A DNA stretch of 64,000 bases, from contig NZ_CP102275.1 of assembly GCF_025149465.1 (NCBI RefSeq), positions 1,116,001-1,180,000 on the forward strand, read 5' to 3'. The translations under genes and the position numbers were made by a program. The notes beneath the pieces are model-generated. The model had not been told where the DNA came from. It saw only the letters and a list, made by a program, of their open reading frames with translations, and ran no database searches. Shown in pieces: positions 1 through 64,000 of the stretch. Numbering within the stretch: the first letter of the stretch is position 1; every line of letters begins with the position of its first letter. Source of the stretch: Thomasclavelia spiroformis DSM 1552 (GTDB lineage Bacteria; Bacillota_I; Bacilli_A; Erysipelotrichales; Coprobacillaceae).

Positions 1-1
1 A

Positions 2-604
2 GAAAACATTAATCAATTAATTAATGTTAATATTTATACTTTTAAAGATGGGATTGGCTGTGTCTATGATAAAATAATTTATGAAAGAACATTAGATATT
101 TTAAAAGATTATCATAATCAAATGTTTTTAGAAGAAGAAAAAATTAAGTGCATGGATAGGGTTTATGATCGAAAAGAATTAGAAAAAACAAGATATATGA
201 AAATATATAATGAAAAGAAGGAGTATTTAAAAGATCTTATTGCTTTGCAAGTTGAAAAAAGTGAAGTAGATAATAAATTTAGAAATATTAATAGTATTTA
301 TATCTTACCTGAACGTTTTTATAATTTAAAAGAAGTTGAAAAGTTAATTGATTGTATTAAAAGTGGTGAAAGTCAGACTACAAAAAAATATGAATTATTA
401 AATAATTTAATTGATTACTGTATACCATATACAATTTATAAACCATTGAAAAGTAGTGATTATATTGATATAAAAAGTTGTATTAAAGGAGAAGCTATTC
501 ATCGAGCACGTTGTAAATATGATTTTGATGATAAAATACATAAAGGTATTGGATTAGTTATTAATGAAATTGATGATAATGAATTAAATGATAAGTATGT
601 TTAA
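2..604 (+). CDS. cas3: CRISPR-associated helicase Cas3, C-terminal part (cut by window edge)
   Basis: The frame is open from base 2 to the TAA at 604, so this is the last ~200 residues of a longer protein. Cas3 is the helicase-nuclease that degrades target DNA after Cascade binding in type I systems. No helicase motif falls in the visible part. The call rests on position: it directly precedes cas4-cas1-cas2 in the type I-B order (cas3-cas4-cas1-cas2), with cas4 starting ~15 bases later. The visible segment is charged and mostly helical, as expected for a Cas3 C-terminal domain. It could instead be the end of another type I-B gene, but that order is less common. Confidence 0.72.
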   Translation, partial: ENINQLINVNIYTFKDGIGCVYDKIIYERTLDILKDYHNQMFLEEEKIKCMDRVYDRKELEKTRYMKIYNEKKEYLKDLIALQVEKSEVDNKFRNINSIYILPERFYNLKEVEKLIDCIKSGESQTTKKYELLNNLIDYCIPYTIYKPLKSSDYIDIKSCIKGEAIHRARCKYDFDDKIHKGIGLVINEIDDNELNDKYV

Positions 605-619
605 AAGCAGGTGAAAATG

Positions 620-1105
620 ATGAAGAAAATATCAGGAACTATGTATGCGTATAGTTATTTATGTTGGCGAAAACTATGGTTTTTTGCTAAAGATATTGTA
701 ATGGAGCAAGAAAATGAAAATGTTATGATTGGTAAACTAATAGATGAAGAAAGTTATAAACGAGATAAAAAACATATTTATTTAGATGATCTTGTTTGTA
801 TTGATATTGTAAGAGATAATGTTATTTGTGAAATAAAGAAAAGTTCATCGAAGCTAGAAATGGCAGAACAACAATTAAAATATTATTTATATTTATTAAA
901 TAAAAAAGGAATAGAATGTAAAGGAGAGCTATTGATTCCCAAAGAAAACCGTAAAGAGATGATAGTACTTAATGAAAATGATAAAATAATGATAGAAAAT
1001 AGATTAAAAGATATTAATGAGCTATGCAATAAAGTTACTCCACCAGAAGTTATTAATAGTAAAATATGCAAAAAATGTGCATATTATGAGTTGTGTTATA
1101 TTTAA
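620..1105 (+). CDS. cas4: CRISPR-associated exonuclease Cas4
   Basis: Cas4 trims prespacers and selects the PAM end during spacer acquisition, acting with Cas1-Cas2. The 161-residue protein has the RecB-type nuclease signature EIKKSSS followed by a Q..Y motif (about residues 74-92). Four cysteines (C15, C150, C153, C159) would hold a [4Fe-4S] cluster. The start is set at the ATG at 620, five bases after AGGTGA (609-614). In-frame GTG 611 and ATG 617 are possible alternatives, but both crowd that ribosome binding site. It lies between cas3 and cas1, two bases before cas1. The length is typical of type I-B Cas4. Confidence 0.93.
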   Translation: MKKISGTMYAYSYLCWRKLWFFAKDIVMEQENENVMIGKLIDEESYKRDKKHIYLDDLVCIDIVRDNVICEIKKSSSKLEMAEQQLKYYLYLLNKKGIECKGELLIPKENRKEMIVLNENDKIMIENRLKDINELCNKVTPPEVINSKICKKCAYYELCYI

Positions 1106-1107
1106 TA

Positions 1108-2100
1108 ATGGAGCAATCATATTATATTTTTACAAGTGGAGAACTTCGCCGAAAAGATGATTCATTAGTATTAATAAACGAAAAAGGTAAAAAAGATATT
1201 CCAATTGAAAGAGTATACGATTTATACATATTTTCTACAGTAAGTATTAATTCTACTTTACTATCGTTTTTATCACAAAAAGGTATTTGTGTGCATTTTT
1301 ACAATTATTATGATTTCTATATTGGTTCTTTTTATCCTAAAGAAACATTAGTGTCAGGTAGTTTATTAGTAAAACAAGTTGAAAAGTATCAAGAATATGA
1401 ATCAAGATTATTAATTGCTCAGCAAATTATAGAAGCTGCATCATATAATATTTTAAGAAATTTAAAATATTATAATTCTAGAGACAAAGATTTAAAACAG
1501 TATATTATGCAAATAGAAGAACTTAGAAAAGAAATATATTCTACTAGAAATATCTCTTCATTAATGGGTGTAGAAGGAAATATACGTAAAGTATATTATG
1601 AATCATGGAAAATAATAATTGATCAAGATATTGATTTTGAAAAAAGAGTTAAGCGACCACCTGATAATCTTGTTAATACACTTATTTCTTTTATGAATAC
1701 TATTATATATACAAAAACATTATCAGAAATATATAGAACGCAATTAAATCCAACTATTAGTTATTTACATGAACCATCAGATAAACGTTTTTCCCTTTGT
1801 TTAGATCTATCTGAAGTATTTAAACCATTGATTGTAGACAGAACTATATTTTCATTATTAAATAAAAATATGATAACAGAAAATGATTTTTATATTGATG
1901 ATGGTGGCTATTATCGAATGAAAGATTCAACTATAAAAGTTGTTGTTAGTGCATTGGAAAATACCCTAACAAGAAGCATTAAACATAAAGATTTAAATAG
2001 AAGTGTTTCTTATAAACACTTAATAAGGTTAGAAGCGTATAAGTTAATTAAACATATTATTGATGAAAAAATATACGAAGGGTTTAAAATATGGTGGTAA
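1108..2100 (+). CDS. cas1: CRISPR-associated endonuclease/integrase Cas1 (type I-B)
   Basis: Cas1 is the integrase that inserts new spacers at the leader end of the array. The protein has 330 residues. The expected metal ligands are visible: E156 in GVEGN, H221 in YLHEPS, and E236 in the CLDLSEVFKP motif. It follows cas4 by two bases and is followed by cas2 after one base, so the three are surely co-transcribed and translationally coupled. An in-frame GTG at 1093 would lengthen it by five residues but lies inside cas4 with no clear binding site. The ATG at 1108 is preferred. Confidence 0.95.
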   Translation: MEQSYYIFTSGELRRKDDSLVLINEKGKKDIPIERVYDLYIFSTVSINSTLLSFLSQKGICVHFYNYYDFYIGSFYPKETLVSGSLLVKQVEKYQEYESRLLIAQQIIEAASYNILRNLKYYNSRDKDLKQYIMQIEELRKEIYSTRNISSLMGVEGNIRKVYYESWKIIIDQDIDFEKRVKRPPDNLVNTLISFMNTIIYTKTLSEIYRTQLNPTISYLHEPSDKRFSLCLDLSEVFKPLIVDRTIFSLLNKNMITENDFYIDDGGYYRMKDSTIKVVVSALENTLTRSIKHKDLNRSVSYKHLIRLEAYKLIKHIIDEKIYEGFKIWW

Positions 2101-2101
2101 T

Positions 2102-2380
2102 ATGTATTTGATTGTTATATATGATATAAAACAAGAAGAAAATTATACTAAAAGGCAACGTTATGTTTTTAAAACATGTAAAAAATATTTGACACATATA
2201 CAAAATTCTGTATTTGAAGGAGAACTTGATCGAGCTCAATATTTATCATTAAGTTCAGAATTAAAAAAATATTTGATAGAAGATATAGATTCATGTATTA
2301 TATTTTCAGCTAGGAATAATGTATGGATGAAAAAAGATTTTATTACTAGAAAATTAGAAGGAAATGATCAATTTATTTAA
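2102..2380 (+). CDS. cas2: CRISPR-associated protein Cas2
   Basis: Cas2 is the 92-residue dimeric ferredoxin-fold partner of Cas1 in the spacer integration complex. The N-terminal strand MYLIVIYDIK carries the conserved aspartate (D8). The start ATG lies one base after the cas1 stop. An upstream in-frame ATG inside cas1 is open but would add 14 residues not found in the family. The stop codon is immediately followed by the CRISPR leader, the usual adaptation-module layout. Confidence 0.93.
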   Translation: MYLIVIYDIKQEENYTKRQRYVFKTCKKYLTHIQNSVFEGELDRAQYLSLSSELKKYLIEDIDSCIIFSARNNVWMKKDFITRKLEGNDQFI

Positions 2381-2543
2381 AAGTCTTCAGTCGATCTTGA
2401 TTATGCAAAAACACGAGGAGTACGACAGAGTAAATTTAGCAAATAAACAAAATAAACATTGTATTTATACAATTGATATGATAATTTAAAGATATAGAGA
2501 TAATTTAAGATAATTATTTATGTAATTTAATGCCTGATAACGG
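2381..2543 (+). promoter_or_regulatory. CRISPR leader of array 1
   Basis: This non-coding AT-rich stretch runs from the cas2 stop to the first repeat. It is nearly identical to the stretch before the second array (14840-15001): both begin with TCTTCAGTCGATCTT, share the AATTTAGCAAATAAACAAAA core, and end in GTTAACGG or GATAACGG before the first repeat. Leaders drive crRNA transcription and mark the integration end. The degenerate repeat lies at the opposite end of the array, which agrees with this orientation. Confidence 0.85.
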
Positions 2544-4298
2544 GTTTATAATCTGTTCATTATATGAAATGTAAATTTTTGATTGATGTTATTAACAAAC
2601 ATACCTTTGGCAGTTTATAATCTGTTCATTATATGAAATGTAAATCTGCACAGCGTGCAGTTAAAGATTTGCAAAGTGCAGGTTTATAATCTGTTCATTA
2701 TATGAAATGTAAATAAAGGATTACAAAAATATATCGTATGGGCAGAAGGTTTATAATCTGTTCATTATATGAAATGTAAATTGAAGAAACTATCACATAC
2801 GTAGAGACTGATGTTAGGTTTATAATCTGTTCATTATATGAAATGTAAATACCCTTTGACGTGTGGCTCATTCAGCTCATCTAGCGTTTATAATCTGTTC
2901 ATTATATGAAATGTAAATATCAAAGATAAACGGCAATTGGAAGAGTTTATGTTCGTTTATAATCTGTTCATTATATGAAATGTAAATTTGGAATAATATT
3001 CAGCAACACCCTTAAATTGATTAAGTTTATAATCTGTTCATTATATGAAATGTAAATTTACTTTGAATTACAAACACTAATGCTCCTGTAGTGGTTTATA
3101 ATCTGTTCATTATATGAAATGTAAATTGGTAAGCTACTACTTGCTCTATCCTGCCTTGTTTGTTTATAATCTGTTCATTATATGAAATGTAAATAATACA
3201 AGCCTTGTTTCATGATCGATAAGACAACGAAGTTTATAATCTGTTCATTATATGAAATGTAAATATCATCAACAAAAAAACCAATTTCATTTGCACTGTC
3301 GTTTATAATCTGTTCATTATATGAAATGTAAATCGTAAAGGCGTTCCGTCTCTTTTTTCACCCTGCTGGTGAGTTTATAATCTGTTCATTATATGAAATG
3401 TAAATTCTTTTTACAAAGTTTTTTATATCATCATCAGGAATGTTTATAATCTGTTCATTATATGAAATGTAAATTCTTCAGCAAGTTCAACATCATCATC
3501 TAATTCTAACGTTTATAATCTGTTCATTATATGAAATGTAAATTTTATAATAAGTTACTGTTTTATCAACATATGTCATTGTTTATAATCTGTTCATTAT
3601 ATGAAATGTAAATGTGGTTTTTTAGCAGTTGGATCAGCTGGATGGTTTGGTTTATAATCTGTTCATTATATGAAATGTAAATGTAAATATCTTCAATGTT
3701 AGCTAAACTAAGGTCGCTGTTTATAATCTGTTCATTATATGAAATGTAAATTTTTTTTGATAAGATGTATGCTGAAGAATTTCCGGACGTTTATAATCTG
3801 TTCATTATATGAAATGTAAATCATACTTATGGCGATATGTTTAATCTTGTAAAAAAAGTTTATAATCTGTTCATTATATGAAATGTAAATTATAATCTAG
3901 AATAGAGCCATTTAAATCATCATTACGTTTATAATCTGTTCATTATATGAAATATAAATATTTGTCAAAAAGGTCGCTCAGAATTAAAATTTGCGTTTAT
4001 AATCTGTTCATTATATGAAATGTAAATGTGCTTTATTAAGTGATGCAGATAAAAATTTCGAATAGTTTATAATCTATTCATTATATGAAATGTAAATGTC
4101 AGTCAGACCAATTTATAACAAGAAGTAAATTGGGTTTATAATCTGTTCATTATATGAAATGTAAATATTTCATAATCTCCAACATCGTTCCATCCATCTT
4201 TGTTTATAATCTGTTCATTATATGAAATGTAAATCTTTTATCTGTTGATCTACTTTGTAGGGAACAGTAAGTTTATAATTTGATCATTCTATGAAACG
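2544..4298 (+). CRISPR. CRISPR array 1, 26 repeats, type I-B
   Basis: A 33-base repeat, beginning GTTTATAATCTGTTCATTAT and ending ATGAAATGTAAAT, occurs at 2544, 2613, 2682, 2749, 2818 and so on every 67-72 bases to 4271. That gives 25 unique spacers of 34-39 bases. Repeats are almost perfect. The repeat at 3927 has ATATAAAT at its end, the one at 4065 has CTATTC, and the last one (4271) is degenerate. The spacing and repeat style are those of type I-B, matching the adjacent cas genes. The leader-proximal end is on the left, so the newest spacers are near 2577. Confidence 0.98.
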
Positions 4299-4764
4299 TT
4301 ATAAAAGATATTTCTTGTTTTAGGCCTTAGTGGTTGTAGTAACAACTCACAAGATGAATCATCCAATTCATCAACAAATGAAAATAACACACACAATACA
4401 GACACAACTACTATTGATGGTAAGATATTAGTTGTTTATTATTCGGCAACTGGAAACATTGAAGATGCAAGAAATATTGAACTTGTTTCAACAACAGTAG
4501 AAAATTGGGATGAGTATGATCGGGGGTTTATTGGTTATCCACTATGGTGGCAATACTGCTTAGCAAGTAAATAGTTTTGTTGAAAACAATGATTTTATTG
4601 GAAAAACTGTGATTCCATTTTGTACTTCTTCAAGTGATGGAATTGGTGAAAGTGGTCAATTGTTAGCTGGTATGGCAGGAACTGGTAATTGGCTAGAAGA
4701 TAGAAGATTTTCATCAAATGTATCTCAAGATGATATTCAAGAATGGATTTCAAGTTTAAATTAA
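4299..4764 (+). pseudogene. Decayed flavodoxin-family lipoprotein
   Basis: Pieces of a secreted flavodoxin read in shifting frames. A lipobox-like LGLSGCSNN is followed by a serine/asparagine-rich linker, then the FMN-binding start KILVVYYSATGN. After an internal deletion come ELVSTTVENWDEYD and FIGYPLWW, then after another break FVENNDFIGKTVIPFCTSS and finally WLEDRRFSS to the TAA at 4764. The order of these motifs matches intact flavodoxin-like lipoproteins of gut Firmicutes. The segments between SATGN and ELVST and after YPLWW are missing, so it cannot be functional. Its 5' end abuts the degenerate last CRISPR repeat; the ATG in that repeat may be the original start. Confidence 0.8.
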
Positions 4765-5275
4765 AGAAGGTGTTAATGATAAAGATATCAATATATTTAT
4801 TGCATTTTATGAGTGATTAGTGTAGCAATTACAGATGTAGAGTTACTAAGCTTGGGTAATTTACTATCAACATTTTATTGTTACGGTATCCGTGATCCAT
4901 TTTATGATCAATTTATTGCAAATGCTAATGCTTCAAAGAAAAGCAGGGGTTTTAGTTGAAGAGTTAGAATTAAAAAAACAAGTCTTATGGTGCAAATAGA
5001 AATTAGATTTTTATTTACGATAAATGATTAGAAGATATTTTTAATCAAGTATAGTAATTTTATTTCATAAATATTATAGAGACAGATAAAAAAGAGATAT
5101 TGACGATATTGTTGATATCACCTTTTTTGTAAAATTAAATTATTTAGTGAAAGTTAAAATTTATTAGATAATATTAATAAAACCATTGAAATATAAGTAA
5201 TAAGATACATTGATTGTAGGTTACTAGAGAATATGATAAAATTTAAGTAGAAATAAAAAAATGAGGTGAAAATTT
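4765..5275. other. Gene-free stretch with coding remnants
   Basis: No intact gene is visible. Around 4806-4985 there are short open pieces in different frames, such as LLSTFYCYGIRDPFYDQFI and VLVEELELKKQVLWCK. They read like the end of a decayed protein that I cannot identify. The rest (5000-5275) is AT-rich and leads into the next gene, with a weak promoter candidate (TTGTAG at about 5215, 17-base spacer, TAAAAT). Confidence 0.4.
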
Positions 5276-6034
5276 ATGTTTGATGTTAAAAATTTTACAG
5301 ATAATAATGACATTCGAGTAATAAATGAACTTGGTCCATTTAAAGTTATTGAATTTATTCGAGATTTAAGTGTTACGCCACAAGATGCTCAAACTGCATA
5401 TTTTTGTAATGAAATGAATGTTCGAAAACGGCAAGTAATTTGTGATGTAAGTAAAGCAAATATTACACTTCAAGCAGGAGCAATGCAATGGATGGTTGGA
5501 GATGTTCATGCTACAACTGGAATTAAAGGAGTAGGAGATTTTTTTGGTAAGGCAGTGCGTGGTAAAGTAACTGGAGAATCAGCAATCAAACCAGAATATA
5601 CCGGTCAGGGATTGTTGGTTTTAGAACCAACATATAAACACTTGCTTTTAATTGATCTAGATGAATGGAATAACTCAATTGTACTTGATGATGGATTGTT
5701 TTTAGCTTGTGATGCGTCTTTAAAGCATAAAGCAGTAATGCGTTCTAATTTTTCTTCAACAGTAGCTGGAAATGAAGGACTATTTAATTTAGGAATTCAA
5801 GGTAGTGGTGTAGTATGTTTGGAATCTATGGTTCCAAAAGAAGAACTTATCGAAATCACATTAAAAGATGATGTGTTAAAAATAGATGGAAATATGGCAA
5901 TTGCATGGAGTGGTAGTCTTGAATTTACAGTTGAGCGTTCAGGGAAATCGTTAATTGGTTCAGCTGCTAGTGGTGAAGGGCTTGTAAATGTATATCGTGG
6001 AACTGGAAAGGTATTGATGGCTCCAGTACAATAA
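5276..6034 (+). CDS. AIM24 family protein
   Basis: A 252-residue soluble protein of the AIM24 (formerly DUF124) family, which folds as a double-stranded beta-helix. Family hallmarks are visible: the early LQAGAMQWM segment, a Gly-rich FFGKAVRGKVTGES stretch, the GLLVLEP and GLFLACDASL strands, and a C-terminal GSAASGEGLVNVYRGTGKVLMAP. There is no signal peptide or membrane segment. The molecular role of bacterial members is unknown. The start ATG follows GAGGTG by about seven bases. It stands alone between the CRISPR debris and the ISL3 element, and codon use resembles its neighbours. Confidence 0.88.
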   Translation: MFDVKNFTDNNDIRVINELGPFKVIEFIRDLSVTPQDAQTAYFCNEMNVRKRQVICDVSKANITLQAGAMQWMVGDVHATTGIKGVGDFFGKAVRGKVTGESAIKPEYTGQGLLVLEPTYKHLLLIDLDEWNNSIVLDDGLFLACDASLKHKAVMRSNFSSTVAGNEGLFNLGIQGSGVVCLESMVPKEELIEITLKDDVLKIDGNMAIAWSGSLEFTVERSGKSLIGSAASGEGLVNVYRGTGKVLMAPVQ

Positions 6035-6145
6035 TAAAAGGAATCCACTATTGTGATATGAACCCCATTATTTGGATACTTTAATTTAAACTGGGGTGAA
6101 AGCAGTTATGGCTTTAAATCTCTGGGGGGTTGGGTATCAAATAAA

Positions 6146-6188
6146 GGTAGAAATATGGTGACTGTATAGTAACTGATTTCTACCTTTT
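6146..6188. terminator. Long hairpin at the transposase end of ISL3 copy 1
   Basis: The arms AAGGTAGAAAT and ATTTCTACCTT pair perfectly around a ~21-base loop and are followed by a T-rich run. The hairpin lies just past the transposase stop (minus strand) and can end transcription in either direction. Confidence 0.6.
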
Positions 6189-6201
6189 ATATTGGACTTA
6201 T

Positions 6202-7551
6202 TCAATCATGTTTATTAAATAATTTTATTTTTTTATATTTACCACGTTTTCTTCCAGACTTTTTGATTATTTGTGACTGCTTTAAGGAAGAAGGCAGAGA
6301 GTTCTTGTTTAATGAAAACATAATTCTATTTCTCATTCTTGAGAAGTTTCTAAATCCATTGGCATTTTTTAGAATTGTTTTGATTCTTGAATTTATTCCT
6401 TCAATCTTGCCATTTGATATCCTTTGATCATTATATATATGAAACGAATTGACAATTTCATCAAACCATTCAACAAGTGTTGTTGAAAATTTTCTATAAC
6501 TTTCTATATTTGATGAAGCATATTCATTGATGACTTCTGATAAATTTACACGTGTATCATTGATACTAGAGGTCGTATTAAAAAATAAGTAAAGTTCTTT
6601 GAGCTCATAGGCTTCTTTAAGAACAGGACTGATATTTAGTATGAGTTCCAGCAGCTGAGGATAATTAATATATCTTTTTAATTTGTGATTATATTTCGCT
6701 TTATTTTCCTTGATTTTAGAGGAGTTCATCATTAAAAGATAATTGAAATTCTTGAGAAGATAATATTCAACAGAATCTTTCTCATGTTTCTTCATAATTT
6801 TTATTCTTTCATTTTTAAGAAGGATATTAATATTTTTAATAATATGAAATGAATCACAGCATAATAAAGCATGAGGGAAATAGATTTTCTGTACTTGTCT
6901 ATAGGTTTCAAACAGATCAGTACATATATATTTAACACTATGTAATTCCTTTTTATTGATGAGCTGAGTATAGCTGTCCCAATTTTTTAATTTTCTTCCT
7001 TCGATAATATCGATGATATTACTGGTGTTAAAATCGACAATAACACAAGCATACTTGTTTTTGCTTTTTCTGTTCCAGTAAAATTCATCGATGCAGATAG
7101 CATCTGTAAAAGGAAGTTTTTTCATTTGACCTAAGGTATCAAATACATTTATGACTTTTGTAGGAGATGTATGAAATTGTCTAGCAGTCATAGAGAAAGT
7201 AGCGGAATGTTCTTTTAAGAAGTTCATCATTTGAATTTCAGAGAGATCAGTGAAAACAGAACGTTTTGTAGAAACAAAAGGATTATCTTCATAATGATAA
7301 GATTTACACCTACTACAGTAGTAACGCCGCTTTCTATAAATGATGCGAGTATCAAAGCATCTGATAATCTTATGACTGAGCTTAACGTTACGATAATCCT
7401 TGACATAGAGTTTATGAAAGCAAAGAGGACAAAAGAATTCTTTTCTGGTTAAAGTAATGTAATAAGTAATACGGTTATTTTCTTTTTTTGAAGTACAAGA
7501 CTGTACATCAGAATGATTAAGGTTTAAAATGTTGATGATATCATCGTACAT
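6202..7551 (-). CDS. ISL3 family transposase
   Basis: A 449-residue DDE transposase that would move the surrounding element. Near the N-terminus is a zinc-ribbon (CPLCFHKL followed by CSRC about 40 residues later). A helix-turn-helix region follows, then the DDE core with CIDEFYWNRK and CTDLFETYRQV. The C-terminal block RISNGKIEGINSRIKTI is typical of ISL3. The frame is intact, so the copy may be active. A start 12 residues upstream (7587) is possible; 7551 is preferred because AGGAAAG lies before it. The family assignment is firm. Confidence 0.93.
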   Translation of the reverse strand: MYDDIINILNLNHSDVQSCTSKKENNRITYYITLTRKEFFCPLCFHKLYVKDYRNVKLSHKIIRCFDTRIIYRKRRYYCSRCKSYHYEDNPFVSTKRSVFTDLSEIQMMNFLKEHSATFSMTARQFHTSPTKVINVFDTLGQMKKLPFTDAICIDEFYWNRKSKNKYACVIVDFNTSNIIDIIEGRKLKNWDSYTQLINKKELHSVKYICTDLFETYRQVQKIYFPHALLCCDSFHIIKNINILLKNERIKIMKKHEKDSVEYYLLKNFNYLLMMNSSKIKENKAKYNHKLKRYINYPQLLELILNISPVLKEAYELKELYLFFNTTSSINDTRVNLSEVINEYASSNIESYRKFSTTLVEWFDEIVNSFHIYNDQRISNGKIEGINSRIKTILKNANGFRNFSRMRNRIMFSLNKNSLPSSLKQSQIIKKSGRKRGKYKKIKLFNKHD

Positions 7552-7720
7552 GATATTACTTCTTTCCTGATAGATTGACATGAACAATCAAATCATATCA
7601 TGAAAGGATTTTTTTATATAAAAAGAGTCATCAACAGATGACCCCAAATAAAGATTAAAGGAGAAATCGAAAACCCCAACTTAAATTAAAGGTTATCGTT
7701 TACCCCAGTTTAAATTAAAG

Positions 7721-8378
7721 CGCCTAAAAATATAGCTATAATAACTTTTTACTGCTCTTTTATATCAAAGTTTTCTTTTGAAAATAATTTGTGAAAGCAA
7801 CAAGTGTTTATTAAACTAATAAGAATCATATCGTTGAAAAAATTATAATAATATATTTAAAACTAGCATGTTTTTTTAATATATAAAAAGTTATTAAGTT
7901 AAAATAGATAAAATTTAAGATATGTTTAGTAAGATTTCTAAAAAAAATTATTTGAATGTAGAAGAAATTAAAAAATGATAGGAAATAATTGATCTATATG
8001 GGTAAATAAGTGAGAGAATTATAAAAAATTAGAGTTTGAAGCCAAAAAAATATAATATAAATAGATATATTATTTAATTTTATTTACAGAAATAGTTGAT
8101 AGATTTATTACAAAAAATTATAATTAGGAATGTATTTTTATTTTATATCGTTAATTAATGTTTGTTATATTAGTTGTTTTCTTTGTTGTTTTTTAATTTT
8201 TTTTGTTAGTTAGAAGTAAAATAACAACAATTAAAAATTTATTATTCATAAATTCATCAATTTTTGACAAGATTATTTATTATAACTCGTTATAATAAAT
8301 AAAAATTAAGAAATATTTAGAAGTTCTTCAGGTCGTTCTTAAGGATTATGTTTGATAATATATTTGGGAGGAAAACGA
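7721..8378. other. Non-coding AT-rich stretch with one palindrome
   Basis: I see no gene or decayed gene here. The only structure is a perfect 22-base palindrome (8277-8298), described separately. A run of T-rich sequence lies around 8160-8215. Confidence 0.5.
8277..8298. promoter_or_regulatory. Palindromic operator-like site before the glycosylation cassette
   Basis: The arms TTATTATAAC and GTTATAATAA are perfect complements separated by TC. A TTGACA lies at 8264-8269 just upstream, and a TATAAT lies inside the right arm. The spacing between the two boxes (21 bases) is too long for a clean promoter. The site could be an operator for the cassette starting at 8379; this is an inference. Confidence 0.4.
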
Positions 8379-10811
8379 ATGAAAAGAAAACAAATTTATC
8401 CATATATATTTTTAACATGCCTAGCTTTGATAATGGTAGTAGTTATCATACCATCAAAAAATATATTTGGTTCGAATACCGATTGGCTAAGTCAACATGT
8501 TAATATCGCTGATTATTTAAGACAGCTAATTTTAGATAATAAATCTATTTTTCCAGATTTTGCTTTTAATCTTGGTGCTGGTCAAAATATATATAATTTT
8601 TCATATTATGGTTTATTACGACCGGATATTTTGCTTAGCTGCTTATTTCCTTTTATTGAAATAAAAAATATTATTATTATATATATGATCTTTAACTTGG
8701 TTGTAAGTACGAATTTAATGTATTATTGGTTAAAACAAAAACGATTTAATTTTTTATTATGTATTATTGGAGCGATTATGCTATTGTCTTCATCGATTTT
8801 ATTTCAAAGTCATCGACAAATTATGTTTGTTAATTATATGTCAGGATTGTTATTAGGATTAATTGCGGTTGATCAATATCTTGAAACTAGAAAAAATAAA
8901 TTATTAATTGGCTCGATTGTTTGGATCATTATTAATAGTTATTTTTTTAGTGTCACGGCAATATTTGTAATTTTTAGTTATTATTGTTTTGAAGTTATAA
9001 ATAAAGATGGTTTTGAAATCAAAGAGATATTACAAATTCTTAAACCAATTATAATCGCAATATTAATATGTAGTGTTTTATTGTTACCAACTGCATATGT
9101 AATGTTAGAAAATCATCAAACTAAAGCTGAAACAATAAATTTGATTAATTTATTTATTCCAGACTTTAATTTAAATTCTTTATTATATGATCCTTATGGA
9201 TGTGGTTTAAGTTATTTAAGTTTGATTGGACTTATTTTAGGTTTAACGCTTAAAAAAACAAGAAAATTAACTATTTTTATATTATTAATTTTATTTATCC
9301 CAATCTTTAAATTTTGTTTAAATGGTTTTTTATATCCACGAAATAAAATACTTATGCCATTTATTCCAATAATTATTTATGTCGTAGTGAATACATTAAA
9401 TGAATATAAACAAACAAATAAAAAGATAAATATTGCTTTATTAATGTTATTCATTTTACCAGTTGTTATTGTAATAAATAAACCATTAATAGCATTAGAT
9501 ATTGCTATTTGTTTAATTGGAATTATCATCTATTTAAAATTAGATCACCAAGCATTACTTATATTGACAGTTATGCCATTATTAGTATGTTATGCAACTA
9601 ATCAACAAGAAAGTTATGTTACTAAAAAGACATATAATCAGGTAAATAAATTAAGTAATGTTAAAGTTGAAAACAACTATCGCTATGATTCTTTTAAACA
9701 ATCATTAAATACAGTAAATCAAGGAAATAATACTTATCGAACTTCAATTTATAGTTCAATAAATAATAACTTATATAATCATTTTTACTACGATGTAATT
9801 AAAAATCCTATTAGTATAAGAAATAGAGTAGCATGTATTTCAAATTCAAATATCTTTTTTCAAGGATTATTAGGAGTAAAAACGGTCTATAGTGAAGATG
9901 TTGTACCAATTGGTTATAGACAAATAGAAACAAATTTATATGAAAATAATAATGTTTTACCATTAGTTTATGCAACTAGTAATAGTTATGATAATAAACA
10001 ATTCAATGAATTACAATTTCCTGATACATTAGATACTATTTATAATAATGTAATAGTAGAAAATGGACATAAAGATTATCAAAGTAAAATAAAAAATATT
10101 GATTTAAATACGTCAATTAATTATCAAAGTAATAATTTAAAGATAACTAAAATAGATAATGGTTATCAAATTGATACTAAAAATAATAGTAAATTAGAAT
10201 TGAATTTAAATACGATCTTAGAAAATAAAATTTTAATTATAGAATTTGATATTAAAGATGTTAAATACATAGAAAAACTTGATACAACAATAAAAATAAA
10301 TGGCATAAAAAATAAATTATCTAGTATAAATGCAGCTTATCCAAACAATAATACGCATTTTACATATATTATTAGTCAAAATGAACCCTTAGATAAATTA
10401 CAATTAGAGTTTAGTCAGGGTCATTATAATTTGAAAAATATAAAAACGTATATTTTAGATTATGATGTAATTAAAAATCGTCACAATAATGTAGATGCTT
10501 TAAAAGGTGTTTATAATCAAGATGGATTTGTTGCTCGGGGTGAAATTGATGTAAGTAAAGATGGTTATTTAGTTACATCGTTTCCATATCAAAAAGGATT
10601 TAGTGTTTTAATTGATGGAAAAGAGGTTGAAAGTGAGTGTGTTAATACAGCTTTTTTAGGAACTAAAATTTCTAAAGGTAAACATGATGTAGAAATTGTT
10701 TTTAATGCACCAATGAAAAATATTGGGTTATGTTTAAGTTTTGGTGGTTTAGTTTTATTTGTAGTACAAGGGAGAAAAAAAGATGAAGAAAGATTTAAAA
10801 GAGTTGATTAG
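8379..10811 (+). CDS. YfhO family membrane protein, probable polymer glycosyltransferase
   Basis: An 810-residue multi-pass membrane protein of the YfhO family. In Bacillus, YfhO is proposed to transfer a sugar from a lipid carrier onto lipoteichoic acid outside the cell. The N-terminal half holds about a dozen hydrophobic segments, with an extracellular-type loop after the first (SNTDWLSQHVNIADYLRQ, aspartate-containing as in GT-C enzymes). From ~residue 420 it is a hydrophilic exterior domain, and a final hydrophobic anchor lies near the end (LCLSFGGLVLFVV). The ATG at 8379 follows GGGAGG by about seven bases; the upstream extension to 8352 lacks a site. It overlaps the next gene by 29 bases, and the three genes form one operon. 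Confidence 0.85.
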   Translation: MKRKQIYPYIFLTCLALIMVVVIIPSKNIFGSNTDWLSQHVNIADYLRQLILDNKSIFPDFAFNLGAGQNIYNFSYYGLLRPDILLSCLFPFIEIKNIIIIYMIFNLVVSTNLMYYWLKQKRFNFLLCIIGAIMLLSSSILFQSHRQIMFVNYMSGLLLGLIAVDQYLETRKNKLLIGSIVWIIINSYFFSVTAIFVIFSYYCFEVINKDGFEIKEILQILKPIIIAILICSVLLLPTAYVMLENHQTKAETINLINLFIPDFNLNSLLYDPYGCGLSYLSLIGLILGLTLKKTRKLTIFILLILFIPIFKFCLNGFLYPRNKILMPFIPIIIYVVVNTLNEYKQTNKKINIALLMLFILPVVIVINKPLIALDIAICLIGIIIYLKLDHQALLILTVMPLLVCYATNQQESYVTKKTYNQVNKLSNVKVENNYRYDSFKQSLNTVNQGNNTYRTSIYSSINNNLYNHFYYDVIKNPISIRNRVACISNSNIFFQGLLGVKTVYSEDVVPIGYRQIETNLYENNNVLPLVYATSNSYDNKQFNELQFPDTLDTIYNNVIVENGHKDYQSKIKNIDLNTSINYQSNNLKITKIDNGYQIDTKNNSKLELNLNTILENKILIIEFDIKDVKYIEKLDTTIKINGIKNKLSSINAAYPNNNTHFTYIISQNEPLDKLQLEFSQGHYNLKNIKTYILDYDVIKNRHNNVDALKGVYNQDGFVARGEIDVSKDGYLVTSFPYQKGFSVLIDGKEVESECVNTAFLGTKISKGKHDVEIVFNAPMKNIGLCLSFGGLVLFVVQGRKKDEERFKRVD

Positions 10812-11184
10812 TTATATTATTGTTGGTGGATGTACAACGTTAGTCAATTTTATTATTTATTGGCTATTAATTAAATTAGTTCATCAAGGATGGTTAGTTG
10901 CAAATGTAATATCATGGATAGGTGCTGTGATTTTTGCTTTTTTTGCTAATCGACAATATGTTTTTAAAAGTGAAAATGATGCAAGTAAAGAAGCTTATCA
11001 ATTTTTTATGCTTAGATTAGCTACTTTAGTAGTTGAAAGTACATTATTGTTTATATTTATTCAATTGTTTAGTTTAGATGAAATGATCTCAAAGATATTT
11101 GTCAGTATTGTTACTGTGGTTTCTAATTATGTGTTTTGTAAATTTAGAATTTTTGTTAAAGGAGAAGAGTATGGACAAAATTAG
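10783..11184 (+). CDS. GtrA/GtcA family flippase-like membrane protein
   Basis: A 133-residue protein with four membrane segments and the GtrA fold: an N-terminal ISYIIVGGCTTLVNF helix, then the FFANRQYVFKS motif and a C-terminal VSNYVFCKFRIF. GtrA/GtcA proteins are thought to flip undecaprenyl-phosphate sugars across the membrane. It overlaps the YfhO gene upstream and the glycosyltransferase downstream by 14 bases. This is the same trio as the three-component CsbB-GtcA-YfhO glycosylation systems of Bacillus and Listeria. Confidence 0.9.
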   Translation: MKKDLKELISYIIVGGCTTLVNFIIYWLLIKLVHQGWLVANVISWIGAVIFAFFANRQYVFKSENDASKEAYQFFMLRLATLVVESTLLFIFIQLFSLDEMISKIFVSIVTVVSNYVFCKFRIFVKGEEYGQN

Positions 11185-12130
11185 TGTGATTGTACCATGT
11201 TACAATGAAGAAGAAGTATTGCCATTGTTTCATCGAGAAGTAACAAAGGAATTGAATAAAATAAATAATATTGATTACGAAATTTTATTTATTGATGATG
11301 GAAGTCACGATCAAACAATTGAAATATTAAGAGAGCTTTGTGTTAAAGATAATCATTGTAACTACTATTCATTTTCAAGAAACTTTGGTAAAGAAGCTGC
11401 CATGTTTGCAGGATTAGAAAAATCAACAGGTGATTATTGTGTGATTATGGATGCAGATTTACAACATCCACCAAAATTATTAGCCCCAATGTATCATGCT
11501 GTAAGTCAAGAGGGATATGATTGTTGTGCGGGCAAAAGAATGGATCGTAGCGGTGAAGGAAAAATAAGAAATTTTTTAAGTAAATCTTTTTATAAAGTGA
11601 TTCAGTGTTTTTCTAAATTTGATATGAGTGATGGTGCTGGAGATTTTAGAATGATGAGTCGTTTGATGGTTAATTCGATTTTAGAAATTAGAGAATATAA
11701 TCGATATATGAAAGGATTATTTTCATATGTTGGTTTTGATACAAAATGGATCCCATTTAATAATGTAGAAAGAGTAGCCGGAAGTACAAAATGGAATTTT
11801 AAAAGTTTATTTTCATATGCATTAGAAGGAATCTTCTCTTTTTCAACAGCACCATTAAAGTTAGCAGGAATTGTAGGAATAATTTTGTTTATTGGATCGA
11901 TTTTATTATCTTTATATACAGCTATTTCAACTTTATTATATGGAAATGATGTTAGTGGTTATACTACAATTGTTTGTCTTATTTTATTTTTAAGTGGTAC
12001 TCAAATGTTATTTATTGCTATTTTAGGTGAATATATTTCTAAGGATTATATGGAAAATAAAGCCAGACCTATATATATTGTAAAAGATAGTAATAAAAAA
12101 ATGGTGGATAATAAATTAAACAGATTATAA
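11171..12130 (+). CDS. GT2 family polyprenyl-phosphate glycosyltransferase (CsbB/GtrB-like)
   Basis: A 319-residue enzyme that would charge undecaprenyl phosphate with a sugar on the inner face of the membrane. The N-terminal GT-A domain shows the nucleotide-sugar pattern VIVPCYNEEE, the LFIDDGSHD motif and the metal-binding MDADLQHP. Two C-terminal membrane helices follow (about residues 235-260 and 275-300), as in CsbB and GtrB. The ATG at 11171 follows AAAGGAGA. An upstream extension to 11099 overlaps GtrA heavily and is unlikely. The sugar and the acceptor polymer cannot be told from sequence. Confidence 0.92.
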   Translation: MDKISVIVPCYNEEEVLPLFHREVTKELNKINNIDYEILFIDDGSHDQTIEILRELCVKDNHCNYYSFSRNFGKEAAMFAGLEKSTGDYCVIMDADLQHPPKLLAPMYHAVSQEGYDCCAGKRMDRSGEGKIRNFLSKSFYKVIQCFSKFDMSDGAGDFRMMSRLMVNSILEIREYNRYMKGLFSYVGFDTKWIPFNNVERVAGSTKWNFKSLFSYALEGIFSFSTAPLKLAGIVGIILFIGSILLSLYTAISTLLYGNDVSGYTTIVCLILFLSGTQMLFIAILGEYISKDYMENKARPIYIVKDSNKKMVDNKLNRL

Positions 12131-12247
12131 TATAGCTAGAGTGTATGCAAATACACTCATTTTTATTACATGTATAAAAATGTTTATATATTGCACTTTT
12201 ATCATAAATGTATTAAATATATCTCATTGTTAATAAGCTATTATTTA

Positions 12248-12272
12248 TTGAATAATATGGTTATGTTATAAT
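12248..12272 (+). promoter_or_regulatory. Promoter of the Fst-like toxin mRNA
   Basis: The -10 box TATAAT is at 12267-12272, with an upstream TTATTG or TTGAAT at 12245-12253 as a weak -35 (16-base spacing for TTATTG). Transcription would begin near 12279, placing the sequestering stem-loop at the very 5' end of the message. Confidence 0.6.
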
Positions 12273-12281
12273 AATTTAGTT

Positions 12282-12316
12282 GTCATTTCCTCCACTCGTA
12301 AGAGAAAGGAGGTGAC
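12282..12316 (+). promoter_or_regulatory. 5' stem-loop hiding the toxin ribosome binding site
   Basis: GTCA (12282-12285) and CCTCC (12289-12293) pair with GGAGG (12308-12312) and TGAC (12313-12316), leaving a three-base bulge and a 14-base loop. The right arm is the toxin's own Shine-Dalgarno sequence, so the fold would block translation. In the Fst/par family the toxin message has a 5' helix with this role. Confidence 0.75.
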
Positions 12317-12321
12317 ATTCT

Positions 12322-12414
12322 GTGGAGATATTAATCACTATTTTGGTATCTGTTGTAGCTGATATTATAGCCTGTTTTATTGGCAAATGGCTTAACAAAT
12401 ACATAAAAAAATGA
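12322..12414 (+). CDS. Fst-family type I toxin peptide
   Basis: A 30-residue hydrophobic peptide with one membrane helix (ILITILVSVVADIIACFI) and a basic WLNKYIKK tail, the layout of Fst/Ldr toxins, which insert into the membrane from inside. The family usually has VVAP before the second half of the helix; here the proline is replaced by aspartate (VVAD). Translation starts at a GTG nine bases after a perfect AAAGGAGG, which is itself trapped in a 5' stem. It is too short for ordinary gene callers. The surrounding layout (direct repeats, shared two-way terminator, convergent antisense promoter) supports the call more strongly than the peptide alone. Confidence 0.82.
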   Translation: MEILITILVSVVADIIACFIGKWLNKYIKK

Positions 12415-12422
12415 CAACAAAT

Positions 12423-12452
12423 AAAAAAGGAACGCTGACACGTTCCTTTTTT
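12423..12452. terminator. Bidirectional terminator shared by toxin mRNA and antitoxin RNA
   Basis: AAAAAAGGAACG and CGTTCCTTTTTT pair perfectly around the loop CTGACA. The A and T runs on either side let the hairpin end transcripts from both strands, as in par loci. Confidence 0.88.
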
Positions 12453-12482
12453 ACATTCTGTGGCTTAATCACTATTTGCCTA
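12423..12482 (-). ncRNA. Antitoxin RNA (RNA II-like) of the Fst-type locus
   Basis: The minus strand has a near-consensus promoter (TTGATT at 12516-12511, exactly 17 bases, TATAAT at 12493-12488). Transcription from about 12481 would end at the shared terminator, giving an RNA of ~60 bases. It would carry the complements of two blocks also present around the toxin start: ACATTCTGTGG (12453-12463, copied at 12315-12325 over the GTG) and TTAATCACTATTT (12465-12477, copied at 12331-12343). This two-repeat pairing scheme is the one known for the RNA II antitoxin of plasmid pAD1 par. Expression has not been shown here. Confidence 0.78.
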
Positions 12483-12487
12483 AGCAC

Positions 12488-12516
12488 ATTATATATTATG
12501 GTAAAAAAAAAATCAA
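12488..12516 (-). promoter_or_regulatory. Promoter of the antitoxin RNA
   Basis: On the minus strand TTGATT (12516-12511) and TATAAT (12493-12488) are separated by exactly 17 bases containing a T-run. It is a stronger match than the toxin promoter, as expected for an unstable antitoxin RNA made in excess. Confidence 0.75.
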
Positions 12517-13381
12517 GTATTCACAAAGTTAATGATGCTTAATAATTAAGTATAATATTTATAGGAAGAAATTATTATATTTACTACGATATTTGTCTTA
12601 TAGAAAGATGATTAATATATGATAATAACTAAGTTTTAAGGCTTTAATATTATCTTGATAGAAATTAAGAGGAGATGGAAAAATAAAGCCAGTAAATAAA
12701 TTAAGTAGGGCATTAATAGTCGTATTATTTTGTTTTATTGGTATATATTTTTAAAAAAACAGATGAGCAAAAAGCAGTAAATGTCGATATTAATAATGAA
12801 CTATTAGAAGATAGTATTGGAATAAGTATGACTAAACTTGATTATGTTTCGCAAAAATAGGTTATACTTCATGATTATTATGGACTATTTGTTTATGATA
12901 TAGTGAATCGCTTAATATATTGTGCGTTAGATTTAAAATATTATGATATGGATAGTATAAAGGAGATCAAGCATGTAATATATATTTTGCTGATAACTAT
13001 ATATATTATCTAATGGCAATAAAACAGATAGATCGTTTAGATAATTTTTCTCCAAATAAGTCAATTAAAAATACTGCTGATTTAAAAAGTACATTCCAGA
13101 TTATAAGGATAATTAAGGAATGTTTAGTACTAGTTAGCGTTATTTTCAAAAGCAACTTGTCTATTTAAAACCTGAAATACTTTTAATAAAGGATATTGAG
13201 TTAGTGATTGATGATGTTGTGAATAATACAACTAAATCTATGTATTTGATAAAAATGTAACTGAAAATTAATAAGTATTTATAATTAAGTATTCGGTGTT
13301 AAGAAAGTTAGATTTGATTCAAGGTAATTTTATTTGGGGGATATATTCTCCTTATATGTTTTATAAAATAAAAAATTTAAC
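12517..13381 (+). pseudogene. Decayed exported protein, unidentified
   Basis: Scattered open pieces on the plus strand in different frames. A hydrophobic start lies near 12690-12755. DINNELLEDSIGISMTKLDY lies near 12785-12845, followed by a stretch reading YGLFVYDIVNRLIYCALDLKYY (near 12880-12950) and another on tyrosine-rich repeats. Stops and shifts interrupt every piece, so there is no gene product. The YGLFVYD...LDLK pattern resembles beta-propeller-like segments seen at the end of M56/BlaR-type membrane proteins, but this is weak. Confidence 0.4.
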
Positions 13382-13410
13382 AAAATAACTCTTTATATAA
13401 TGAGTTATTT
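13382..13410. terminator. Hairpin terminator downstream of the PIG-L gene
   Basis: AAATAACTC and GAGTTATTT pair around a short AT loop, followed by T-rich sequence on both strands. It sits just past the stop of the minus-strand gene that ends at 13425. Confidence 0.65.
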
Positions 13411-13424
13411 TGTTAAACATAATT

Positions 13425-14105
13425 TTATTTCCAGTTTTTGTAACTAATCCAATTTTCATAAGGAAACATGTGTTTTAAATTATGGCATACTTTTTTTTGT
13501 GATTTATAATATTTAACTAAATCATTTTTTTGTTTTAATGTTTTTTTATTGTAAGTAGGAATCATAGGTAAAACAGGGTTGTTTTTTTGATAATAATTAC
13601 CAAAGTATTTTAAGTTATCTGTTTGTTTGAGATTCTTTACAATGTTTGTAACAATTGTACTGGTCATTTTATGATGCTGATGACCATATTCTCCTTTAGG
13701 ATTATGAGTAACAATTGTTTTAAATTGTTTCTTAGATAATAAATATTTCAAATCATTGATAATATTTTTGTATGATGTTTTCCAATCATCTCGTTTATTA
13801 TTTGTTTTATCAGGATAATCAAGAATAATACCCTGATTATGTGTTTTATTCATCACCTCATTAAATTCTTTTTTTCTAGTTTTGTTATTGCCATTAGTTA
13901 AACAAATCACTAGATATTTATCTTTAAGTAAATGACCGCCACCCCAAATTGTTTCATCATCTGGATGAGCAACAATCATAATATTTTGATATGTATCAAT
14001 ATCAATTTGATCAAAAATTTGTTGATGGATAATATTGTTATTTGATAAATCAATATTTGTATATCCATTTAAAAGAATTAAACATAATAATATTATTTTT
14101 TTCAT
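13425..14105 (-). CDS. PIG-L/LmbE family deacetylase, exported
   Basis: A 226-residue zinc-dependent N-acetyl-sugar deacetylase. The family motif AHPDDE is present (residues ~46-51) with the second zinc-binding block THNPKGEYGHQHH near residue 140. An N-terminal hydrophobic stretch (IILLCLILLNGY) suggests export or a membrane anchor, so the substrate is probably a cell-surface glycan. The acceptor is not predictable. It is transcribed alone, opposite to its neighbours, with no operon partner. Its closeness to the glycosylation cassette may be meaningful, but this is only a guess. Confidence 0.9.
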   Translation of the reverse strand: MKKIILLCLILLNGYTNIDLSNNNIIHQQIFDQIDIDTYQNIMIVAHPDDETIWGGGHLLKDKYLVICLTNGNNKTRKKEFNEVMNKTHNQGIILDYPDKTNNKRDDWKTSYKNIINDLKYLLSKKQFKTIVTHNPKGEYGHQHHKMTSTIVTNIVKNLKQTDNLKYFGNYYQKNNPVLPMIPTYNKKTLKQKNDLVKYYKSQKKVCHNLKHMFPYENWISYKNWK

Positions 14106-14253
14106 ATTTAAATTCTATCATGATTGCAAATTAATATAATAAAGGCTTTCTTAAAATTACTTAAGATTAAATAAATTATTTTTAAACTATTTTTATTTTA
14201 GTTAATGAATGATAAAATATAATAAACAGAGCAATTATTATAAAGGAGATAAG

Positions 14254-14832
14254 ATGAAATTATATTATAAAGGTAAATATGATTTAAATCCTGAATCATT
14301 ACCTCATGGAAATCATAAACCAGGAGCAGTTATGTTTCAAGAACCTAAAGATAGTAAAACTTTATCATTACTTTTAACTAAAATAAGTTTAATAATTATT
14401 GTTGTATTAGGAATTATTGCAATTATTCGATGTAAAAATTATTTAACAAATTCTTTTTGGCAAATACTTTTTGGATGTGTTGCACCAATATTAATAATCT
14501 TTCCTCATGAGATATTACATGCTATTTGTTTTAAAGAGAATGTATATTTATACACAAATTTAGCACAAGGAATGTTATTTGTAACTGGTGTTGAGTCGAT
14601 GAGTAAATCAAGGTATGTTTTTATGTCGTTATTACCAAATATTGTTTTTGGTTTGGTTCCTTATATTATTGGATTAATATTTCCAAATTTGATTTTCTTT
14701 GTTGTATTTGGAATCATTTCAATTAGTATGGGAGCAGGAGATTATTATAATACATATAATGCTATAACTCAGATGCCAAAAGGAGCAAAAACATATTTGT
14801 ATCAATTTAATTCTTATTGGTATATACCATAA
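14254..14832 (+). CDS. DUF3267 family putative membrane metalloprotease
   Basis: A 192-residue protein with four to five membrane segments. A zinc-protease HEILH motif follows the second helix (FPHEILHAICF, about residue 90), as in the DUF3267 family of putative zincin peptidases. A third acidic ligand may be in the MGAGDYYN segment near residue 165. The ATG at 14254 follows AAAGGAGAT. It stands alone and is followed immediately by the second CRISPR leader. Function is unknown for the family. Confidence 0.85.
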   Translation: MKLYYKGKYDLNPESLPHGNHKPGAVMFQEPKDSKTLSLLLTKISLIIIVVLGIIAIIRCKNYLTNSFWQILFGCVAPILIIFPHEILHAICFKENVYLYTNLAQGMLFVTGVESMSKSRYVFMSLLPNIVFGLVPYIIGLIFPNLIFFVVFGIISISMGAGDYYNTYNAITQMPKGAKTYLYQFNSYWYIP

Positions 14833-14839
14833 TTTAAAC

Positions 14840-15001
14840 AAATCTTCAGTCGATCTTAATTATGTAAAAATATATGGAGTACGACAGAATAAATTTAGCA
14901 AATAAACAAAATAAATATTGTATTTATACAATTAATATGATAATTTAAAGATATAGAGATAATTTAAAATAATTATTTATTTAATCAATACCTGTTAACG
15001 G
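14840..15001 (+). promoter_or_regulatory. CRISPR leader of array 2, near-copy of leader 1
   Basis: Colinear with 2381-2543 over its whole length, with scattered substitutions (for example TATGTAAAAATATATGG against TATGCAAAAACACGAGG). It starts right after the stop of the preceding gene, as leader 1 does after cas2. The conserved leader implies that this array can be transcribed and can gain spacers using the same Cas1-Cas2. Confidence 0.85.
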
Positions 15002-16412
15002 GTTTATAATCTGATCATTATATGAAATGTAAATAAGGCATAAGCCTAATCCCTAAAGGGCTAGATTACGTTTATAATCTGATCATTATATGAAATGTAA
15101 ATAAAACTTTGTTTTAATTAAATTAAACTAAAAGTTAGTTTATAATCTGATCATTATATGAAATGTAAATAAGAACCGTTGCACTAACTGTACAATAGCT
15201 AATACGTTTATAATCTGATCATTATATGAAATGTAAATATTTATAAAAGTATGATTGATGAATGGAAAGAATTGTTTATAATCTGATCATTATATGAAAT
15301 GTAAATACAAAAAGAAAAACAAAACGCGGTATTTTAAGATTTGTTTATAATCTGATCATTATATGAAATGTAAATAATGGAAAAGATTATATATTGTTCT
15401 ACTTGAAGGTTAGTTTATAATCTGATCATTATATGAAATGTAAATCAGGATTTAGGATTTAAATATATTCCTAGTGAACAAGTTTATAATCTGATCATTA
15501 TATGAAATGTAAATTCCTGAAGAGATTTAACACGATTTAGCAAAGGATGTGTTTATAATCTGATCATTATATGAAATGTAAATCAACTAGCATGATATCT
15601 GTTACATAATTTGCCCAATTGTTTATAATCTGATCATTATATGAAATGTAAATAAATCAATATTTAGGCGCACTTTACTACGTAAAGCTGTTTATAATCT
15701 GATCATTATATGAAATGTAAATATACCACTTTGCTTTACAAAACGTAAATCATCAAGTGTTTATAATCTGATCATTATATGAAATGTAAATAATATCATT
15801 GTTATTGAAAATATCACTAACGCCTAGTTTATAATCTGATCATTATATGAAATGTAAATCCCTCTGTTACTTCTTTCCATCCTTGTGGATACGTTGTTTA
15901 TAATCTGATCATTATATGAAATGTAAATATTGAACCTGTGTCGCTACCTACTGCACCGATTGAGTTTATAATCTGATCATTATATGAAATGTAAATACAC
16001 ATGGGACAATTGCATAATCATTGTATTCAGAAGTTTATAATCTGATCATTATATGAAATGTAAATATTATTTACACCAAAATTATTAATTATGATGATAT
16101 TGTTTATAATCTGATCATTATATGAAATGTAAATTATGATACCAAAACTAACACTGTCATTGATGCAGAAAGTTTATAATTTGATCATTATATGAAATGT
16201 AAATAGCAGAGTTACTGCCCATAAAGGTATGCTTTCTAAAGTTTATAATCTGATCATTATATGAAATGTAAATTTCTTTATGGTGGCGTTCTTGCAGATA
16301 GTATGTTTCGCGTTTATAATCTAACTAATCATTATATGAAATACTAGACATTGGTGGTCTAACTCCTAAACCTAAAAAGGTTTATAATCTAACTAATCAT
16401 TATATGAAATGT
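15002..16412 (+). CRISPR. CRISPR array 2, 21 repeats, no adjacent cas genes
   Basis: A 33-base repeat every 68-71 bases starting at 15002 and ending at 16380, with 20 spacers of 35-38 bases. The repeat differs from that of array 1 by one base in the middle: CTGATC here against CTGTTC. The repeat at 16172 has TTGATC. The last two copies (16312 and 16380) are expanded to CTAACTAATC and lose the normal 3' end. No cas gene lies within the flanks, so processing must depend on the cas genes upstream at 0-2.4 kb. Confidence 0.97.
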
Positions 16413-16767
16413 GTTAGACTAAATTGGATATTATAGGAGAATTATTATAATTTAGTAAAAGTGGGATAATCTAAAATAGTAAGAAATAGAAGAATTTATA
16501 GTACTAAATTAAAAACTTGTAGAGTTGTAGTAAACCTAGTGCTGAGTTAGTTTGTGAATATGAATTAATTCTTTTTACTTTATTTTCATAGATTAATAAA
16601 TATGATCTTAACTAATTCATTAAATATTGAAAAAAATTATAGTAATGCTCAAAAAGAACTTAATATTATTTAAAAATAAAGGGCGCTATAAAATTTCATG
16701 GGGATTTGAAACAAAAAATTTCAATTTCTCCCTTTAAAATATTATGGGGAGAATGTAGTATTTTTTC
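16413..16767. other. Non-coding stretch between array 2 and the second ISL3 transposase
   Basis: I see no gene. The last ~80 bases (from about 16680) contain GGGCGCTATAAAATTTC and TTATGGGGAG. The latter block has an inverted partner (CTCCCCATTAG) near 18191-18210, so the left edge of the second IS lies here. The exact boundary is not clear. Confidence 0.45.
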
Positions 16768-18215
16768 TTAATCAAATTCATCTGTTTCTTCATCAAATGA
16801 TGTTTCTAGATCATCTGATTTCATTTTTATTGAATCATTATATTCTATATTCAAATCATATTTTTCATATTTGTTTTGAGAGTACAGTATTCTATTTCGT
16901 GTACATTCAAAGTTCTGCATTCCATTACCGTTATATATAATCTTTTTTATGTAGTAATTTTTTCCTTCTATAGGACCATTTGATATTCTTCTGTTTCTAA
17001 CCCAAACAAATGAGTTTAATATTTCCTTTTTCCAATTATTGAGTGTATCGGCAACTTCTTTCATTTCTTCAATTTGAGAGTATCTGAATTGTTTGATGAT
17101 TGAATTTAATTCTTTTTCCATATCATAATCATTCATTTCATCTTTACTTATATTATCAAAAGATCTATATATAATTTCTTTAGCTTATAAGCTTTATTGA
17201 TTTCATCATCTATGAGTGTCAACTGATGCACAACTTCTGCTTGAGTTAAAGTATAATTTAATATTTTATCCTTTTTCAAAGTAAGATTATCTAAATCTTT
17301 TTTATTTTTAAGCAATAATTCAGAACGGTTTTTTAATAGACGATATTCCAATGAAGTTTTATCATTAGCATATTTACGCATGATTCTAATTCTAGTATTA
17401 TTGAGTTGATCATTAATGTATTTGATGACATGAAAATGATCAACAAGAAGCGTTGAATGAGGGAAATAGAGCTTTAATAACGGTTTAAAAGTATAGCTCA
17501 TATCTGTACAAATAAATTCAACAGCTTCTTTTTCTTTATTAGGGATATGAAAGAAATAGTCGACTGTGATTTCCTGTTTTCTTGATTTTAAAACATCGAT
17601 AATCAAATTATTTTCAAAATTCATGAGTATAGCTGGATATTTAAATTTAGTTTTTCTTGAGAAAAAGAATTCATCAATAAGAAGGATTCTAGGAAGCTGT
17701 TTTCTTTTTACTCTAACATACTTATCAAATAGATTAATAACTTGGGTAGTTGAAATGCCAAATCTTCGTCCTACTTGGGAATAGGTAGCTGTATAAGGTT
17801 TTAATTCATCTAAGATAGTTATAACAGCAGTTCTAGTCAAATTAGAATTTTTATAAACGATAGGATTATTTTCTACAAAATAAGAATGACAGTCCTTGCA
17901 TACATATTTTCTAAGTTTACAAACAATGAGAGTAGGTTTGCCATTAAAAGGACAACCAATCAAACAGGTTTTATAAAACCCTTTGCTTAAAAAATTGACT
18001 GAACCGCAGTTAGAACAACATTTGATAATTTTTTTAAATTTAATATATAGTTTATTTTGATTGAAATTAACTTCTAAATCCAAATCATCAACGATCTCAT
18101 CATCGAGGTCAAAGATCCTAAGTAAAACTTTTTTATTTTTATCTATGATATAGAGCAGCCAGATAAAAAATAGTATAGTAAAAAGGAGAGAAAAATACTC
18201 CCCATTAGATTTTAT
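16690..18215 (-). mobile_element. ISL3-family insertion sequence (copy 2, disrupted)
   Basis: A second ISL3-type element, related to the first only at family level. The ATGGGGAG block near 16742-16750 and its inverted partner near 18191-18210 mark the approximate ends. The transposase between them is frameshifted, so the copy should not move by itself. Confidence 0.6.
16768..18083 (-). pseudogene. ISL3 family transposase, frameshifted
   Basis: The N-terminal 311 residues (18083 down to 17148) contain the zinc-ribbon CCSNCGS, a second Cys pair (CKDC), the DDE aspartates in LLIDEFFFSRK and FICTDMSYTF, and HSTLLVDHFHVIKY. The C-terminal part (17136 down to 16768) carries the conserved RRISNGPIEGKNYYIK block. 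They are joined if one T is added to a TTTT tract (17161-17158 on the minus strand), giving LFDNISKDEMNDYD. The frame is open above 18083 (IFDLDDEIVDDL) but no ATG is seen, so translation would start at TTG 18083 or another non-ATG codon. Confidence 0.85.
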
Positions 18216-18240
18216 TTGTTTCTAGTTAAAAATACGGATG

Positions 18241-18269
18241 TTGCGATTGAAAATAATATAGTGTAGAAT
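18241..18269 (+). promoter_or_regulatory. Promoter of glnA
   Basis: TTGCGA (18241-18246), 17 bases, TAGAAT (18264-18269). The -10 context AGTGTAGAATG is identical to that of the pyrG promoter 1.9 kb downstream. Confidence 0.6.
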
Positions 18270-18331
18270 GTATGTAATAATTGCATTGTTTTAGATAGTT
18301 TAAAATGATTTTTGTATTTAAGGAGGATACT

Positions 18332-19573
18332 ATGGGATATAGTGAAGTAATTGAATTTGTTCAAGAAAATAATATTGAATTTATTAAATTAATGTTTTGT
18401 GATTTAACGGGGGTTACTAAAAACATTATTATTAGTGCTAAAGAAGTAAAAAAAGCTTTTAAATATGGGATTTCATTTGATGGTTCAAGTATTAAGGGAT
18501 TTGCAAATCTTGAAAAATCAGATTTGATTTTAATGCCAGATCCAACTACGATTAATGTTATACCATATAGCCCATATGAAGGAATGATGGTAGGTTTTTT
18601 TTGCGATATCTTTACACCTGATTACAAACCATATGAATTTGATAGTCGCTTGATTTTGAAAAATGCAGTTAATAAATGTTTAGAGTATGGATTCGAACCA
18701 AAAATTGGAACAGAATGTGAATTTTATTTATTTCAAACTGATGAAAAAGGGAATCCAACTAATGAACCGATTGACCAAGGCGGATATTTTGATATTTACC
18801 CTTTAGATAAAGGTGAAAAAATAAGACGTGAGATATGTTTAAGAATGGATGAAATGGGTTTAGATACTGAAACCTCTCACCATGAAAACGGACCAGGTCA
18901 AAATGAGATAGACTTTAAATATAGTGATGCTCTTTATGCTGCTGATTATTTTTTGATCTTTAAAAATATTGTTGAAACAGTTGCTGTAATTAATGGCTTA
19001 CACGCATCGTTTTTACCTAAGCCATTAATAAATGAAAGTGGAAATGGTTTACATATTAATCTTTCACTTACTAAAGATGGTCAAAATATTTTTAATCCGG
19101 AAAATTTCAAAAATTATCAATACGCTAAATATTTTATTTCTGGAATTTTAAATAGAACAATCGAAATGATGGCATTTTTATGTTCAACTGCTAACTCATA
19201 TCAACGTTTAGGTGAATTTTCAGCACCAAAGTATGTAAGCTGGTCACATCAAAACAGATCACAATTAATCAGAATTCCGGCAGCTAGAAAAGAATTTTCA
19301 AGAGTTGAATTAAGAGTTAGTGACCCTGTTATCAATCCATATATTGTTTTTGCGCTTGTTATTAATGCTGGCTTAAAGGGAATTGAAAATCAAGAAGAAT
19401 TAGTAGATGCGATTGATTTAGATTTGTATAATTTAGAAACTAATAATATTCATTTAAAAAAATTACCAGAAACTTTAAATGATTCATTAGAAATTATGAA
19501 AAATAGCAGTTTTATTAAAGAAGTTCTTGGTGAAAAATTAGTAGAAAAATATTATTTAATAAAAAAATTATAA
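18332..19573 (+). CDS. glnA: Glutamine synthetase, type I
   Basis: Makes glutamine from glutamate, ammonia and ATP; a cytosolic dodecamer. The 413-residue protein has the GS-I blocks: GSSIKGF (N-domain), the metal ligands in ECEFYLF, HHENGPGQNEIDF, the GNGLHINLSL ATP site, and NRSQLIRIP followed by RVELRVSDP. It is somewhat shorter than the usual ~444 residues. There is no adenylylation-site tyrosine context, so it is closer to the GS-I-alpha type. The position matching Bacillus Arg62 (in GFVRIEESD), which mediates feedback inhibition, is Asn here (GFANLEKSD). The ATG at 18332 follows AAGGAGG; an ATG at 18305 upstream lacks a site. An ANTAR regulator follows 19 bases later. Confidence 0.95.
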   Translation: MGYSEVIEFVQENNIEFIKLMFCDLTGVTKNIIISAKEVKKAFKYGISFDGSSIKGFANLEKSDLILMPDPTTINVIPYSPYEGMMVGFFCDIFTPDYKPYEFDSRLILKNAVNKCLEYGFEPKIGTECEFYLFQTDEKGNPTNEPIDQGGYFDIYPLDKGEKIRREICLRMDEMGLDTETSHHENGPGQNEIDFKYSDALYAADYFLIFKNIVETVAVINGLHASFLPKPLINESGNGLHINLSLTKDGQNIFNPENFKNYQYAKYFISGILNRTIEMMAFLCSTANSYQRLGEFSAPKYVSWSHQNRSQLIRIPAARKEFSRVELRVSDPVINPYIVFALVINAGLKGIENQEELVDAIDLDLYNLETNNIHLKKLPETLNDSLEIMKNSSFIKEVLGEKLVEKYYLIKKL

Positions 19574-19592
19574 TTAACTAGGAGGTGATAAA

Positions 19593-20159
19593 GTGAATGG
19601 GATATTAGTAATTTGTTGTGATCATAAAAATTTATTAATGATAAAAGAAGTATTATTTAAGCTAAAATCACAAAATATTTTTTATGTCGAAAATATTGAT
19701 AAAGCTAAAAAAATGATGCTTGAGCAACATTTTGAATTAATAATCGTTGATTCTACTTTATCATCAAAAAACTATATTGATTTTGTAAAAAATGTTATTA
19801 AAGTTACTAATAGTCAAGTACTATTAATGTTAAAAAGCGAATTTTATGAAAATATCGCTTATGAACTAGAACAAATGGGAATATATACTTTACCTAAACC
19901 ATATAATCGTACAACATTATTTAATGTTTTAAGAATGTGTAGTGTTTCAATTAGAAATATTAATAAAGTAAAAAATGAAATCAATAAATTGCAAAAACGT
20001 CTAGTAGCATTAAAATTAGTAAATCAAGCTAAACTTATCCTAATTCAAAAATTTAATATGGATGAAGATGAAGCTCATCATTTTATTGAAAAAAAAGCAA
20101 TGGATTATCAAACAACTAAAATTATTATCGCAAAAAAAATAATTAATAAATATGGATAA
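19593..20159 (+). CDS. ANTAR-domain response-regulator-like antiterminator
   Basis: A 188-residue protein. The N-terminal two-thirds look like a degenerate receiver domain (VICCDHKN, LIIVDSTLS, LPKPYN with the receiver KP). The C-terminal ~60 residues form the three-helix ANTAR fold (LQKRLVALKLVNQAKLILIQ ... DEDEAHHFIEKKAMD). ANTAR proteins bind paired RNA hairpins with A1/G4 hexaloops and block terminators. Translation starts at a GTG after AGGAGGTGAT. The glnA-ANTAR pairing is common in Clostridia and relatives and points to nitrogen control. A terminator with an ANTAR-like hexaloop hairpin lies directly downstream, before pyrG. Confidence 0.9.
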   Translation: MNGILVICCDHKNLLMIKEVLFKLKSQNIFYVENIDKAKKMMLEQHFELIIVDSTLSSKNYIDFVKNVIKVTNSQVLLMLKSEFYENIAYELEQMGIYTLPKPYNRTTLFNVLRMCSVSIRNINKVKNEINKLQKRLVALKLVNQAKLILIQKFNMDEDEAHHFIEKKAMDYQTTKIIIAKKIINKYG

Positions 20160-20164
20160 ATTTA

Positions 20165-20193
20165 TTGACAAATAAGTTATTACAGTGTAGAAT
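20165..20193 (+). promoter_or_regulatory. Promoter of the pyrG operon
   Basis: A perfect -35 TTGACA (20165-20170), exactly 17 bases, and TAGAAT (20188-20193). Transcription would start at about 20200, giving a ~90-base leader before pyrG. Confidence 0.85.
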
Positions 20194-20202
20194 GCCACGT
20201 AG

Positions 20203-20261
20203 AAAGACAAAGGCGTCTTTAAGAAATACCTTTTTAAGGTTATCTTAAAGTCGCCTTTTTT
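20203..20261 (+). promoter_or_regulatory. Transcription attenuator in the pyrG leader
   Basis: Terminator: AAGGCG (20210-20215) pairs with CGCCTT (20252-20257), and CTTTAAGA (20217-20224) pairs with TCTTAAAG (20243-20250), followed by a T-run. Competing hairpin: AAAGAC (20203-20208) and GTCTTT (20215-20220) pair perfectly around the hexaloop AAAGGC, using up the terminator's 5' arm. The hexaloop has A at position 1 and G at position 4, like ANTAR targets. A second such hairpin is not visible. There is no GGG start as in the CTP-sensing Bacillus pyrG attenuator. Confidence 0.72.
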
Positions 20262-20289
20262 CTTGTAAATCATAAAAAGGAGATGATAG

Positions 20290-21902
<1,613 letters not shown>

Positions 21903-21903
<1 letters not shown>

Positions 21904-23321
21904 TGGCTATTAACGAAGAATGTGGAGTTTTTGGTGTATATTCGCCAAATAAAAGTGATCTTGCTAATATTGTATATTATGGATTGTATGCTTTGCAGCA
22001 TCGAGGTCAAGAATCTTGTGGCATTGTAGTAAATCAAGATGGTGTATTTTACAGTCATAAAGATTTAGGTTTATTAAATGATGTGTTTTCTAAAGATAAA
22101 TTAATGAATTTTCCTGAAGCAAACATGGCAGTTGGTCATGTTCGTTATGGAACAACCGGGAAAACCAATCGTAATAATTGTCAACCAATTGAAGTAAACC
22201 ATCAAAAAGGAAAAATGGCTTTGGCTCATAATGGTAATTTAAGTAATGCTTTTGAATTACGTAATGAGTTAGAATTATCAGGAGCAATTTTTCATTCTAC
22301 AAGTGATACCGAAACAATTGCTTATATCGTTACTAAAGAAAGACTTAAAACTAATACGATTGAAGATGCTTTAAGCCAAGCCATGAAACAATTAGATGGA
22401 GCCTATTCATTGATTTTAATGTCTTCACAAAAATTAATCTGTGCTCGTGATGCTTATGGTTTTAGACCACTTTGTTATGGTATAAGTGAAGACGGGATGT
22501 ATGTCGTCGCTTCTGAAAGCTGTGCTTTAAAAGCAGTTGGTGCTAGTTTTGTTAGAGATATTGAACCTGGAGAAATTGTTATTTTTAGTGAAGATGGTGT
22601 AATTTCTAGAAAAGAACATTGCAAGACAAAAAAGAAAAAAACATGTATTTTTGAATATATCTATTTTGCTAGGGGAGATTCAGTTATTGATGGTGTTTCG
22701 GTTCATCATTCAAGAAAAGAAGCTGGAAGACTTTTAGCAAAATATCATCCGGTTGATGGTGATGTTGTAATTGGTGTACCTGATTCGGGAATAGATGCTG
22801 CCCTTGGATACAGTCAAGAATCTAAAATTCCTTATGAAATTGGTTTTATTAAAAATAAATATATTGGACGAACATTTATTTCGCCAGGACAGTCTTCAAG
22901 ACTTAATCAAGTAAAAATTAAATTAAGTGTTATTGAAGAAAATGTTCGAGATAAAAGAGTTATTTTGATTGATGATTCAATTGTTCGCGGAACAACTAGT
23001 GGCTTGATTGTTAAATTATTAAAAGAAGCTGGAGCTAAAGAAGTTCATATGCGTATATCTTCGCCACCATTTTTATATCCGTGCTATTACGGTACTGATA
23101 TTGATTCTAGTGAGCATTTAATTGCCTGTAAACATAGTGTTGAAGAAATTGGAAATATTATTGGTGTTGATTCACTTGGTTATTTACCGGTTAATGAACT
23201 TAAATCACTAATTAATAGTGAGGATTATTGTAGTTCATGTTTTGATGGTAATTATCCAACTAAAATACCTAGTGATACAAGAAAAGATCGTTTTGAAAAA
23301 CCGTTATTAAAAGAAAAGTAG
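21903..23321 (+). CDS. purF: Amidophosphoribosyltransferase
   Basis: First committed step of purine synthesis: PRPP plus glutamine gives phosphoribosylamine. The 472-residue protein starts MAINEE before Cys7, which becomes the N-terminal nucleophile after propeptide removal (CGVFGVY). The glutaminase blocks ALQHRGQES and VGHVRYGTTG follow. The PRPP-binding loop is VILIDDSIVRGTTSG. Late cysteines (YCSSCFDGNYP) fit the [4Fe-4S] type of Bacillus. The ATG overlaps the pyrG stop by one base (TAATG), which implies translational coupling. A lone purine gene inside a pyrimidine operon is unusual but ties the two pathways' glutamine use together. Confidence 0.96.
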
Positions 23322-23331
23322 TGAGGTAAAT

Positions 23332-24420
23332 ATGGAATATAATAAAAAGATAATTTTAGAAGATGGTAGTGAATATTACGGCAGAAGTTTTGGTGCCGAT
23401 AATGAACGAGTTTGTGAAATCGTTTTTAATACATCAATGGTAGGATATCAAGAAATTATTTCTGATCCTTCATATACATATCAAGCAGTAGTCATGACTT
23501 ATCCGCTAATTGGTAATTATGGAATAAATGATGATGATTTTGAAACTTCTATTCCTACAATTGGAGGTTTAATTGTAAGAGAATATAATGATTTTCCATC
23601 AAATTTTCGCAGTTCGTCAACGCTTTTTAAAATAATGGAAAAATATCATATTCCAGGTATTTATGGAGTTGATACTAGAAAAATTACAAGGTCAATTAGA
23701 GAACTTGGAAGTAGAAAAGTATTAATAACATCAATTGATACGCCATTAGAAAAAGGTTTAGAAATTTTAAAAAATAGTGAGATTTTACATGATGCTGTTA
23801 GTAAAGTAAGTACTAAACAAATATGGCATGGTGATGTTGAAAATGAAAAATATCATGTTGTAGCAATTGACTGTGGAATTAAACATAATATTATTAGATC
23901 TTTAAATAAATTAAGATGTAAAGTTACGATCGTTCCTTACAATACAACTTCTAGTGAGATTGAAAAGCTAAATCCTGATGGAATCTTTATTTCAAATGGT
24001 CCTGGCGATCCTCAAGATGTAATGGCTGTAGTTAATACAATTAGAAATTTAATAGGGAAATACCCAATTTTTGGAATTTGTTTAGGACATCAAATTGTTA
24101 GTCTTGCATATGGAGCAAAAACTTACAAAATGAAATTTGGTCATCGTGGAGCTAATCATCCTGTTAAAAATTTATTTACAAATAAAGTTGAAATCACTTC
24201 ACAAAATCATTCCTATGCCGTAGATAATGATAGTCTTAAACAGACTGATTTAGAGATTACGCATATTAATTTATTAGATAATACAATTGAAGGTGTAAGA
24301 TCACTTAAAGATAAAGTCTTTAGTGTACAATATCATCCTGAAAGTGCTCCAGGACCTCAAGATAGTGCATATTTATTTGATACGTTTATTCAATTAATGG
24401 AGGAAGAAAAAAATGCCTAA
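23332..24420 (+). CDS. carA: Carbamoyl-phosphate synthase, small (glutaminase) subunit
   Basis: Hydrolyses glutamine and passes ammonia to CarB. The 362-residue protein has the N-terminal CarA domain ([11 protein letters not shown]) and the class I glutaminase with Cys in FGICLGHQ, the GPGDP loop ([11 protein letters not shown]) and the HPES catalytic motif. GAGGTA precedes the ATG. It overlaps carB by 8 bases. Confidence 0.97.
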
Positions 24421-27400
24421 AAGAACAGATATAAAAAAAGTTTTAGTGATTGGTTCAGGGCCAATTGTCATTGGGCAAGCAGCTGAATTTGATTATGCGG
24501 GAACACAAGCATGTTTAGCATTAAAAGAAGAAGGATATGAAGTCGTATTGTGTAATTGTAATCCAGCAACAATTATGACAGATACAACTATTGCAGATAA
24601 AGTTTATATGGAACCACTAACTTTGGAATTTATCGCTAAAATCATTCGTTATGAACGTCCCGATGCTATCTTACCTGGAATTGGTGGTCAAACAGGACTA
24701 AATCTAGCAATGCAATTAGAAAAAAAGGGTATTCTAAAAGAATGCCAAGTTGAATTATTAGGAACAAGAAGTAAAAGTATTGAACAGGCTGAAGACCGTG
24801 AGTTATTTAAAGAATTGTGTACTAATTTAAATGAGCCAGTATTACCATCAGATATTGCAAATTCAATTGAAGAAGGAATTGAAGTAGCAAAAAAAATCGG
24901 GTATCCCGTAGTTTTAAGACCAGCCTTTACACTTGGTGGAACTGGTGGTGGATTTGCTGATGATGAAAAAGAATTAAAGAGTTTAATAAAACATGCATTA
25001 ACATTATCACCAACTCATCAGGTATTAATTGAAAAAAGTATTAAGGGCTATAAAGAAATTGAATATGAAGTAATTAGAGATAAAAATGATTCAGCAATTA
25101 CAGTATGTAATATGGAAAACTTAGATCCAGTAGGAATTCATACCGGCGATTCAATCGTTGTATGTCCTTCACAAACATTAACTAACAAAGAATATCATAT
25201 GTTAAGAGATAGTGCTTTAAAAATCATTAGAGCATTAGAAATCGAAGGTGGTTGTAATGTTCAATTTGCTTTAGATCCTAAGTCATTTCAATATTATTTA
25301 ATTGAAGTAAATCCTCGTGTTTCTCGTTCAAGTGCCTTAGCTTCAAAAGCAAGTGGTTATCCAATTGCTCGAGTATCAGCAAAAATTGGAATTGGGATGA
25401 CGCTTGATGAAATAATGCTTGCTAATACACCAGCATTATTTGAACCAGCTTTAGATTATATTGTAACTAAAATGCCAAGATTTCCATTTGATAAATTTGC
25501 AGATGCCAATAATTCATTAAATACCCAAATGAAAGCTACTGGTGAAGTCATGGCTATTGGTAGATCATTTGAAGAAAGTCTATTAAAAGCAATTCGTTCA
25601 CTAGAAATTGGTTTAGAGCATATTTATAATAGTAAATTTGATGAGTATAGTAATGAACAATTATTAGAGTATATTAAAATTGGTACTGATGATCGTATTT
25701 ATGCAATTGCGGCTTTATTAAGAAATAAGATTGACATAAATACAATTGCTAATCTTACAGCAATTGATATGTTCTTTTTAAAGAAAATAGAAAATATTAT
25801 TGAACAAGAAATTAAATTAAAAGAAAATCCATTAAATATTGAAATTCTTAAAGAAGCTAAACAAATGGGCTTTAGTGACAAAATAATTGGTCAATATTGG
25901 CATCAAAATGAACTTGACATTAGAAACTTAAGAAAAGAAAACAACATTTTACCAGTATATAAAATGATCGATAGTTGTGCTTCAGAGTTTTCTAGTTATA
26001 TTCCATATTTTTATTCAACATATGAAGATGAAAATGAATCAATTGTTTCTAAAAAAGAAAAAATTATTGTTCTAGGATCTGGTCCAATTCGAATTGGTCA
26101 AGGGGTTGAATTTGATTATTCAACAGTTCATGCCGTTTCAACAATTAAAAATGCAGGTTATGAAGCAATTATTATTAATAATAATCCAGAAACAGTGTCA
26201 ACTGATTATACATGTTCCGATAAATTATATTTTGAACCATTATGTGTTGAAGACGTAATGAATATCATTGAACTAGAAAAACCAATTGGCGTGATTGCAA
26301 CTTTAGGAGGACAAACAGCTATCAACTTAGCTAATCCATTAAGTGAATTAGGTGTTAAGTTAATTGGAACTGATTGTACAGGAATTGAAAGAGCTGAAAA
26401 TCGTGATGTTTTTGAAAAATTACTTGATAAATTAAATATTCCTCAAGCTAAAGGAAAGGCTGTTACTAATGTTTTTGATGGTTTAGAGGTTGCTAGTGAA
26501 ATTGGATATCCAGTTTTAGTAAGACCAAGTTTTGTACTTGGTGGAAGAGCAATGCAAATTATCAATAACGATGAACAGTTAAAACATTATTTAAAAACTG
26601 CAGTAGAAATCGATGAAGATAAACCGGTTTTAGTTGATAAATATATTAGAGGTAAAGAAGTTGAAGTTGATGCTATTTGTGATGGTAAAGATGTATTTAT
26701 TCCTGGAATAATGGAATTAGTTGAAAGAACTGGGATTCATTCTGGAGATTCAATTAGTGTTTATCCAACTTTTAGTATTAGTGAAAAGGTAAAAAATACG
26801 ATTAAAGAGTATACGACTAAGCTAGGATTAGGAATTGGTATTATTGGTTTGTTTAATATCCAATTTATCGTTGATAAGGATGAAAATGTGTATATTATCG
26901 AAGTAAATCCTAGATCATCAAGAACAGTGCCATTTTTATCAAAAGTTACAAAATATAGCTTAGCTGATATTGCTACATATGTTATTTTAGGTAAAAGTTT
27001 AAAAGAACAAGGTATTATCGAAATGTCGCCTGAACACGCTAAAAAGTATTATGTAAAAGTACCAACATTCTCATTTTCTAAATTAAGTGGAATGGATACT
27101 TACCTATCACCAGAAATGAAATCTACTGGTGAAGCAATTGGTTATGATAAAAAACTACACCGTGCAATGTATAAAGCCTTAATCGCTTCAGGAATGTCAG
27201 TAGCCAATTATGGAACAATTTTTGTTACAATTGCTAATGAAGATAAAGAAGAAGCATTACCACTGATTAAAAGATTCTATGATATGGGATTTAATATTGA
27301 AGCCACTGTCGGTACGGCTAATTTCTTAAAAGAAAAAGGAATAAAAACAAGAATTAGAAAGAAAATTAGTGAAGGTAGTAATGAGATCCTAGAATCAATT

Positions 27401-27595
27401 CGTGCTGGTTATGTAAGTTATGTAATTAATACTCGTTCAACGATGTCATCACCTTCATCAAATAGCGATGGGGTAATTATTAGACAATGTGCTATTCAAA
27501 ATGGAGTAACGGTGTTAACATCCTTAGATACTGTAAAAGTAATTTTAGATGTTTTGGAAGAGACAACGATTAGTATTTCTAAAATAAATGATTAG
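24413..27595 (+). CDS. carB: Carbamoyl-phosphate synthase, large subunit
   Basis: Makes carbamoyl phosphate for pyrimidines and arginine from bicarbonate, ammonia and 2 ATP. The 1060-residue protein has two homologous ATP-grasp halves, starting at [20 protein letters not shown] and [16 protein letters not shown]. Each has its metal-binding EVNPR motif ([11 protein letters not shown] and [10 protein letters not shown]). The C-terminal ~130 residues are the MGS-like allosteric domain that binds UMP/ornithine-type effectors. Length is normal. It is the last gene of the operon, followed by a terminator. Confidence 0.97.
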
Positions 27596-27617
27596 AGAAA
27601 CTTTTAGTTTCTCTTTT
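27594..27617 (+). terminator. Terminator of the pyrG-purF-carAB operon
   Basis: GAGAAAC and GTTTCTC pair around TTTTA and are followed by TTTTTG, directly after the carB stop. Confidence 0.85.
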
Positions 27618-27714
27618 TGTGTTATTAGAAAAATAATTTATATGTAATATAAATATTTTAAAGTAAATTTTATAATTTTTTACTAAAAATATAAAATTAG
27701 TAATGAATGAAAAC

Positions 27715-27743
27715 TTGACAATTATTTATATTCAAGGTATGAT
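27715..27743 (+). promoter_or_regulatory. Promoter of the riboswitch-MATE transcript
   Basis: Perfect TTGACA (27715-27720), exactly 17 bases, TATGAT (27738-27743). Start near 27750. Confidence 0.8.
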
Positions 27744-27749
27744 GTTTTC

Positions 27750-27850
27750 TGCTTAAAACAATATAACTAAAACCCTATGGGGTGTGGATTTTTCAAATTT
27801 AATTATATTTTCGCCACACAGTTTCCTATTTAGGAATGTGTGGTATTTTT
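27750..27850 (+). promoter_or_regulatory. Candidate guanidine-IV (mepA-type) riboswitch with terminator
   Basis: The leader before a MepA-like MATE gene has a short aptamer-sized region containing the hairpin ACCC-TAT-GGGGT (27772-27783). A terminator follows: CCACACA (27814-27820) pairs with TGTGTGG (27837-27843), the inner arms are TTCCT/AGGAA, and TATTTTT comes next. The antiterminator arm GTGTGG (27782-27787) can pair with CCACAC of the terminator. This two-state layout shows ligand- or factor-controlled attenuation. The small size and a MATE exporter downstream fit the guanidine-IV class. I could not check the consensus, so the ligand is an inference. Confidence 0.55.
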
Positions 27851-27868
27851 ATTTTATGGGAGGTTATT

Positions 27869-29224
27869 ATGGATCAAATTTTAATGAAAGAAAAATCAAT
27901 CTGGCGTCTTGTTTTTATTATGTCAGTTCCTAATGTTTTATCAATGCTTGTAAATTCATTGTATAATATTGTTGATAGTTTTTTTGTAGCCCAAATAAGT
28001 GAAAATGCAATGACGGCGTTATCGTTTGTTTTTCCAATCCAAAATCTTGTTACGTCGATTGGCGTTGGTTTTGGAGTCGGAATTAATGCAGTTATTGCTT
28101 TAAGTTTAGGAGCAAAAAAACTAAAAATGGCTGATTGTGCAACTTCATTAGGGATATTTTTAAGCTTTTTACATGGCTTGATTCTTACAGCTATATGTAT
28201 TTTAATCATGCCGTGGTTTTTAAGTTTATTTACAGATAATCAAGAAATTATTTCAATGGGAATTGAATATTCTAATATGGCATTTTTATTTGCTGTTTCT
28301 GTTAATGTTGGAATTGCTTTAGAAAAAGTTTTTCAAGCCTTAGGAAAGATGAAGACAACAATGGTTGTGTTGATTGCTGGTTGTATTACTAATATTATTT
28401 TAGATCCAATTCTTATTTTTGGATTAGGTCCTATTCCTGCTATGGGGATAGCTGGAGCGGCTTTAGCAACCGGAATTGGTCAAAGTTTAGTTGCATTTTT
28501 ATATGCTTATATTTATATTAGAAATCCTTTATCAGTTAAAATAAAAACAAAACTAATTAAACCTGAAAGAAAATTAATTAAAAAATTATACTATATTGGG
28601 ATTCCAGCAACTTTAAATATGGCTTTTCCTTCATTATTAATATCAGCTTTAAATGGGATTTTAGCTACATATTCACAAATTTATGTAACGATTTTAGGAA
28701 TTTATTATAAATTACAGACATTTGTATATCTTCCTGCAAATGGAATTATCCAAGGAATTCGTCCATTAATTAGTTTTAATTATGGAGCAAAAGAATATCA
28801 CCGGATGAAAAAGATTTATCGTACGGCTTTAGGTTTTTCTCTTGCAATTATGTTTTTAGGAACAATTCTTTGTTTCCTTGTTCCAGAACAGTTGATGAGT
28901 CTTTTTACAAAAAATCAAGAAACAATTAATTATGGAATTGAAGCTTTACAAATTATCAGTATTGGTTTTATGGTTTCCACAGTTTCAATTACAACTTGTG
29001 GAGCATTAGAAGCTTTAGGGGAAGGTTTAGCATCGCTTATTATTTCAGCTCTTAGATATATAGTTATTATCATTCCAATTGCATTTTGTTTAAGTAAGTG
29101 GTTAGGAGCTAAAGGCGTATGGCATGCTTTTTGGATTAGTGAAGTAGTTGTATGCGGTATTTCTTATTTGCTGTATCGAAAGTTTTTTGCTGTTAAAAAT
29201 AGAGAAATTGGTCAAGTGATATAA
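27869..29224 (+). CDS. MATE family efflux transporter (MepA-like)
   Basis: A 451-residue inner-membrane exporter with 12 hydrophobic segments in two repeats. It opens with the MATE-type IMSVPNVLSMLVNSLYNIVDSFFVAQ segment and has the second-half start YIGIPATLNMAFPSLL. It belongs to the MepA/DinF branch, proton- or sodium-driven. The ATG at 27869 follows GGGAGG; a longer reading to 27836 crosses the leader terminator. It has its own promoter and attenuator. If the leader is a guanidine sensor, the substrate would be guanidinium; otherwise it is a general multidrug exporter. Confidence 0.9.
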   Translation: MDQILMKEKSIWRLVFIMSVPNVLSMLVNSLYNIVDSFFVAQISENAMTALSFVFPIQNLVTSIGVGFGVGINAVIALSLGAKKLKMADCATSLGIFLSFLHGLILTAICILIMPWFLSLFTDNQEIISMGIEYSNMAFLFAVSVNVGIALEKVFQALGKMKTTMVVLIAGCITNIILDPILIFGLGPIPAMGIAGAALATGIGQSLVAFLYAYIYIRNPLSVKIKTKLIKPERKLIKKLYYIGIPATLNMAFPSLLISALNGILATYSQIYVTILGIYYKLQTFVYLPANGIIQGIRPLISFNYGAKEYHRMKKIYRTALGFSLAIMFLGTILCFLVPEQLMSLFTKNQETINYGIEALQIISIGFMVSTVSITTCGALEALGEGLASLIISALRYIVIIIPIAFCLSKWLGAKGVWHAFWISEVVVCGISYLLYRKFFAVKNREIGQVI

Positions 29225-29228
29225 AAGA

Positions 29229-29258
29229 TAGAAATCTGATTAGATTTCTATTTTTTTA
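29229..29258 (+). terminator. Terminator after the MATE gene
   Basis: AGAAATC and GATTTCT pair around TGATTA, followed by ATTTTTTT. Confidence 0.85.
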
Positions 29259-29261
29259 TAA

Positions 29262-29306
29262 ACAGTATATAACAGTTGACAACAGTTTTATACTGTTATA
29301 TACTGT
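29262..29306 (+). promoter_or_regulatory. Promoter and operator of the YtrA-type regulator operon
   Basis: ACAGTATATAACAGT (29262-29276) and its exact complement ACTGTTATATACTGT (29292-29306) lie 15 bases apart. Between and within them is a strong promoter: TTGACA (29276-29281), 17 bases, TATACT (29299-29304). One half-site touches the -35 and the other covers the -10, so a bound dimer would block RNA polymerase. The regulator gene directly follows, which indicates autoregulation. Confidence 0.85.
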
Positions 29307-29326
29307 TTATAGATAGGAGGAAGACA

Positions 29327-29698
29327 ATGAAAATAATTATAAATAATTCATCAATGACACCGATTTATGAACAAATAGTTGATCAAATCAAAGCAATGAT
29401 CATAAACGGTGAATTGGTTGCAAATACAGTTCTGCCTTCAGTACGTTCTTTATCTAAAGAACTAAAAATAAGTGCGCTGACAGTAAAAAAAGCGTATGAT
29501 CAACTTGAACAAACAGGTTTTACTATAACTGTTCATGGTAAAGGAACTTATGTTAATGCCTCAAATAAAAATTTAATTATTGAAGAACAAAGAAAAGAAG
29601 TTGAACAAGAAATAGAAATGGCAATTCAAAAAGGTAAACGTTGTGGTTTAAGTGATGAAGAAATTAGAGCGTTATTTGAATTGATGATGGAGGAATAG
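29327..29698 (+). CDS. GntR family transcriptional repressor, YtrA subfamily
   Basis: A 123-residue repressor with an N-terminal winged helix (PIYEQIVDQIKAMIINGEL, PSVRSLSKELKISALTVKKA and the wing HGKGTYV). A short C-terminal helix (LSDEEIRALFELM) stands in place of a ligand-binding domain, as in YtrA. YtrA proteins repress ABC transporters that answer to cell-wall antibiotics. The ATG at 29327 follows AGGAGG; the longer reading from 29276 lies over the promoter. The gene is two bases before an ABC ATPase, as in the ytr operon of Bacillus. The inverted repeat upstream is its likely operator. Confidence 0.92.
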   Translation: MKIIINNSSMTPIYEQIVDQIKAMIINGELVANTVLPSVRSLSKELKISALTVKKAYDQLEQTGFTITVHGKGTYVNASNKNLIIEEQRKEVEQEIEMAIQKGKRCGLSDEEIRALFELMMEE

Positions 29699-29700
29699 AT

Positions 29701-30552
29701 ATGTTAAAAATTGATAATCTAAAAAAACGATATGATTCATTTGAACTTGATTGTTCTTTACAAGTAAAACCAGGTTATATTACTGGCTTAATTGGTCAAA
29801 ATGGTGCTGGAAAAAGTACAACTTTTAAAGCAATTCTCGGTTTAATTAATTTTGATAGTGGCAAAATTACAATTTTTAATAAAGATATTAAAGAGATTAC
29901 AATTTTAGATAAACAAAAATTAGGAGTTGTATTATCTGATTCAGGGTTTAGTGGTTATTTAAGAATTATTGATATAATTCCTGTTTTATCAAATTTATAT
30001 AATAAATTTGATAAAGAATTTTTTATAGAGCAGTGTCATCGCTTAGCTTTACCGATGAATAAACAAATTAAAGGATTTTCTACAGGAATGAAAGCTAAAT
30101 TAAAAATTTTAGTAGCAATTAGTCATGATACAGAGCTTTTGATTCTTGATGAACCAACATCAGGATTAGATGTTATGGCTAGAAATGAAGTGTTAGAAAC
30201 GCTAAGAGAGTATATGGAAAAAGATGATAAGCGCGCAATTTTGATTAGTTCACATATTTCAAGTGATTTAGAAAATCTTTGTGATGATTTATATATGATT
30301 GATAATGGGAAAATAATTTTTCATGAAGATAGTGATGTTTTATTAAGCGATTATGCTTTATTGAAAGTTGATGACAAGCAATTTAATCAATTAGATAAAC
30401 AATATATTTTAAGATATAAAAAAGAAAATTTTGGTTATTCATGTTTAACGAATCAAAGACAGTTTTATATGGAAAATTATCCAAATATTGTAATTGAAAA
30501 AGGCAATATTGATGAATTGATTCCTATAATGATTAGAGGTGTAGAAAAATGA
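29701..30552 (+). CDS. ABC transporter ATP-binding protein
   Basis: A 283-residue ATPase of an ABC-2 type exporter. Walker A is GQNGAGKST (residues ~33-41), the signature region is KGFSTGMKAKLKI, Walker B is LLILDEPTSGLD and the switch histidine is in LISSH. A C-terminal extension of ~70 residues is typical of drug or bacteriocin exporters. It overlaps the permease gene by four bases. It is co-regulated with the YtrA-type repressor, so its inducer is probably an envelope-acting compound. Confidence 0.93.
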   Translation: MLKIDNLKKRYDSFELDCSLQVKPGYITGLIGQNGAGKSTTFKAILGLINFDSGKITIFNKDIKEITILDKQKLGVVLSDSGFSGYLRIIDIIPVLSNLYNKFDKEFFIEQCHRLALPMNKQIKGFSTGMKAKLKILVAISHDTELLILDEPTSGLDVMARNEVLETLREYMEKDDKRAILISSHISSDLENLCDDLYMIDNGKIIFHEDSDVLLSDYALLKVDDKQFNQLDKQYILRYKKENFGYSCLTNQRQFYMENYPNIVIEKGNIDELIPIMIRGVEK

Positions 30553-31199
30553 AGGGTTTAATAATAAAAGATTTTAAATTATTAATGATGCAAAAGAGTT
30601 TTTTTATAACTTTAACAATTGTTGCAATATTTTTTGGGATAACAACAGATAGTATATTTGTAATCGGTTTTTTAACAATGATTTGTTCGATGTTTGCTTT
30701 AAGTACTATTAGTTATGATGAATTTGATAATGGCAATGCATTTTTATTTTCACTACCGATTACAAGAAAAGGTTATGTTATTGAAAAGTATATTTTTGCA
30801 ATTATGCTTGGTGTTATATCACTTATTTTATCAACAATAATTGCATGTATATTGACGTTATTTTTAAATAGTACAGTTACAAATGATTTGTTTTTGATAG
30901 CATTGATTTATATCCCAATTGTTTTAATATTACAATCATTAATGCTACCTTTGCAAATAAAATTTGGTAGTGAAAAAAGCAGAGTTGCAATGTTTATAGT
31001 TTTTGCAATAATATTTATTATTGGTTATGGATTTAATGAACTAATTAGAATATTAAACATTGATTTTACACCAGTTATTAATACATTATTAACGATGAAT
31101 ATCAGTATGATTTTAGTGATTGTTATGCTACTATCTTTAATAATAATGTTTATATCATGTAAGATTAGTATGAAAATAATAAAAAATAAAGAGTTTTAA
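30549..31199 (+). CDS. ABC-2 type transporter permease
   Basis: A 216-residue protein with six hydrophobic segments and the ABC-2 permease start MKGLIIKDFKLLMMQKSFF. The motif SYDEFDNGNAFLFSLPITRK, between helices 2 and 3, is typical of this permease family. The ATG overlaps the ATPase stop. It is the membrane partner of that ATPase and the last gene of the operon; a terminator follows directly. Confidence 0.9.
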   Translation: MKGLIIKDFKLLMMQKSFFITLTIVAIFFGITTDSIFVIGFLTMICSMFALSTISYDEFDNGNAFLFSLPITRKGYVIEKYIFAIMLGVISLILSTIIACILTLFLNSTVTNDLFLIALIYIPIVLILQSLMLPLQIKFGSEKSRVAMFIVFAIIFIIGYGFNELIRILNIDFTPVINTLLTMNISMILVIVMLLSLIIMFISCKISMKIIKNKEF

Positions 31200-31200
31200 A

Positions 31201-31228
31201 ATCAGGTTAACAACCTGATTTTATTATT
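31201..31228 (+). terminator. Terminator after the ABC exporter operon
   Basis: ATCAGGTT and AACCTGAT pair around AAC, followed by TTTATTATTTT. Confidence 0.85.
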
Positions 31229-31317
31229 TTAGATTATGAGACTTTTATAAGGTATTATGTTAAAATAATTATAAAATTTAAAGATATAAAAATTTTTAAA
31301 TAAATGGAGTGGATAAT

Positions 31318-32274
31318 ATGAAAAAAATAATTACTGTATTAATAGCTATGTTGTTTTTATTTGCAGGATGTCAAAAGCAAGAAGAAAAGAGTGTTGATTT
31401 TTGGATGGCAATAGTTGATGCGATTAAGGATCAATTAGAAGATAATTGGTATCAAAATGATGATTTTTCTATTGCTGTTGAAGATTTAAAAAATGCAAAA
31501 GATGCTGATCATCCTTCTTTGACAATAAGAAAAGAAATTAAAGAAGAAGAAACTATTAAAAATGTAATGTTTTCATTACAAAATGAAGATGAAAAATCTC
31601 TTGAATATATTTATGAAATAACTGAATCTGGAGGTAAGAGTCAAACTTTAAAGATTAAAGCAGAAAATGAAAATTATAATGAATATACATTAGATTATGA
31701 AAATTATGATTCCAAGGCAAATGGGAAATTATCAATTGGTGAAGATAATCAAATTACATATGATAATATACCTTTGTTAAAAGAAACATTATTGATGTCT
31801 TTACAATTACTAAATGAGTTTCAAGCAGAATTTGACATCAATTTACAAGATTACAATTTTGTCAATCTTCCACAATTAACAAACGATCTAGAAATACCGC
31901 CACTTAATCAAGTTAGCCAAGAAACATCATTAACAATTGATTATTATTCATCACCTCATGCAAATGCTAGAGGATATATGTTGAGTGATTTTGTAAAGGT
32001 TAGTAAAGATTTTACGGCTATTGAATTTGGTGTTTATAATCTTGATCGTGAAGATTATGATTTAAAAAATGAAGCTACATTAAAAAAACGTAGTCTTGAT
32101 AATTGCTATGATATAGTTCAAAAAGGTGATCCAGATGTTAATTATGCAATTTATTTTGATGGAAGCAAGGCATATATGTATGATCAAACAACTAGTGATA
32201 GCGATATTGAAAACGATGTTAAAAATAATAATGCATTACAAGCCCTGATTATTTTACAAATATCTAATGAATAA
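31318..32274 (+). CDS. Lipoprotein of unknown function
   Basis: A 318-residue exported lipoprotein. The signal peptide (KKIITVLIAMLFLFAGC) ends with a lipobox whose Cys19 would be lipidated. The mature part is acidic and mostly beta/alpha mixed, with no motif I recognise. The ATG follows GGAGTGGAT; the reading from 31309 adds three residues. It is transcribed alone, between two terminators. Attachment to the outer face of the membrane is the only firm prediction. Confidence 0.85.
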   Translation: MKKIITVLIAMLFLFAGCQKQEEKSVDFWMAIVDAIKDQLEDNWYQNDDFSIAVEDLKNAKDADHPSLTIRKEIKEEETIKNVMFSLQNEDEKSLEYIYEITESGGKSQTLKIKAENENYNEYTLDYENYDSKANGKLSIGEDNQITYDNIPLLKETLLMSLQLLNEFQAEFDINLQDYNFVNLPQLTNDLEIPPLNQVSQETSLTIDYYSSPHANARGYMLSDFVKVSKDFTAIEFGVYNLDREDYDLKNEATLKKRSLDNCYDIVQKGDPDVNYAIYFDGSKAYMYDQTTSDSDIENDVKNNNALQALIILQISNE

Positions 32275-32301
32275 AAAAATTCCCGATGGGGATTTTTTTA
32301 T
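32275..32301. terminator. Bidirectional terminator between convergent genes
   Basis: ATTCCC and GGGGAT pair around GAT, flanked by A6 and T7 runs. It can serve the lipoprotein gene and the minus-strand gene on its right. Confidence 0.8.
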
Positions 32302-32811
32302 TTAACTATTAAAAATAGGGAATGCTGGTGGATTTATTGTAAAAAATGCAAAGAGAATAATTATTACAATCATTAAAAATATCGCAAAGTGATATTCGAT
32401 TCCTTTTCCATGACGGTAATAATGTAAACCAAGAATTTGACCAATTGCTAAAGAAGCTAATAAAATCAAAATATCAATAATCAAAGATTCAATCCCAAAA
32501 GCTTGACTATAAAAATAAAATAGCATTGGAATTGCTATAATTGCACTAATCATTGCAATTAAAGCACTAGTAAACCAGGCATTGACAAATAAATCTTTTT
32601 TTCTAAACAAATAAAAAATAAACCACCAAATAAAAACTGGCAAAACAACCATTTTAGTATGCTCAAAAATACTTTCATTAATAGGAACAAATAAACCGAT
32701 AATAAAACATTCACCAGTTAACGAATATAAAAAATGAAATAATGAACCAACAGCAAACAAAACTAAAATACCAAGTAAAGTATATGTTTCTGGTTTTATT
32801 CTTTTTAACAT
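32302..32811 (-). CDS. DUF6512 family membrane protein
   Basis: A 169-residue protein with five membrane segments. The motif GSLFHFLYSLTG followed by FVPINESIFEHTKMVVLPV is the signature I associate with DUF6512. Conserved His and Glu in these motifs sit at a membrane face, but no function is established. The ATG at 32811 follows GAGGAGGG; a six-residue longer start (32829) is less well placed. It is monocistronic. Confidence 0.8.
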   Translation of the reverse strand: MLKRIKPETYTLLGILVLFAVGSLFHFLYSLTGECFIIGLFVPINESIFEHTKMVVLPVFIWWFIFYLFRKKDLFVNAWFTSALIAMISAIIAIPMLFYFYSQAFGIESLIIDILILLASLAIGQILGLHYYRHGKGIEYHFAIFLMIVIIILFAFFTINPPAFPIFNS

Positions 32812-33077
32812 AGAGCCCTCCTCAAACAAAGTATATCAATAATAATTGAAAATATGACAAGATGTGATGAAACATTTAATTTATTTCTGTTTATGTTATT
32901 AAGTAATATATTAATGATATAAAAAAGTTTTATAAAATAATTTTTATTTCTATGATAAGGTGATTGAAAATTAAAATAAAGTATAAAAATTGATAAATGA
33001 ATTTTGTTGTTTATTTAAAAAATAAGTGGGTATATTTAGTTTGATGATGCATAGATTGTTATTAAAGGAGGTCTTGA

Positions 33078-33461
33078 TTGTTGAAAAGAAAGTTAATTTC
33101 TCTTTTTATTGGTAATCAGATGGAAAATCAAATTATTATTACTTTATTAAAAGATGGCATTAGTTATATACTTAGGATTGAATATTTATGTGATAATGAT
33201 AAAATAAAAGAAACTAATCATGAGATTGATAAAGATTTAGTGTATTGGATATTTTGTAATTTAAGAGTAATGGTTGATCAAAATAATTATATTGATACTA
33301 ATAATGAACTTGCTAATATTAAAATATATTATGGGGATAATAAGTATTTGGAATATAAGCTTACTAAAAAGATTTTGAAATGTTTTACAGGATTGAATGA
33401 TGTTATTAAATATATGTATGGGTATATTGATGATAGTTTAAATAAAAGTGTGTTTATATAA
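33078..33461 (+). CDS. Hypothetical protein
   Basis: A 127-residue soluble protein with no recognised domain. It is lysine- and asparagine-rich with a beta-strand pattern in the first half (QIIITLLKDGISYILRIEYL). Translation would start at one of two adjacent TTG codons (33078 or 33081), about ten bases after AAAGGAGG, which supports it being a real gene. A terminator follows the stop. The neighbours give no hint of its role. Confidence 0.6.
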   Translation: MLKRKLISLFIGNQMENQIIITLLKDGISYILRIEYLCDNDKIKETNHEIDKDLVYWIFCNLRVMVDQNNYIDTNNELANIKIYYGDNKYLEYKLTKKILKCFTGLNDVIKYMYGYIDDSLNKSVFI

Positions 33462-33462
33462 G

Positions 33463-33505
33463 TTAGCCAATTTATCAATTTTATATTGATAGTTGGCTAT
33501 TTTTA
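33463..33505 (+). terminator. Terminator after the hypothetical gene
   Basis: TAGCCAA and TTGGCTA pair as outer arms, with inner TCAAT/ATTGA, followed by TTTTTAT. Confidence 0.8.
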
Positions 33506-34282
33506 TAATTAATCACATAAAAAAAGAAAAATGATCACTAAAAAAGTATAAGATAATAAGGTGATTGAATTGGTTAAACGAGTAGATAAAATCTATGATT
33601 TTAAAAATGATTTCATGTTCAAACACTCTCTTGGAAATGACCAAGATTCTGATTCCTTTTATTTACTTAATCTTTATTGAAGGTATTTTAAATATCAGCT
33701 GTAAATCAATTACGATCTTAAATCCTGATCTTGTCGTTGAAAATATTGAAGATAAAGATATGCTTTTAGATATTAGAGTACAAACCAATACTGGTGATTA
33801 TGTTAATATCGAAATGTTTTCTAAAAATCAGTATCAAATATATGGTGCATCATTGTTATCAAGACAGGAAAAAGAAGGAGATGATTATCAAAAAATATCA
33901 ATCATGTATATCAGATAATCTTTATCGATGATATCGATAAAGCAAACTTAAAACCATATGATTGCTATGAAAGCAGAAATGAAGAAGGAAATAAGATGGT
34001 AGAGATCATGAAAGGAAAGATAGACAGATTCAATCAGGATGAACAGTTAAGAGACATGGTATATAAAAGGAGCTTAAATTGCTGGGCTAATGAACGAGAC
34101 AAATAGGACATGTATGAAAATGGAAAAGAAGAAGGGGTTGAACAAGGTCTTGAAATGGGAATCAAACAGGGAGTTATGCAAGGAATCATAGAAAAAAGTA
34201 AAGAGAAGACAAAACAATTATTTAATAAATACTATCCCAAAGAAGATGATAGTATTTTAGAAAATTTAAATAGTGAAAAATA

Positions 34283-35681
34283 GAGAGTGTAAATAATTTT
34301 GTGTAAACTAATCCACCAATGGTAGAATTAAATTAACTGCCAAAGGAGGATTTTTATTATGAGTAAAAAAGATATAGTTAAATATATAATTGATGAGTAT
34401 GGTGTTACATCACCTACTGACATAACTAATGCATTAAAAGACTTATTAGGTGAAACATTACAAGATATGTTGAACTCTGAATTTGATGAATATATGGGAT
34501 ATGACAAGTATGATCAAAAAACAGATAAAACTAATTATCGTAATGGAACTTACAAAAAAACAGTTAAAACATCTCAAGGGAATATGGATTTAAATATTCC
34601 AAGAGATAGAAACTCATCATTTGATTCAGTTATTATAGAAAAACACAATCGTGATATTAGTGATATTGATAACAAAGTTATCAACTTATATGCCCGTGGT
34701 ATGTCTGCAAGAGATATCAGTGATACTATTAAAGATATTTATGGTGTAGAAGTTAGTGCAGCTATGATAAGTAAAATAACAGATAAAATTATACCTAAAG
34801 CTTTAGAATGGCAAAATAGACCATTAGATACTGTATATCCAATAGTCTTTATTGATTGTGTTCATTTTAATGTTAAAGCAGATAATATGGTTACCAAAAA
34901 AGCTGCATATGTTGTCTTAGGGGTTAATGAGAATGGATATAAGGAAATACTTGGTATTTGGATTGGCGAAAACGAAACAGCTAAATTCTGGCTATCAGTA
35001 CTAACTGATTTAAAGAATAGAGGAGTTAAGGATATATTAATTATTTGTAGTGATGGTCTTCCAGGTATTAAACAGGCAATTGAATCAGCATTCCCAAATA
35101 CAGTACAACAAAGATGTATAGTTCATCTAATTAGAAATTCATGTAAATACTTGAGTTATAAAGATAGAAAAGAATTCTGTAAAGATCTAAGAACAGTATA
35201 TACAGCATCTACAGGTGATAAAGCATTAGAAGCACTAGATAAGTGTAAAGATAAATGGGGAGATAAATATCCGTATGCATTTAAGCCATGGGAAGATAAT
35301 TGGAATGAAGTTTGTAATATGTTTAATTATGTTCCAGAACTAAGAAAAATCATGTACACAACGAATGCAATTGAAAGTCTGAATAGTGCATTTAGAAAGT
35401 TTACTAAAATAAGAACAGTATTCCCAACAGATGAAAGTTTATTTAAATCTTTGTACTTAGCTCAGGATAAAATAACAAGTAAATGGAATGTCCCATATGG
35501 TAATTGGGGAGTTATATATTCTAGTCTTCAAATCATCTTTGAAGGGAGGCTTTAACGAGAACGTTTACAATTAAATATATTATGATATGATATAAAAAAG
35601 TAACTGTATGATTACTCAATACAGTTACCCATCAAATTCTATCATTGGAAATAGACTTTACACAAAATAATTTACAGGCTC
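34283..35681 (+). mobile_element. IS256-family insertion sequence, complete
   Basis: The 1399-base element begins GAGAGTGTAAATAATTTTGT and ends with the complement of GAGCCTGTAAATTATTTTGT. The ~25-base inverted ends differ at only a few bases. One intact transposase fills the element, and a perfect 8-base duplication of GAAAAATA flanks it. Intact ends, gene and duplication suggest a recent insertion. Confidence 0.92.
34359..35555 (+). CDS. IS256 family (mutator type) transposase
   Basis: A 398-residue DDE transposase. N-terminal: DMLNSEFDEYMGYDKYD and YRNGTYKKTVKTSQGNMDL, standard for the family. Catalytic residues appear in IVFIDCVHFNVK (first D), LIICSDGLPGIKQAI (second D) and TTNAIESLNSAFRK (E), with the family QRCIVHLIRN motif between. 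Full length, strong ribosome binding site AAAGGAGG before the ATG. It should be active. Confidence 0.96.
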   Translation: MSKKDIVKYIIDEYGVTSPTDITNALKDLLGETLQDMLNSEFDEYMGYDKYDQKTDKTNYRNGTYKKTVKTSQGNMDLNIPRDRNSSFDSVIIEKHNRDISDIDNKVINLYARGMSARDISDTIKDIYGVEVSAAMISKITDKIIPKALEWQNRPLDTVYPIVFIDCVHFNVKADNMVTKKAAYVVLGVNENGYKEILGIWIGENETAKFWLSVLTDLKNRGVKDILIICSDGLPGIKQAIESAFPNTVQQRCIVHLIRNSCKYLSYKDRKEFCKDLRTVYTASTGDKALEALDKCKDKWGDKYPYAFKPWEDNWNEVCNMFNYVPELRKIMYTTNAIESLNSAFRKFTKIRTVFPTDESLFKSLYLAQDKITSKWNVPYGNWGVIYSSLQIIFEGRL

Positions 35682-35762
35682 GAAAAATATGATAAGATAT
35701 TTGAAATGATTTTAGATAATCGAAGTATTAATGAAATTAAAGGGTTTTTAAAATAATATTTG

Positions 35763-35795
35763 AGGATTAAATCAAAACGATTTAATCTTTTTTAT
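35763..35795 (+). terminator. Hairpin terminator after the Rpn remnant
   Basis: GATTAAATC and GATTTAATC pair around AAAAC, followed by TTTTTT. Confidence 0.8.
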
Positions 35796-35936
35796 ATTTA
35801 AATATCATGAATATATAGTTAGTGTGGTTATAAAAATACAGTTACCAATTGATAGAAATATTTTATTAATAGTGATGTAATTTTTATTGCAAGCCGATAT
35901 TATTATAATAATGTAAAAAACGAATTTTAAAATTTA

Positions 35937-35965
35937 TTGCTTAAATAAACATAATTTGATACAAT
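35937..35965 (+). promoter_or_regulatory. Promoter of the trigger-factor-like gene
   Basis: TTGCTT (35937-35942), 17 bases, TACAAT (35960-35965), about 30 bases before the start codon. Confidence 0.6.
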
Positions 35966-35996
35966 TAGACGGTCAATTGAAGAAAGGAATCTGAAA

Positions 35997-36947
35997 ATGA
36001 GTAAAATTAATAAGTTAGGGCAATATAAAGGTGTCGAAATTAAAGTAACAAAACAAACTGTAACTCAAGAAGAAATTGAAGCACAATTAAATGCAATTGT
36101 AACGCAAAATCCAATTCTTGAAGAAAAAAATGGTGAGGTAGCTAAAGGTGACCTTACAACAATTGATTTTGAAGGGTTTAAAGATGGAGCTGCTTTTGAA
36201 GGTGGAAGTGCAAAAGGACATAAATTAGAAATTGGTTCAAATCAATTTATTCCTGGTTTTGAAGATCAAATGATTGGAATGAAACAAGGAGAAACTAGAG
36301 ATTTAAATTTAACATTTCCCCAAAATTATGGAGTTAGTGATTTAGCTGGAGCTGATGTTGTTTTTAAAGTAACAGTTCATAAAATTGAAACTAAAAAAGA
36401 TGCTACGTTAAATGATGAATTTGTTGCAGGGTTAAATATTCCAAGTATCGAAACTGTTGAACAATTACATGAAAGTGTTAAAGCTAATATTCAAAATCAT
36501 CATGATCAAACTTATCAAGGTCAAAAAGAAAATGCTGCTTTTGATCAAGTATTAAGTAATAGTGAAGTTGAAATTAGTGAAGATGATTTACAAAAAGCAA
36601 TTGAAAAATATATTGAACATGTAAAGATGCAACTTGCACAACAAGGAATGCAATTAGAACAATATCTTCAAATGATGAATATGGATCATGAAACATTCAA
36701 AAAACAAATTGAACCATCTGCTAAACAACAAGCTACATTTGAAGCAATTATTGATGAAATTGTAAAATTGGAAAATATTCAAACAACAGATGAAGAAGTA
36801 CAACAACAATTAGAAAAAATTGCTTTATATAATAATACATCTAAAGAAGAAGTATTAAAACATGTTGAACCTGAAAACTTAAGAAATGATTTCAACCGTG
36901 TTAAAGCAAGTCAATTAATTATTGAAAGTGCAGTTGTAATCGAATAA
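35997..36947 (+). CDS. Trigger-factor-like FKBP chaperone lacking the ribosome-binding domain
   Basis: A 316-residue protein. It begins LGQYKGVEIKVTKQTVTQEE, which matches the segment that follows the ribosome-binding domain in normal trigger factor (~430 residues). An FKBP peptidyl-prolyl isomerase domain follows (GDLTTIDFEGFKDGAAFEGG ... GFEDQMIGMKQGE). The C-terminal substrate-cradle helices contain the glutamine-rich arm. The N-terminal domain with the ribosome tail-binding signature is absent. AAAGGAATC precedes the ATG and a dedicated promoter lies just upstream, so the short form is not an assembly cut. It would act as a free cytosolic folding helper. Confidence 0.88.
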   Translation: MSKINKLGQYKGVEIKVTKQTVTQEEIEAQLNAIVTQNPILEEKNGEVAKGDLTTIDFEGFKDGAAFEGGSAKGHKLEIGSNQFIPGFEDQMIGMKQGETRDLNLTFPQNYGVSDLAGADVVFKVTVHKIETKKDATLNDEFVAGLNIPSIETVEQLHESVKANIQNHHDQTYQGQKENAAFDQVLSNSEVEISEDDLQKAIEKYIEHVKMQLAQQGMQLEQYLQMMNMDHETFKKQIEPSAKQQATFEAIIDEIVKLENIQTTDEEVQQQLEKIALYNNTSKEEVLKHVEPENLRNDFNRVKASQLIIESAVVIE

Positions 36948-36975
36948 ACCGATAGATTTTCTATCGGTTTTTCCA
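36946..36975 (+). terminator. Terminator after the trigger-factor-like gene
   Basis: AACCGATAGA and TCTATCGGTT pair around TTT, then TTTTCC. Confidence 0.85.
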
Positions 36976-36986
36976 CGAAAAATAAC

Positions 36987-37289
36987 ATGTTAGCTAGATT
37001 ACATGTAATCATTTCTAGTGAAGAAAATAGTCAGGTTGATCAAATTAAAGAAAAATTAAAGCAAATTAATTCTGAATTTTCAATTTCACCAGTTAGAAGT
37101 TATTCAGGATTAAAGGATCATAGTGAGTTGTATTGTACTCTAGAAATAGAAAAAAATGATGTAAAAACATTATTAGATAAGTTAAATAATGACTGGGATG
37201 GACCATGTGATGATTGTATTTGTTATGGTTTTAACACAGTTATGTTTGATCATTTAGTGTATTGTTTAGAGTTTGTATTGTTTGACTAA
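36987..37289 (+). CDS. Hypothetical protein
   Basis: A 100-residue soluble protein with no recognised domain. It has an N-terminal RLHVIISSEE strand and a cysteine cluster GPCDDCICYGFNTVMFDH near residue 75 that could bind metal. It lies right after a terminator. No ribosome binding site is visible before the ATG (CGAAAAATAAC), so it may start further in or be weakly expressed. Codon use is like its neighbours. Treat as probable only. Confidence 0.55.
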   Translation: MLARLHVIISSEENSQVDQIKEKLKQINSEFSISPVRSYSGLKDHSELYCTLEIEKNDVKTLLDKLNNDWDGPCDDCICYGFNTVMFDHLVYCLEFVLFD

Positions 37290-37375
37290 TTAGTTTTGAT
37301 TCGTTGTAGAAAAGTGGCTTATATGGTATACTTTCTAAGTAAAAAACTTTGATTTAGATATGATGGTGAGATAGA

Positions 37376-37909
37376 TTGGAGAAGAAAAATATATTGATTA
37401 CAGGTAGAAAAAATGCAGGTAAGTCTACTTTGGTTAAAAGAGTTATTGAACAGTTTCAAGGATACGCCGGTTTTAAAACTGTGCCATTAAAAAACTATGG
37501 TTTAATTTCAACATATCAGATGTATGATTTTATTAATAAGACATCAATTCCGATTTCTAAATATGTTGATAATAAAATAGTTGGTATTCCTGAATCTTTT
37601 TCTACATTTGGAAAGAAGTGTTTGAAAAATGCTTTAGATAGTAATTATTCATTAGTTATTATGGATGAATTAGGTAGATTTGAAAGAACTAGTCGTGATT
37701 TTCTTTATTATGTTAATGAAGTATTAAATAGTGATAAAATAGTTATTGCAGTTATTAAAGCAGAAAAGATTGATTATTTAGAAAAGATAAAAAATAGAAA
37801 AGATTGTTATCTGTATGACTTAGATGAAGTTTCATTTGTTAAAGCATATCAAGAAATCATATTTAGATTAAATGTATTATTAACATGGGAAGGTGATAAA
37901 ATTGATTAA
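37376..37909 (+). CDS. P-loop nucleoside-triphosphatase (THEP1-like)
   Basis: A 177-residue P-loop protein with Walker A GRKNAGKST (residues 10-18) and a Walker B region SLVIMDELGRFE. The GRKNAGKST start, the MDELGRFE motif and the length match the THEP1 / NTPase_1 family (nucleoside triphosphatases of unclear cellular role). Translation starts at TTG (37376) after GGTGAG. It is the first gene of a run that continues into an ABC importer and molybdenum hydroxylase genes. In such clusters small NTPases are found next to cofactor or metal handling genes; the exact job is unknown. Confidence 0.75.
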   Translation: MEKKNILITGRKNAGKSTLVKRVIEQFQGYAGFKTVPLKNYGLISTYQMYDFINKTSIPISKYVDNKIVGIPESFSTFGKKCLKNALDSNYSLVIMDELGRFERTSRDFLYYVNEVLNSDKIVIAVIKAEKIDYLEKIKNRKDCYLYDLDEVSFVKAYQEIIFRLNVLLTWEGDKID

Positions 37910-38915
37910 AAAGATTTTAGGAGTATTATTAACATTTACATTAGCTTTTTCATTAGTAGGTTGTAGTAATAATGAAACAACAGTAAAAAAAGAAGAAACA
38001 AAAATTACATTGACAGATCAAGCTGGAAGAAAAATAGTTTTAAAAAAGCCGGCTAATAAACTAGTAAGTACATATTATATTAGTACTTATGCATGTCTTG
38101 CTTTAGGGCTTAGTGATAATCTAGTTGGAATTGAACAAAAAGCAGATAGTCGACCAATTTATTCTATGGTAAATTCAAAATTGTTAGAATTACCACAGGT
38201 AGGTTCAATGAAGGGAATAAATATTGAAGCAATAGCTGATTTAGAGCCTGATCTGGTTATTTTACCACTAAAACTAAAAGATAATGCTGATACATTAGAT
38301 GATTTAGGAGTAAAATCAATAGTAGTTAATCCTGAAAGTGATGAATTATTATTGGAAATGCTTTCATTACTTGCTAAAGCTACAGGAAAAGCTGATCAAG
38401 CTAAGCTTTTAAATTCATATTATGATAATAAAATTGAAGAAATGGAAGAATATGGTGATAGTAATAAAACAGTTTACATCGGTTCTAATTCAGCCTTTTT
38501 AGAAACTGCTCCAGGAACAATGTATCAAAGTAAAATGATTGAAATTGCAGGTGGTAAAAACGTTGCTAAAGATATAAAAGGTGATTATTGGACGGCTGTT
38601 TCTTATGAAACACTTTTACAATTAAATCCAGATATTATTATTATTCCACCAGCGGCATCTTATAGTGTTCAAGATGTATTAAATGATGGTCAATTATCTT
38701 CATTAACTGCGATAAAAAATAATGCAGTTTATCAAATGCCAAAGGGAATTGAAGAGTGGGATTCACCAGTTCCTTCAGCAATATTGGGTTCAATGTGGAT
38801 AGCTAGTATTTTACATGAAGATAAATATGCATTTGATGATTTTAAAGAAGATGTTGTTGATTTTTATGATACATTCTATGGATTTGAAGTGGATCAAAGT
38901 TTAATTACTAGATAA
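37902..38915 (+). CDS. ABC transporter substrate-binding lipoprotein, BtuF/FecB type
   Basis: A lipoprotein of ~337 residues. The signal peptide (KKILGVLLTFTLAFSLVGC) ends in a lipobox. The mature protein is a class III binding protein: TLTDQAGRKIVLKKPANK, GSMKGINIEAIADLEPDLVI and LLQLNPDIIIIPPAA are the typical cobalamin/siderophore-binding blocks, with a long backbone helix between. Start: GAAGGTGATAAAATTG gives TTG 37902; GTG 37893 is inside the binding site. It overlaps the NTPase gene and precedes the permease by one base. The ligand is not set by sequence; the context suggests an oxyanion such as molybdate, or iron. Confidence 0.85.
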   Translation: MIKKILGVLLTFTLAFSLVGCSNNETTVKKEETKITLTDQAGRKIVLKKPANKLVSTYYISTYACLALGLSDNLVGIEQKADSRPIYSMVNSKLLELPQVGSMKGINIEAIADLEPDLVILPLKLKDNADTLDDLGVKSIVVNPESDELLLEMLSLLAKATGKADQAKLLNSYYDNKIEEMEEYGDSNKTVYIGSNSAFLETAPGTMYQSKMIEIAGGKNVAKDIKGDYWTAVSYETLLQLNPDIIIIPPAASYSVQDVLNDGQLSSLTAIKNNAVYQMPKGIEEWDSPVPSAILGSMWIASILHEDKYAFDDFKEDVVDFYDTFYGFEVDQSLITR

Positions 38916-38916
38916 A

Positions 38917-39912
38917 ATGAAAAATAAAAATATAAGTTTAATTTTGATTATTATTGTCTGCATATTTTTGTTTATTATTTCATTATTGATTGGTAGTTTT
39001 GATTTATCAATTGAAGATATTATTAATATTTTACTAGGTAAAAATGATTCTTCAATTCAGCGTAATGTTTTTTATAACTTACGGATTCCTCGAGCTGTAA
39101 TGGGAATATATGCAGGAGTTGCTTTGGGATTTGCTGGTAGTATTTATCAAGTACTATTTTGCAATCCTTTAGCTTCGCCTGATTTAACTGGAGTGGCTTC
39201 AGGGGCAAGTTTAGGTGCGGCTCTAGCAATCGTCATCGGAACCGGCTCTCTTTTAGAAAAGACTGTAGGAGCTTTTATTTTTGGGCTGTTGAGTTTATTT
39301 TTAGTTATATTTTTAGTTAAAACAACTAGAGGAAAGCAACTTTCTACTTATATTTTGGCAGGAATTATTATTTCGTCTTTAGCAGATGCTGGAATAATGA
39401 TGCTTAAATATATGGCAGATCCGTTAGGAGAACTTGCATCAATTGAGTTTTGGACAATGGGTAGTTTAGCTTCAATTACTCTTGATAAAATGATTTTATC
39501 ATTATTATTAGGAATAATTCCATTTGTTTTGCTTTGCTTAGCTCATCAGCGAATTATTATTTTATCTTTAGGTGATGAAAATGCACGATATTTGGGATTA
39601 AATGCTAGAGGACAAAGATTTATTATTTTATTGCTTACAACATGGCTGATAGCTTCGGTAATTGCAATTACTGGGGTAATTTCATTTGTTGGGTTGATTG
39701 CACCACATATTACATATTTATTTTTAAAAAAGCGAACAGGCTGTTTTTATATTGTTAGTGGTTTAATTGGTGCGATAATTATTTTAGTTGCTGATATGCT
39801 TGCAAGATCACTTGTTTTTGGAGCAGAATTACCATTAAGTGTTTTGACGATTCTTTTTTCTTCACCGATGTTATTATTTTGGATGTATCGTCAACGAGGA
39901 AGTATTAAATGA
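38917..39912 (+). CDS. FecCD/BtuC-family ABC transporter permease
   Basis: A 331-residue integral membrane protein with 8-10 helices. It has the family motifs RIPRAVMGIYAGVALGFAGSIYQ near the start and ALAITGVISFVGLIAPH-type text near the end (IAITGVISFVGLIAPHITYL). It forms the channel of the BtuCDF-type importer. The ATG follows the binding-protein stop by one base and its end overlaps the ATPase gene. Confidence 0.92.
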   Translation: MKNKNISLILIIIVCIFLFIISLLIGSFDLSIEDIINILLGKNDSSIQRNVFYNLRIPRAVMGIYAGVALGFAGSIYQVLFCNPLASPDLTGVASGASLGAALAIVIGTGSLLEKTVGAFIFGLLSLFLVIFLVKTTRGKQLSTYILAGIIISSLADAGIMMLKYMADPLGELASIEFWTMGSLASITLDKMILSLLLGIIPFVLLCLAHQRIIILSLGDENARYLGLNARGQRFIILLLTTWLIASVIAITGVISFVGLIAPHITYLFLKKRTGCFYIVSGLIGAIIILVADMLARSLVFGAELPLSVLTILFSSPMLLFWMYRQRGSIK

Positions 39913-40670
39913 AAGAGTTATTAAAGATTAAAGATTTTTCGGTATTTTATATAGATAATGTTGTAGATAATGTTTCTTTTAGTTTGAATAAAGGAGATAT
40001 GATTGGATTAATTGGTCGCAATGGATGTGGTAAATCGACATTATTAAAAGGAATTATGGGTTTTTTAAAAACTAGTGGTGATGTGCTTTTTTGTGGTGAA
40101 GATTTTTTAAAGATGAAAATTAAACAAAGAGCTAAAAATATTAGTATGTTAACACAAAGAATTGAAATAATTGACGGTATTACTGCTTATGATTTGATTT
40201 TGTTAGGTGATTATGTCTATTGGAAAATTGGTGAAAATAAAAATGTCGAGAAACTTAATCAAATTGCAAAATTATTACATCTTGAAAATTTATTAAATAA
40301 AAATTATGCAATTTTAAGTGAAGGACAAAAGCAGTTAGTTAATTTTGCTAGAGTTTTGATGCAAGATACACCAATAATGCTATTAGATGAACCTGACAGT
40401 GCATTAGATTTTGATAATCGCCATATGTTATTTAAAAAACTCCGTGATTTAGTTAAAAATAATAATAAAGCAATTATCTTAGTCATTCATAATCCTTTAG
40501 ATGCACTTAATTATTGTAATCAGGTTTTATTAATGGATAAAGGAAAAATTATTAGCGAGATTCATCCTTTAATAGAAACGCCAGAGGAAATTACTGAAAA
40601 AATTAGATTAATTTATTCAAATATAATTATTAAAAAGGATGAAAAACAATTTTATAGTTTAATAGAATAA
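39909..40670 (+). CDS. ABC transporter ATP-binding protein, BtuD/FecE type
   Basis: A 253-residue ATPase: Walker A GRNGCGKST, signature LSEGQKQLV (Glu in place of the second Gly), Walker B IMLLDEPDSALD, switch LVIHN where His is usual. It completes the importer with the two genes above. The signature variant is seen in some members of the family. Confidence 0.92.
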   Translation: MKELLKIKDFSVFYIDNVVDNVSFSLNKGDMIGLIGRNGCGKSTLLKGIMGFLKTSGDVLFCGEDFLKMKIKQRAKNISMLTQRIEIIDGITAYDLILLGDYVYWKIGENKNVEKLNQIAKLLHLENLLNKNYAILSEGQKQLVNFARVLMQDTPIMLLDEPDSALDFDNRHMLFKKLRDLVKNNNKAIILVIHNPLDALNYCNQVLLMDKGKIISEIHPLIETPEEITEKIRLIYSNIIIKKDEKQFYSLIE

Positions 40671-40680
40671 GAGGTATTTT

Positions 40681-42084
40681 ATGGAGAAAAAATATTCAAG
40701 TCCGTATAAATTTGAAGGGAAATTACCGCTAAAACAAGCAATTCCACTTGGGTTGCAACATGTTTTAGCAATGTTTGTTGGCAATTTGACCCCAATCTTA
40801 ATTATTACAAGTGCCTGTGCAGCAATGTCTGATGCTTCACAGTTTGCTAAAATTCAAGTTTCGTTATTACAAAATGCAATGCTTGTAGCTGGAATTGTTA
40901 CATTAGTACAATTATTTGCAATTGGTCCAATTGGTGGTAAAGTTCCGATTATTATGGGAACTAGTTCAGGATTTATCGGTGTTTTTCAAAGTGTTGCTAA
41001 TGTAATGGGTGGAGGAATTATTGGTTATGGAGCAATTATGGGAGCTTCAATTATCGGTGGTTTATTTGAAACTGTATTAGGTTTTATGCTTAAACCATTG
41101 AGAAGATTTTTTCCATCAGTTGTTACCGGAACAGTTGTGCTTTCAATTGGTTTATCATTAATTAGTGTTGGTGTTGGTTCATTTGGAGGTGGAACTGGAG
41201 CAAAAGATTATGGTTCAATTGAAAATTTATTGATTGCCTTATTTGTTTTAGTTGTGATTTTGGTTTTAAAACATGGTACTAGTGGCATGTTGAATTATTC
41301 TTGTATTTTAATTGGAATTATTTGTGGATATATTGTTTGTATGATTTTACCAATGTTTGTTTCAACTACAGGAATTAGTGCAGATGGAACGGAGTTTGTA
41401 AAATCGTGGGTATTAGACTGGAGTAAAGTGGCTGAAGCTAGTTGGTTTGCATTACCAGATTTTATGCCGGTTAAGCCAGTATTTGATTTAAGAGCAATTT
41501 TACCAGTGCTTATTATGTTTGTGGTTACGGCTGTAGAAACTGTTGGTGATATTTCTGGAGTTATTGAAGGTGGATTGGATCGTGAAGCTAGTGATAAAGA
41601 ATTATCCGGCGGGGTAATTTGTGATGGTCTAGGTTCTAGTTTTGCAGCTTTCTTTGGAGTATTACCAAATACTTCATTTAGTCAAAATGTAGGATTAGTC
41701 ACAATGACTAAAGTTGTTAATCGTTATGCTTTATCTTGTGGAGCAATTTTCTTAATTTTATGTGGTTTATTTCCTAAACTTGCGGCTTTGATTTCAATCA
41801 TGCCACAAAGTGTTTTAGGTGGTGCAGCTGTAATTATGTTTTCATCAATTGTAATGAGTGGGATTCAATTAATCACACGTGAACCACTAACACCTCGTAA
41901 TATGACAATTGTATCAGTAGCGTTAGGATTAGGTTATGGTTTAGGTGCTAATAGTGCTGTTCTTGCTGGTTTACCTGAAGCAATTCAATTAATTTTTGGA
42001 GGTTCGGGAATTGTTCCAGCTGCCTTTGTAGCAATTATTTTAAATATTTGTTTACCAAAAGAAAAGAAAGTAAAGGAGGAATAA
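40681..42084 (+). CDS. NCS2 family purine/xanthine permease
   Basis: A 467-residue protein with 12-14 membrane segments and the NCS2 pattern: QAIPLGLQHVLAMFVGNLTP at the start (with the QH dyad) and the ATAVETVGDISG-type block (VVTAVETVGDISGVIEGG). The second signature lies at SFAAFFGVLPNTSFSQNVGL. The substrate is probably xanthine, urate or a similar purine, since the next genes encode a xanthine-dehydrogenase-type enzyme. RBS AGAGGTA lies ten bases before the ATG. Confidence 0.9.
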   Translation: MEKKYSSPYKFEGKLPLKQAIPLGLQHVLAMFVGNLTPILIITSACAAMSDASQFAKIQVSLLQNAMLVAGIVTLVQLFAIGPIGGKVPIIMGTSSGFIGVFQSVANVMGGGIIGYGAIMGASIIGGLFETVLGFMLKPLRRFFPSVVTGTVVLSIGLSLISVGVGSFGGGTGAKDYGSIENLLIALFVLVVILVLKHGTSGMLNYSCILIGIICGYIVCMILPMFVSTTGISADGTEFVKSWVLDWSKVAEASWFALPDFMPVKPVFDLRAILPVLIMFVVTAVETVGDISGVIEGGLDREASDKELSGGVICDGLGSSFAAFFGVLPNTSFSQNVGLVTMTKVVNRYALSCGAIFLILCGLFPKLAALISIMPQSVLGGAAVIMFSSIVMSGIQLITREPLTPRNMTIVSVALGLGYGLGANSAVLAGLPEAIQLIFGGSGIVPAAFVAIILNICLPKEKKVKEE

Positions 42085-42087
42085 CTT

Positions 42088-42891
42088 TTGCTTACAATTA
42101 ATCAATATGTTCGAGCTAAAACTTTAAAAGAGGCTTATGACTTGTGCCAAAATCGCAGTAGTGTAGTAATTGGTGGGATGCTGTGGTTAAAGATGCAAAA
42201 TCGTAGTGTTGATATTGCTATTGATTTATGTGATCTTGGATTGGATAAAATTGAAGATAAAGGTGATGAAATTCATATTGGAGCAATGGTTACATTGCGT
42301 CAATTAGAACTTGATCAAAGTTTAAATGAATATACAAATCATGCAATTTATGAAAGTGTTAAAAATATTGTAGGAGTACAGTTTAGAAATTTAGCGACAA
42401 TCGGTGGTAGTATTTATGGTCGCTATGGATTTTCTGATGTGCTAACAGTATTTATGGGATTAGATGCTTATGTAGAGATGTATTCAGGCGGTATCATTCC
42501 AATTCGTGAATTTGCGACAATGCCGATGACTAAAGATATTTTAGTAAGAATAATTGTAAAAAAATCACCAGTTAAAATTGTGTATATGTCACAAAGAAAT
42601 ACTAAAACTGATTTTCCGGTCTTGACTTTAGCAATGAGTAAGTTAAACGGTGAATATTTATGTGTAATCGGTGCTCGCCCATTAAAAGCAATTGCTTTTA
42701 ATGATGAAAATCATATTTTGGAGAATGGAATTACTAAAGAAACAGCAAAAGAATTTGCTGAAAATATTGCAAAACAATTAGTTGTTGGTTCTAACTTGAG
42801 AGGAAGTAAGGAATATCGTCGTCGTATTTCTAAAGTATTGATTCAACGTTCTTTATTTGAACTTGATAAGGAGGAAAATCATGGAAATTAA
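42088..42891 (+). CDS. Xanthine dehydrogenase-type FAD-binding subunit
   Basis: The 267-residue flavin subunit of a molybdenum hydroxylase. It has the FAD-binding motifs VIGGMLWLKM (pyrophosphate) and RNLATIGGSIYGR, with the C-terminal CO-dehydrogenase flavoprotein domain. Translation starts at TTG (42088), 10 bases after AAAGGAGG. It passes electrons from the Fe-S subunit to NAD or another acceptor. Gene order FAD, Fe-S, molybdopterin is the usual xdh/hcr operon layout. Confidence 0.9.
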   Translation: MLTINQYVRAKTLKEAYDLCQNRSSVVIGGMLWLKMQNRSVDIAIDLCDLGLDKIEDKGDEIHIGAMVTLRQLELDQSLNEYTNHAIYESVKNIVGVQFRNLATIGGSIYGRYGFSDVLTVFMGLDAYVEMYSGGIIPIREFATMPMTKDILVRIIVKKSPVKIVYMSQRNTKTDFPVLTLAMSKLNGEYLCVIGARPLKAIAFNDENHILENGITKETAKEFAENIAKQLVVGSNLRGSKEYRRRISKVLIQRSLFELDKEENHGN

Positions 42892-43345
42892 ATTGAATTT
42901 AAATGGCAAAGATATTTGTCAGGATATTTCACCAGATATGTTATTAATTGATTTTCTACGAATGAATGGATGTTTGAGTGTGAAGCGTGGTTGCGATACA
43001 AGTAATTGTGGTTTGTGCACAGTATTTATGGATGATAAACCAATTTTATCTTGTAGTATTTTAGCATTACGTGTAGCCGGACATAAAATCGTAACTTTAG
43101 AAGGTTTACAAGAAGAAGCTAGCGAGTTTGCTACGTTTATTGCAAATCAAGGAGCTGAACAATGTGGTTTTTGTAATCCTGGATTTATGATGAATGCCAT
43201 GGCGTTATTTAAAGAAAATTCTGATCCAAGTGATGATGAAATACTTGCATATTTATCTGGTAATCTTTGTCGCTGTTCAGGATATGAAGGACAGTTATGC
43301 GGAATTAAAGCCTATTTAGCGTTTAAAAAACAGAAAGGAGAATAG
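42881..43345 (+). CDS. Xanthine dehydrogenase-type [2Fe-2S] subunit
   Basis: The 154-residue iron-sulfur subunit with two [2Fe-2S] clusters. The plant-ferredoxin type cluster is in RGCDTSNCGLCTVFM with a later cysteine in ILSCSIL. The helical cluster is in GFCNPGFMMNA and NLCRCSGYEG. The ATG at 42881 follows AAGGAGG and overlaps the flavin subunit by 11 bases; the next gene starts two bases after its stop. Normal length for the family. Confidence 0.94.
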   Translation: MEIKLNLNGKDICQDISPDMLLIDFLRMNGCLSVKRGCDTSNCGLCTVFMDDKPILSCSILALRVAGHKIVTLEGLQEEASEFATFIANQGAEQCGFCNPGFMMNAMALFKENSDPSDDEILAYLSGNLCRCSGYEGQLCGIKAYLAFKKQKGE

Positions 43346-43347
43346 TG

Positions 43348-45639
43348 ATGGAGAAATCTTTTAAACAAGTAAATAAAGCAGTAGTAAAAAAAGATGCGAT
43401 GAATCTTCTTTTAGGGAAACCTGTTTATGTTGAAGATATTACTCCTAATGATTGTTTAATTGTTAAGGTGTTACGTTCTCCACATGCTCATGCATTAATT
43501 GAAGAAATTGATACGACTGAAGCAAAAGCAATTAGTGGAATTGAAGCTATTTATACATATAAAGATGTGCCTAATCAACGTTTTACAATGGCTGGTCAAA
43601 CATATCCGGAACCTAGTCCATATGATCGTTTGATTCTTGATCAAAGAGTTCGTTTTGTCGGAGATGCAGTAGCAATTGTAGCAGGAGAAAATGAAAAAGT
43701 AGTTGATCAGGCCTTAAAATTAATTAAAGTAAAATACCAAGTTTTAGAGGCAATTATTGATTTTAAAGAAGCTAAAGATAATGAAATTTTAATTCATCCT
43801 GAAGATAACTGGAAATCATTATGTCCTGTTGGTGCTGATAATCAACGAAACTTATGTGCTAGTGAAACTTGTCAAGATGGTAATATTGATGAAGTGTTTT
43901 CTAAATGTGACGAAGTTATTGAAAGAACTTATCATACTAAGGCTAATAATCAAGCAATGATGGAAACATTTAGAACATATTGTCAAATTGATGCTTATGG
44001 ACGTTTACATGTAATTAGTTCAACGCAAATTGTTTTCCATGTTCGTCGAATTTTAGCTAATGCTCTTGGTATTCCAAAATCAAAAATTAGAGTCGAAAAA
44101 CCAAGAATCGGTGGAGGTTTTGGTGCTAAACAGACCGTTGTAGCCGAAATATATCCAGCTTTTGTAACATGGATGACTAAAAAACCATCACGTATCATTT
44201 ATACTCGAACAGAATCGCAAATTGCAGCTTCACCGCGCCATGAAATGGAAGTAACGGTGAAAATAGGAGCAATGAACGATGGAACAATTAAAGCTATTGA
44301 TGTTTATACACTATCAAACACTGGTGCTTTTGGTGAACATGGACCAACTACAGTAGGATTATCTGGTCATAAATCAATACCGTTATATTCAAATAATTTA
44401 GAAGCATTTAAATTTAGTTATGATGTTGTTTATACAAATACTCAAGCAGCAGGCGCATATCGTGGTTATGGAGCAACCCAAGGAACTTTTGCAGTTGAAT
44501 CAATCGTAAATGAATTAGCGGCTCGTTTAAATATTGATCCTGTGGTAATTCGTGAAAAAAATATGGTTCGACAAGGACAAACAATGCCTGCTTACTATAA
44601 TGAAGTAGCTACAAGTTGTACTTTAGATAAATGTATGGAACATGCTAAAAAATTGTTTGATTGGGAAAATAAATCAAAAGTTCGTAAGTTAGAAAATGGT
44701 AAAATACGTAGTGCTGGAATTGCTATGGCCATGCAAGGTTCAGGAATTTCTGGAGTTGATGTCGGTTCAGCAACAATTAAATTAGAAGATGAAGGTTATT
44801 ATACACTATCGATTGGAGCAGCCGATATGGGAACTGGCTGTGATACAATTTTAGCGCAAATGGCTGCAGAAAGTTTAGAATGCGATGTTGATAAAATTAT
44901 TGTTTTTGGTGCTGATAGTGATGCTTCACCATATGATTCTGGTTCTTATGCTTCAAGTACTACTTATGTTACAGGTAAAGCAGTTTTAAAAGCTTGTGAA
45001 AGGTTAAAAGAAAATTTATGTAAATTAGCAGCTGAAATTTTACAGTGTGAATATGATGAATTAGTTTTTACAGGTAAAGGTGTTAAGAATTTAAAAACTA
45101 ATAAAGAGGTTTTATTATTTGATCTTGCAACTAAATCAATGTGTGGTAATGAAATACCTGTGCAAGTTACAATGTCCCATTCTTCACCAGTTTCACCACC
45201 ACCATTTATGGTTGGAATGGTTGAAATCGAATTAGATAAATATACTGGACAAGTAGATGTATTAGATTATGTTGCTGTGGTTGATTGTGGTACGGTAATT
45301 AATACTAATCTAGCAAGGGTACAAACTGAAGGGGGAATTGTCCAAGGAATTGGAATGGCTTTATATGAAAATATTCAATACAGTGCAAAAGGGGCTATTA
45401 ATGAAAATTCATTTATGCAATATAAAATTCCAACTCGCTTAGATATGGGAAGATTACGTGTTGAATTTGAAAGCAGTTATGAACAAAGTGGACCTTTTGG
45501 GGCTAAATCAATTGGTGAGATTGTTATTAATACTCCTTCCCCTGCAATTGCCCATGCGATTTTTAATGCTACTGGAATTTGGCTTAGAGATTTGCCAATG
45601 ACACCAGAAAAAGTATTGATGGCTTTACCTGAGGAATAA
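43348..45639 (+). CDS. Xanthine dehydrogenase-type molybdopterin-binding subunit
   Basis: The 763-residue catalytic subunit. The molybdopterin domain shows the GGGFGAKQ loop, the AYRGYGATQ block, and the catalytic Glu in FGAKSIGEIVINTP near the C-terminus. It oxidises purines or other N-heterocycles at the Mo centre. The neighbouring purine permease suggests a purine substrate, but a selenium-dependent or nicotinate-type hydroxylase is possible. AAAGGAG precedes the ATG at 43348. Confidence 0.93.
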   Translation: MEKSFKQVNKAVVKKDAMNLLLGKPVYVEDITPNDCLIVKVLRSPHAHALIEEIDTTEAKAISGIEAIYTYKDVPNQRFTMAGQTYPEPSPYDRLILDQRVRFVGDAVAIVAGENEKVVDQALKLIKVKYQVLEAIIDFKEAKDNEILIHPEDNWKSLCPVGADNQRNLCASETCQDGNIDEVFSKCDEVIERTYHTKANNQAMMETFRTYCQIDAYGRLHVISSTQIVFHVRRILANALGIPKSKIRVEKPRIGGGFGAKQTVVAEIYPAFVTWMTKKPSRIIYTRTESQIAASPRHEMEVTVKIGAMNDGTIKAIDVYTLSNTGAFGEHGPTTVGLSGHKSIPLYSNNLEAFKFSYDVVYTNTQAAGAYRGYGATQGTFAVESIVNELAARLNIDPVVIREKNMVRQGQTMPAYYNEVATSCTLDKCMEHAKKLFDWENKSKVRKLENGKIRSAGIAMAMQGSGISGVDVGSATIKLEDEGYYTLSIGAADMGTGCDTILAQMAAESLECDVDKIIVFGADSDASPYDSGSYASSTTYVTGKAVLKACERLKENLCKLAAEILQCEYDELVFTGKGVKNLKTNKEVLLFDLATKSMCGNEIPVQVTMSHSSPVSPPPFMVGMVEIELDKYTGQVDVLDYVAVVDCGTVINTNLARVQTEGGIVQGIGMALYENIQYSAKGAINENSFMQYKIPTRLDMGRLRVEFESSYEQSGPFGAKSIGEIVINTPSPAIAHAIFNATGIWLRDLPMTPEKVLMALPEE

Positions 45640-46235
45640 TGGAGACATATATTATTTATTTAGCGGCAGGCAATAGCCGCCGCTTTGGTACTAATAAGTT
45701 ATTTTATAAGATAAATGATAAAGAATTATACCGCTATGGTTTAGATAATCTCATTAAATTAGTTTCGATGCGTAATGATTGTAAATTAATCGTGGTTACT
45801 CAATATTTTGAAATAACAAAAGCATATCCTGATTTAGATTATGTGTATTCATCTGAATGTAAAGATGGAATTTCATATTCAATTAAGGCAGGCTTAGAGA
45901 TGATTAATAAACAAGATAATTTTCAAGTAATGTTTGTTGTAGCTGATCAAGTTAATTTAAATTATCAAACTTTAAATAAGATGCTTGATACTTATAATGC
46001 TTCTAATTATTCATTAGCAACTTTAAGTTATCAAAATAAAGTAGGGAACCCAACTATTTTTGATTGTAAATATGTTGATGAATTGAAGCAGTTAAAAGGA
46101 GATTATGGAGGAAGAAAAGTTTTAAATAAATATCTTGATGAGTGTTTATTTTTTGAAGTCAATGATTATAAGGAATTATTTGATATCGATGTTATAGAGG
46201 ATTTAAATAATGACATTGTCTCAAATGATTTATAA
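45639..46235 (+). CDS. MocA/MobA-like nucleotidyltransferase
   Basis: A 198-residue NTP transferase fold. N-terminal LAAGNSRRFGTNKL is the nucleotide-binding loop; VADQVNLNYQTL holds the metal-binding Asp, and KVGNPTIF is the family's third motif. MocA makes the cytosine-dinucleotide form of molybdopterin for xanthine-dehydrogenase-type enzymes. The ATG overlaps the preceding stop (TAATGG), so it is coupled with the catalytic subunit. No accessory XdhC is present in this window. Confidence 0.86.
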   Translation: METYIIYLAAGNSRRFGTNKLFYKINDKELYRYGLDNLIKLVSMRNDCKLIVVTQYFEITKAYPDLDYVYSSECKDGISYSIKAGLEMINKQDNFQVMFVVADQVNLNYQTLNKMLDTYNASNYSLATLSYQNKVGNPTIFDCKYVDELKQLKGDYGGRKVLNKYLDECLFFEVNDYKELFDIDVIEDLNNDIVSNDL

Positions 46236-46590
46236 TTATCAAAATAATAATGATTTAGATAGTTTAAGAGATATTTTAGAATATCTTAAAAGTAATCCGG
46301 TTTATATAATTACTAAAATAAAAATATCTAAAAAAAGACTACTAACGTTATCAAAAGATGAAATTAAGTTTTTATTAGAGAATCCAGTTAGTATAGATAA
46401 TAAGTTATATTTTTCTATTTTTTCTAAAAAAGTTTCAAAATATTGCTTAGAGTTAAAGCTTATTGATTATTTAAAGTTAATGAAAAAATTAAATGTTAAT
46501 GCAATTGTAATTGATCATAATTTAGAATCGAGATTATTTTTATCGAAAGATACGATTGAATATTTAAAATATATAATAGCTTTTAAATAA
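46210..46590 (+). CDS. Hypothetical protein in the molybdenum hydroxylase operon
   Basis: A 126-residue basic, helix-rich protein with no recognised domain. It overlaps the MocA-like gene by 26 bases. A run reading ISKKRLLTLSKDEIKFLLENP lies in the middle. No strong ribosome binding site is seen at the ATG, though GATATCG lies ahead. Tight packing suggests it belongs to the operon. Confidence 0.55.
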   Translation: MTLSQMIYNYQNNNDLDSLRDILEYLKSNPVYIITKIKISKKRLLTLSKDEIKFLLENPVSIDNKLYFSIFSKKVSKYCLELKLIDYLKLMKKLNVNAIVIDHNLESRLFLSKDTIEYLKYIIAFK

Positions 46591-46605
46591 AATGGAGGAA
46601 AAAAG

Positions 46606-47400
46606 ATGGGGAAATTAGAAGGTAAAGTGGCACTTATTACTGGTGCAAGTAAAGGAATTGGTGAAGGAATTGCAAAAGTATATGCAAGACAAGGTGCAAA
46701 TTTAATTTTATGTGCACGTAGTGATTCAACACAAGAATTTTGTAATCAGTTAGAAAAACAATATGGAATTAAAAGTATTTTTGTAAAAACTGATGTTACA
46801 AAAATGGATGATTGTAAAAATGCTGTAAATAAAGGAATTGAGACTTTTGGTAAGATTGATATTTTAGTATCTAATGCAGGAGTATGTCGTTTAAAAAACT
46901 TTTTAGACACAGATGAGAATGATTATAATTTTCATTTAGATGTTAATGTAAAAGGGGCATGGAATATTTGTCGAGCTATTTTACCATCAATGGTTGAAAA
47001 TAAAAACGGTAAGATTGTTATTATGAGTTCAGTTACAGGATATATGGTAGCTGATGAAGGAGAAGTTGGGTATGCTACAAGTAAAGCCGCTTTGATTGGT
47101 TTAACTAAATCACTTGCAAGAGAGTTTGCTAAAGATGGAATCAATGTTAATGCGATTTGTCCTGGTTATGTAGATACTCCAATGGCTAATAGTATTGCTA
47201 TGCAAAGCGATGCTAATAATCCTGAAAGTGTTAAACAAGCAATTGCCGATGCTACACCTTTAAAACGTTTAGCTTCACCTGAAGAAATTGGTGATTTAGC
47301 TGCTTTTTTAGGTAGTAACGAAAGTAGTTATATTACTGGAACAGCTATGGTTATTGATGGAGGAAGTACCCTTCCAGAAACTGTTAGTGTTGGTGCATAA
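46606..47400 (+). CDS. SDR family oxidoreductase
   Basis: A 264-residue short-chain dehydrogenase. N-terminal LITGASKGIGEGIA binds NAD(P), SNAG follows at ~residue 90, the catalytic Ser is in VIMSSVTGY and the Tyr-Lys pair in GYATSKAALIG. The C-terminal YITGTAMVIDGGST is complete. It resembles UcpA/glucose-dehydrogenase-like enzymes, but the substrate cannot be read from the sequence. GGAGG precedes the ATG. It is the last gene of the run, followed by a terminator. Confidence 0.9.
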   Translation: MGKLEGKVALITGASKGIGEGIAKVYARQGANLILCARSDSTQEFCNQLEKQYGIKSIFVKTDVTKMDDCKNAVNKGIETFGKIDILVSNAGVCRLKNFLDTDENDYNFHLDVNVKGAWNICRAILPSMVENKNGKIVIMSSVTGYMVADEGEVGYATSKAALIGLTKSLAREFAKDGINVNAICPGYVDTPMANSIAMQSDANNPESVKQAIADATPLKRLASPEEIGDLAAFLGSNESSYITGTAMVIDGGSTLPETVSVGA

Positions 47401-47424
47401 AGATTTTATCATATTATTTTGAAG

Positions 47425-47450
47425 TAGAGGAAACTCTACTTTTTTATTTG
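47425..47450 (+). terminator. Terminator after the SDR gene
   Basis: AGTAGAG and CTCTACT pair around GAAA, then TTTTTTATTTG. Confidence 0.85.
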
Positions 47451-48851
47451 ATTATCTGAGTGTTAATAAAAAAGAGTTATTTTTGTGATATCACTCTTTA
47501 AATTTTAGCAATAACATGAAAAATTATTTGGTTTTAAAAAGTGAAATTATTATTTTAACAATGGAAAAGTAATTATCTTCAGAAAAATCAATAATACCAT
47601 TATATTTTTTATCCTATAACCATGATTTGTAGAATTATTTTTTAGGGTTAGTTTAGATATACTGTTTTGTATTTTTATATAATAGTTATTTTGATATTAG
47701 CTAATATTAATTTTTGTTTGTTTTGTGTAATTAGAACTGCAATTTTCGATTACATTATTGATTGAATTTCCTAAAATTATAAAAATATTTATCTTTTAGT
47801 GGACAATAATTCAAGTAATAAATGTTTTTATGTACTACTTTTTTAAAAAATCATTTTTTTCAATCAATATATAATCTAATAGTTCAAGACCAGTTTTCAC
47901 TACATAATTTTTTTCAGCTAGATCAAATTGAAAAAAGTATATTATGAAACTAAATAATAAAAATTTGACCGTTTAATTACATATTTAACCGTTTAAAGAG
48001 AAAAAATAATATTTCTCTTTTTTTTATGTTATGATGCAGGTGTAAAAATAATATAAACTTTATTAATATGTAGATATAAAGTATTTTCATACTAGAAAAA
48101 ATATTTATAAGGGAAAACAATTTAAATGTAAAAATTATAGAAAAGTGAGGTAAATCAAGATAGTAGGATGCAATTAATAACATTCAAGTTGTTTTAAATA
48201 AATTACTTATATTTCACTGATTCTATTTTCTTAAATAATTTTATTTATATGATTTATGTTATTCATATTTTAACTGTTGAGGCATCTATGAACTTAAAAA
48301 AATATATTTATTGGTAATTTCTAAGTTTATATTTTATTTAGCAGTATTATTGGTAAATATGATTTCAAAATTTCATCAATATCAAGAAATTGAGCCTGAG
48401 GCATTAAAAAATATGAGAAATATTAAATGAATAAAATATTATACAATTTCTAATAATTAATTTTTAATCATATATTTACAACAGAATGAATTACTTGATT
48501 AAGATAAAAATATAGCTTACTAAAATGAAAATTATAAAATTAATTATAGTATTTATGTATATAATTTTAATAAAATCAAAACTGTATGGTATAGCATCGA
48601 TAATATATATAATATAACAGTATATTAATTTATGGTTAGATTTATATTTTTTGCTATATATAGTTTTATAAAATATATAATTATTAAAGAAGTATATTAA
48701 ATTATTGGTAGATAACGAAATTATAAACGGAGAGAAGGTGAAAAAGTAATTAATATAAATATATTAATAAGGTTTGTATAGTAATCTACAATAATGAAAA
48801 GAAAAGGTATATTTAGAGAGGTTTTTAATTTATATATACCAGGGAAGAAAA
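47451..48851. other. Gene-poor AT-rich stretch
   Basis: About 1.4 kb with no intact gene. A hairpin AAAGAGAAA...TTTCTCTTT with a T-run lies at about 47994-48028. A short frameshifted reading near 48288-48430 (MNLKKYI joined to LLVISKFIFYLAVLLVNMIS after a one-base shift) may be a small membrane peptide or a remnant. Otherwise I see only AT-rich sequence with no repeats. Confidence 0.5.
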
Positions 48852-49519
48852 ATGAAAAAATATCTTAAAAAGTTTTTTTAAGTTTTGTGATAGTTGTTCT
48901 AAGTTTATGCGTATTTTTTGATATTTTCAGCGTTAAGGCATTATCAAACATCGATCATGTATCAAAATTATTTGAAGAATTTATTACAAAATGCTTTAAT
49001 GATGAGGAAAATGTACTTGTCTATAATGGTGAGCGAGAAATTTCAGATGATTTTTTAAATTTATATCGAAATTCATATAATAATGGTGATTTGGCAACCA
49101 TAAATAAAGCAATAGTTGATAATAATTATGAAATAACATATATAAAAGAGGAGCCTTCTACTAGGGCGAGTACAGTAGTAGCAAAAACTTTTCAAAGTTA
49201 TGAAAGTGGCTATGATAGTGGAAACAGATATTTTAAAGAATGGCTAACATCATTATATTGTAGATTCTCATATAATCCTAGCACAGGAAATATTACATAT
49301 ATTTATGATCCTCAATTAAGTGTTGAATTTGTAGGGTGGGGTGGTGCTTTTAGTCCAAGTATTTATGATGTTTCAACAAGTAAAAGACAAGCAAGTAGAC
49401 TATCTGTGGAATATTCTTGTTCGTATAAAGTTAGAGCGGAGCTTACGCTTCATGATTATTTACCATCATTAAATTTAGATTATGGAAGTTGCGGACATAC
49501 ATATACATTAAAGGCGTGA
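48852..49519 (+). pseudogene. Exported protein with a frameshift in its signal peptide
   Basis: An ATG at 48852 after GGGAAG starts MKKYLKKFF and hits TAA at once. Adding one T to a T7 tract (48873-48879) gives MKKYLKKFFLSFVIVVLSLC and joins the long frame to 49519, yielding a complete signal peptide and ~222 residues. The mature part has no recognised domain; it contains YESGYDSGNRYFKEWLTSLY and a Cys pair near the end (VEYSCSYKV and YGSCGHTY). The break could be a true mutation, a slippage-prone on/off tract or a sequencing error. GTG 48887 would give a shortened product with a weak signal. Confidence 0.7.
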
Positions 49520-49525
49520 TAAAAT

Positions 49526-49966
49526 ATGAAATTTAATCGAATTATCTTTAATAGGATCATATTAGGGTTGATTGCACTTTTACAAACAATTCATTTGATT
49601 TGTCAAATAAGAAAAGATTATTTTATTGGAACAGAAAATTTAAGTCAATTACAGATAGAACAAAGAATTGAGATGTCTAGTATTCAAGGACCGATAAGTT
49701 ATATTATTGGAATATTAACAATACTAATGATTGTAATGATAGTTATAACTTGGCGAAAAAAAGATGTTTCAAGACTTTTAAAAGAAAATATAATCTTAAT
49801 AATATCATTATTTGTAGTTTCTTATATTATTATGAATATTTTTAGTCTAGCTGTGGGTAATACGTTTGAAAGTGTTTTAAGATTACCACTAATAGGAGTT
49901 GTATTTATTATTTGCCTTATATATAAAAGCAAAATTAAAACGAAGACAATAGATAAAAATAAATAG
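49526..49966 (+). CDS. Small membrane protein of unknown function
   Basis: A 146-residue protein with four hydrophobic segments (about residues 8-27, 55-75, 86-108 and 117-133) and a short basic C-terminus. I recognise no domain. The ATG comes six bases after the preceding stop, so it probably forms a unit with the exported protein. The two could be an exported factor and its membrane partner, which is speculative. Confidence 0.65.
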   Translation: MKFNRIIFNRIILGLIALLQTIHLICQIRKDYFIGTENLSQLQIEQRIEMSSIQGPISYIIGILTILMIVMIVITWRKKDVSRLLKENIILIISLFVVSYIIMNIFSLAVGNTFESVLRLPLIGVVFIICLIYKSKIKTKTIDKNK

Positions 49967-50055
49967 TAATAAATAATGATCTAGTATTTTAAATATAAAT
50001 TTATAAAATATACTAATAAAAGTCAACTGATTAAAGTTATAAGAAAAGATTTTTA

Positions 50056-50084
50056 TTGACAAAATCAGTTAATTAAGATATTCT
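50056..50084 (+). promoter_or_regulatory. Promoter of the lysine-riboswitch transcript
   Basis: TTGACA (50056-50061), exactly 17 bases, TATTCT (50079-50084). Confidence 0.75.
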
Positions 50085-50089
50085 AAAAA

Positions 50090-50294
50090 TGAAAAAAATA
50101 GAGGTTGCAAAGCATCAGAGTACTATAGTAAGTAGGCATACAGTGATCTATAGGAAAGGTAATCTTTGCCGATAGATAATAAATGGCGATTTATTATCTA
50201 GGGGTTGTGGGAAATACCTACAACACTCCTTCAGTAATGAAGAGGAGCTATTAGCACAAGATAACCAAGTCGTGTTAATAGCACGACTTTTTTT
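50090..50294 (+). promoter_or_regulatory. Lysine riboswitch (L box) with terminator
   Basis: The aptamer core (50097-50232) shows the L-box landmarks in order: AATAGAGGTTGC, CAGAGTA, GGAAAGG, TTTGCCGA, a long hairpin GATAATAAA/TTTATTATC, then AGGGG and the closing CCTACAACACT. Expression platform: terminator AAGTCGTG (50267-50274) with CACGACTT (50282-50289) and a T-run. The antiterminator pairs GCTATTAGCAC (50247-50257) with GTGTTAATAGC (50272-50282). Lysine would stabilise the terminator. It controls the ABC importer that follows. Confidence 0.85.
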
Positions 50295-50320
50295 CATATC
50301 AAAATTAGGAGAAAGAAAAG

Positions 50321-51892
50321 ATGAATAAACTATTAAAAATTATTACAGTATTAACTGTACTTTTATCGATAATATCCCCAATTAATACGATAAAAGCCCA
50401 AGAGGAAGATGATAATACTTTTGTAGTAGGAATGGAGTGTAACTACACACCATTTAATTGGACTCAGGTAAATGAAACTGAGACAACTGTTGCCTTAGAA
50501 GGAGGCGGATATGCTGATGGTTATGATGTAACTATTGCTAGAGCAATTGCTAAGTATTTAGGAAAAGAATTAGTAATTAAAAAGATGAGCTGGGATGGTT
50601 TAGAACCAGCGCTTCAAGCAGGCGTTATTGATGCTGTAATTGCAGGGATGACTGATACTGCTGATCGTCGTCAAAGAGTTGATTTTACACAACCATATTA
50701 TGAATCACAAATGGTCATGATCGTTAGAAAAGATGATAAATTAGCTGATGCTAAAAGTTTAAAAGACTTTTCTAATAAAAAAGTATTAGGACAATTAAAT
50801 ACGTTATATGATACTGTAATTGATCAAATTCCTGACGTTATTCATGCAACTGCTTTAGAAGATTATCCAGCAATGGTAATGCAATTAAATAATGAATTGG
50901 TTGATGGAGTAACTGCTGAATTACCTGTAGCTGCGGGAATTGTTGCAACAAATCCGGATTTGACATATGTAGAATTTGCAGATGGAAAAGGTTTTGATGT
51001 TGATTTAACAGATACATCAGTATCAATAGCAGTAAATAAAGATAATCCAGAATTAAAAAATCAAATTGATAGTTTTCTAGATACATTATCCGATAAAGAA
51101 AAACGTGAAATGATGGATGAAGCAATTGAACGTATTCCGGCAACAATTACAAGTTTAAGTGATAATATTTTTATTGCTGCAAAACAAATTTTTGAAGTTT
51201 ATAGTCCATTATTTATTAGTGGAATTGGTTCAACATTGACACTTGCTTTTAGTGGTACGATTTTAGGATTATTGATTGGTTTAATTATTGGTGCAATTAG
51301 AGCAATCAAGGTTGAAGAAAGAGATAGTTTAATTAGTAAGATTGTTAAACGAGTAGTTTGGTTTATTACTACTGTTTATATTGAAATATTTAGAGGAACA
51401 CCAATGATGGTACAAGGGGCATTTATTTATTATGGTTTAAAAAATATTGTCCATTGGTCGCCATTTACGGCTGGGGTTTTTGTAATTACAATCAATACTG
51501 GAGCATATATGGCTGAAATTATTCGTTCAGGTATTCAAGCAGTTGATAAAGGACAAAGTGAAGCAGCTCGAAGTATTGGAATGAATAGTGTACAAACAAT
51601 GTTATATATTGTTTTACCACAAGCAATTAAAAATTCTTTTCCAGCAATCGGTAATGAATTTGTAATTAATATTAAAGATAGTAGTGTTTTAAATGTTATT
51701 GCAGTTACTGAATTATTCTATCAGGCAAAAAGTGTTGCTGGAAGTTTATATGCATTTGTCCCTACTTATTTTGTAGTTGCTTTGATTTATTTATGTTTAA
51801 CATTCCCAACTACAAGAATATTAAATTATATTGAAAAAAGAATGAATCGTAAAAAAGCGATTGTTTTTGATCAAGAGGGGAGTGTACAATAA
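50321..51892 (+). CDS. Amino-acid ABC transporter, fused binding protein and permease
   Basis: A 523-residue fusion. Residues 1-26 are a signal peptide ending INTIKA. Residues ~33-270 form a periplasmic-binding-protein-like domain ([13 protein letters not shown] ... [20 protein letters not shown]). After the linker at ~280, a HisM/GlnP-type permease starts ([20 protein letters not shown]) with the EAA-loop motif [22 protein letters not shown]. The order resembles GlnPQ-type systems with a tethered receptor. The lysine riboswitch upstream suggests lysine as the substrate. AGGAGAAAG precedes the ATG. Confidence 0.93.
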
Positions 51893-52629
51893 TGTCAGAA
51901 ATTATTAGAGTTGAAAAACTAAAGAAATCTTTTGGTGATTTAGAAGTATTACATAGTATTGATTTTTCAGTCTCTTCTGGTGAAGTTGTTACGATCATTG
52001 GTGCTAGTGGTAGTGGTAAATCAACATTTTTACGCTGTTTAAATATTTTAGAAACACCAAATGCTGGTAAAATTATGTATCATGGAAAAGATATTTTAAA
52101 AGGTGAAATTAATGTAAATAAACATCGTAGTAAAGTTGGGATGGTGTTTCAAAACTTCAATTTATTTAATAATAAAACAGTCTTAGAAAATTGTGTTATT
52201 GGTCAAGTGAAAGTCTTAAAAAGACATCGTAAAGAAGCAATTGAAATAGCAAAAAAATATTTAGAAAAAGTAGGAATGTTGAAATTTGCGAATGTAAGCA
52301 GTGTTCAATTATCAGGAGGACAAAAGCAACGTGTAGCGATTGCTCGCGCATTATGTATGAAACCAGAAGTATTATTATTTGATGAACCAACAAGTGCTTT
52401 AGATCCAGAAATGGTAAGTGAAGTATTAAAAGTTATGAAAGATTTGGCCAATGAAGGATTGACAATGATTGTTGTAACTCATGAAATGCAATTTGCTCGT
52501 GATGTTTCTTCCAGAGTTGTTTTTATGGATGGTGGTGTAATTATGGAACAAGGAACACCTGACCATATTTTTAATCATCCAAGCAAGGAAAGAACAAAAG
52601 AATTTTTAAAACGTTATTTAGAACAATAA
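51892..52629 (+). CDS. Amino-acid ABC transporter ATP-binding protein
   Basis: A 245-residue polar amino acid type ATPase: Walker [10 protein letters not shown], signature [15 protein letters not shown], Walker [16 protein letters not shown], switch histidine in VVTHEMQFA. The ATG overlaps the fused permease gene's stop (TAATG). It energises the lysine-type importer. Confidence 0.96.
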
Positions 52630-52652
52630 ACACCTAATTAGGTGTTTTTTTG
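52629..52652 (+). terminator. Terminator after the amino-acid importer
   Basis: ACACCTA and TAGGTGT pair around ATT, followed by TTTTTTG. Confidence 0.85.
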
Positions 52653-52717
52653 TGAATTGTGTTGCTGGTAGTGAGTATTGATGCTATGATAATAAACAGT
52701 CTATTAGGGAGGATATT

Positions 52718-54049
52718 ATGGATAAAGAATTAGATTTAACAACTGGAGTGATTTGGAAACAATTGTTATTATTTTTCTTTCCTATCTTAATTGGAACATT
52801 TTTTCAACAGCTATATAATACTGTAGATACGGTTATTGTAGGAAAATATGTGGGAACTAATGCTCTTGCTGCAGTTGGTTCAACTGGTAATTTAATAAAT
52901 TTGATCGTTAATTTTTTTATTGGATTATCATCTGGAGCAACTGTTGTAATTGCTCAATTTTATGGATCGAATGATGATATAAAAGTATCTAAAGCAGTTC
53001 ATACATCGATTGCAATGTCATTTATTTGTGGTGTTGTCATGATGATTTTTGGTTTGCTTTTTTCTAGACAATGTCTAAATATGATTGGAGTTCCAGGTGA
53101 CATCATTAATGATGCGACATTATATATGAAATTATATTTTTTAAGCATGATACCTGGAGTAATTTATAATATCGGTGCTGGGATATTAAGGGCAATTGGT
53201 GATTCAAAAACCTCATTATATTATTTAATTGTCTGTAGTGGTGTAAATGTCTTTTTTGATTTATTGTTTGTTGCTTATTTTAAGATTGGAGTTGCTGGTG
53301 CGGCAATTGCTACAGTAGTTGCGCAATTTGTATGTGCTTTTTTAGTAATGAGAAAATTGATAAGAAGTAAGCATAGTTATCAATTAAGATTAAAAGAAAT
53401 AAAAATAGATACAGCAATTTTAAAAAGAATCATAAAAATAGGAATTCCAGCTGGGATACAATCAACTATGTATTCTATTTCAAACATAGTTTTACAAACG
53501 AGCATTAATGCTTATGGTACAAATACAATTGCTTCATGGGCTGCTTATGTAAAAATTGATGCTTTATTTTGGATGGTAATGGGAGCATTTGGTTCGACAA
53601 TAACTACATTTACAGGACAAAATTATGGTGCTGGATTAATGAAACGTGTAAATCAAGGAATGAAAACATGCCTGTTTATGGCTTTTGTATCAGCAGGATT
53701 AATTAGTAGTTTTCTATGGATTTTTGGTAGCAATATTACAGTTTTATTTTCTAATGATATAAAAATTATTAATGAATGTAGTGAGATAATTCGGTTTTTA
53801 ACACCATTTTATTTTACATATTGTTGTGTAGAAATATTTTCTGGAATAATGCGTGGTTGTGGAAAGTCACTTGAACCGATGGTAATTGTATGTTTAGGTA
53901 TTTGTGTGCTTAGAATTTTTTGGGTTTTATTTATAGCGCCGATATTTTCTTCGTTTAATATGTTGCTTGTTTCTTATCCAATTACATGGTCAGTTACATC
54001 GATATTATTTTTGTTTGTTTATCGTAGATTTAGTACGAAAAAATTATAA
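52718..54049 (+). CDS. MATE family efflux transporter
   Basis: A 443-residue transporter with 12 membrane segments in two halves. It opens FFPILIGTFFQQLYNTVDTVIVGKYVG, the DinF/NorM-like MATE start, and the second half begins IKIGIPAGIQSTMYSISN. It differs from the other MATE gene at 27.9 kb in branch and has no riboswitch. GGGAGG precedes the ATG. The substrate is unknown. Confidence 0.9.
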   Translation: MDKELDLTTGVIWKQLLLFFFPILIGTFFQQLYNTVDTVIVGKYVGTNALAAVGSTGNLINLIVNFFIGLSSGATVVIAQFYGSNDDIKVSKAVHTSIAMSFICGVVMMIFGLLFSRQCLNMIGVPGDIINDATLYMKLYFLSMIPGVIYNIGAGILRAIGDSKTSLYYLIVCSGVNVFFDLLFVAYFKIGVAGAAIATVVAQFVCAFLVMRKLIRSKHSYQLRLKEIKIDTAILKRIIKIGIPAGIQSTMYSISNIVLQTSINAYGTNTIASWAAYVKIDALFWMVMGAFGSTITTFTGQNYGAGLMKRVNQGMKTCLFMAFVSAGLISSFLWIFGSNITVLFSNDIKIINECSEIIRFLTPFYFTYCCVEIFSGIMRGCGKSLEPMVIVCLGICVLRIFWVLFIAPIFSSFNMLLVSYPITWSVTSILFLFVYRRFSTKKL

Positions 54050-54100
54050 TTCTATATTTTAGATTCTAGATATGATAAGATATTAAAAAGGTGTGATTGA

Positions 54101-56656
54101 ATGAAAAAAATAGTATTAGGAATATTAGCGCATGTTGATGCGGGTAAAACAACATTAACAGAGAGCATGTTATATTTAAGTAAAACGATACGTCATTTAG
54201 GTAGAGTTGATCATGGTGATGCATTTTTAGATTATAATAGTCAAGAAAGAGATCGAGGAATTACGATCTTTTCTAAACAAGCAATGTTTAATTGGAATGA
54301 TTGTCAAATTACATTAATTGATACACCAGGGCATGTTGATTTTTCAACTGAAATGGAGAGAACATTGCAGGTCTTAGATTATGCAATATTAGTTATTAGT
54401 GGGATTGATGGAATCCAAAATCATAGTGAAACAATTTGGAAATTATTAAAGCATTATCATGTTCCAACATTTATTTTTATAAATAAAATGGATAGTATTT
54501 ATGCAAATAAAGATAAATTATTGAATGATTTAAAAGGACAGTTTGATGAAAATTGTTTTGATTTTGAAAATTTAGATGAAAATTTTTATGAGACAATTGC
54601 TTTAAATAATGAAAAATTACTAGATTATTATTTAGAACATCAAACTCTTACAAAAGAAATGATCATTGATGAAATTTATCAGCGAAATTTATTTCCATGT
54701 TTCTTTGGTTCGGCTTTAAAAATAGAAGGAATAGATACTTTTTTAAATGAATTTACAAACTATGTTAAAGAAAAAAAATTTCCTAAGCAGTTTCAAGCTC
54801 GAGTATTTAAAATAACTCATGATAAACAAGGCAATAAGTTAACTCATTTAAAAATAACGGGTGGTAGTTTAAAAGTAAAAGAACAAGTAGGTAATGAAAA
54901 AGTAGATCAAATTCGAATTTATTCGGGTGATAAATATCAATTAGTAAATGAAGTATATGCTGGAGATATATGTGCAATTAAAGGTTTTAAGAACTTTGAA
55001 ATTAGTCAAGGATTAGGAAATGAATCAACAATTAATACTCCAATTTTATCACCATATATGGATTATCGAATTATTTTACCAGAAAACTGTAATCAACATG
55101 AAGCTTTAGAAAAATTATTATTGTTATCAAAAGAAGATCCGCAATTACATATCAATTATAATAATCAATCAAAAGAAATTCATGTTGAGTTAATGGGAGA
55201 AATCCAAGTCGAAATTCTAAAAAATATCATTAGTGAAAGATTTAATTTAGATGTTGAATTTGATCATGGTAATATTATTTATAAAGAAACGATTTTAGAA
55301 CCAGTTGAAGGGGTAGGACACTTTGAACCATTAAGACATTATGCTGAAGTTCATTTATTACTTGAACCAGGTAAACCAGGAAGTGGTTTAGAGTTTGCCG
55401 TTGATTGTAAAGAAAATGTTTTAGCTACAAGTTATCAGCGGTTAGTTTTGAGCCATTTAAAAGAAAAAGAGCATATTGGAGTTTTAACAGGTTCTTTAAT
55501 TACAGATATGAAAATAACATTGATATCTGGAAGGGCACATTTAAAACATACTGAAGGTGGCGATTTTCGTGAAGCAACGTATCGTGCCTTAAGACAAGGA
55601 TTAAAAGCAACTAAATCAATTTTATTAGAACCATATTTCAAGTTTACATTAGAAATACCGGTTGAATATTTAAGTCGAGCAATTTATGATATTGAAACAA
55701 TGAATGGCACTTTTAAATTATCGAAAGAGCAAGATGAAATGGCTTATCTAACGGGAAAGGCTCCAGTTAGTAAAATGCAAAATTACCAAAGTGAGGTAAT
55801 TAGTTATACTAAAGGTAAAGGTAGAATAACATTACAAATTGATGGTTATTATCCTTGTACTAATCAAGAAGAAATAATTAGTAAAATCAATTATGATAGT
55901 GAATCTGATCTTGAAAACCCTACTGGTTCTGTATTTTGTAGTCATGGCGCCGGTTTTAATGTTAAATGGGATGAAGTAGAAAATTATATGCATATTCCTT
56001 ATCAATTTAAACCAAAAAATGAAAATATAGAAAAGAAAATTGAAAAAACAACGTATAGCAATGAAGACGAAGAATTAGAAAACATTTTTATTCGTACTTA
56101 TGGACCAATAAAACAACATCAAACAAACACATTAACTAAAAAAATCATCAGTAATACAACATATAAATACATGCCGGAATGTTTATTAGTTGATGGTTAT
56201 AACATTATTCATTCATGGCCGGAATTAAAAGAATTAGCTAAAGATAATTTAGATGCTGCTAGAACGCGATTAATTGATATAATGTGTAATTATCAAGGCT
56301 ATAAAAAATGTATTTTAATTTTAGTTTTTGATGCTTATAAAGTAAAAAATAATTTAGGTTCTAGTTATAAATATCATAATATCTATATTGTTTATACAAA
56401 AGAAGCCCAAACAGCAGACATGTATATTGAAAGAACGACACACGAACTTGCAAGTAAATATAATATTACAGTAGCAACATCAGATGCTTTAGAACAATTA
56501 ATTGTTCTTGGTCAAGGTGGGAAAAGAATTTCTTCTCGAGAATTACGTTTAGAAGTAGAAAAATTAGATAAAGAAAAATTGGAAGAATATCGTCGTAAAC
56601 AAGCTAAGGGATATAATTATTTATTAGAGGATATAAAAAATTATAATAAGGAATAA
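54101..56656 (+). CDS. Ribosomal-protection GTPase (TetM/EF-G-like) fused to a YacP/Rae1-type NYN nuclease domain
   Basis: An 851-residue fusion. Residues 1-~630 are a translational GTPase of the Tet(M)/Tet(W) type: G1 AHVDAGKTT, G3 DTPGHVDF, G4 NKMD, then EF-G-like domains. The end of this part has the domain-IV and -V motifs (VEYLSRAIYDIE, GAGFNVKWDEVE). A linker (~640-690) leads to a NYN domain with acidic residues placed as in YacP/Rae1: D698 (LLVDGYNII), D744 (VFDAY), D773 (TADMYI), D795 (TSDALE). Rae1 of Bacillus cuts mRNA in the ribosomal A site, the same site ribosomal-protection GTPases clear. The gene is monocistronic or starts a small unit with the next one. Confidence 0.88.
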   Translation: MKKIVLGILAHVDAGKTTLTESMLYLSKTIRHLGRVDHGDAFLDYNSQERDRGITIFSKQAMFNWNDCQITLIDTPGHVDFSTEMERTLQVLDYAILVISGIDGIQNHSETIWKLLKHYHVPTFIFINKMDSIYANKDKLLNDLKGQFDENCFDFENLDENFYETIALNNEKLLDYYLEHQTLTKEMIIDEIYQRNLFPCFFGSALKIEGIDTFLNEFTNYVKEKKFPKQFQARVFKITHDKQGNKLTHLKITGGSLKVKEQVGNEKVDQIRIYSGDKYQLVNEVYAGDICAIKGFKNFEISQGLGNESTINTPILSPYMDYRIILPENCNQHEALEKLLLLSKEDPQLHINYNNQSKEIHVELMGEIQVEILKNIISERFNLDVEFDHGNIIYKETILEPVEGVGHFEPLRHYAEVHLLLEPGKPGSGLEFAVDCKENVLATSYQRLVLSHLKEKEHIGVLTGSLITDMKITLISGRAHLKHTEGGDFREATYRALRQGLKATKSILLEPYFKFTLEIPVEYLSRAIYDIETMNGTFKLSKEQDEMAYLTGKAPVSKMQNYQSEVISYTKGKGRITLQIDGYYPCTNQEEIISKINYDSESDLENPTGSVFCSHGAGFNVKWDEVENYMHIPYQFKPKNENIEKKIEKTTYSNEDEELENIFIRTYGPIKQHQTNTLTKKIISNTTYKYMPECLLVDGYNIIHSWPELKELAKDNLDAARTRLIDIMCNYQGYKKCILILVFDAYKVKNNLGSSYKYHNIYIVYTKEAQTADMYIERTTHELASKYNITVATSDALEQLIVLGQGGKRISSRELRLEVEKLDKEKLEEYRRKQAKGYNYLLEDIKNYNKE

Positions 56657-56665
56657 GGTGATTAG

Positions 56666-57031
56666 ATGAAATTTCAGTATAATCTTAATTATATTGGAGG
56701 AATTGATGGTTATAATAAAAGAGCGATTTATACTTTAAAGATTACAGATGATTATTTTTATGTAAATGGTTTGATTAAAAGTAAGAAATTTGCATATGAA
56801 CAAGTAAAGGGGATTTTTTTTGGTGAAATTAATGATTTAAAAAGGGCGTTTGCGGAAGTAAAATTATTATTTGAACAAGTAAGTTTGTTGGATTATCGTT
56901 TAAATCGTAAATTAAAATATTGCTTAGTTATTGTTTTAGAAGATACTAAAATTGTTTTTGCTCAAGAAGAGGATATTAATTTAAAGAATGCCTTTAGAAG
57001 ATTAAAAGAAAGACATAGTCAAAAAACCTAG
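56666..57031 (+). CDS. Hypothetical protein downstream of the GTPase-NYN gene
   Basis: A 121-residue soluble protein with alternating strands in the first half (YNLNYIGGIDGYNKRAIYTL) and a helical second half. It might be a PH-like or YolD-like fold, but I recognise no motif. It lies nine bases after the GTPase gene, with AAGGTGATTAG before the ATG, so it shares its transcript. Confidence 0.65.
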   Translation: MKFQYNLNYIGGIDGYNKRAIYTLKITDDYFYVNGLIKSKKFAYEQVKGIFFGEINDLKRAFAEVKLLFEQVSLLDYRLNRKLKYCLVIVLEDTKIVFAQEEDINLKNAFRRLKERHSQKT

Positions 57032-57052
57032 TCAAGTGACTAGGTTTTAAAC
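57024..57052. terminator. Bidirectional terminator between convergent genes
   Basis: AAACCTAGTC and GACTAGGTTT pair around AAGT, with A/T runs on both sides. It separates the hypothetical gene from gltX. Confidence 0.88.
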
Positions 57053-58477
57053 TATTTTTTCTAATTTTTCAATAGCATTTTTGATTCTTTTAATTGTTTC
57101 GTCTTTACCAAGAATATGAGCAATTTCAACAGCACCACCAGGTGTAAATGTTTTAAAAGTTAAAGCTACTCTAATTGGATACATGATCTGTCCATTTTTC
57201 TTTTCATGTTTTTTAGCTAATTCAATAAATTTTTCTTTAATTTTATCTTCATTGTTAAAATCTAAATTTTCTAATTCTGGTAAAACGATTTTTAAAGCTT
57301 CTAATGAATTTTCAATGTTTGTTTTCATTTTTTTATTAATAAATAAATCTTGATTAAATGGATGAGGTAAGTCGATAAAATCAACAGCTTCACTAATTTC
57401 ACTTAATATTTGAATACGAGGTTGTAAGATTTTTGAAAGTTCTAAGTAATCTATTTTTGTTTCAATACTATTTTGATAATAATTTATAGCTAATTGATTA
57501 AATTGTTCAACAGTCATATTTCTTAAATATACACCATTCATCCATTTTAGTTTTTCATAATCAAAAATTGCAGGTGATTTACTAATTCGCTCAATTGTAA
57601 ATTGTTTAACTAAATCATCTAATGAAAATATTTCTTCTTCGCCAACTGGTGACCATCCTAGTAAAGCAATATAATTAATAATTGCTTCACTTAAAAAACC
57701 TTTATTAATTAAATCTTGATAACTGGCATCACCGTTGCGTTTACTTAATTTATTTTGAGCATCTTTCATTACTGGAGGAACATGAATATATGTAGGTATT
57801 TGCCAGTTAAAAGCTTGATAAATTAAATTATATTTAGGAGTACTTGATAGATATTCATTTCCTCTAACGACATGGGTAATATTCATTAAATGATCATCAA
57901 TGACATTAGCAAAGTTATATGTAGGATAACCATCACTCTTTAATAAAATTCCTTCGTCTAATAATGCATTTTCGTATTCAATAGTGCCATAAACTGCATC
58001 ATTAAATGTAGTTGTTCCAGTTTTATTAATAGTTTGACGAATGGTATATTTTTCATTATTAGCAATTCTTTTTCTAGCTTCTTCGATTGAGATATTTTTA
58101 CATGGATCATCATATAAATAATTTTGGTTTTCTTTAATTTTATCTTCGCTACAAAAACAATAATGACCATAACCTAAATCAACTAATTCATGGGCATATA
58201 TTTGATATATATCTAGTCTTTTTGATTGAATATATGGTCCTACATTACCTGGTTTTAGTGGTCCTTCATCATATGTTAAACCAGTATCTTTTAAAACATC
58301 ATATATAAGTTCAATCGCACCACTTACTTCACGTTCTTTATCTGTATCTTCAATTCTTAAAATAAACTCACCATCAAGATGTTTAGCGATTAAGTAACTA
58401 TATAATGCAGTTCTTAAATTTCCTATATGCATATAACCAGTAGGGCTTGGAGCAAAACGGGTTCTAATTTTGTTCAT
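57047..58477 (-). CDS. gltX: Glutamate--tRNA ligase
   Basis: Charges tRNA-Glu, and in organisms without GlnRS also tRNA-Gln. The 476-residue class I synthetase starts IRTRFAPSPTGYMHIGNLRTA with the HIGN signature and has KLSKRNGD as the KMSKS-type loop. A tRNA-Gln gene lies on the other strand 53 bases away. Whether this copy is non-discriminating cannot be read directly. AGGAGAAAA precedes the ATG. Confidence 0.96.
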   Translation of the reverse strand: MNKIRTRFAPSPTGYMHIGNLRTALYSYLIAKHLDGEFILRIEDTDKEREVSGAIELIYDVLKDTGLTYDEGPLKPGNVGPYIQSKRLDIYQIYAHELVDLGYGHYCFCSEDKIKENQNYLYDDPCKNISIEEARKRIANNEKYTIRQTINKTGTTTFNDAVYGTIEYENALLDEGILLKSDGYPTYNFANVIDDHLMNITHVVRGNEYLSSTPKYNLIYQAFNWQIPTYIHVPPVMKDAQNKLSKRNGDASYQDLINKGFLSEAIINYIALLGWSPVGEEEIFSLDDLVKQFTIERISKSPAIFDYEKLKWMNGVYLRNMTVEQFNQLAINYYQNSIETKIDYLELSKILQPRIQILSEISEAVDFIDLPHPFNQDLFINKKMKTNIENSLEALKIVLPELENLDFNNEDKIKEKFIELAKKHEKKNGQIMYPIRVALTFKTFTPGGAVEIAHILGKDETIKRIKNAIEKLEKIV

Positions 58478-58530
58478 TTTTAAATTTTCTCCTTTAAATT
58501 ATTTTAAAAAGTGATATAATAATTATACAT

Positions 58531-58606
58531 TGGGGTGTAGCCAAGCGGTAAGGCAGCAGACTCTGAATCTGCCATTTCCCTGGTTCGAATCCAGGTACCC
58601 CAGCCA
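58531..58606 (+). tRNA. tRNA-Gln (anticodon CUG)
   Basis: The sequence begins TGGGGTGTAGCC and folds as a tRNA: acceptor arms TGGGGT/ACCCCA, anticodon stem GCAGA/TCTGC with loop CTCTGAA (CUG, reads CAG), and a T-arm containing GGTTCGAATCC. The CCA end is encoded (58604-58606). A TATAAT lies at 58515-58520. Confidence 0.95.
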
Positions 58607-58838
58607 TTTATATGATTAGTATAGCACATAATATAGTAATTTGTTGATAACAAGTTAGTATATTATGTGCTATTTATTTTATATTTAATTAATACGTTTT
58701 AAAATTATTAATAATTTATAATTTTGTTTATGTGAAAAATATGTTGATTTTATAGGATGTTTTCGATTTATTAAATTGAATTTAAGACTAAATTGGGATA
58801 TAACTATATATATAAATACATCCAAGTGGGGAATAGAA

Positions 58839-61800
58839 ATGAGGTATTTAAAGAAAGTTTTTTCGATATTTTTAGCGTTAGTTTTAAGTATTACAATGCT
58901 TTCTTCCTATGTGATGACTTTAAAGGCAGATAATAATGTAATTAATCTAAATGAATTGGAGCCTTTTAAAGGAAGAACAAAAGAGTAAGTAACAGAAAAA
59001 TATGATATTGCTAAAAAGGATGAATATTATAATAGAGGGAATAATGATTATTATAAGATTACCCCATCATTGGTAGCTCCCTATGATGGAGGAAAATTAA
59101 AAGAAGAAGTTCATCAAGCAATGACGGATTTAACTAATTTTTATCGTTGGTTAGCAGGGGTAAATCCATATGAAAATGTTTCTAGTCATGATCAAAATTT
59201 ACAAAATTTTGCAGTCATTGAAACATTGTATTTTAATGCAACAGGTTCATTAAATCATTATTCTGGTAGCTCAAATTTATGGTCAAAGCCTAATGATATG
59301 AGTGATGAATTTTGGCAATCTGCATTTGCACCTAATAAAATTATTGCTTATGGTAGTTCACCTCAAGCATCAATTGAACAATGGTTTGAAGAAGGATACA
59401 ATCAAAGACAAAATGCATTCAATACGACAGGGCATCGTGATATGTTATTGAGTTATCAAACAACAGGTATGACATTTGCATATACAGATAGAATGGCAAT
59501 AGGAAGACAGTTGGGTGGAGAAACAATGAATTTACCATGTACAGCATACCCAGCTCCAGGTCCTTATCCTAATATTAGTCTTAACCCAGAAGAAACAGCG
59601 TGGTCAATAGAACTAAATGATCAACAATTAAGTTATGATAATATTAATGATATCACAATAAAAGTAACTAATTTAACTACTAATGAAAGTTATGAGTGTA
59701 CAGCAAAAAATAATAAATTAACAACAGTAAGTTATGGTTATGGATTTGCGTTTGCACAACCTGAAGTAAATACAGATACATATGTTGATTCATATAAAAT
59801 AGAAATACTAGGTCTAAAAGATTTAAATGAAAATGATAAAATTGTTACATATCAAACTGATCTTTTTGATCCAGCTACAATGCTTAGTTCAAATGTTGTA
59901 AAAGTTGATTATGCATGGACAAATGTTCATGATAGTTTGTGGAATGAAAATAGTGTAGATGAAAATGATATATTTGGTGTTATGCCTACTGAAATAATAT
60001 TTGAAACAGATAATGGACGTAAAGAATTATTAGAAATAGGATGGCTATATAAAAGTTCTGGTTTAGGTGAAAAATGGATGAACGTAGCATGGTATTTTTT
60101 ACCAGAAAATGTTAATGATCATCAAAATTTAATAAGTGATTTTGGGGTATACTTTGATCGAATTAGAAATACGGATAGTGACAAAAATTTGAAATATATG
60201 GTAACAGAAAACGAAACACTGACAATGGAAGTGACACCATATGAAAATTGGCCTATAGATGAGTATAATTGGTATAAATCACAGAGTAATGGTGATCCAA
60301 TATTGATTGCTCAAACATGTAAACCAACTTTTACAATTGAAAATGTAACCAAAGAAGATGCCGGTAAATATTTTGTAATATATCGTATAACAAACGATTT
60401 AAATAGAAATACTTTCATTACACCATATAAAACTGTTACAGTAAAAGAGCCATTAGCTCTTGATCATCTTGAAGTTACATCAACAAAGACAAAATATGTA
60501 ATTGGTCAAGATTTTGATCCTGAAAGTTTAGATATTACAGCTTATTATAATGATGATAGTTCTAAAAAATTAAATTATAATGATGTAACAATTACTGGTT
60601 TTGATTCATCTAGTTTAGGTGAAAAAACGATAACAGTTACATATAAAGAAGATAATAAAACAGTTTCTACCACTTTTAAAATTGAAATAATAGAAAAAGA
60701 AGTTAAAGATATAGTATTAACCCCTCCTACAAAAGTTAAATATGTTGAAGGACAATCATTAGATTTAACAGGTGGAAAAGTTATTGTATCTTATAATGAT
60801 GACACAAGTGAAGAAATAGATTTGACTAGTGATATGGTTAGTGGCTATGATAAAGATCATCTTGGAAAACAGACAATTATCGTAACATATCAAGGAAAAA
60901 CAGCAACATTTGAAGTTGAGGTTATAAAAAAAGAAGCTACAAAAATAGAACTTGTAACTCTACCAAATAAAATTGAATATATAAGAGGGCAAAAACTTGA
61001 TTCTGATGGAGCAATCAAAACTGAATATATCGAAGGACAACCTTTAGACATTAGTAATTTAAAAGTAATTGCATTATATAATGATGGAACATCAGAAGTA
61101 ATTGATGCTTCAATGGATATGATTAGTGGTTATGATGTAAATATTATAGGAAAGCAAACAATTACAGTGACATATAAAGGAAAAACAACAACATTTGATG
61201 TAAATGTTATCGAAAAAGTTATTACAAAAATAGAAATGAATAGTTTACCTAATAAAGTTAATTATCTTGTTGATCAAAAATTTGAAATTAATGGGGCAAC
61301 AATTAAAGTTTACTATAATGATGGAAGTGAAGAAATAGTAAATGTAGATAGTAATATGTTTAATTTACCAAATATGAGTAAAATTGGTAATCAAACTATT
61401 ATCGTTAATTATGGAGGATTGACTACTAGTCTTGAAATATTGATCAATGATAAAACATTAGTTAATATTACTGTTTCAACTTTACCAGATAAAACCGAGT
61501 ATATTGAAGGTCAAGGTTTAGATGTTACTGGTGGTAAATTGTTATTGACTTATGATAATGGAAGTAGTGAAATAATCGATATTACTTTAGCTATGTGTAG
61601 TGTTGATATGAGTAAACCTGGTCAGGTAAATGTTAGTGTTATTTATAATGGATTTACTGTTACTTATCCTATTTTAATTAAAGAAAAAACACCTGTATCA
61701 TTAATATAGGTTGAAAAGCCGAGATTAGACAAATTAAAGAAGGAATGGAATTTATTTATAGTGGAGAAGTAAAGATTGTTTATGACAATGGTAGTGAAGA

Positions 61801-62338
61801 GATAAAAAAAAGTAACTGCTCTTGATTTTGAGGTAAGAGGATTTGATAAGTATCATATTGGTAAGCAAAACGTTATTATTGTTTATAAAAGAACAGAGTT
61901 ATCTGTTGATGATACAATTGAAGTTATTGCAAAAAAATATCAGGTTTAAAAATTCAATCTTTACCATTAAAACTAACATATAAACAAGGCGAAGTATTTA
62001 ATCTTGATGGTTTAAAAGCTTTAGCTAACTATGATAATCAGACAACTGCTTTAATTAGCAATGATGATTTAATCATTTCCTTACCAGATATGAATAAACT
62101 TGGTAAACAAGTTATTGTAATTAGTTATGGCGATTTTAAAGCTGAGTTTGAAATTGAAATAACAGCTAAAGATACATCAATGGATAAAGAAGATAATAAG
62201 GACAAAACTAACCAAGATAAAAATGTTGCAGTAAAAACAGGAGATAATAGTTTGACTAGTGTTTATACAACAATTGCATTATTAAGTGTAGCTAGTTTTA
62301 CAATGCTTAGAAAAAAGGATTATTTAAATAAGCGTTAA
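58839..62338 (+). pseudogene. CAP-domain / bacterial Ig-like surface protein, broken
   Basis: The start (58839, after GTGGGGA) encodes a signal peptide (VFSIFLALVLSITMLSSYVM). An in-frame TAA at 58986-58988 interrupts it at residue 50. The same frame continues (VTEKYDIAKKDEYYNRG) through a CAP/SCP-like domain (FYRWLAGVNPYENVSS, TTGHRDMLLSY) and an Ig-type domain (ITNDLNRNT). Then come five or more Big_3-like repeats (KYVEGQSLDLTGGKVIVSYND and relatives, about 60460-61690). Further stops and shifts occur at 61709, near an A8 tract at ~61805 and near 61945. The last piece ends with a sortase-like VKTGD, a hydrophobic helix and basic tail. Confidence 0.82.
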
Positions 62339-62366
62339 AAGGGATACTTTTGAGTATCCCTTTTAA
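62337..62366 (+). terminator. Terminator after the surface-protein pseudogene
   Basis: AAAAGGGATAC and GTATCCCTTTT pair around TTTTGA. Confidence 0.85.
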
Positions 62367-62433
62367 TTTTAGAACTAAAAATAAAATAGCATGTTATAAT
62401 AAATATAAAATAGTATTAAGGTAGGATAAAAAT

Positions 62434-63027
62434 ATGGATAAACAAAGATTTGAAAAACAAATAGCTTTTATTTTAGAAATTGACAAAGAAAAAAACATTC
62501 TTCGTCAAACACATTTAAGTAATCACGGACGTCAAGAAAATGATGCTGAACATGCATGGCACATGGCAATCATGATTTATTTATTGAAAGAATATGCCAA
62601 TGAACAGTTTGATATAGCTAGAGCAATGATGATGGCATTAATTCATGATATCGTAGAAATCGATGCAGGTGATACTTATGCATATGATATAATTGGTTTA
62701 AAAACCCAAAAAGAACGTGAAAAAAGAGCTGCTGATCGTATTTTTGGAATTCTTCCTGATGATCAAAAAAAAGAATTGAAGAGTTTATTTGAAGAATTTG
62801 AAGCATGTAAAACTGCTGAAGCAAAGTTTGCACATGCAATGGATAATTTTCAGCCATTACTTTTAAATAATTCTAATGATGGTAGTGATTGGATAAAACA
62901 TAATGTAGATAAAAATCAAGTAATACAAAGACAGAAAAAAACAAAATTAGGATCGCTTGATATATGGGAATATATAAAAAAGATAATCGATATAAATGTA
63001 AAAAAAGGTAATATTAAAGATAAATAG
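62434..63027 (+). CDS. HD-domain phosphohydrolase (YfbR/HDDC2-like)
   Basis: A 197-residue metal-dependent phosphohydrolase. The HD signature is spread as in the family: NDAEHAWHMAIM (His), LIHDIVEIDAGD (His-Asp with the Asp of the third motif), and a late FAHAMDNFQP (Asp). HDDC2/YfbR enzymes remove phosphate from deoxynucleoside monophosphates; the substrate here is inferred. A weak AAGGTAGG lies before the ATG. Monocistronic. Confidence 0.88.
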   Translation: MDKQRFEKQIAFILEIDKEKNILRQTHLSNHGRQENDAEHAWHMAIMIYLLKEYANEQFDIARAMMMALIHDIVEIDAGDTYAYDIIGLKTQKEREKRAADRIFGILPDDQKKELKSLFEEFEACKTAEAKFAHAMDNFQPLLLNNSNDGSDWIKHNVDKNQVIQRQKKTKLGSLDIWEYIKKIIDINVKKGNIKDK

Positions 63028-63129
63028 TGATAATTTATTATAGATGTGAAAAAGTGCATAAAATGTGAATAAAGATAGTTATAAAAACAAATATTTAAAT
63101 TATATAAATAATAAGTTAGGAGAAATATT

Positions 63130-64000
63130 GTGACAAATATAATTGATTATGTAAAATGGCGAGGTGATTTGAGTTTTCAAAATGATCCTTTTAATGATAT
63201 TGATGCTTTAGCATTAAGTTTACTTGTATACGTTGAGTTTAATAATGTTGTAATAAGTGAAAAATGTTATTTAAAAGATGTTGCTGATCAGTTTTTTAAA
63301 TTAAATGATGTAGAAAAATTGATGCAAGAATTTTCATTTACTAAAAATTCAATCATTTTATTAGAAATTATGGCAAAATCAAATCGTTACAAAGATATAT
63401 TATTATCTGATTACGTAAGTGAATTAGATTATAAAATTACTAAACAATTTGCTGCTATTACATTTTGGTTATCAGATGGGAGTATTTTTATTTCTTATCG
63501 TGGGACAGATGATACCATTTTAGGATGGAAAGAAGATTTTATGATGTCATATAAAACTTTGATTCCCTCACAAATTAGAGCTAAAGAATATTTAGAGATG
63601 ATTATTGGAAAAAAATATAAATATTCACTTAGTTTTTTAATTAAAAATAGAGATAAGCAAACTAGTGCTTTTAAAATACTTAAAGAATATCTTTATCAAT
63701 ATTTTTATGGTGTTAAAATTAGAATTGGTGGACATTCAAAGGGTGGTAATCTTGCAGTATATGCCGCTAGTAATAGTTATAAAAAATTAATTAATAGAAT
63801 AATATGTATATATAATCATGATGGACCAGGATTTGATTTACAAAATACAAAGTTAATAAATTATGATTTACTTATTTCTAAAATTAAAAAATATGCACCA
63901 GAAAATTGTATTTTTGGAATTATGCTTGATTCTTTAGAAGATGTAGTTATTGTTAAAAGTGACGCAAAAGGATTAATGCAACATGATGCTTTTTCTTGGC
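63130..64000 (+). CDS. DUF2974 family (Mbeg1-like) alpha/beta hydrolase, cut by window edge
   Basis: Open from a GTG at 63130 (after TTAGGAGAAA) to the window end, with no stop. The protein starts MTNIIDYVKWRGDLSFQ; WRGD followed by an acidic PFNDIDALALS is typical of DUF2974. Later it shows SYRGTDDTILGWKED and the lipase-type nucleophile motif GGHSKGGNLAVYAAS near residue 200. These are the marks of an alpha/beta hydrolase; the substrate is not known. At least ~290 residues are present; the end lies beyond the window. Confidence 0.88.
   Translation, partial: MTNIIDYVKWRGDLSFQNDPFNDIDALALSLLVYVEFNNVVISEKCYLKDVADQFFKLNDVEKLMQEFSFTKNSIILLEIMAKSNRYKDILLSDYVSELDYKITKQFAAITFWLSDGSIFISYRGTDDTILGWKEDFMMSYKTLIPSQIRAKEYLEMIIGKKYKYSLSFLIKNRDKQTSAFKILKEYLYQYFYGVKIRIGGHSKGGNLAVYAASNSYKKLINRIICIYNHDGPGFDLQNTKLINYDLLISKIKKYAPENCIFGIMLDSLEDVVIVKSDAKGLMQHDAFSW

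Follow-up and report, generated by a model that had tools for sequence, protein, structure and literature searches.

A chromosomal fusion of a translational GTPase with a Rae1-type nuclease domain in Thomasclavelia spiroformis, a candidate tethered form of an A-site endoribonuclease

Introduction

In the DNA analysed here, a 64,000-nucleotide stretch of the genome of Thomasclavelia spiroformis DSM 1552 (hereafter the window), one gene encodes a GTPase of the kind that includes the tetracycline ribosomal-protection proteins (RPPs), joined to a nuclease domain resembling Rae1 (YacP). Such a chain raises the question of whether it serves to protect ribosomes from a drug or to bring a nuclease to them. 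Rae1 has been described as an endoribonuclease that acts on mRNA in the A site (PMC6613710, citing Leroy et al. 2017), and it may reach the A site upon ribosome stalling (PMC6613710). The initial annotation of the locus proposed a quality-control factor; the novelty that it implied was overstated, the domain combination having been published in 2015. Atkinson et al. 2015 (PMC4342817) described Tet proteins of ten Clostridiales species that had gained a YacP-like NYN RNase domain, and suggested a new mechanism of resistance in which RNase activity takes part. A literature search returned this as the only paper naming both a Tet-type GTPase and a YacP-like NYN domain, and found no biochemical test of any member of the clade described below.

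Results

The gene occupies window positions 54101–56656 (all features below lie on the + strand) as one open reading frame, running from ATG to stop with no internal stop and encoding 851 amino acids. Pfam identified, in order, a complete EF-G/Tet-type GTPase of five domains with a C-terminal extension and a YacP/Rae1 NYN nuclease, bearing out the earlier assignment of both halves to a single chain. The G domain (GTP_EFTU, aa 4–223, 54110–54769, E = 1.4e-51) has its AHVDAGKTT, DTPGH78 and NKMD motifs intact. It is followed by domain II (EF-G_D2, aa 231–302, 54791–55006), domain III (EFG_III, aa 325–387, 55073–55261), domain IV (EFG_IV, also recognized by fold, aa 391–503, 55271–55609) and domain V (EFG_C, aa 508–589, 55622–55867), so that the Pfam matches reach aa 589. 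With the G1, G3 and G4 motifs and five EF-G domains all present, the protein is a translational GTPase of the EF-G superfamily; the G motifs are invariant or nearly so among its relatives. The remainder of the chain comprises a clade-specific C-terminal extension defined by alignment (aa 590–631, 55868–55993), a flexible linker (aa 632–694, 55994–56182) and the NYN_YacP/Rae1 nuclease domain, delimited by Pfam, alignment and fold (aa 695–847, 56183–56641).

An AlphaFold model built from an input of 28 homologues (mean pLDDT 86.9) showed two confident bodies separated by a disordered stretch at about aa 641–688, with pLDDT in the linker partly below 50. Fold searching matched the first body (aa 1–625) to EF-G and TetM (3j9y); the whole-chain search returned the GTPase half only, and the NYN half was therefore modelled separately. 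Within the flexible connection of about 60–70 residues, alignment and model both revealed a conserved helix (aa 656–668, DEELENIFIRTYG, 56066–56104). Its consensus, DEELxxIFxRTYG, is present in most fused proteins and absent from unfused GTPases and standalone Rae1, and it is possibly a docking element. A chance reading frame or assembly artefact was ruled out by the existence of dozens of independent homologous fusions.

The GTPase half was placed using an IQ-TREE phylogeny of 59 rows, from which Tet(Q), Tet(T) and Otr(A) were left out. Fused proteins and their unfused kin formed one clade (support 100/99), in which the Clostridia fusions grouped with the window protein. This clade is sister (99/92) to a clade of Tet(M), Tet(O), Tet(W), Tet(S) and TetB(P), itself supported at 100/99 and also taking in an RPP-like protein of Paenibacillus, and EF-G lies outside. 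Family models told a similar story. The highest-scoring ones for the window protein are Tet models (432 bits for the NCBIfam model tet_protect versus 311 for EF-G), but both scores fall short of the curated cut-offs (775 and 659.4, respectively), as does that for a further Tet model (250 versus 1420), whereas the controls Tet(M) and TetB(P) passed tet_protect at 877 and 959 bits. The description "Tet(M)-like" in the initial annotation thus holds for the fold; it does not hold for the clade or for the curated Tet cut-offs, and the accompanying expectation that the GTPase would not group with ordinary resistance proteins agrees with its place in a separate sister clade. The window's genome has a gene for a true EF-G at another site. 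Unfused members of the clade include those at loci L140 and L131 (Ligilactobacillus salivarius megaplasmids), L062 and L065 (Bifidobacterium) and L064 (Collinsella).

Like Tet(M) and Tet(O), the window protein has a five-domain, EF-G-like GTPase with a C-terminal extension, and TetM (3j9y) aligns across aa 1–625; it differs from them in being only about 30% identical, and in its other domain IV loops, its longer extension and its added nuclease. The extension following domain V, NPTGSVFCSHGAGFxVxWDEVxxYMH, is common to fused and unfused clade members. With EF-G it shares the fold, the intact G motifs and a histidine at the domain IV tip, but it lacks the SGGRGQYGHV segment of domain IV. In EF-G and TetM, domain IV is the arm reaching into the A site. 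Its tip, loop III (aa 477–490, GRAHLKHTEGGDFR, 55529–55570, by alignment), reads GRAHLKHTEGGDF in the window protein versus GLYYSPVSTPADF in the Tet type, is without Ser-Pro-Val and has K482-H483 at the place of Pro-Val in the Tet(M) triplet. In Tet-type RPPs this Ser-Pro-Val holds the tetracycline-displacing proline. The clade consensus at the tip is G-[KR]-A-H-x-K-H-T-x-G-G-D-F-R, and H480 aligns with EF-G H583, which rapid translocation requires: changing this residue to lysine slows the step (PMC4490557). The missing triplet is still compatible with drug release, because a Tet(M) triple mutant with alanine at all three positions (S508A/P509A/V510A) was active, showing that loop III tolerates change (PMC4750697).

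The fusion is likely the middle gene of a three-gene unit bracketed by terminator-like hairpins. A MATE transporter gene (52718–54049) ends 51 nt before it and is probably on the same transcript; a 121-aa reading frame with no Pfam match (56666–57031) follows, probably as the last gene. One hairpin (52628–52647) lies between an upstream ABC transporter and the unit, and the other (57023–57048) closes it. Across about 40 loci no conserved neighbour was found, neither the MATE gene nor the 121-aa frame being kept elsewhere, and for this reason the MATE gene says little for a role in drug handling. The translated genes around the fusion included no transposon or conjugation genes that would mark a mobile resistance gene; relatives do occur on a few plasmid records, these being large secondary replicons. 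A drug-sensing leader directly upstream was rejected, the 51 nt between the MATE gene and the fusion leaving little room, and a known defence system was rejected for want of a PADLOC match. A phage origin was likewise set aside: the two "Bacteriophage sp." matches (L168 and L169; MT835563 and MT835514) are unverified, unannotated human faecal scaffolds, and the fused gene on them is probably bacterial DNA filed as phage. Further along the window (59070–61709), adjoining gltX, is a gene for a large protein with five Big_3 Ig-like domains, probably a surface protein.

These observations bear on the reading of the fusion, proposed by Atkinson et al. 2015, as a protection factor against tetracycline or another A-site drug, in which domain IV would eject the drug and the RNase would be an accessory, for instance cutting the drug-stalled message. 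The ranking of Tet models above EF-G, the tolerance of loop III to change, the nearby MATE gene and the public annotation of relatives as TetM/TetW/TetO/TetS family all favour it. We consider it unlikely, given scores far below the curated cut-offs that true RPPs pass, a position outside the RPP clade, a domain IV tip unlike that of every RPP aligned, a MATE gene that is not a conserved neighbour, and a chromosomal, non-mobile gene that is near-universal in its own family.

The NYN half was compared with Rae1 by profile, active site and structure. The NYN_YacP model (PF05991) matched at E = 1.3e-49 and 168.8 bits against a cut-off of 24.6, and a profile of the NYN part searched against the PDB had Rae1 as its only match (E = 9e-42). 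By alignment with Bacillus subtilis Rae1, the four acidic residues named in the initial annotation are at exactly the positions of the Rae1 active-site set: Asp698 (codon 56192–56194; Rae1 D7), Asp744 (56330–56332; D53), Asp773 (56417–56419; D81) and Asp795 (56483–56485; D104). All four were kept in 42 of 42 aligned sequences and in each of 65 fused-protein rows from about 45 genomes. The separate model superimposed on the solved structure of Rae1 (5mq9) with Z = 19.7 and an rmsd of 1.9 Å over 134 residues at 40% identity, the next fold in the search scoring Z = 8.7, and the proposed match to YacP/Rae1 therefore withstood a structural search as well.

The likeness to B. subtilis Rae1/YacP (PDB 5mq8, 5mq9) thus extends to the NYN fold and all four active-site aspartates, but the setting differs. 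B. subtilis Rae1 is a free 170-aa protein from the cysS-mrnC-rlmB-rae1-sigH cluster, whereas the window's NYN domain is the C terminus of a GTPase at another locus. The C-terminal tail of Rae1 with W164 and R166 is missing from the window protein, the ending being different in the window's family, and the alignment shows a Rae1-type tail lost or altered across the fusions; in B. subtilis Rae1, R166P in this tail is a loss-of-function change (PMC6613710). The window feature is a Rae1-type domain and not a rae1 gene.

NYN_YacP scored above its cut-off in 38 of 392 genomes of the window's phylum, with one copy in each, and nearly all of these matches fell within a frame of 820–930 aa. Of the 15 genomes sampled from the window's own family, 14 carried the fusion. 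A Clostridia-type sample of 299 genomes (a phylum sample centred on a Lachnospiraceae genome) contained 18 with the fused and 136 with the standalone form and none with both, versus 8.2 expected; the hypergeometric P of about 1e-5 assumes independence and ignores kinship, fused genomes clustering in related lineages. Where contigs were named, each fused genome held one NYN domain, free NYN domains occurred in Neobacillus, Intestinibacter and Paenibacillus jilunlii, and none was found in two Bifidobacterium genomes that carry the unfused GTPase. A Collinsella genome (G405, L187) encodes, together with an unfused GTPase, a free NYN_YacP protein of about 230 aa whose sequence has diverged strongly (91 bits).

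The usual site of rae1 was also inspected. B. subtilis, Clostridioides difficile and Listeria have rae1 after rlmB; at the corresponding rlmB-rae1-sigH site of the window's genome rae1 is absent after rlmB, and cysS-mrnC-rlmB is followed about 20 nt later by a weak sigma-like gene and nusG. Because rae1 is missing from this site, Rae1 activity, if any, would in the fused lineages be borne by the GTPase alone. Since the genomes carrying the fusion are without a separate rae1, the fused protein probably does the job of Rae1, the cutting of mRNA on stalled ribosomes. The gene at the sigH position (L162:6697–7314) matches Sigma70_r2 only weakly, at 21 bits and short of the cut-off, and is possibly a degenerate SigH; its frame starts VDGYN, which resembles an NYN motif and may be chance.

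With respect to origin, the deepest branch of the GTPase clade consists of unfused proteins from Neobacillus, Paenibacillus cellulosilyticus and Intestinibacter, and those of Neobacillus and Intestinibacter sit in genomes that have a separate rae1. All fused proteins fall on one later branch (100/98), a "Rosetta stone" pattern that points to two separate partners joined later. Nested among them are unfused lines of Bifidobacterium, Collinsella, Ligilactobacillus and Subdoligranulum, best read as losses of the nuclease. The claim of a single origin rests on the GTPase tree, because the NYN tree was too short to root the fused NYN domains and its supports were weak. The fused state occurs in two phylum-level groups and is therefore old.

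A reading of the GTPase as an auxiliary elongation factor, such as a back-up translocase that helps at pauses, with the NYN domain a co-expression passenger and each half working alone, appears improbable. H480 at the position of a residue for fast translocation, the persistence of unfused versions without any NYN domain in Bifidobacterium and the long, flexible linker fit such a passenger; the age and two-group span of the fused state, the nuclease aspartates intact everywhere, a conserved linker helix that argues against a passive tether, and the missing free rae1, which suggests that the tethered form suffices, do not. Processing of stable RNA by the NYN half (rRNA or tRNA in or near the ribosome, the GTPase bringing it to ribosomes or assembly intermediates and the substrate not being mRNA) would accord with the rRNA and tRNA maturation predicted for NYN domains, as cited by Atkinson et al. 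2015 (PMC4342817), and with the adjacency of rae1 to the 23S methylase gene rlmB and mini-RNase III in other genomes, but is very improbable given that Rae1, the one characterized close relative, is described as an A-site endoribonuclease on mRNA (PMC6613710) whose fold and active site the NYN half matches closely.

Discussion

The reading we prefer, with a probability of roughly 55%, is that the fusion amounts to Rae1 in a tethered, GTP-driven form that acts on mRNA in the A site. The GTPase half would recognize ribosomes with an empty or blocked A site and dock at the factor site in the manner of EF-G and TetM, with domain IV in the decoding centre. GTP hydrolysis would then let the GTPase half withdraw, and the tethered NYN domain, held at high local concentration, would move into the A site and cleave the mRNA codon exposed there. 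The message would be destroyed and the ribosome left on a truncated message for rescue by tmRNA, which is present in the window's genome; the genome also encodes an Smr-domain protein, in a frame of 772 aa. The fusion would in this way replace free Rae1 and make access of the nuclease depend on the ribosome state that the GTPase reads. In the A site, the place taken by Tet-type proteins overlaps that where EF-G binds (PMC8161019), and the domain IV tip and the NYN domain probably cannot share the A site at one time, which is why sequential action is proposed; the order of events is a guess.

Presence in nearly all genomes sampled from its own family, in no mobile context and with no conserved neighbours, gives the gene a housekeeping-like appearance. 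A role in quality control or mRNA decay, rather than the plain tetracycline resistance that the initial annotation had also discounted, is favoured by the position of the clade, the lack of a standalone rae1 in fused genomes and the lack of mobile context. Two observations weigh against the preferred reading: the loss or alteration of the Rae1 tail in the fusions, and the Bifidobacterium members, which are unfused and without any NYN domain, so that the GTPase also has a role independent of the nuclease. A broader proposal, which we put forward tentatively, is that the clade as a whole is a distinct non-resistance GTPase family that ancestrally sensed stalled ribosomes with a vacant or blocked A site, and that in gut Clostridia and their relatives it was joined to Rae1 to give a GTP-gated endonuclease, hydrolysis handing the A site from domain IV to the nuclease.

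The fusions of Atkinson et al. 2015 have the same order in one chain, a Tet/EF-G-type GTPase and then a YacP-like NYN domain. Those authors regarded them as Tet proteins with an added domain, whereas the GTPase here forms its own clade outside Tet(M), Tet(O), Tet(W), Tet(S) and TetB(P); beyond their account, fusions are frequent also in the phylum-level group to which the window belongs, and the fused gene appears to stand in for standalone rae1. What sequence comparison adds is a well-supported separate sister clade with its own domain IV tip, deepest members that are unfused and the lack of a second Rae1-type gene in fused genomes, and this evidence shifts weight from resistance to replacement of Rae1. 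If the preferred reading of a tethered Rae1 is true, it explains how an A-site nuclease is directed to the right ribosomes, namely by a dedicated GTPase reading ribosome state. With the fusion, the question of what brings Rae1 to particular ribosomes can also be put to a direct test, since the two halves and their active sites can be mutated separately.

A further consequence would be that a common group of gut-bacterial genes leaves the list of presumed tetracycline-resistance genes; the public labels of TetM/TetW/TetO/TetS family resistance on many members inflate resistance-gene counts. The L. salivarius members from plasmid records carry this same annotation yet score far below the Tet cut-off, and for them it is likely an over-annotation. 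In L. salivarius the unfused gene adjoins a plasmid-borne rpsN (S14).
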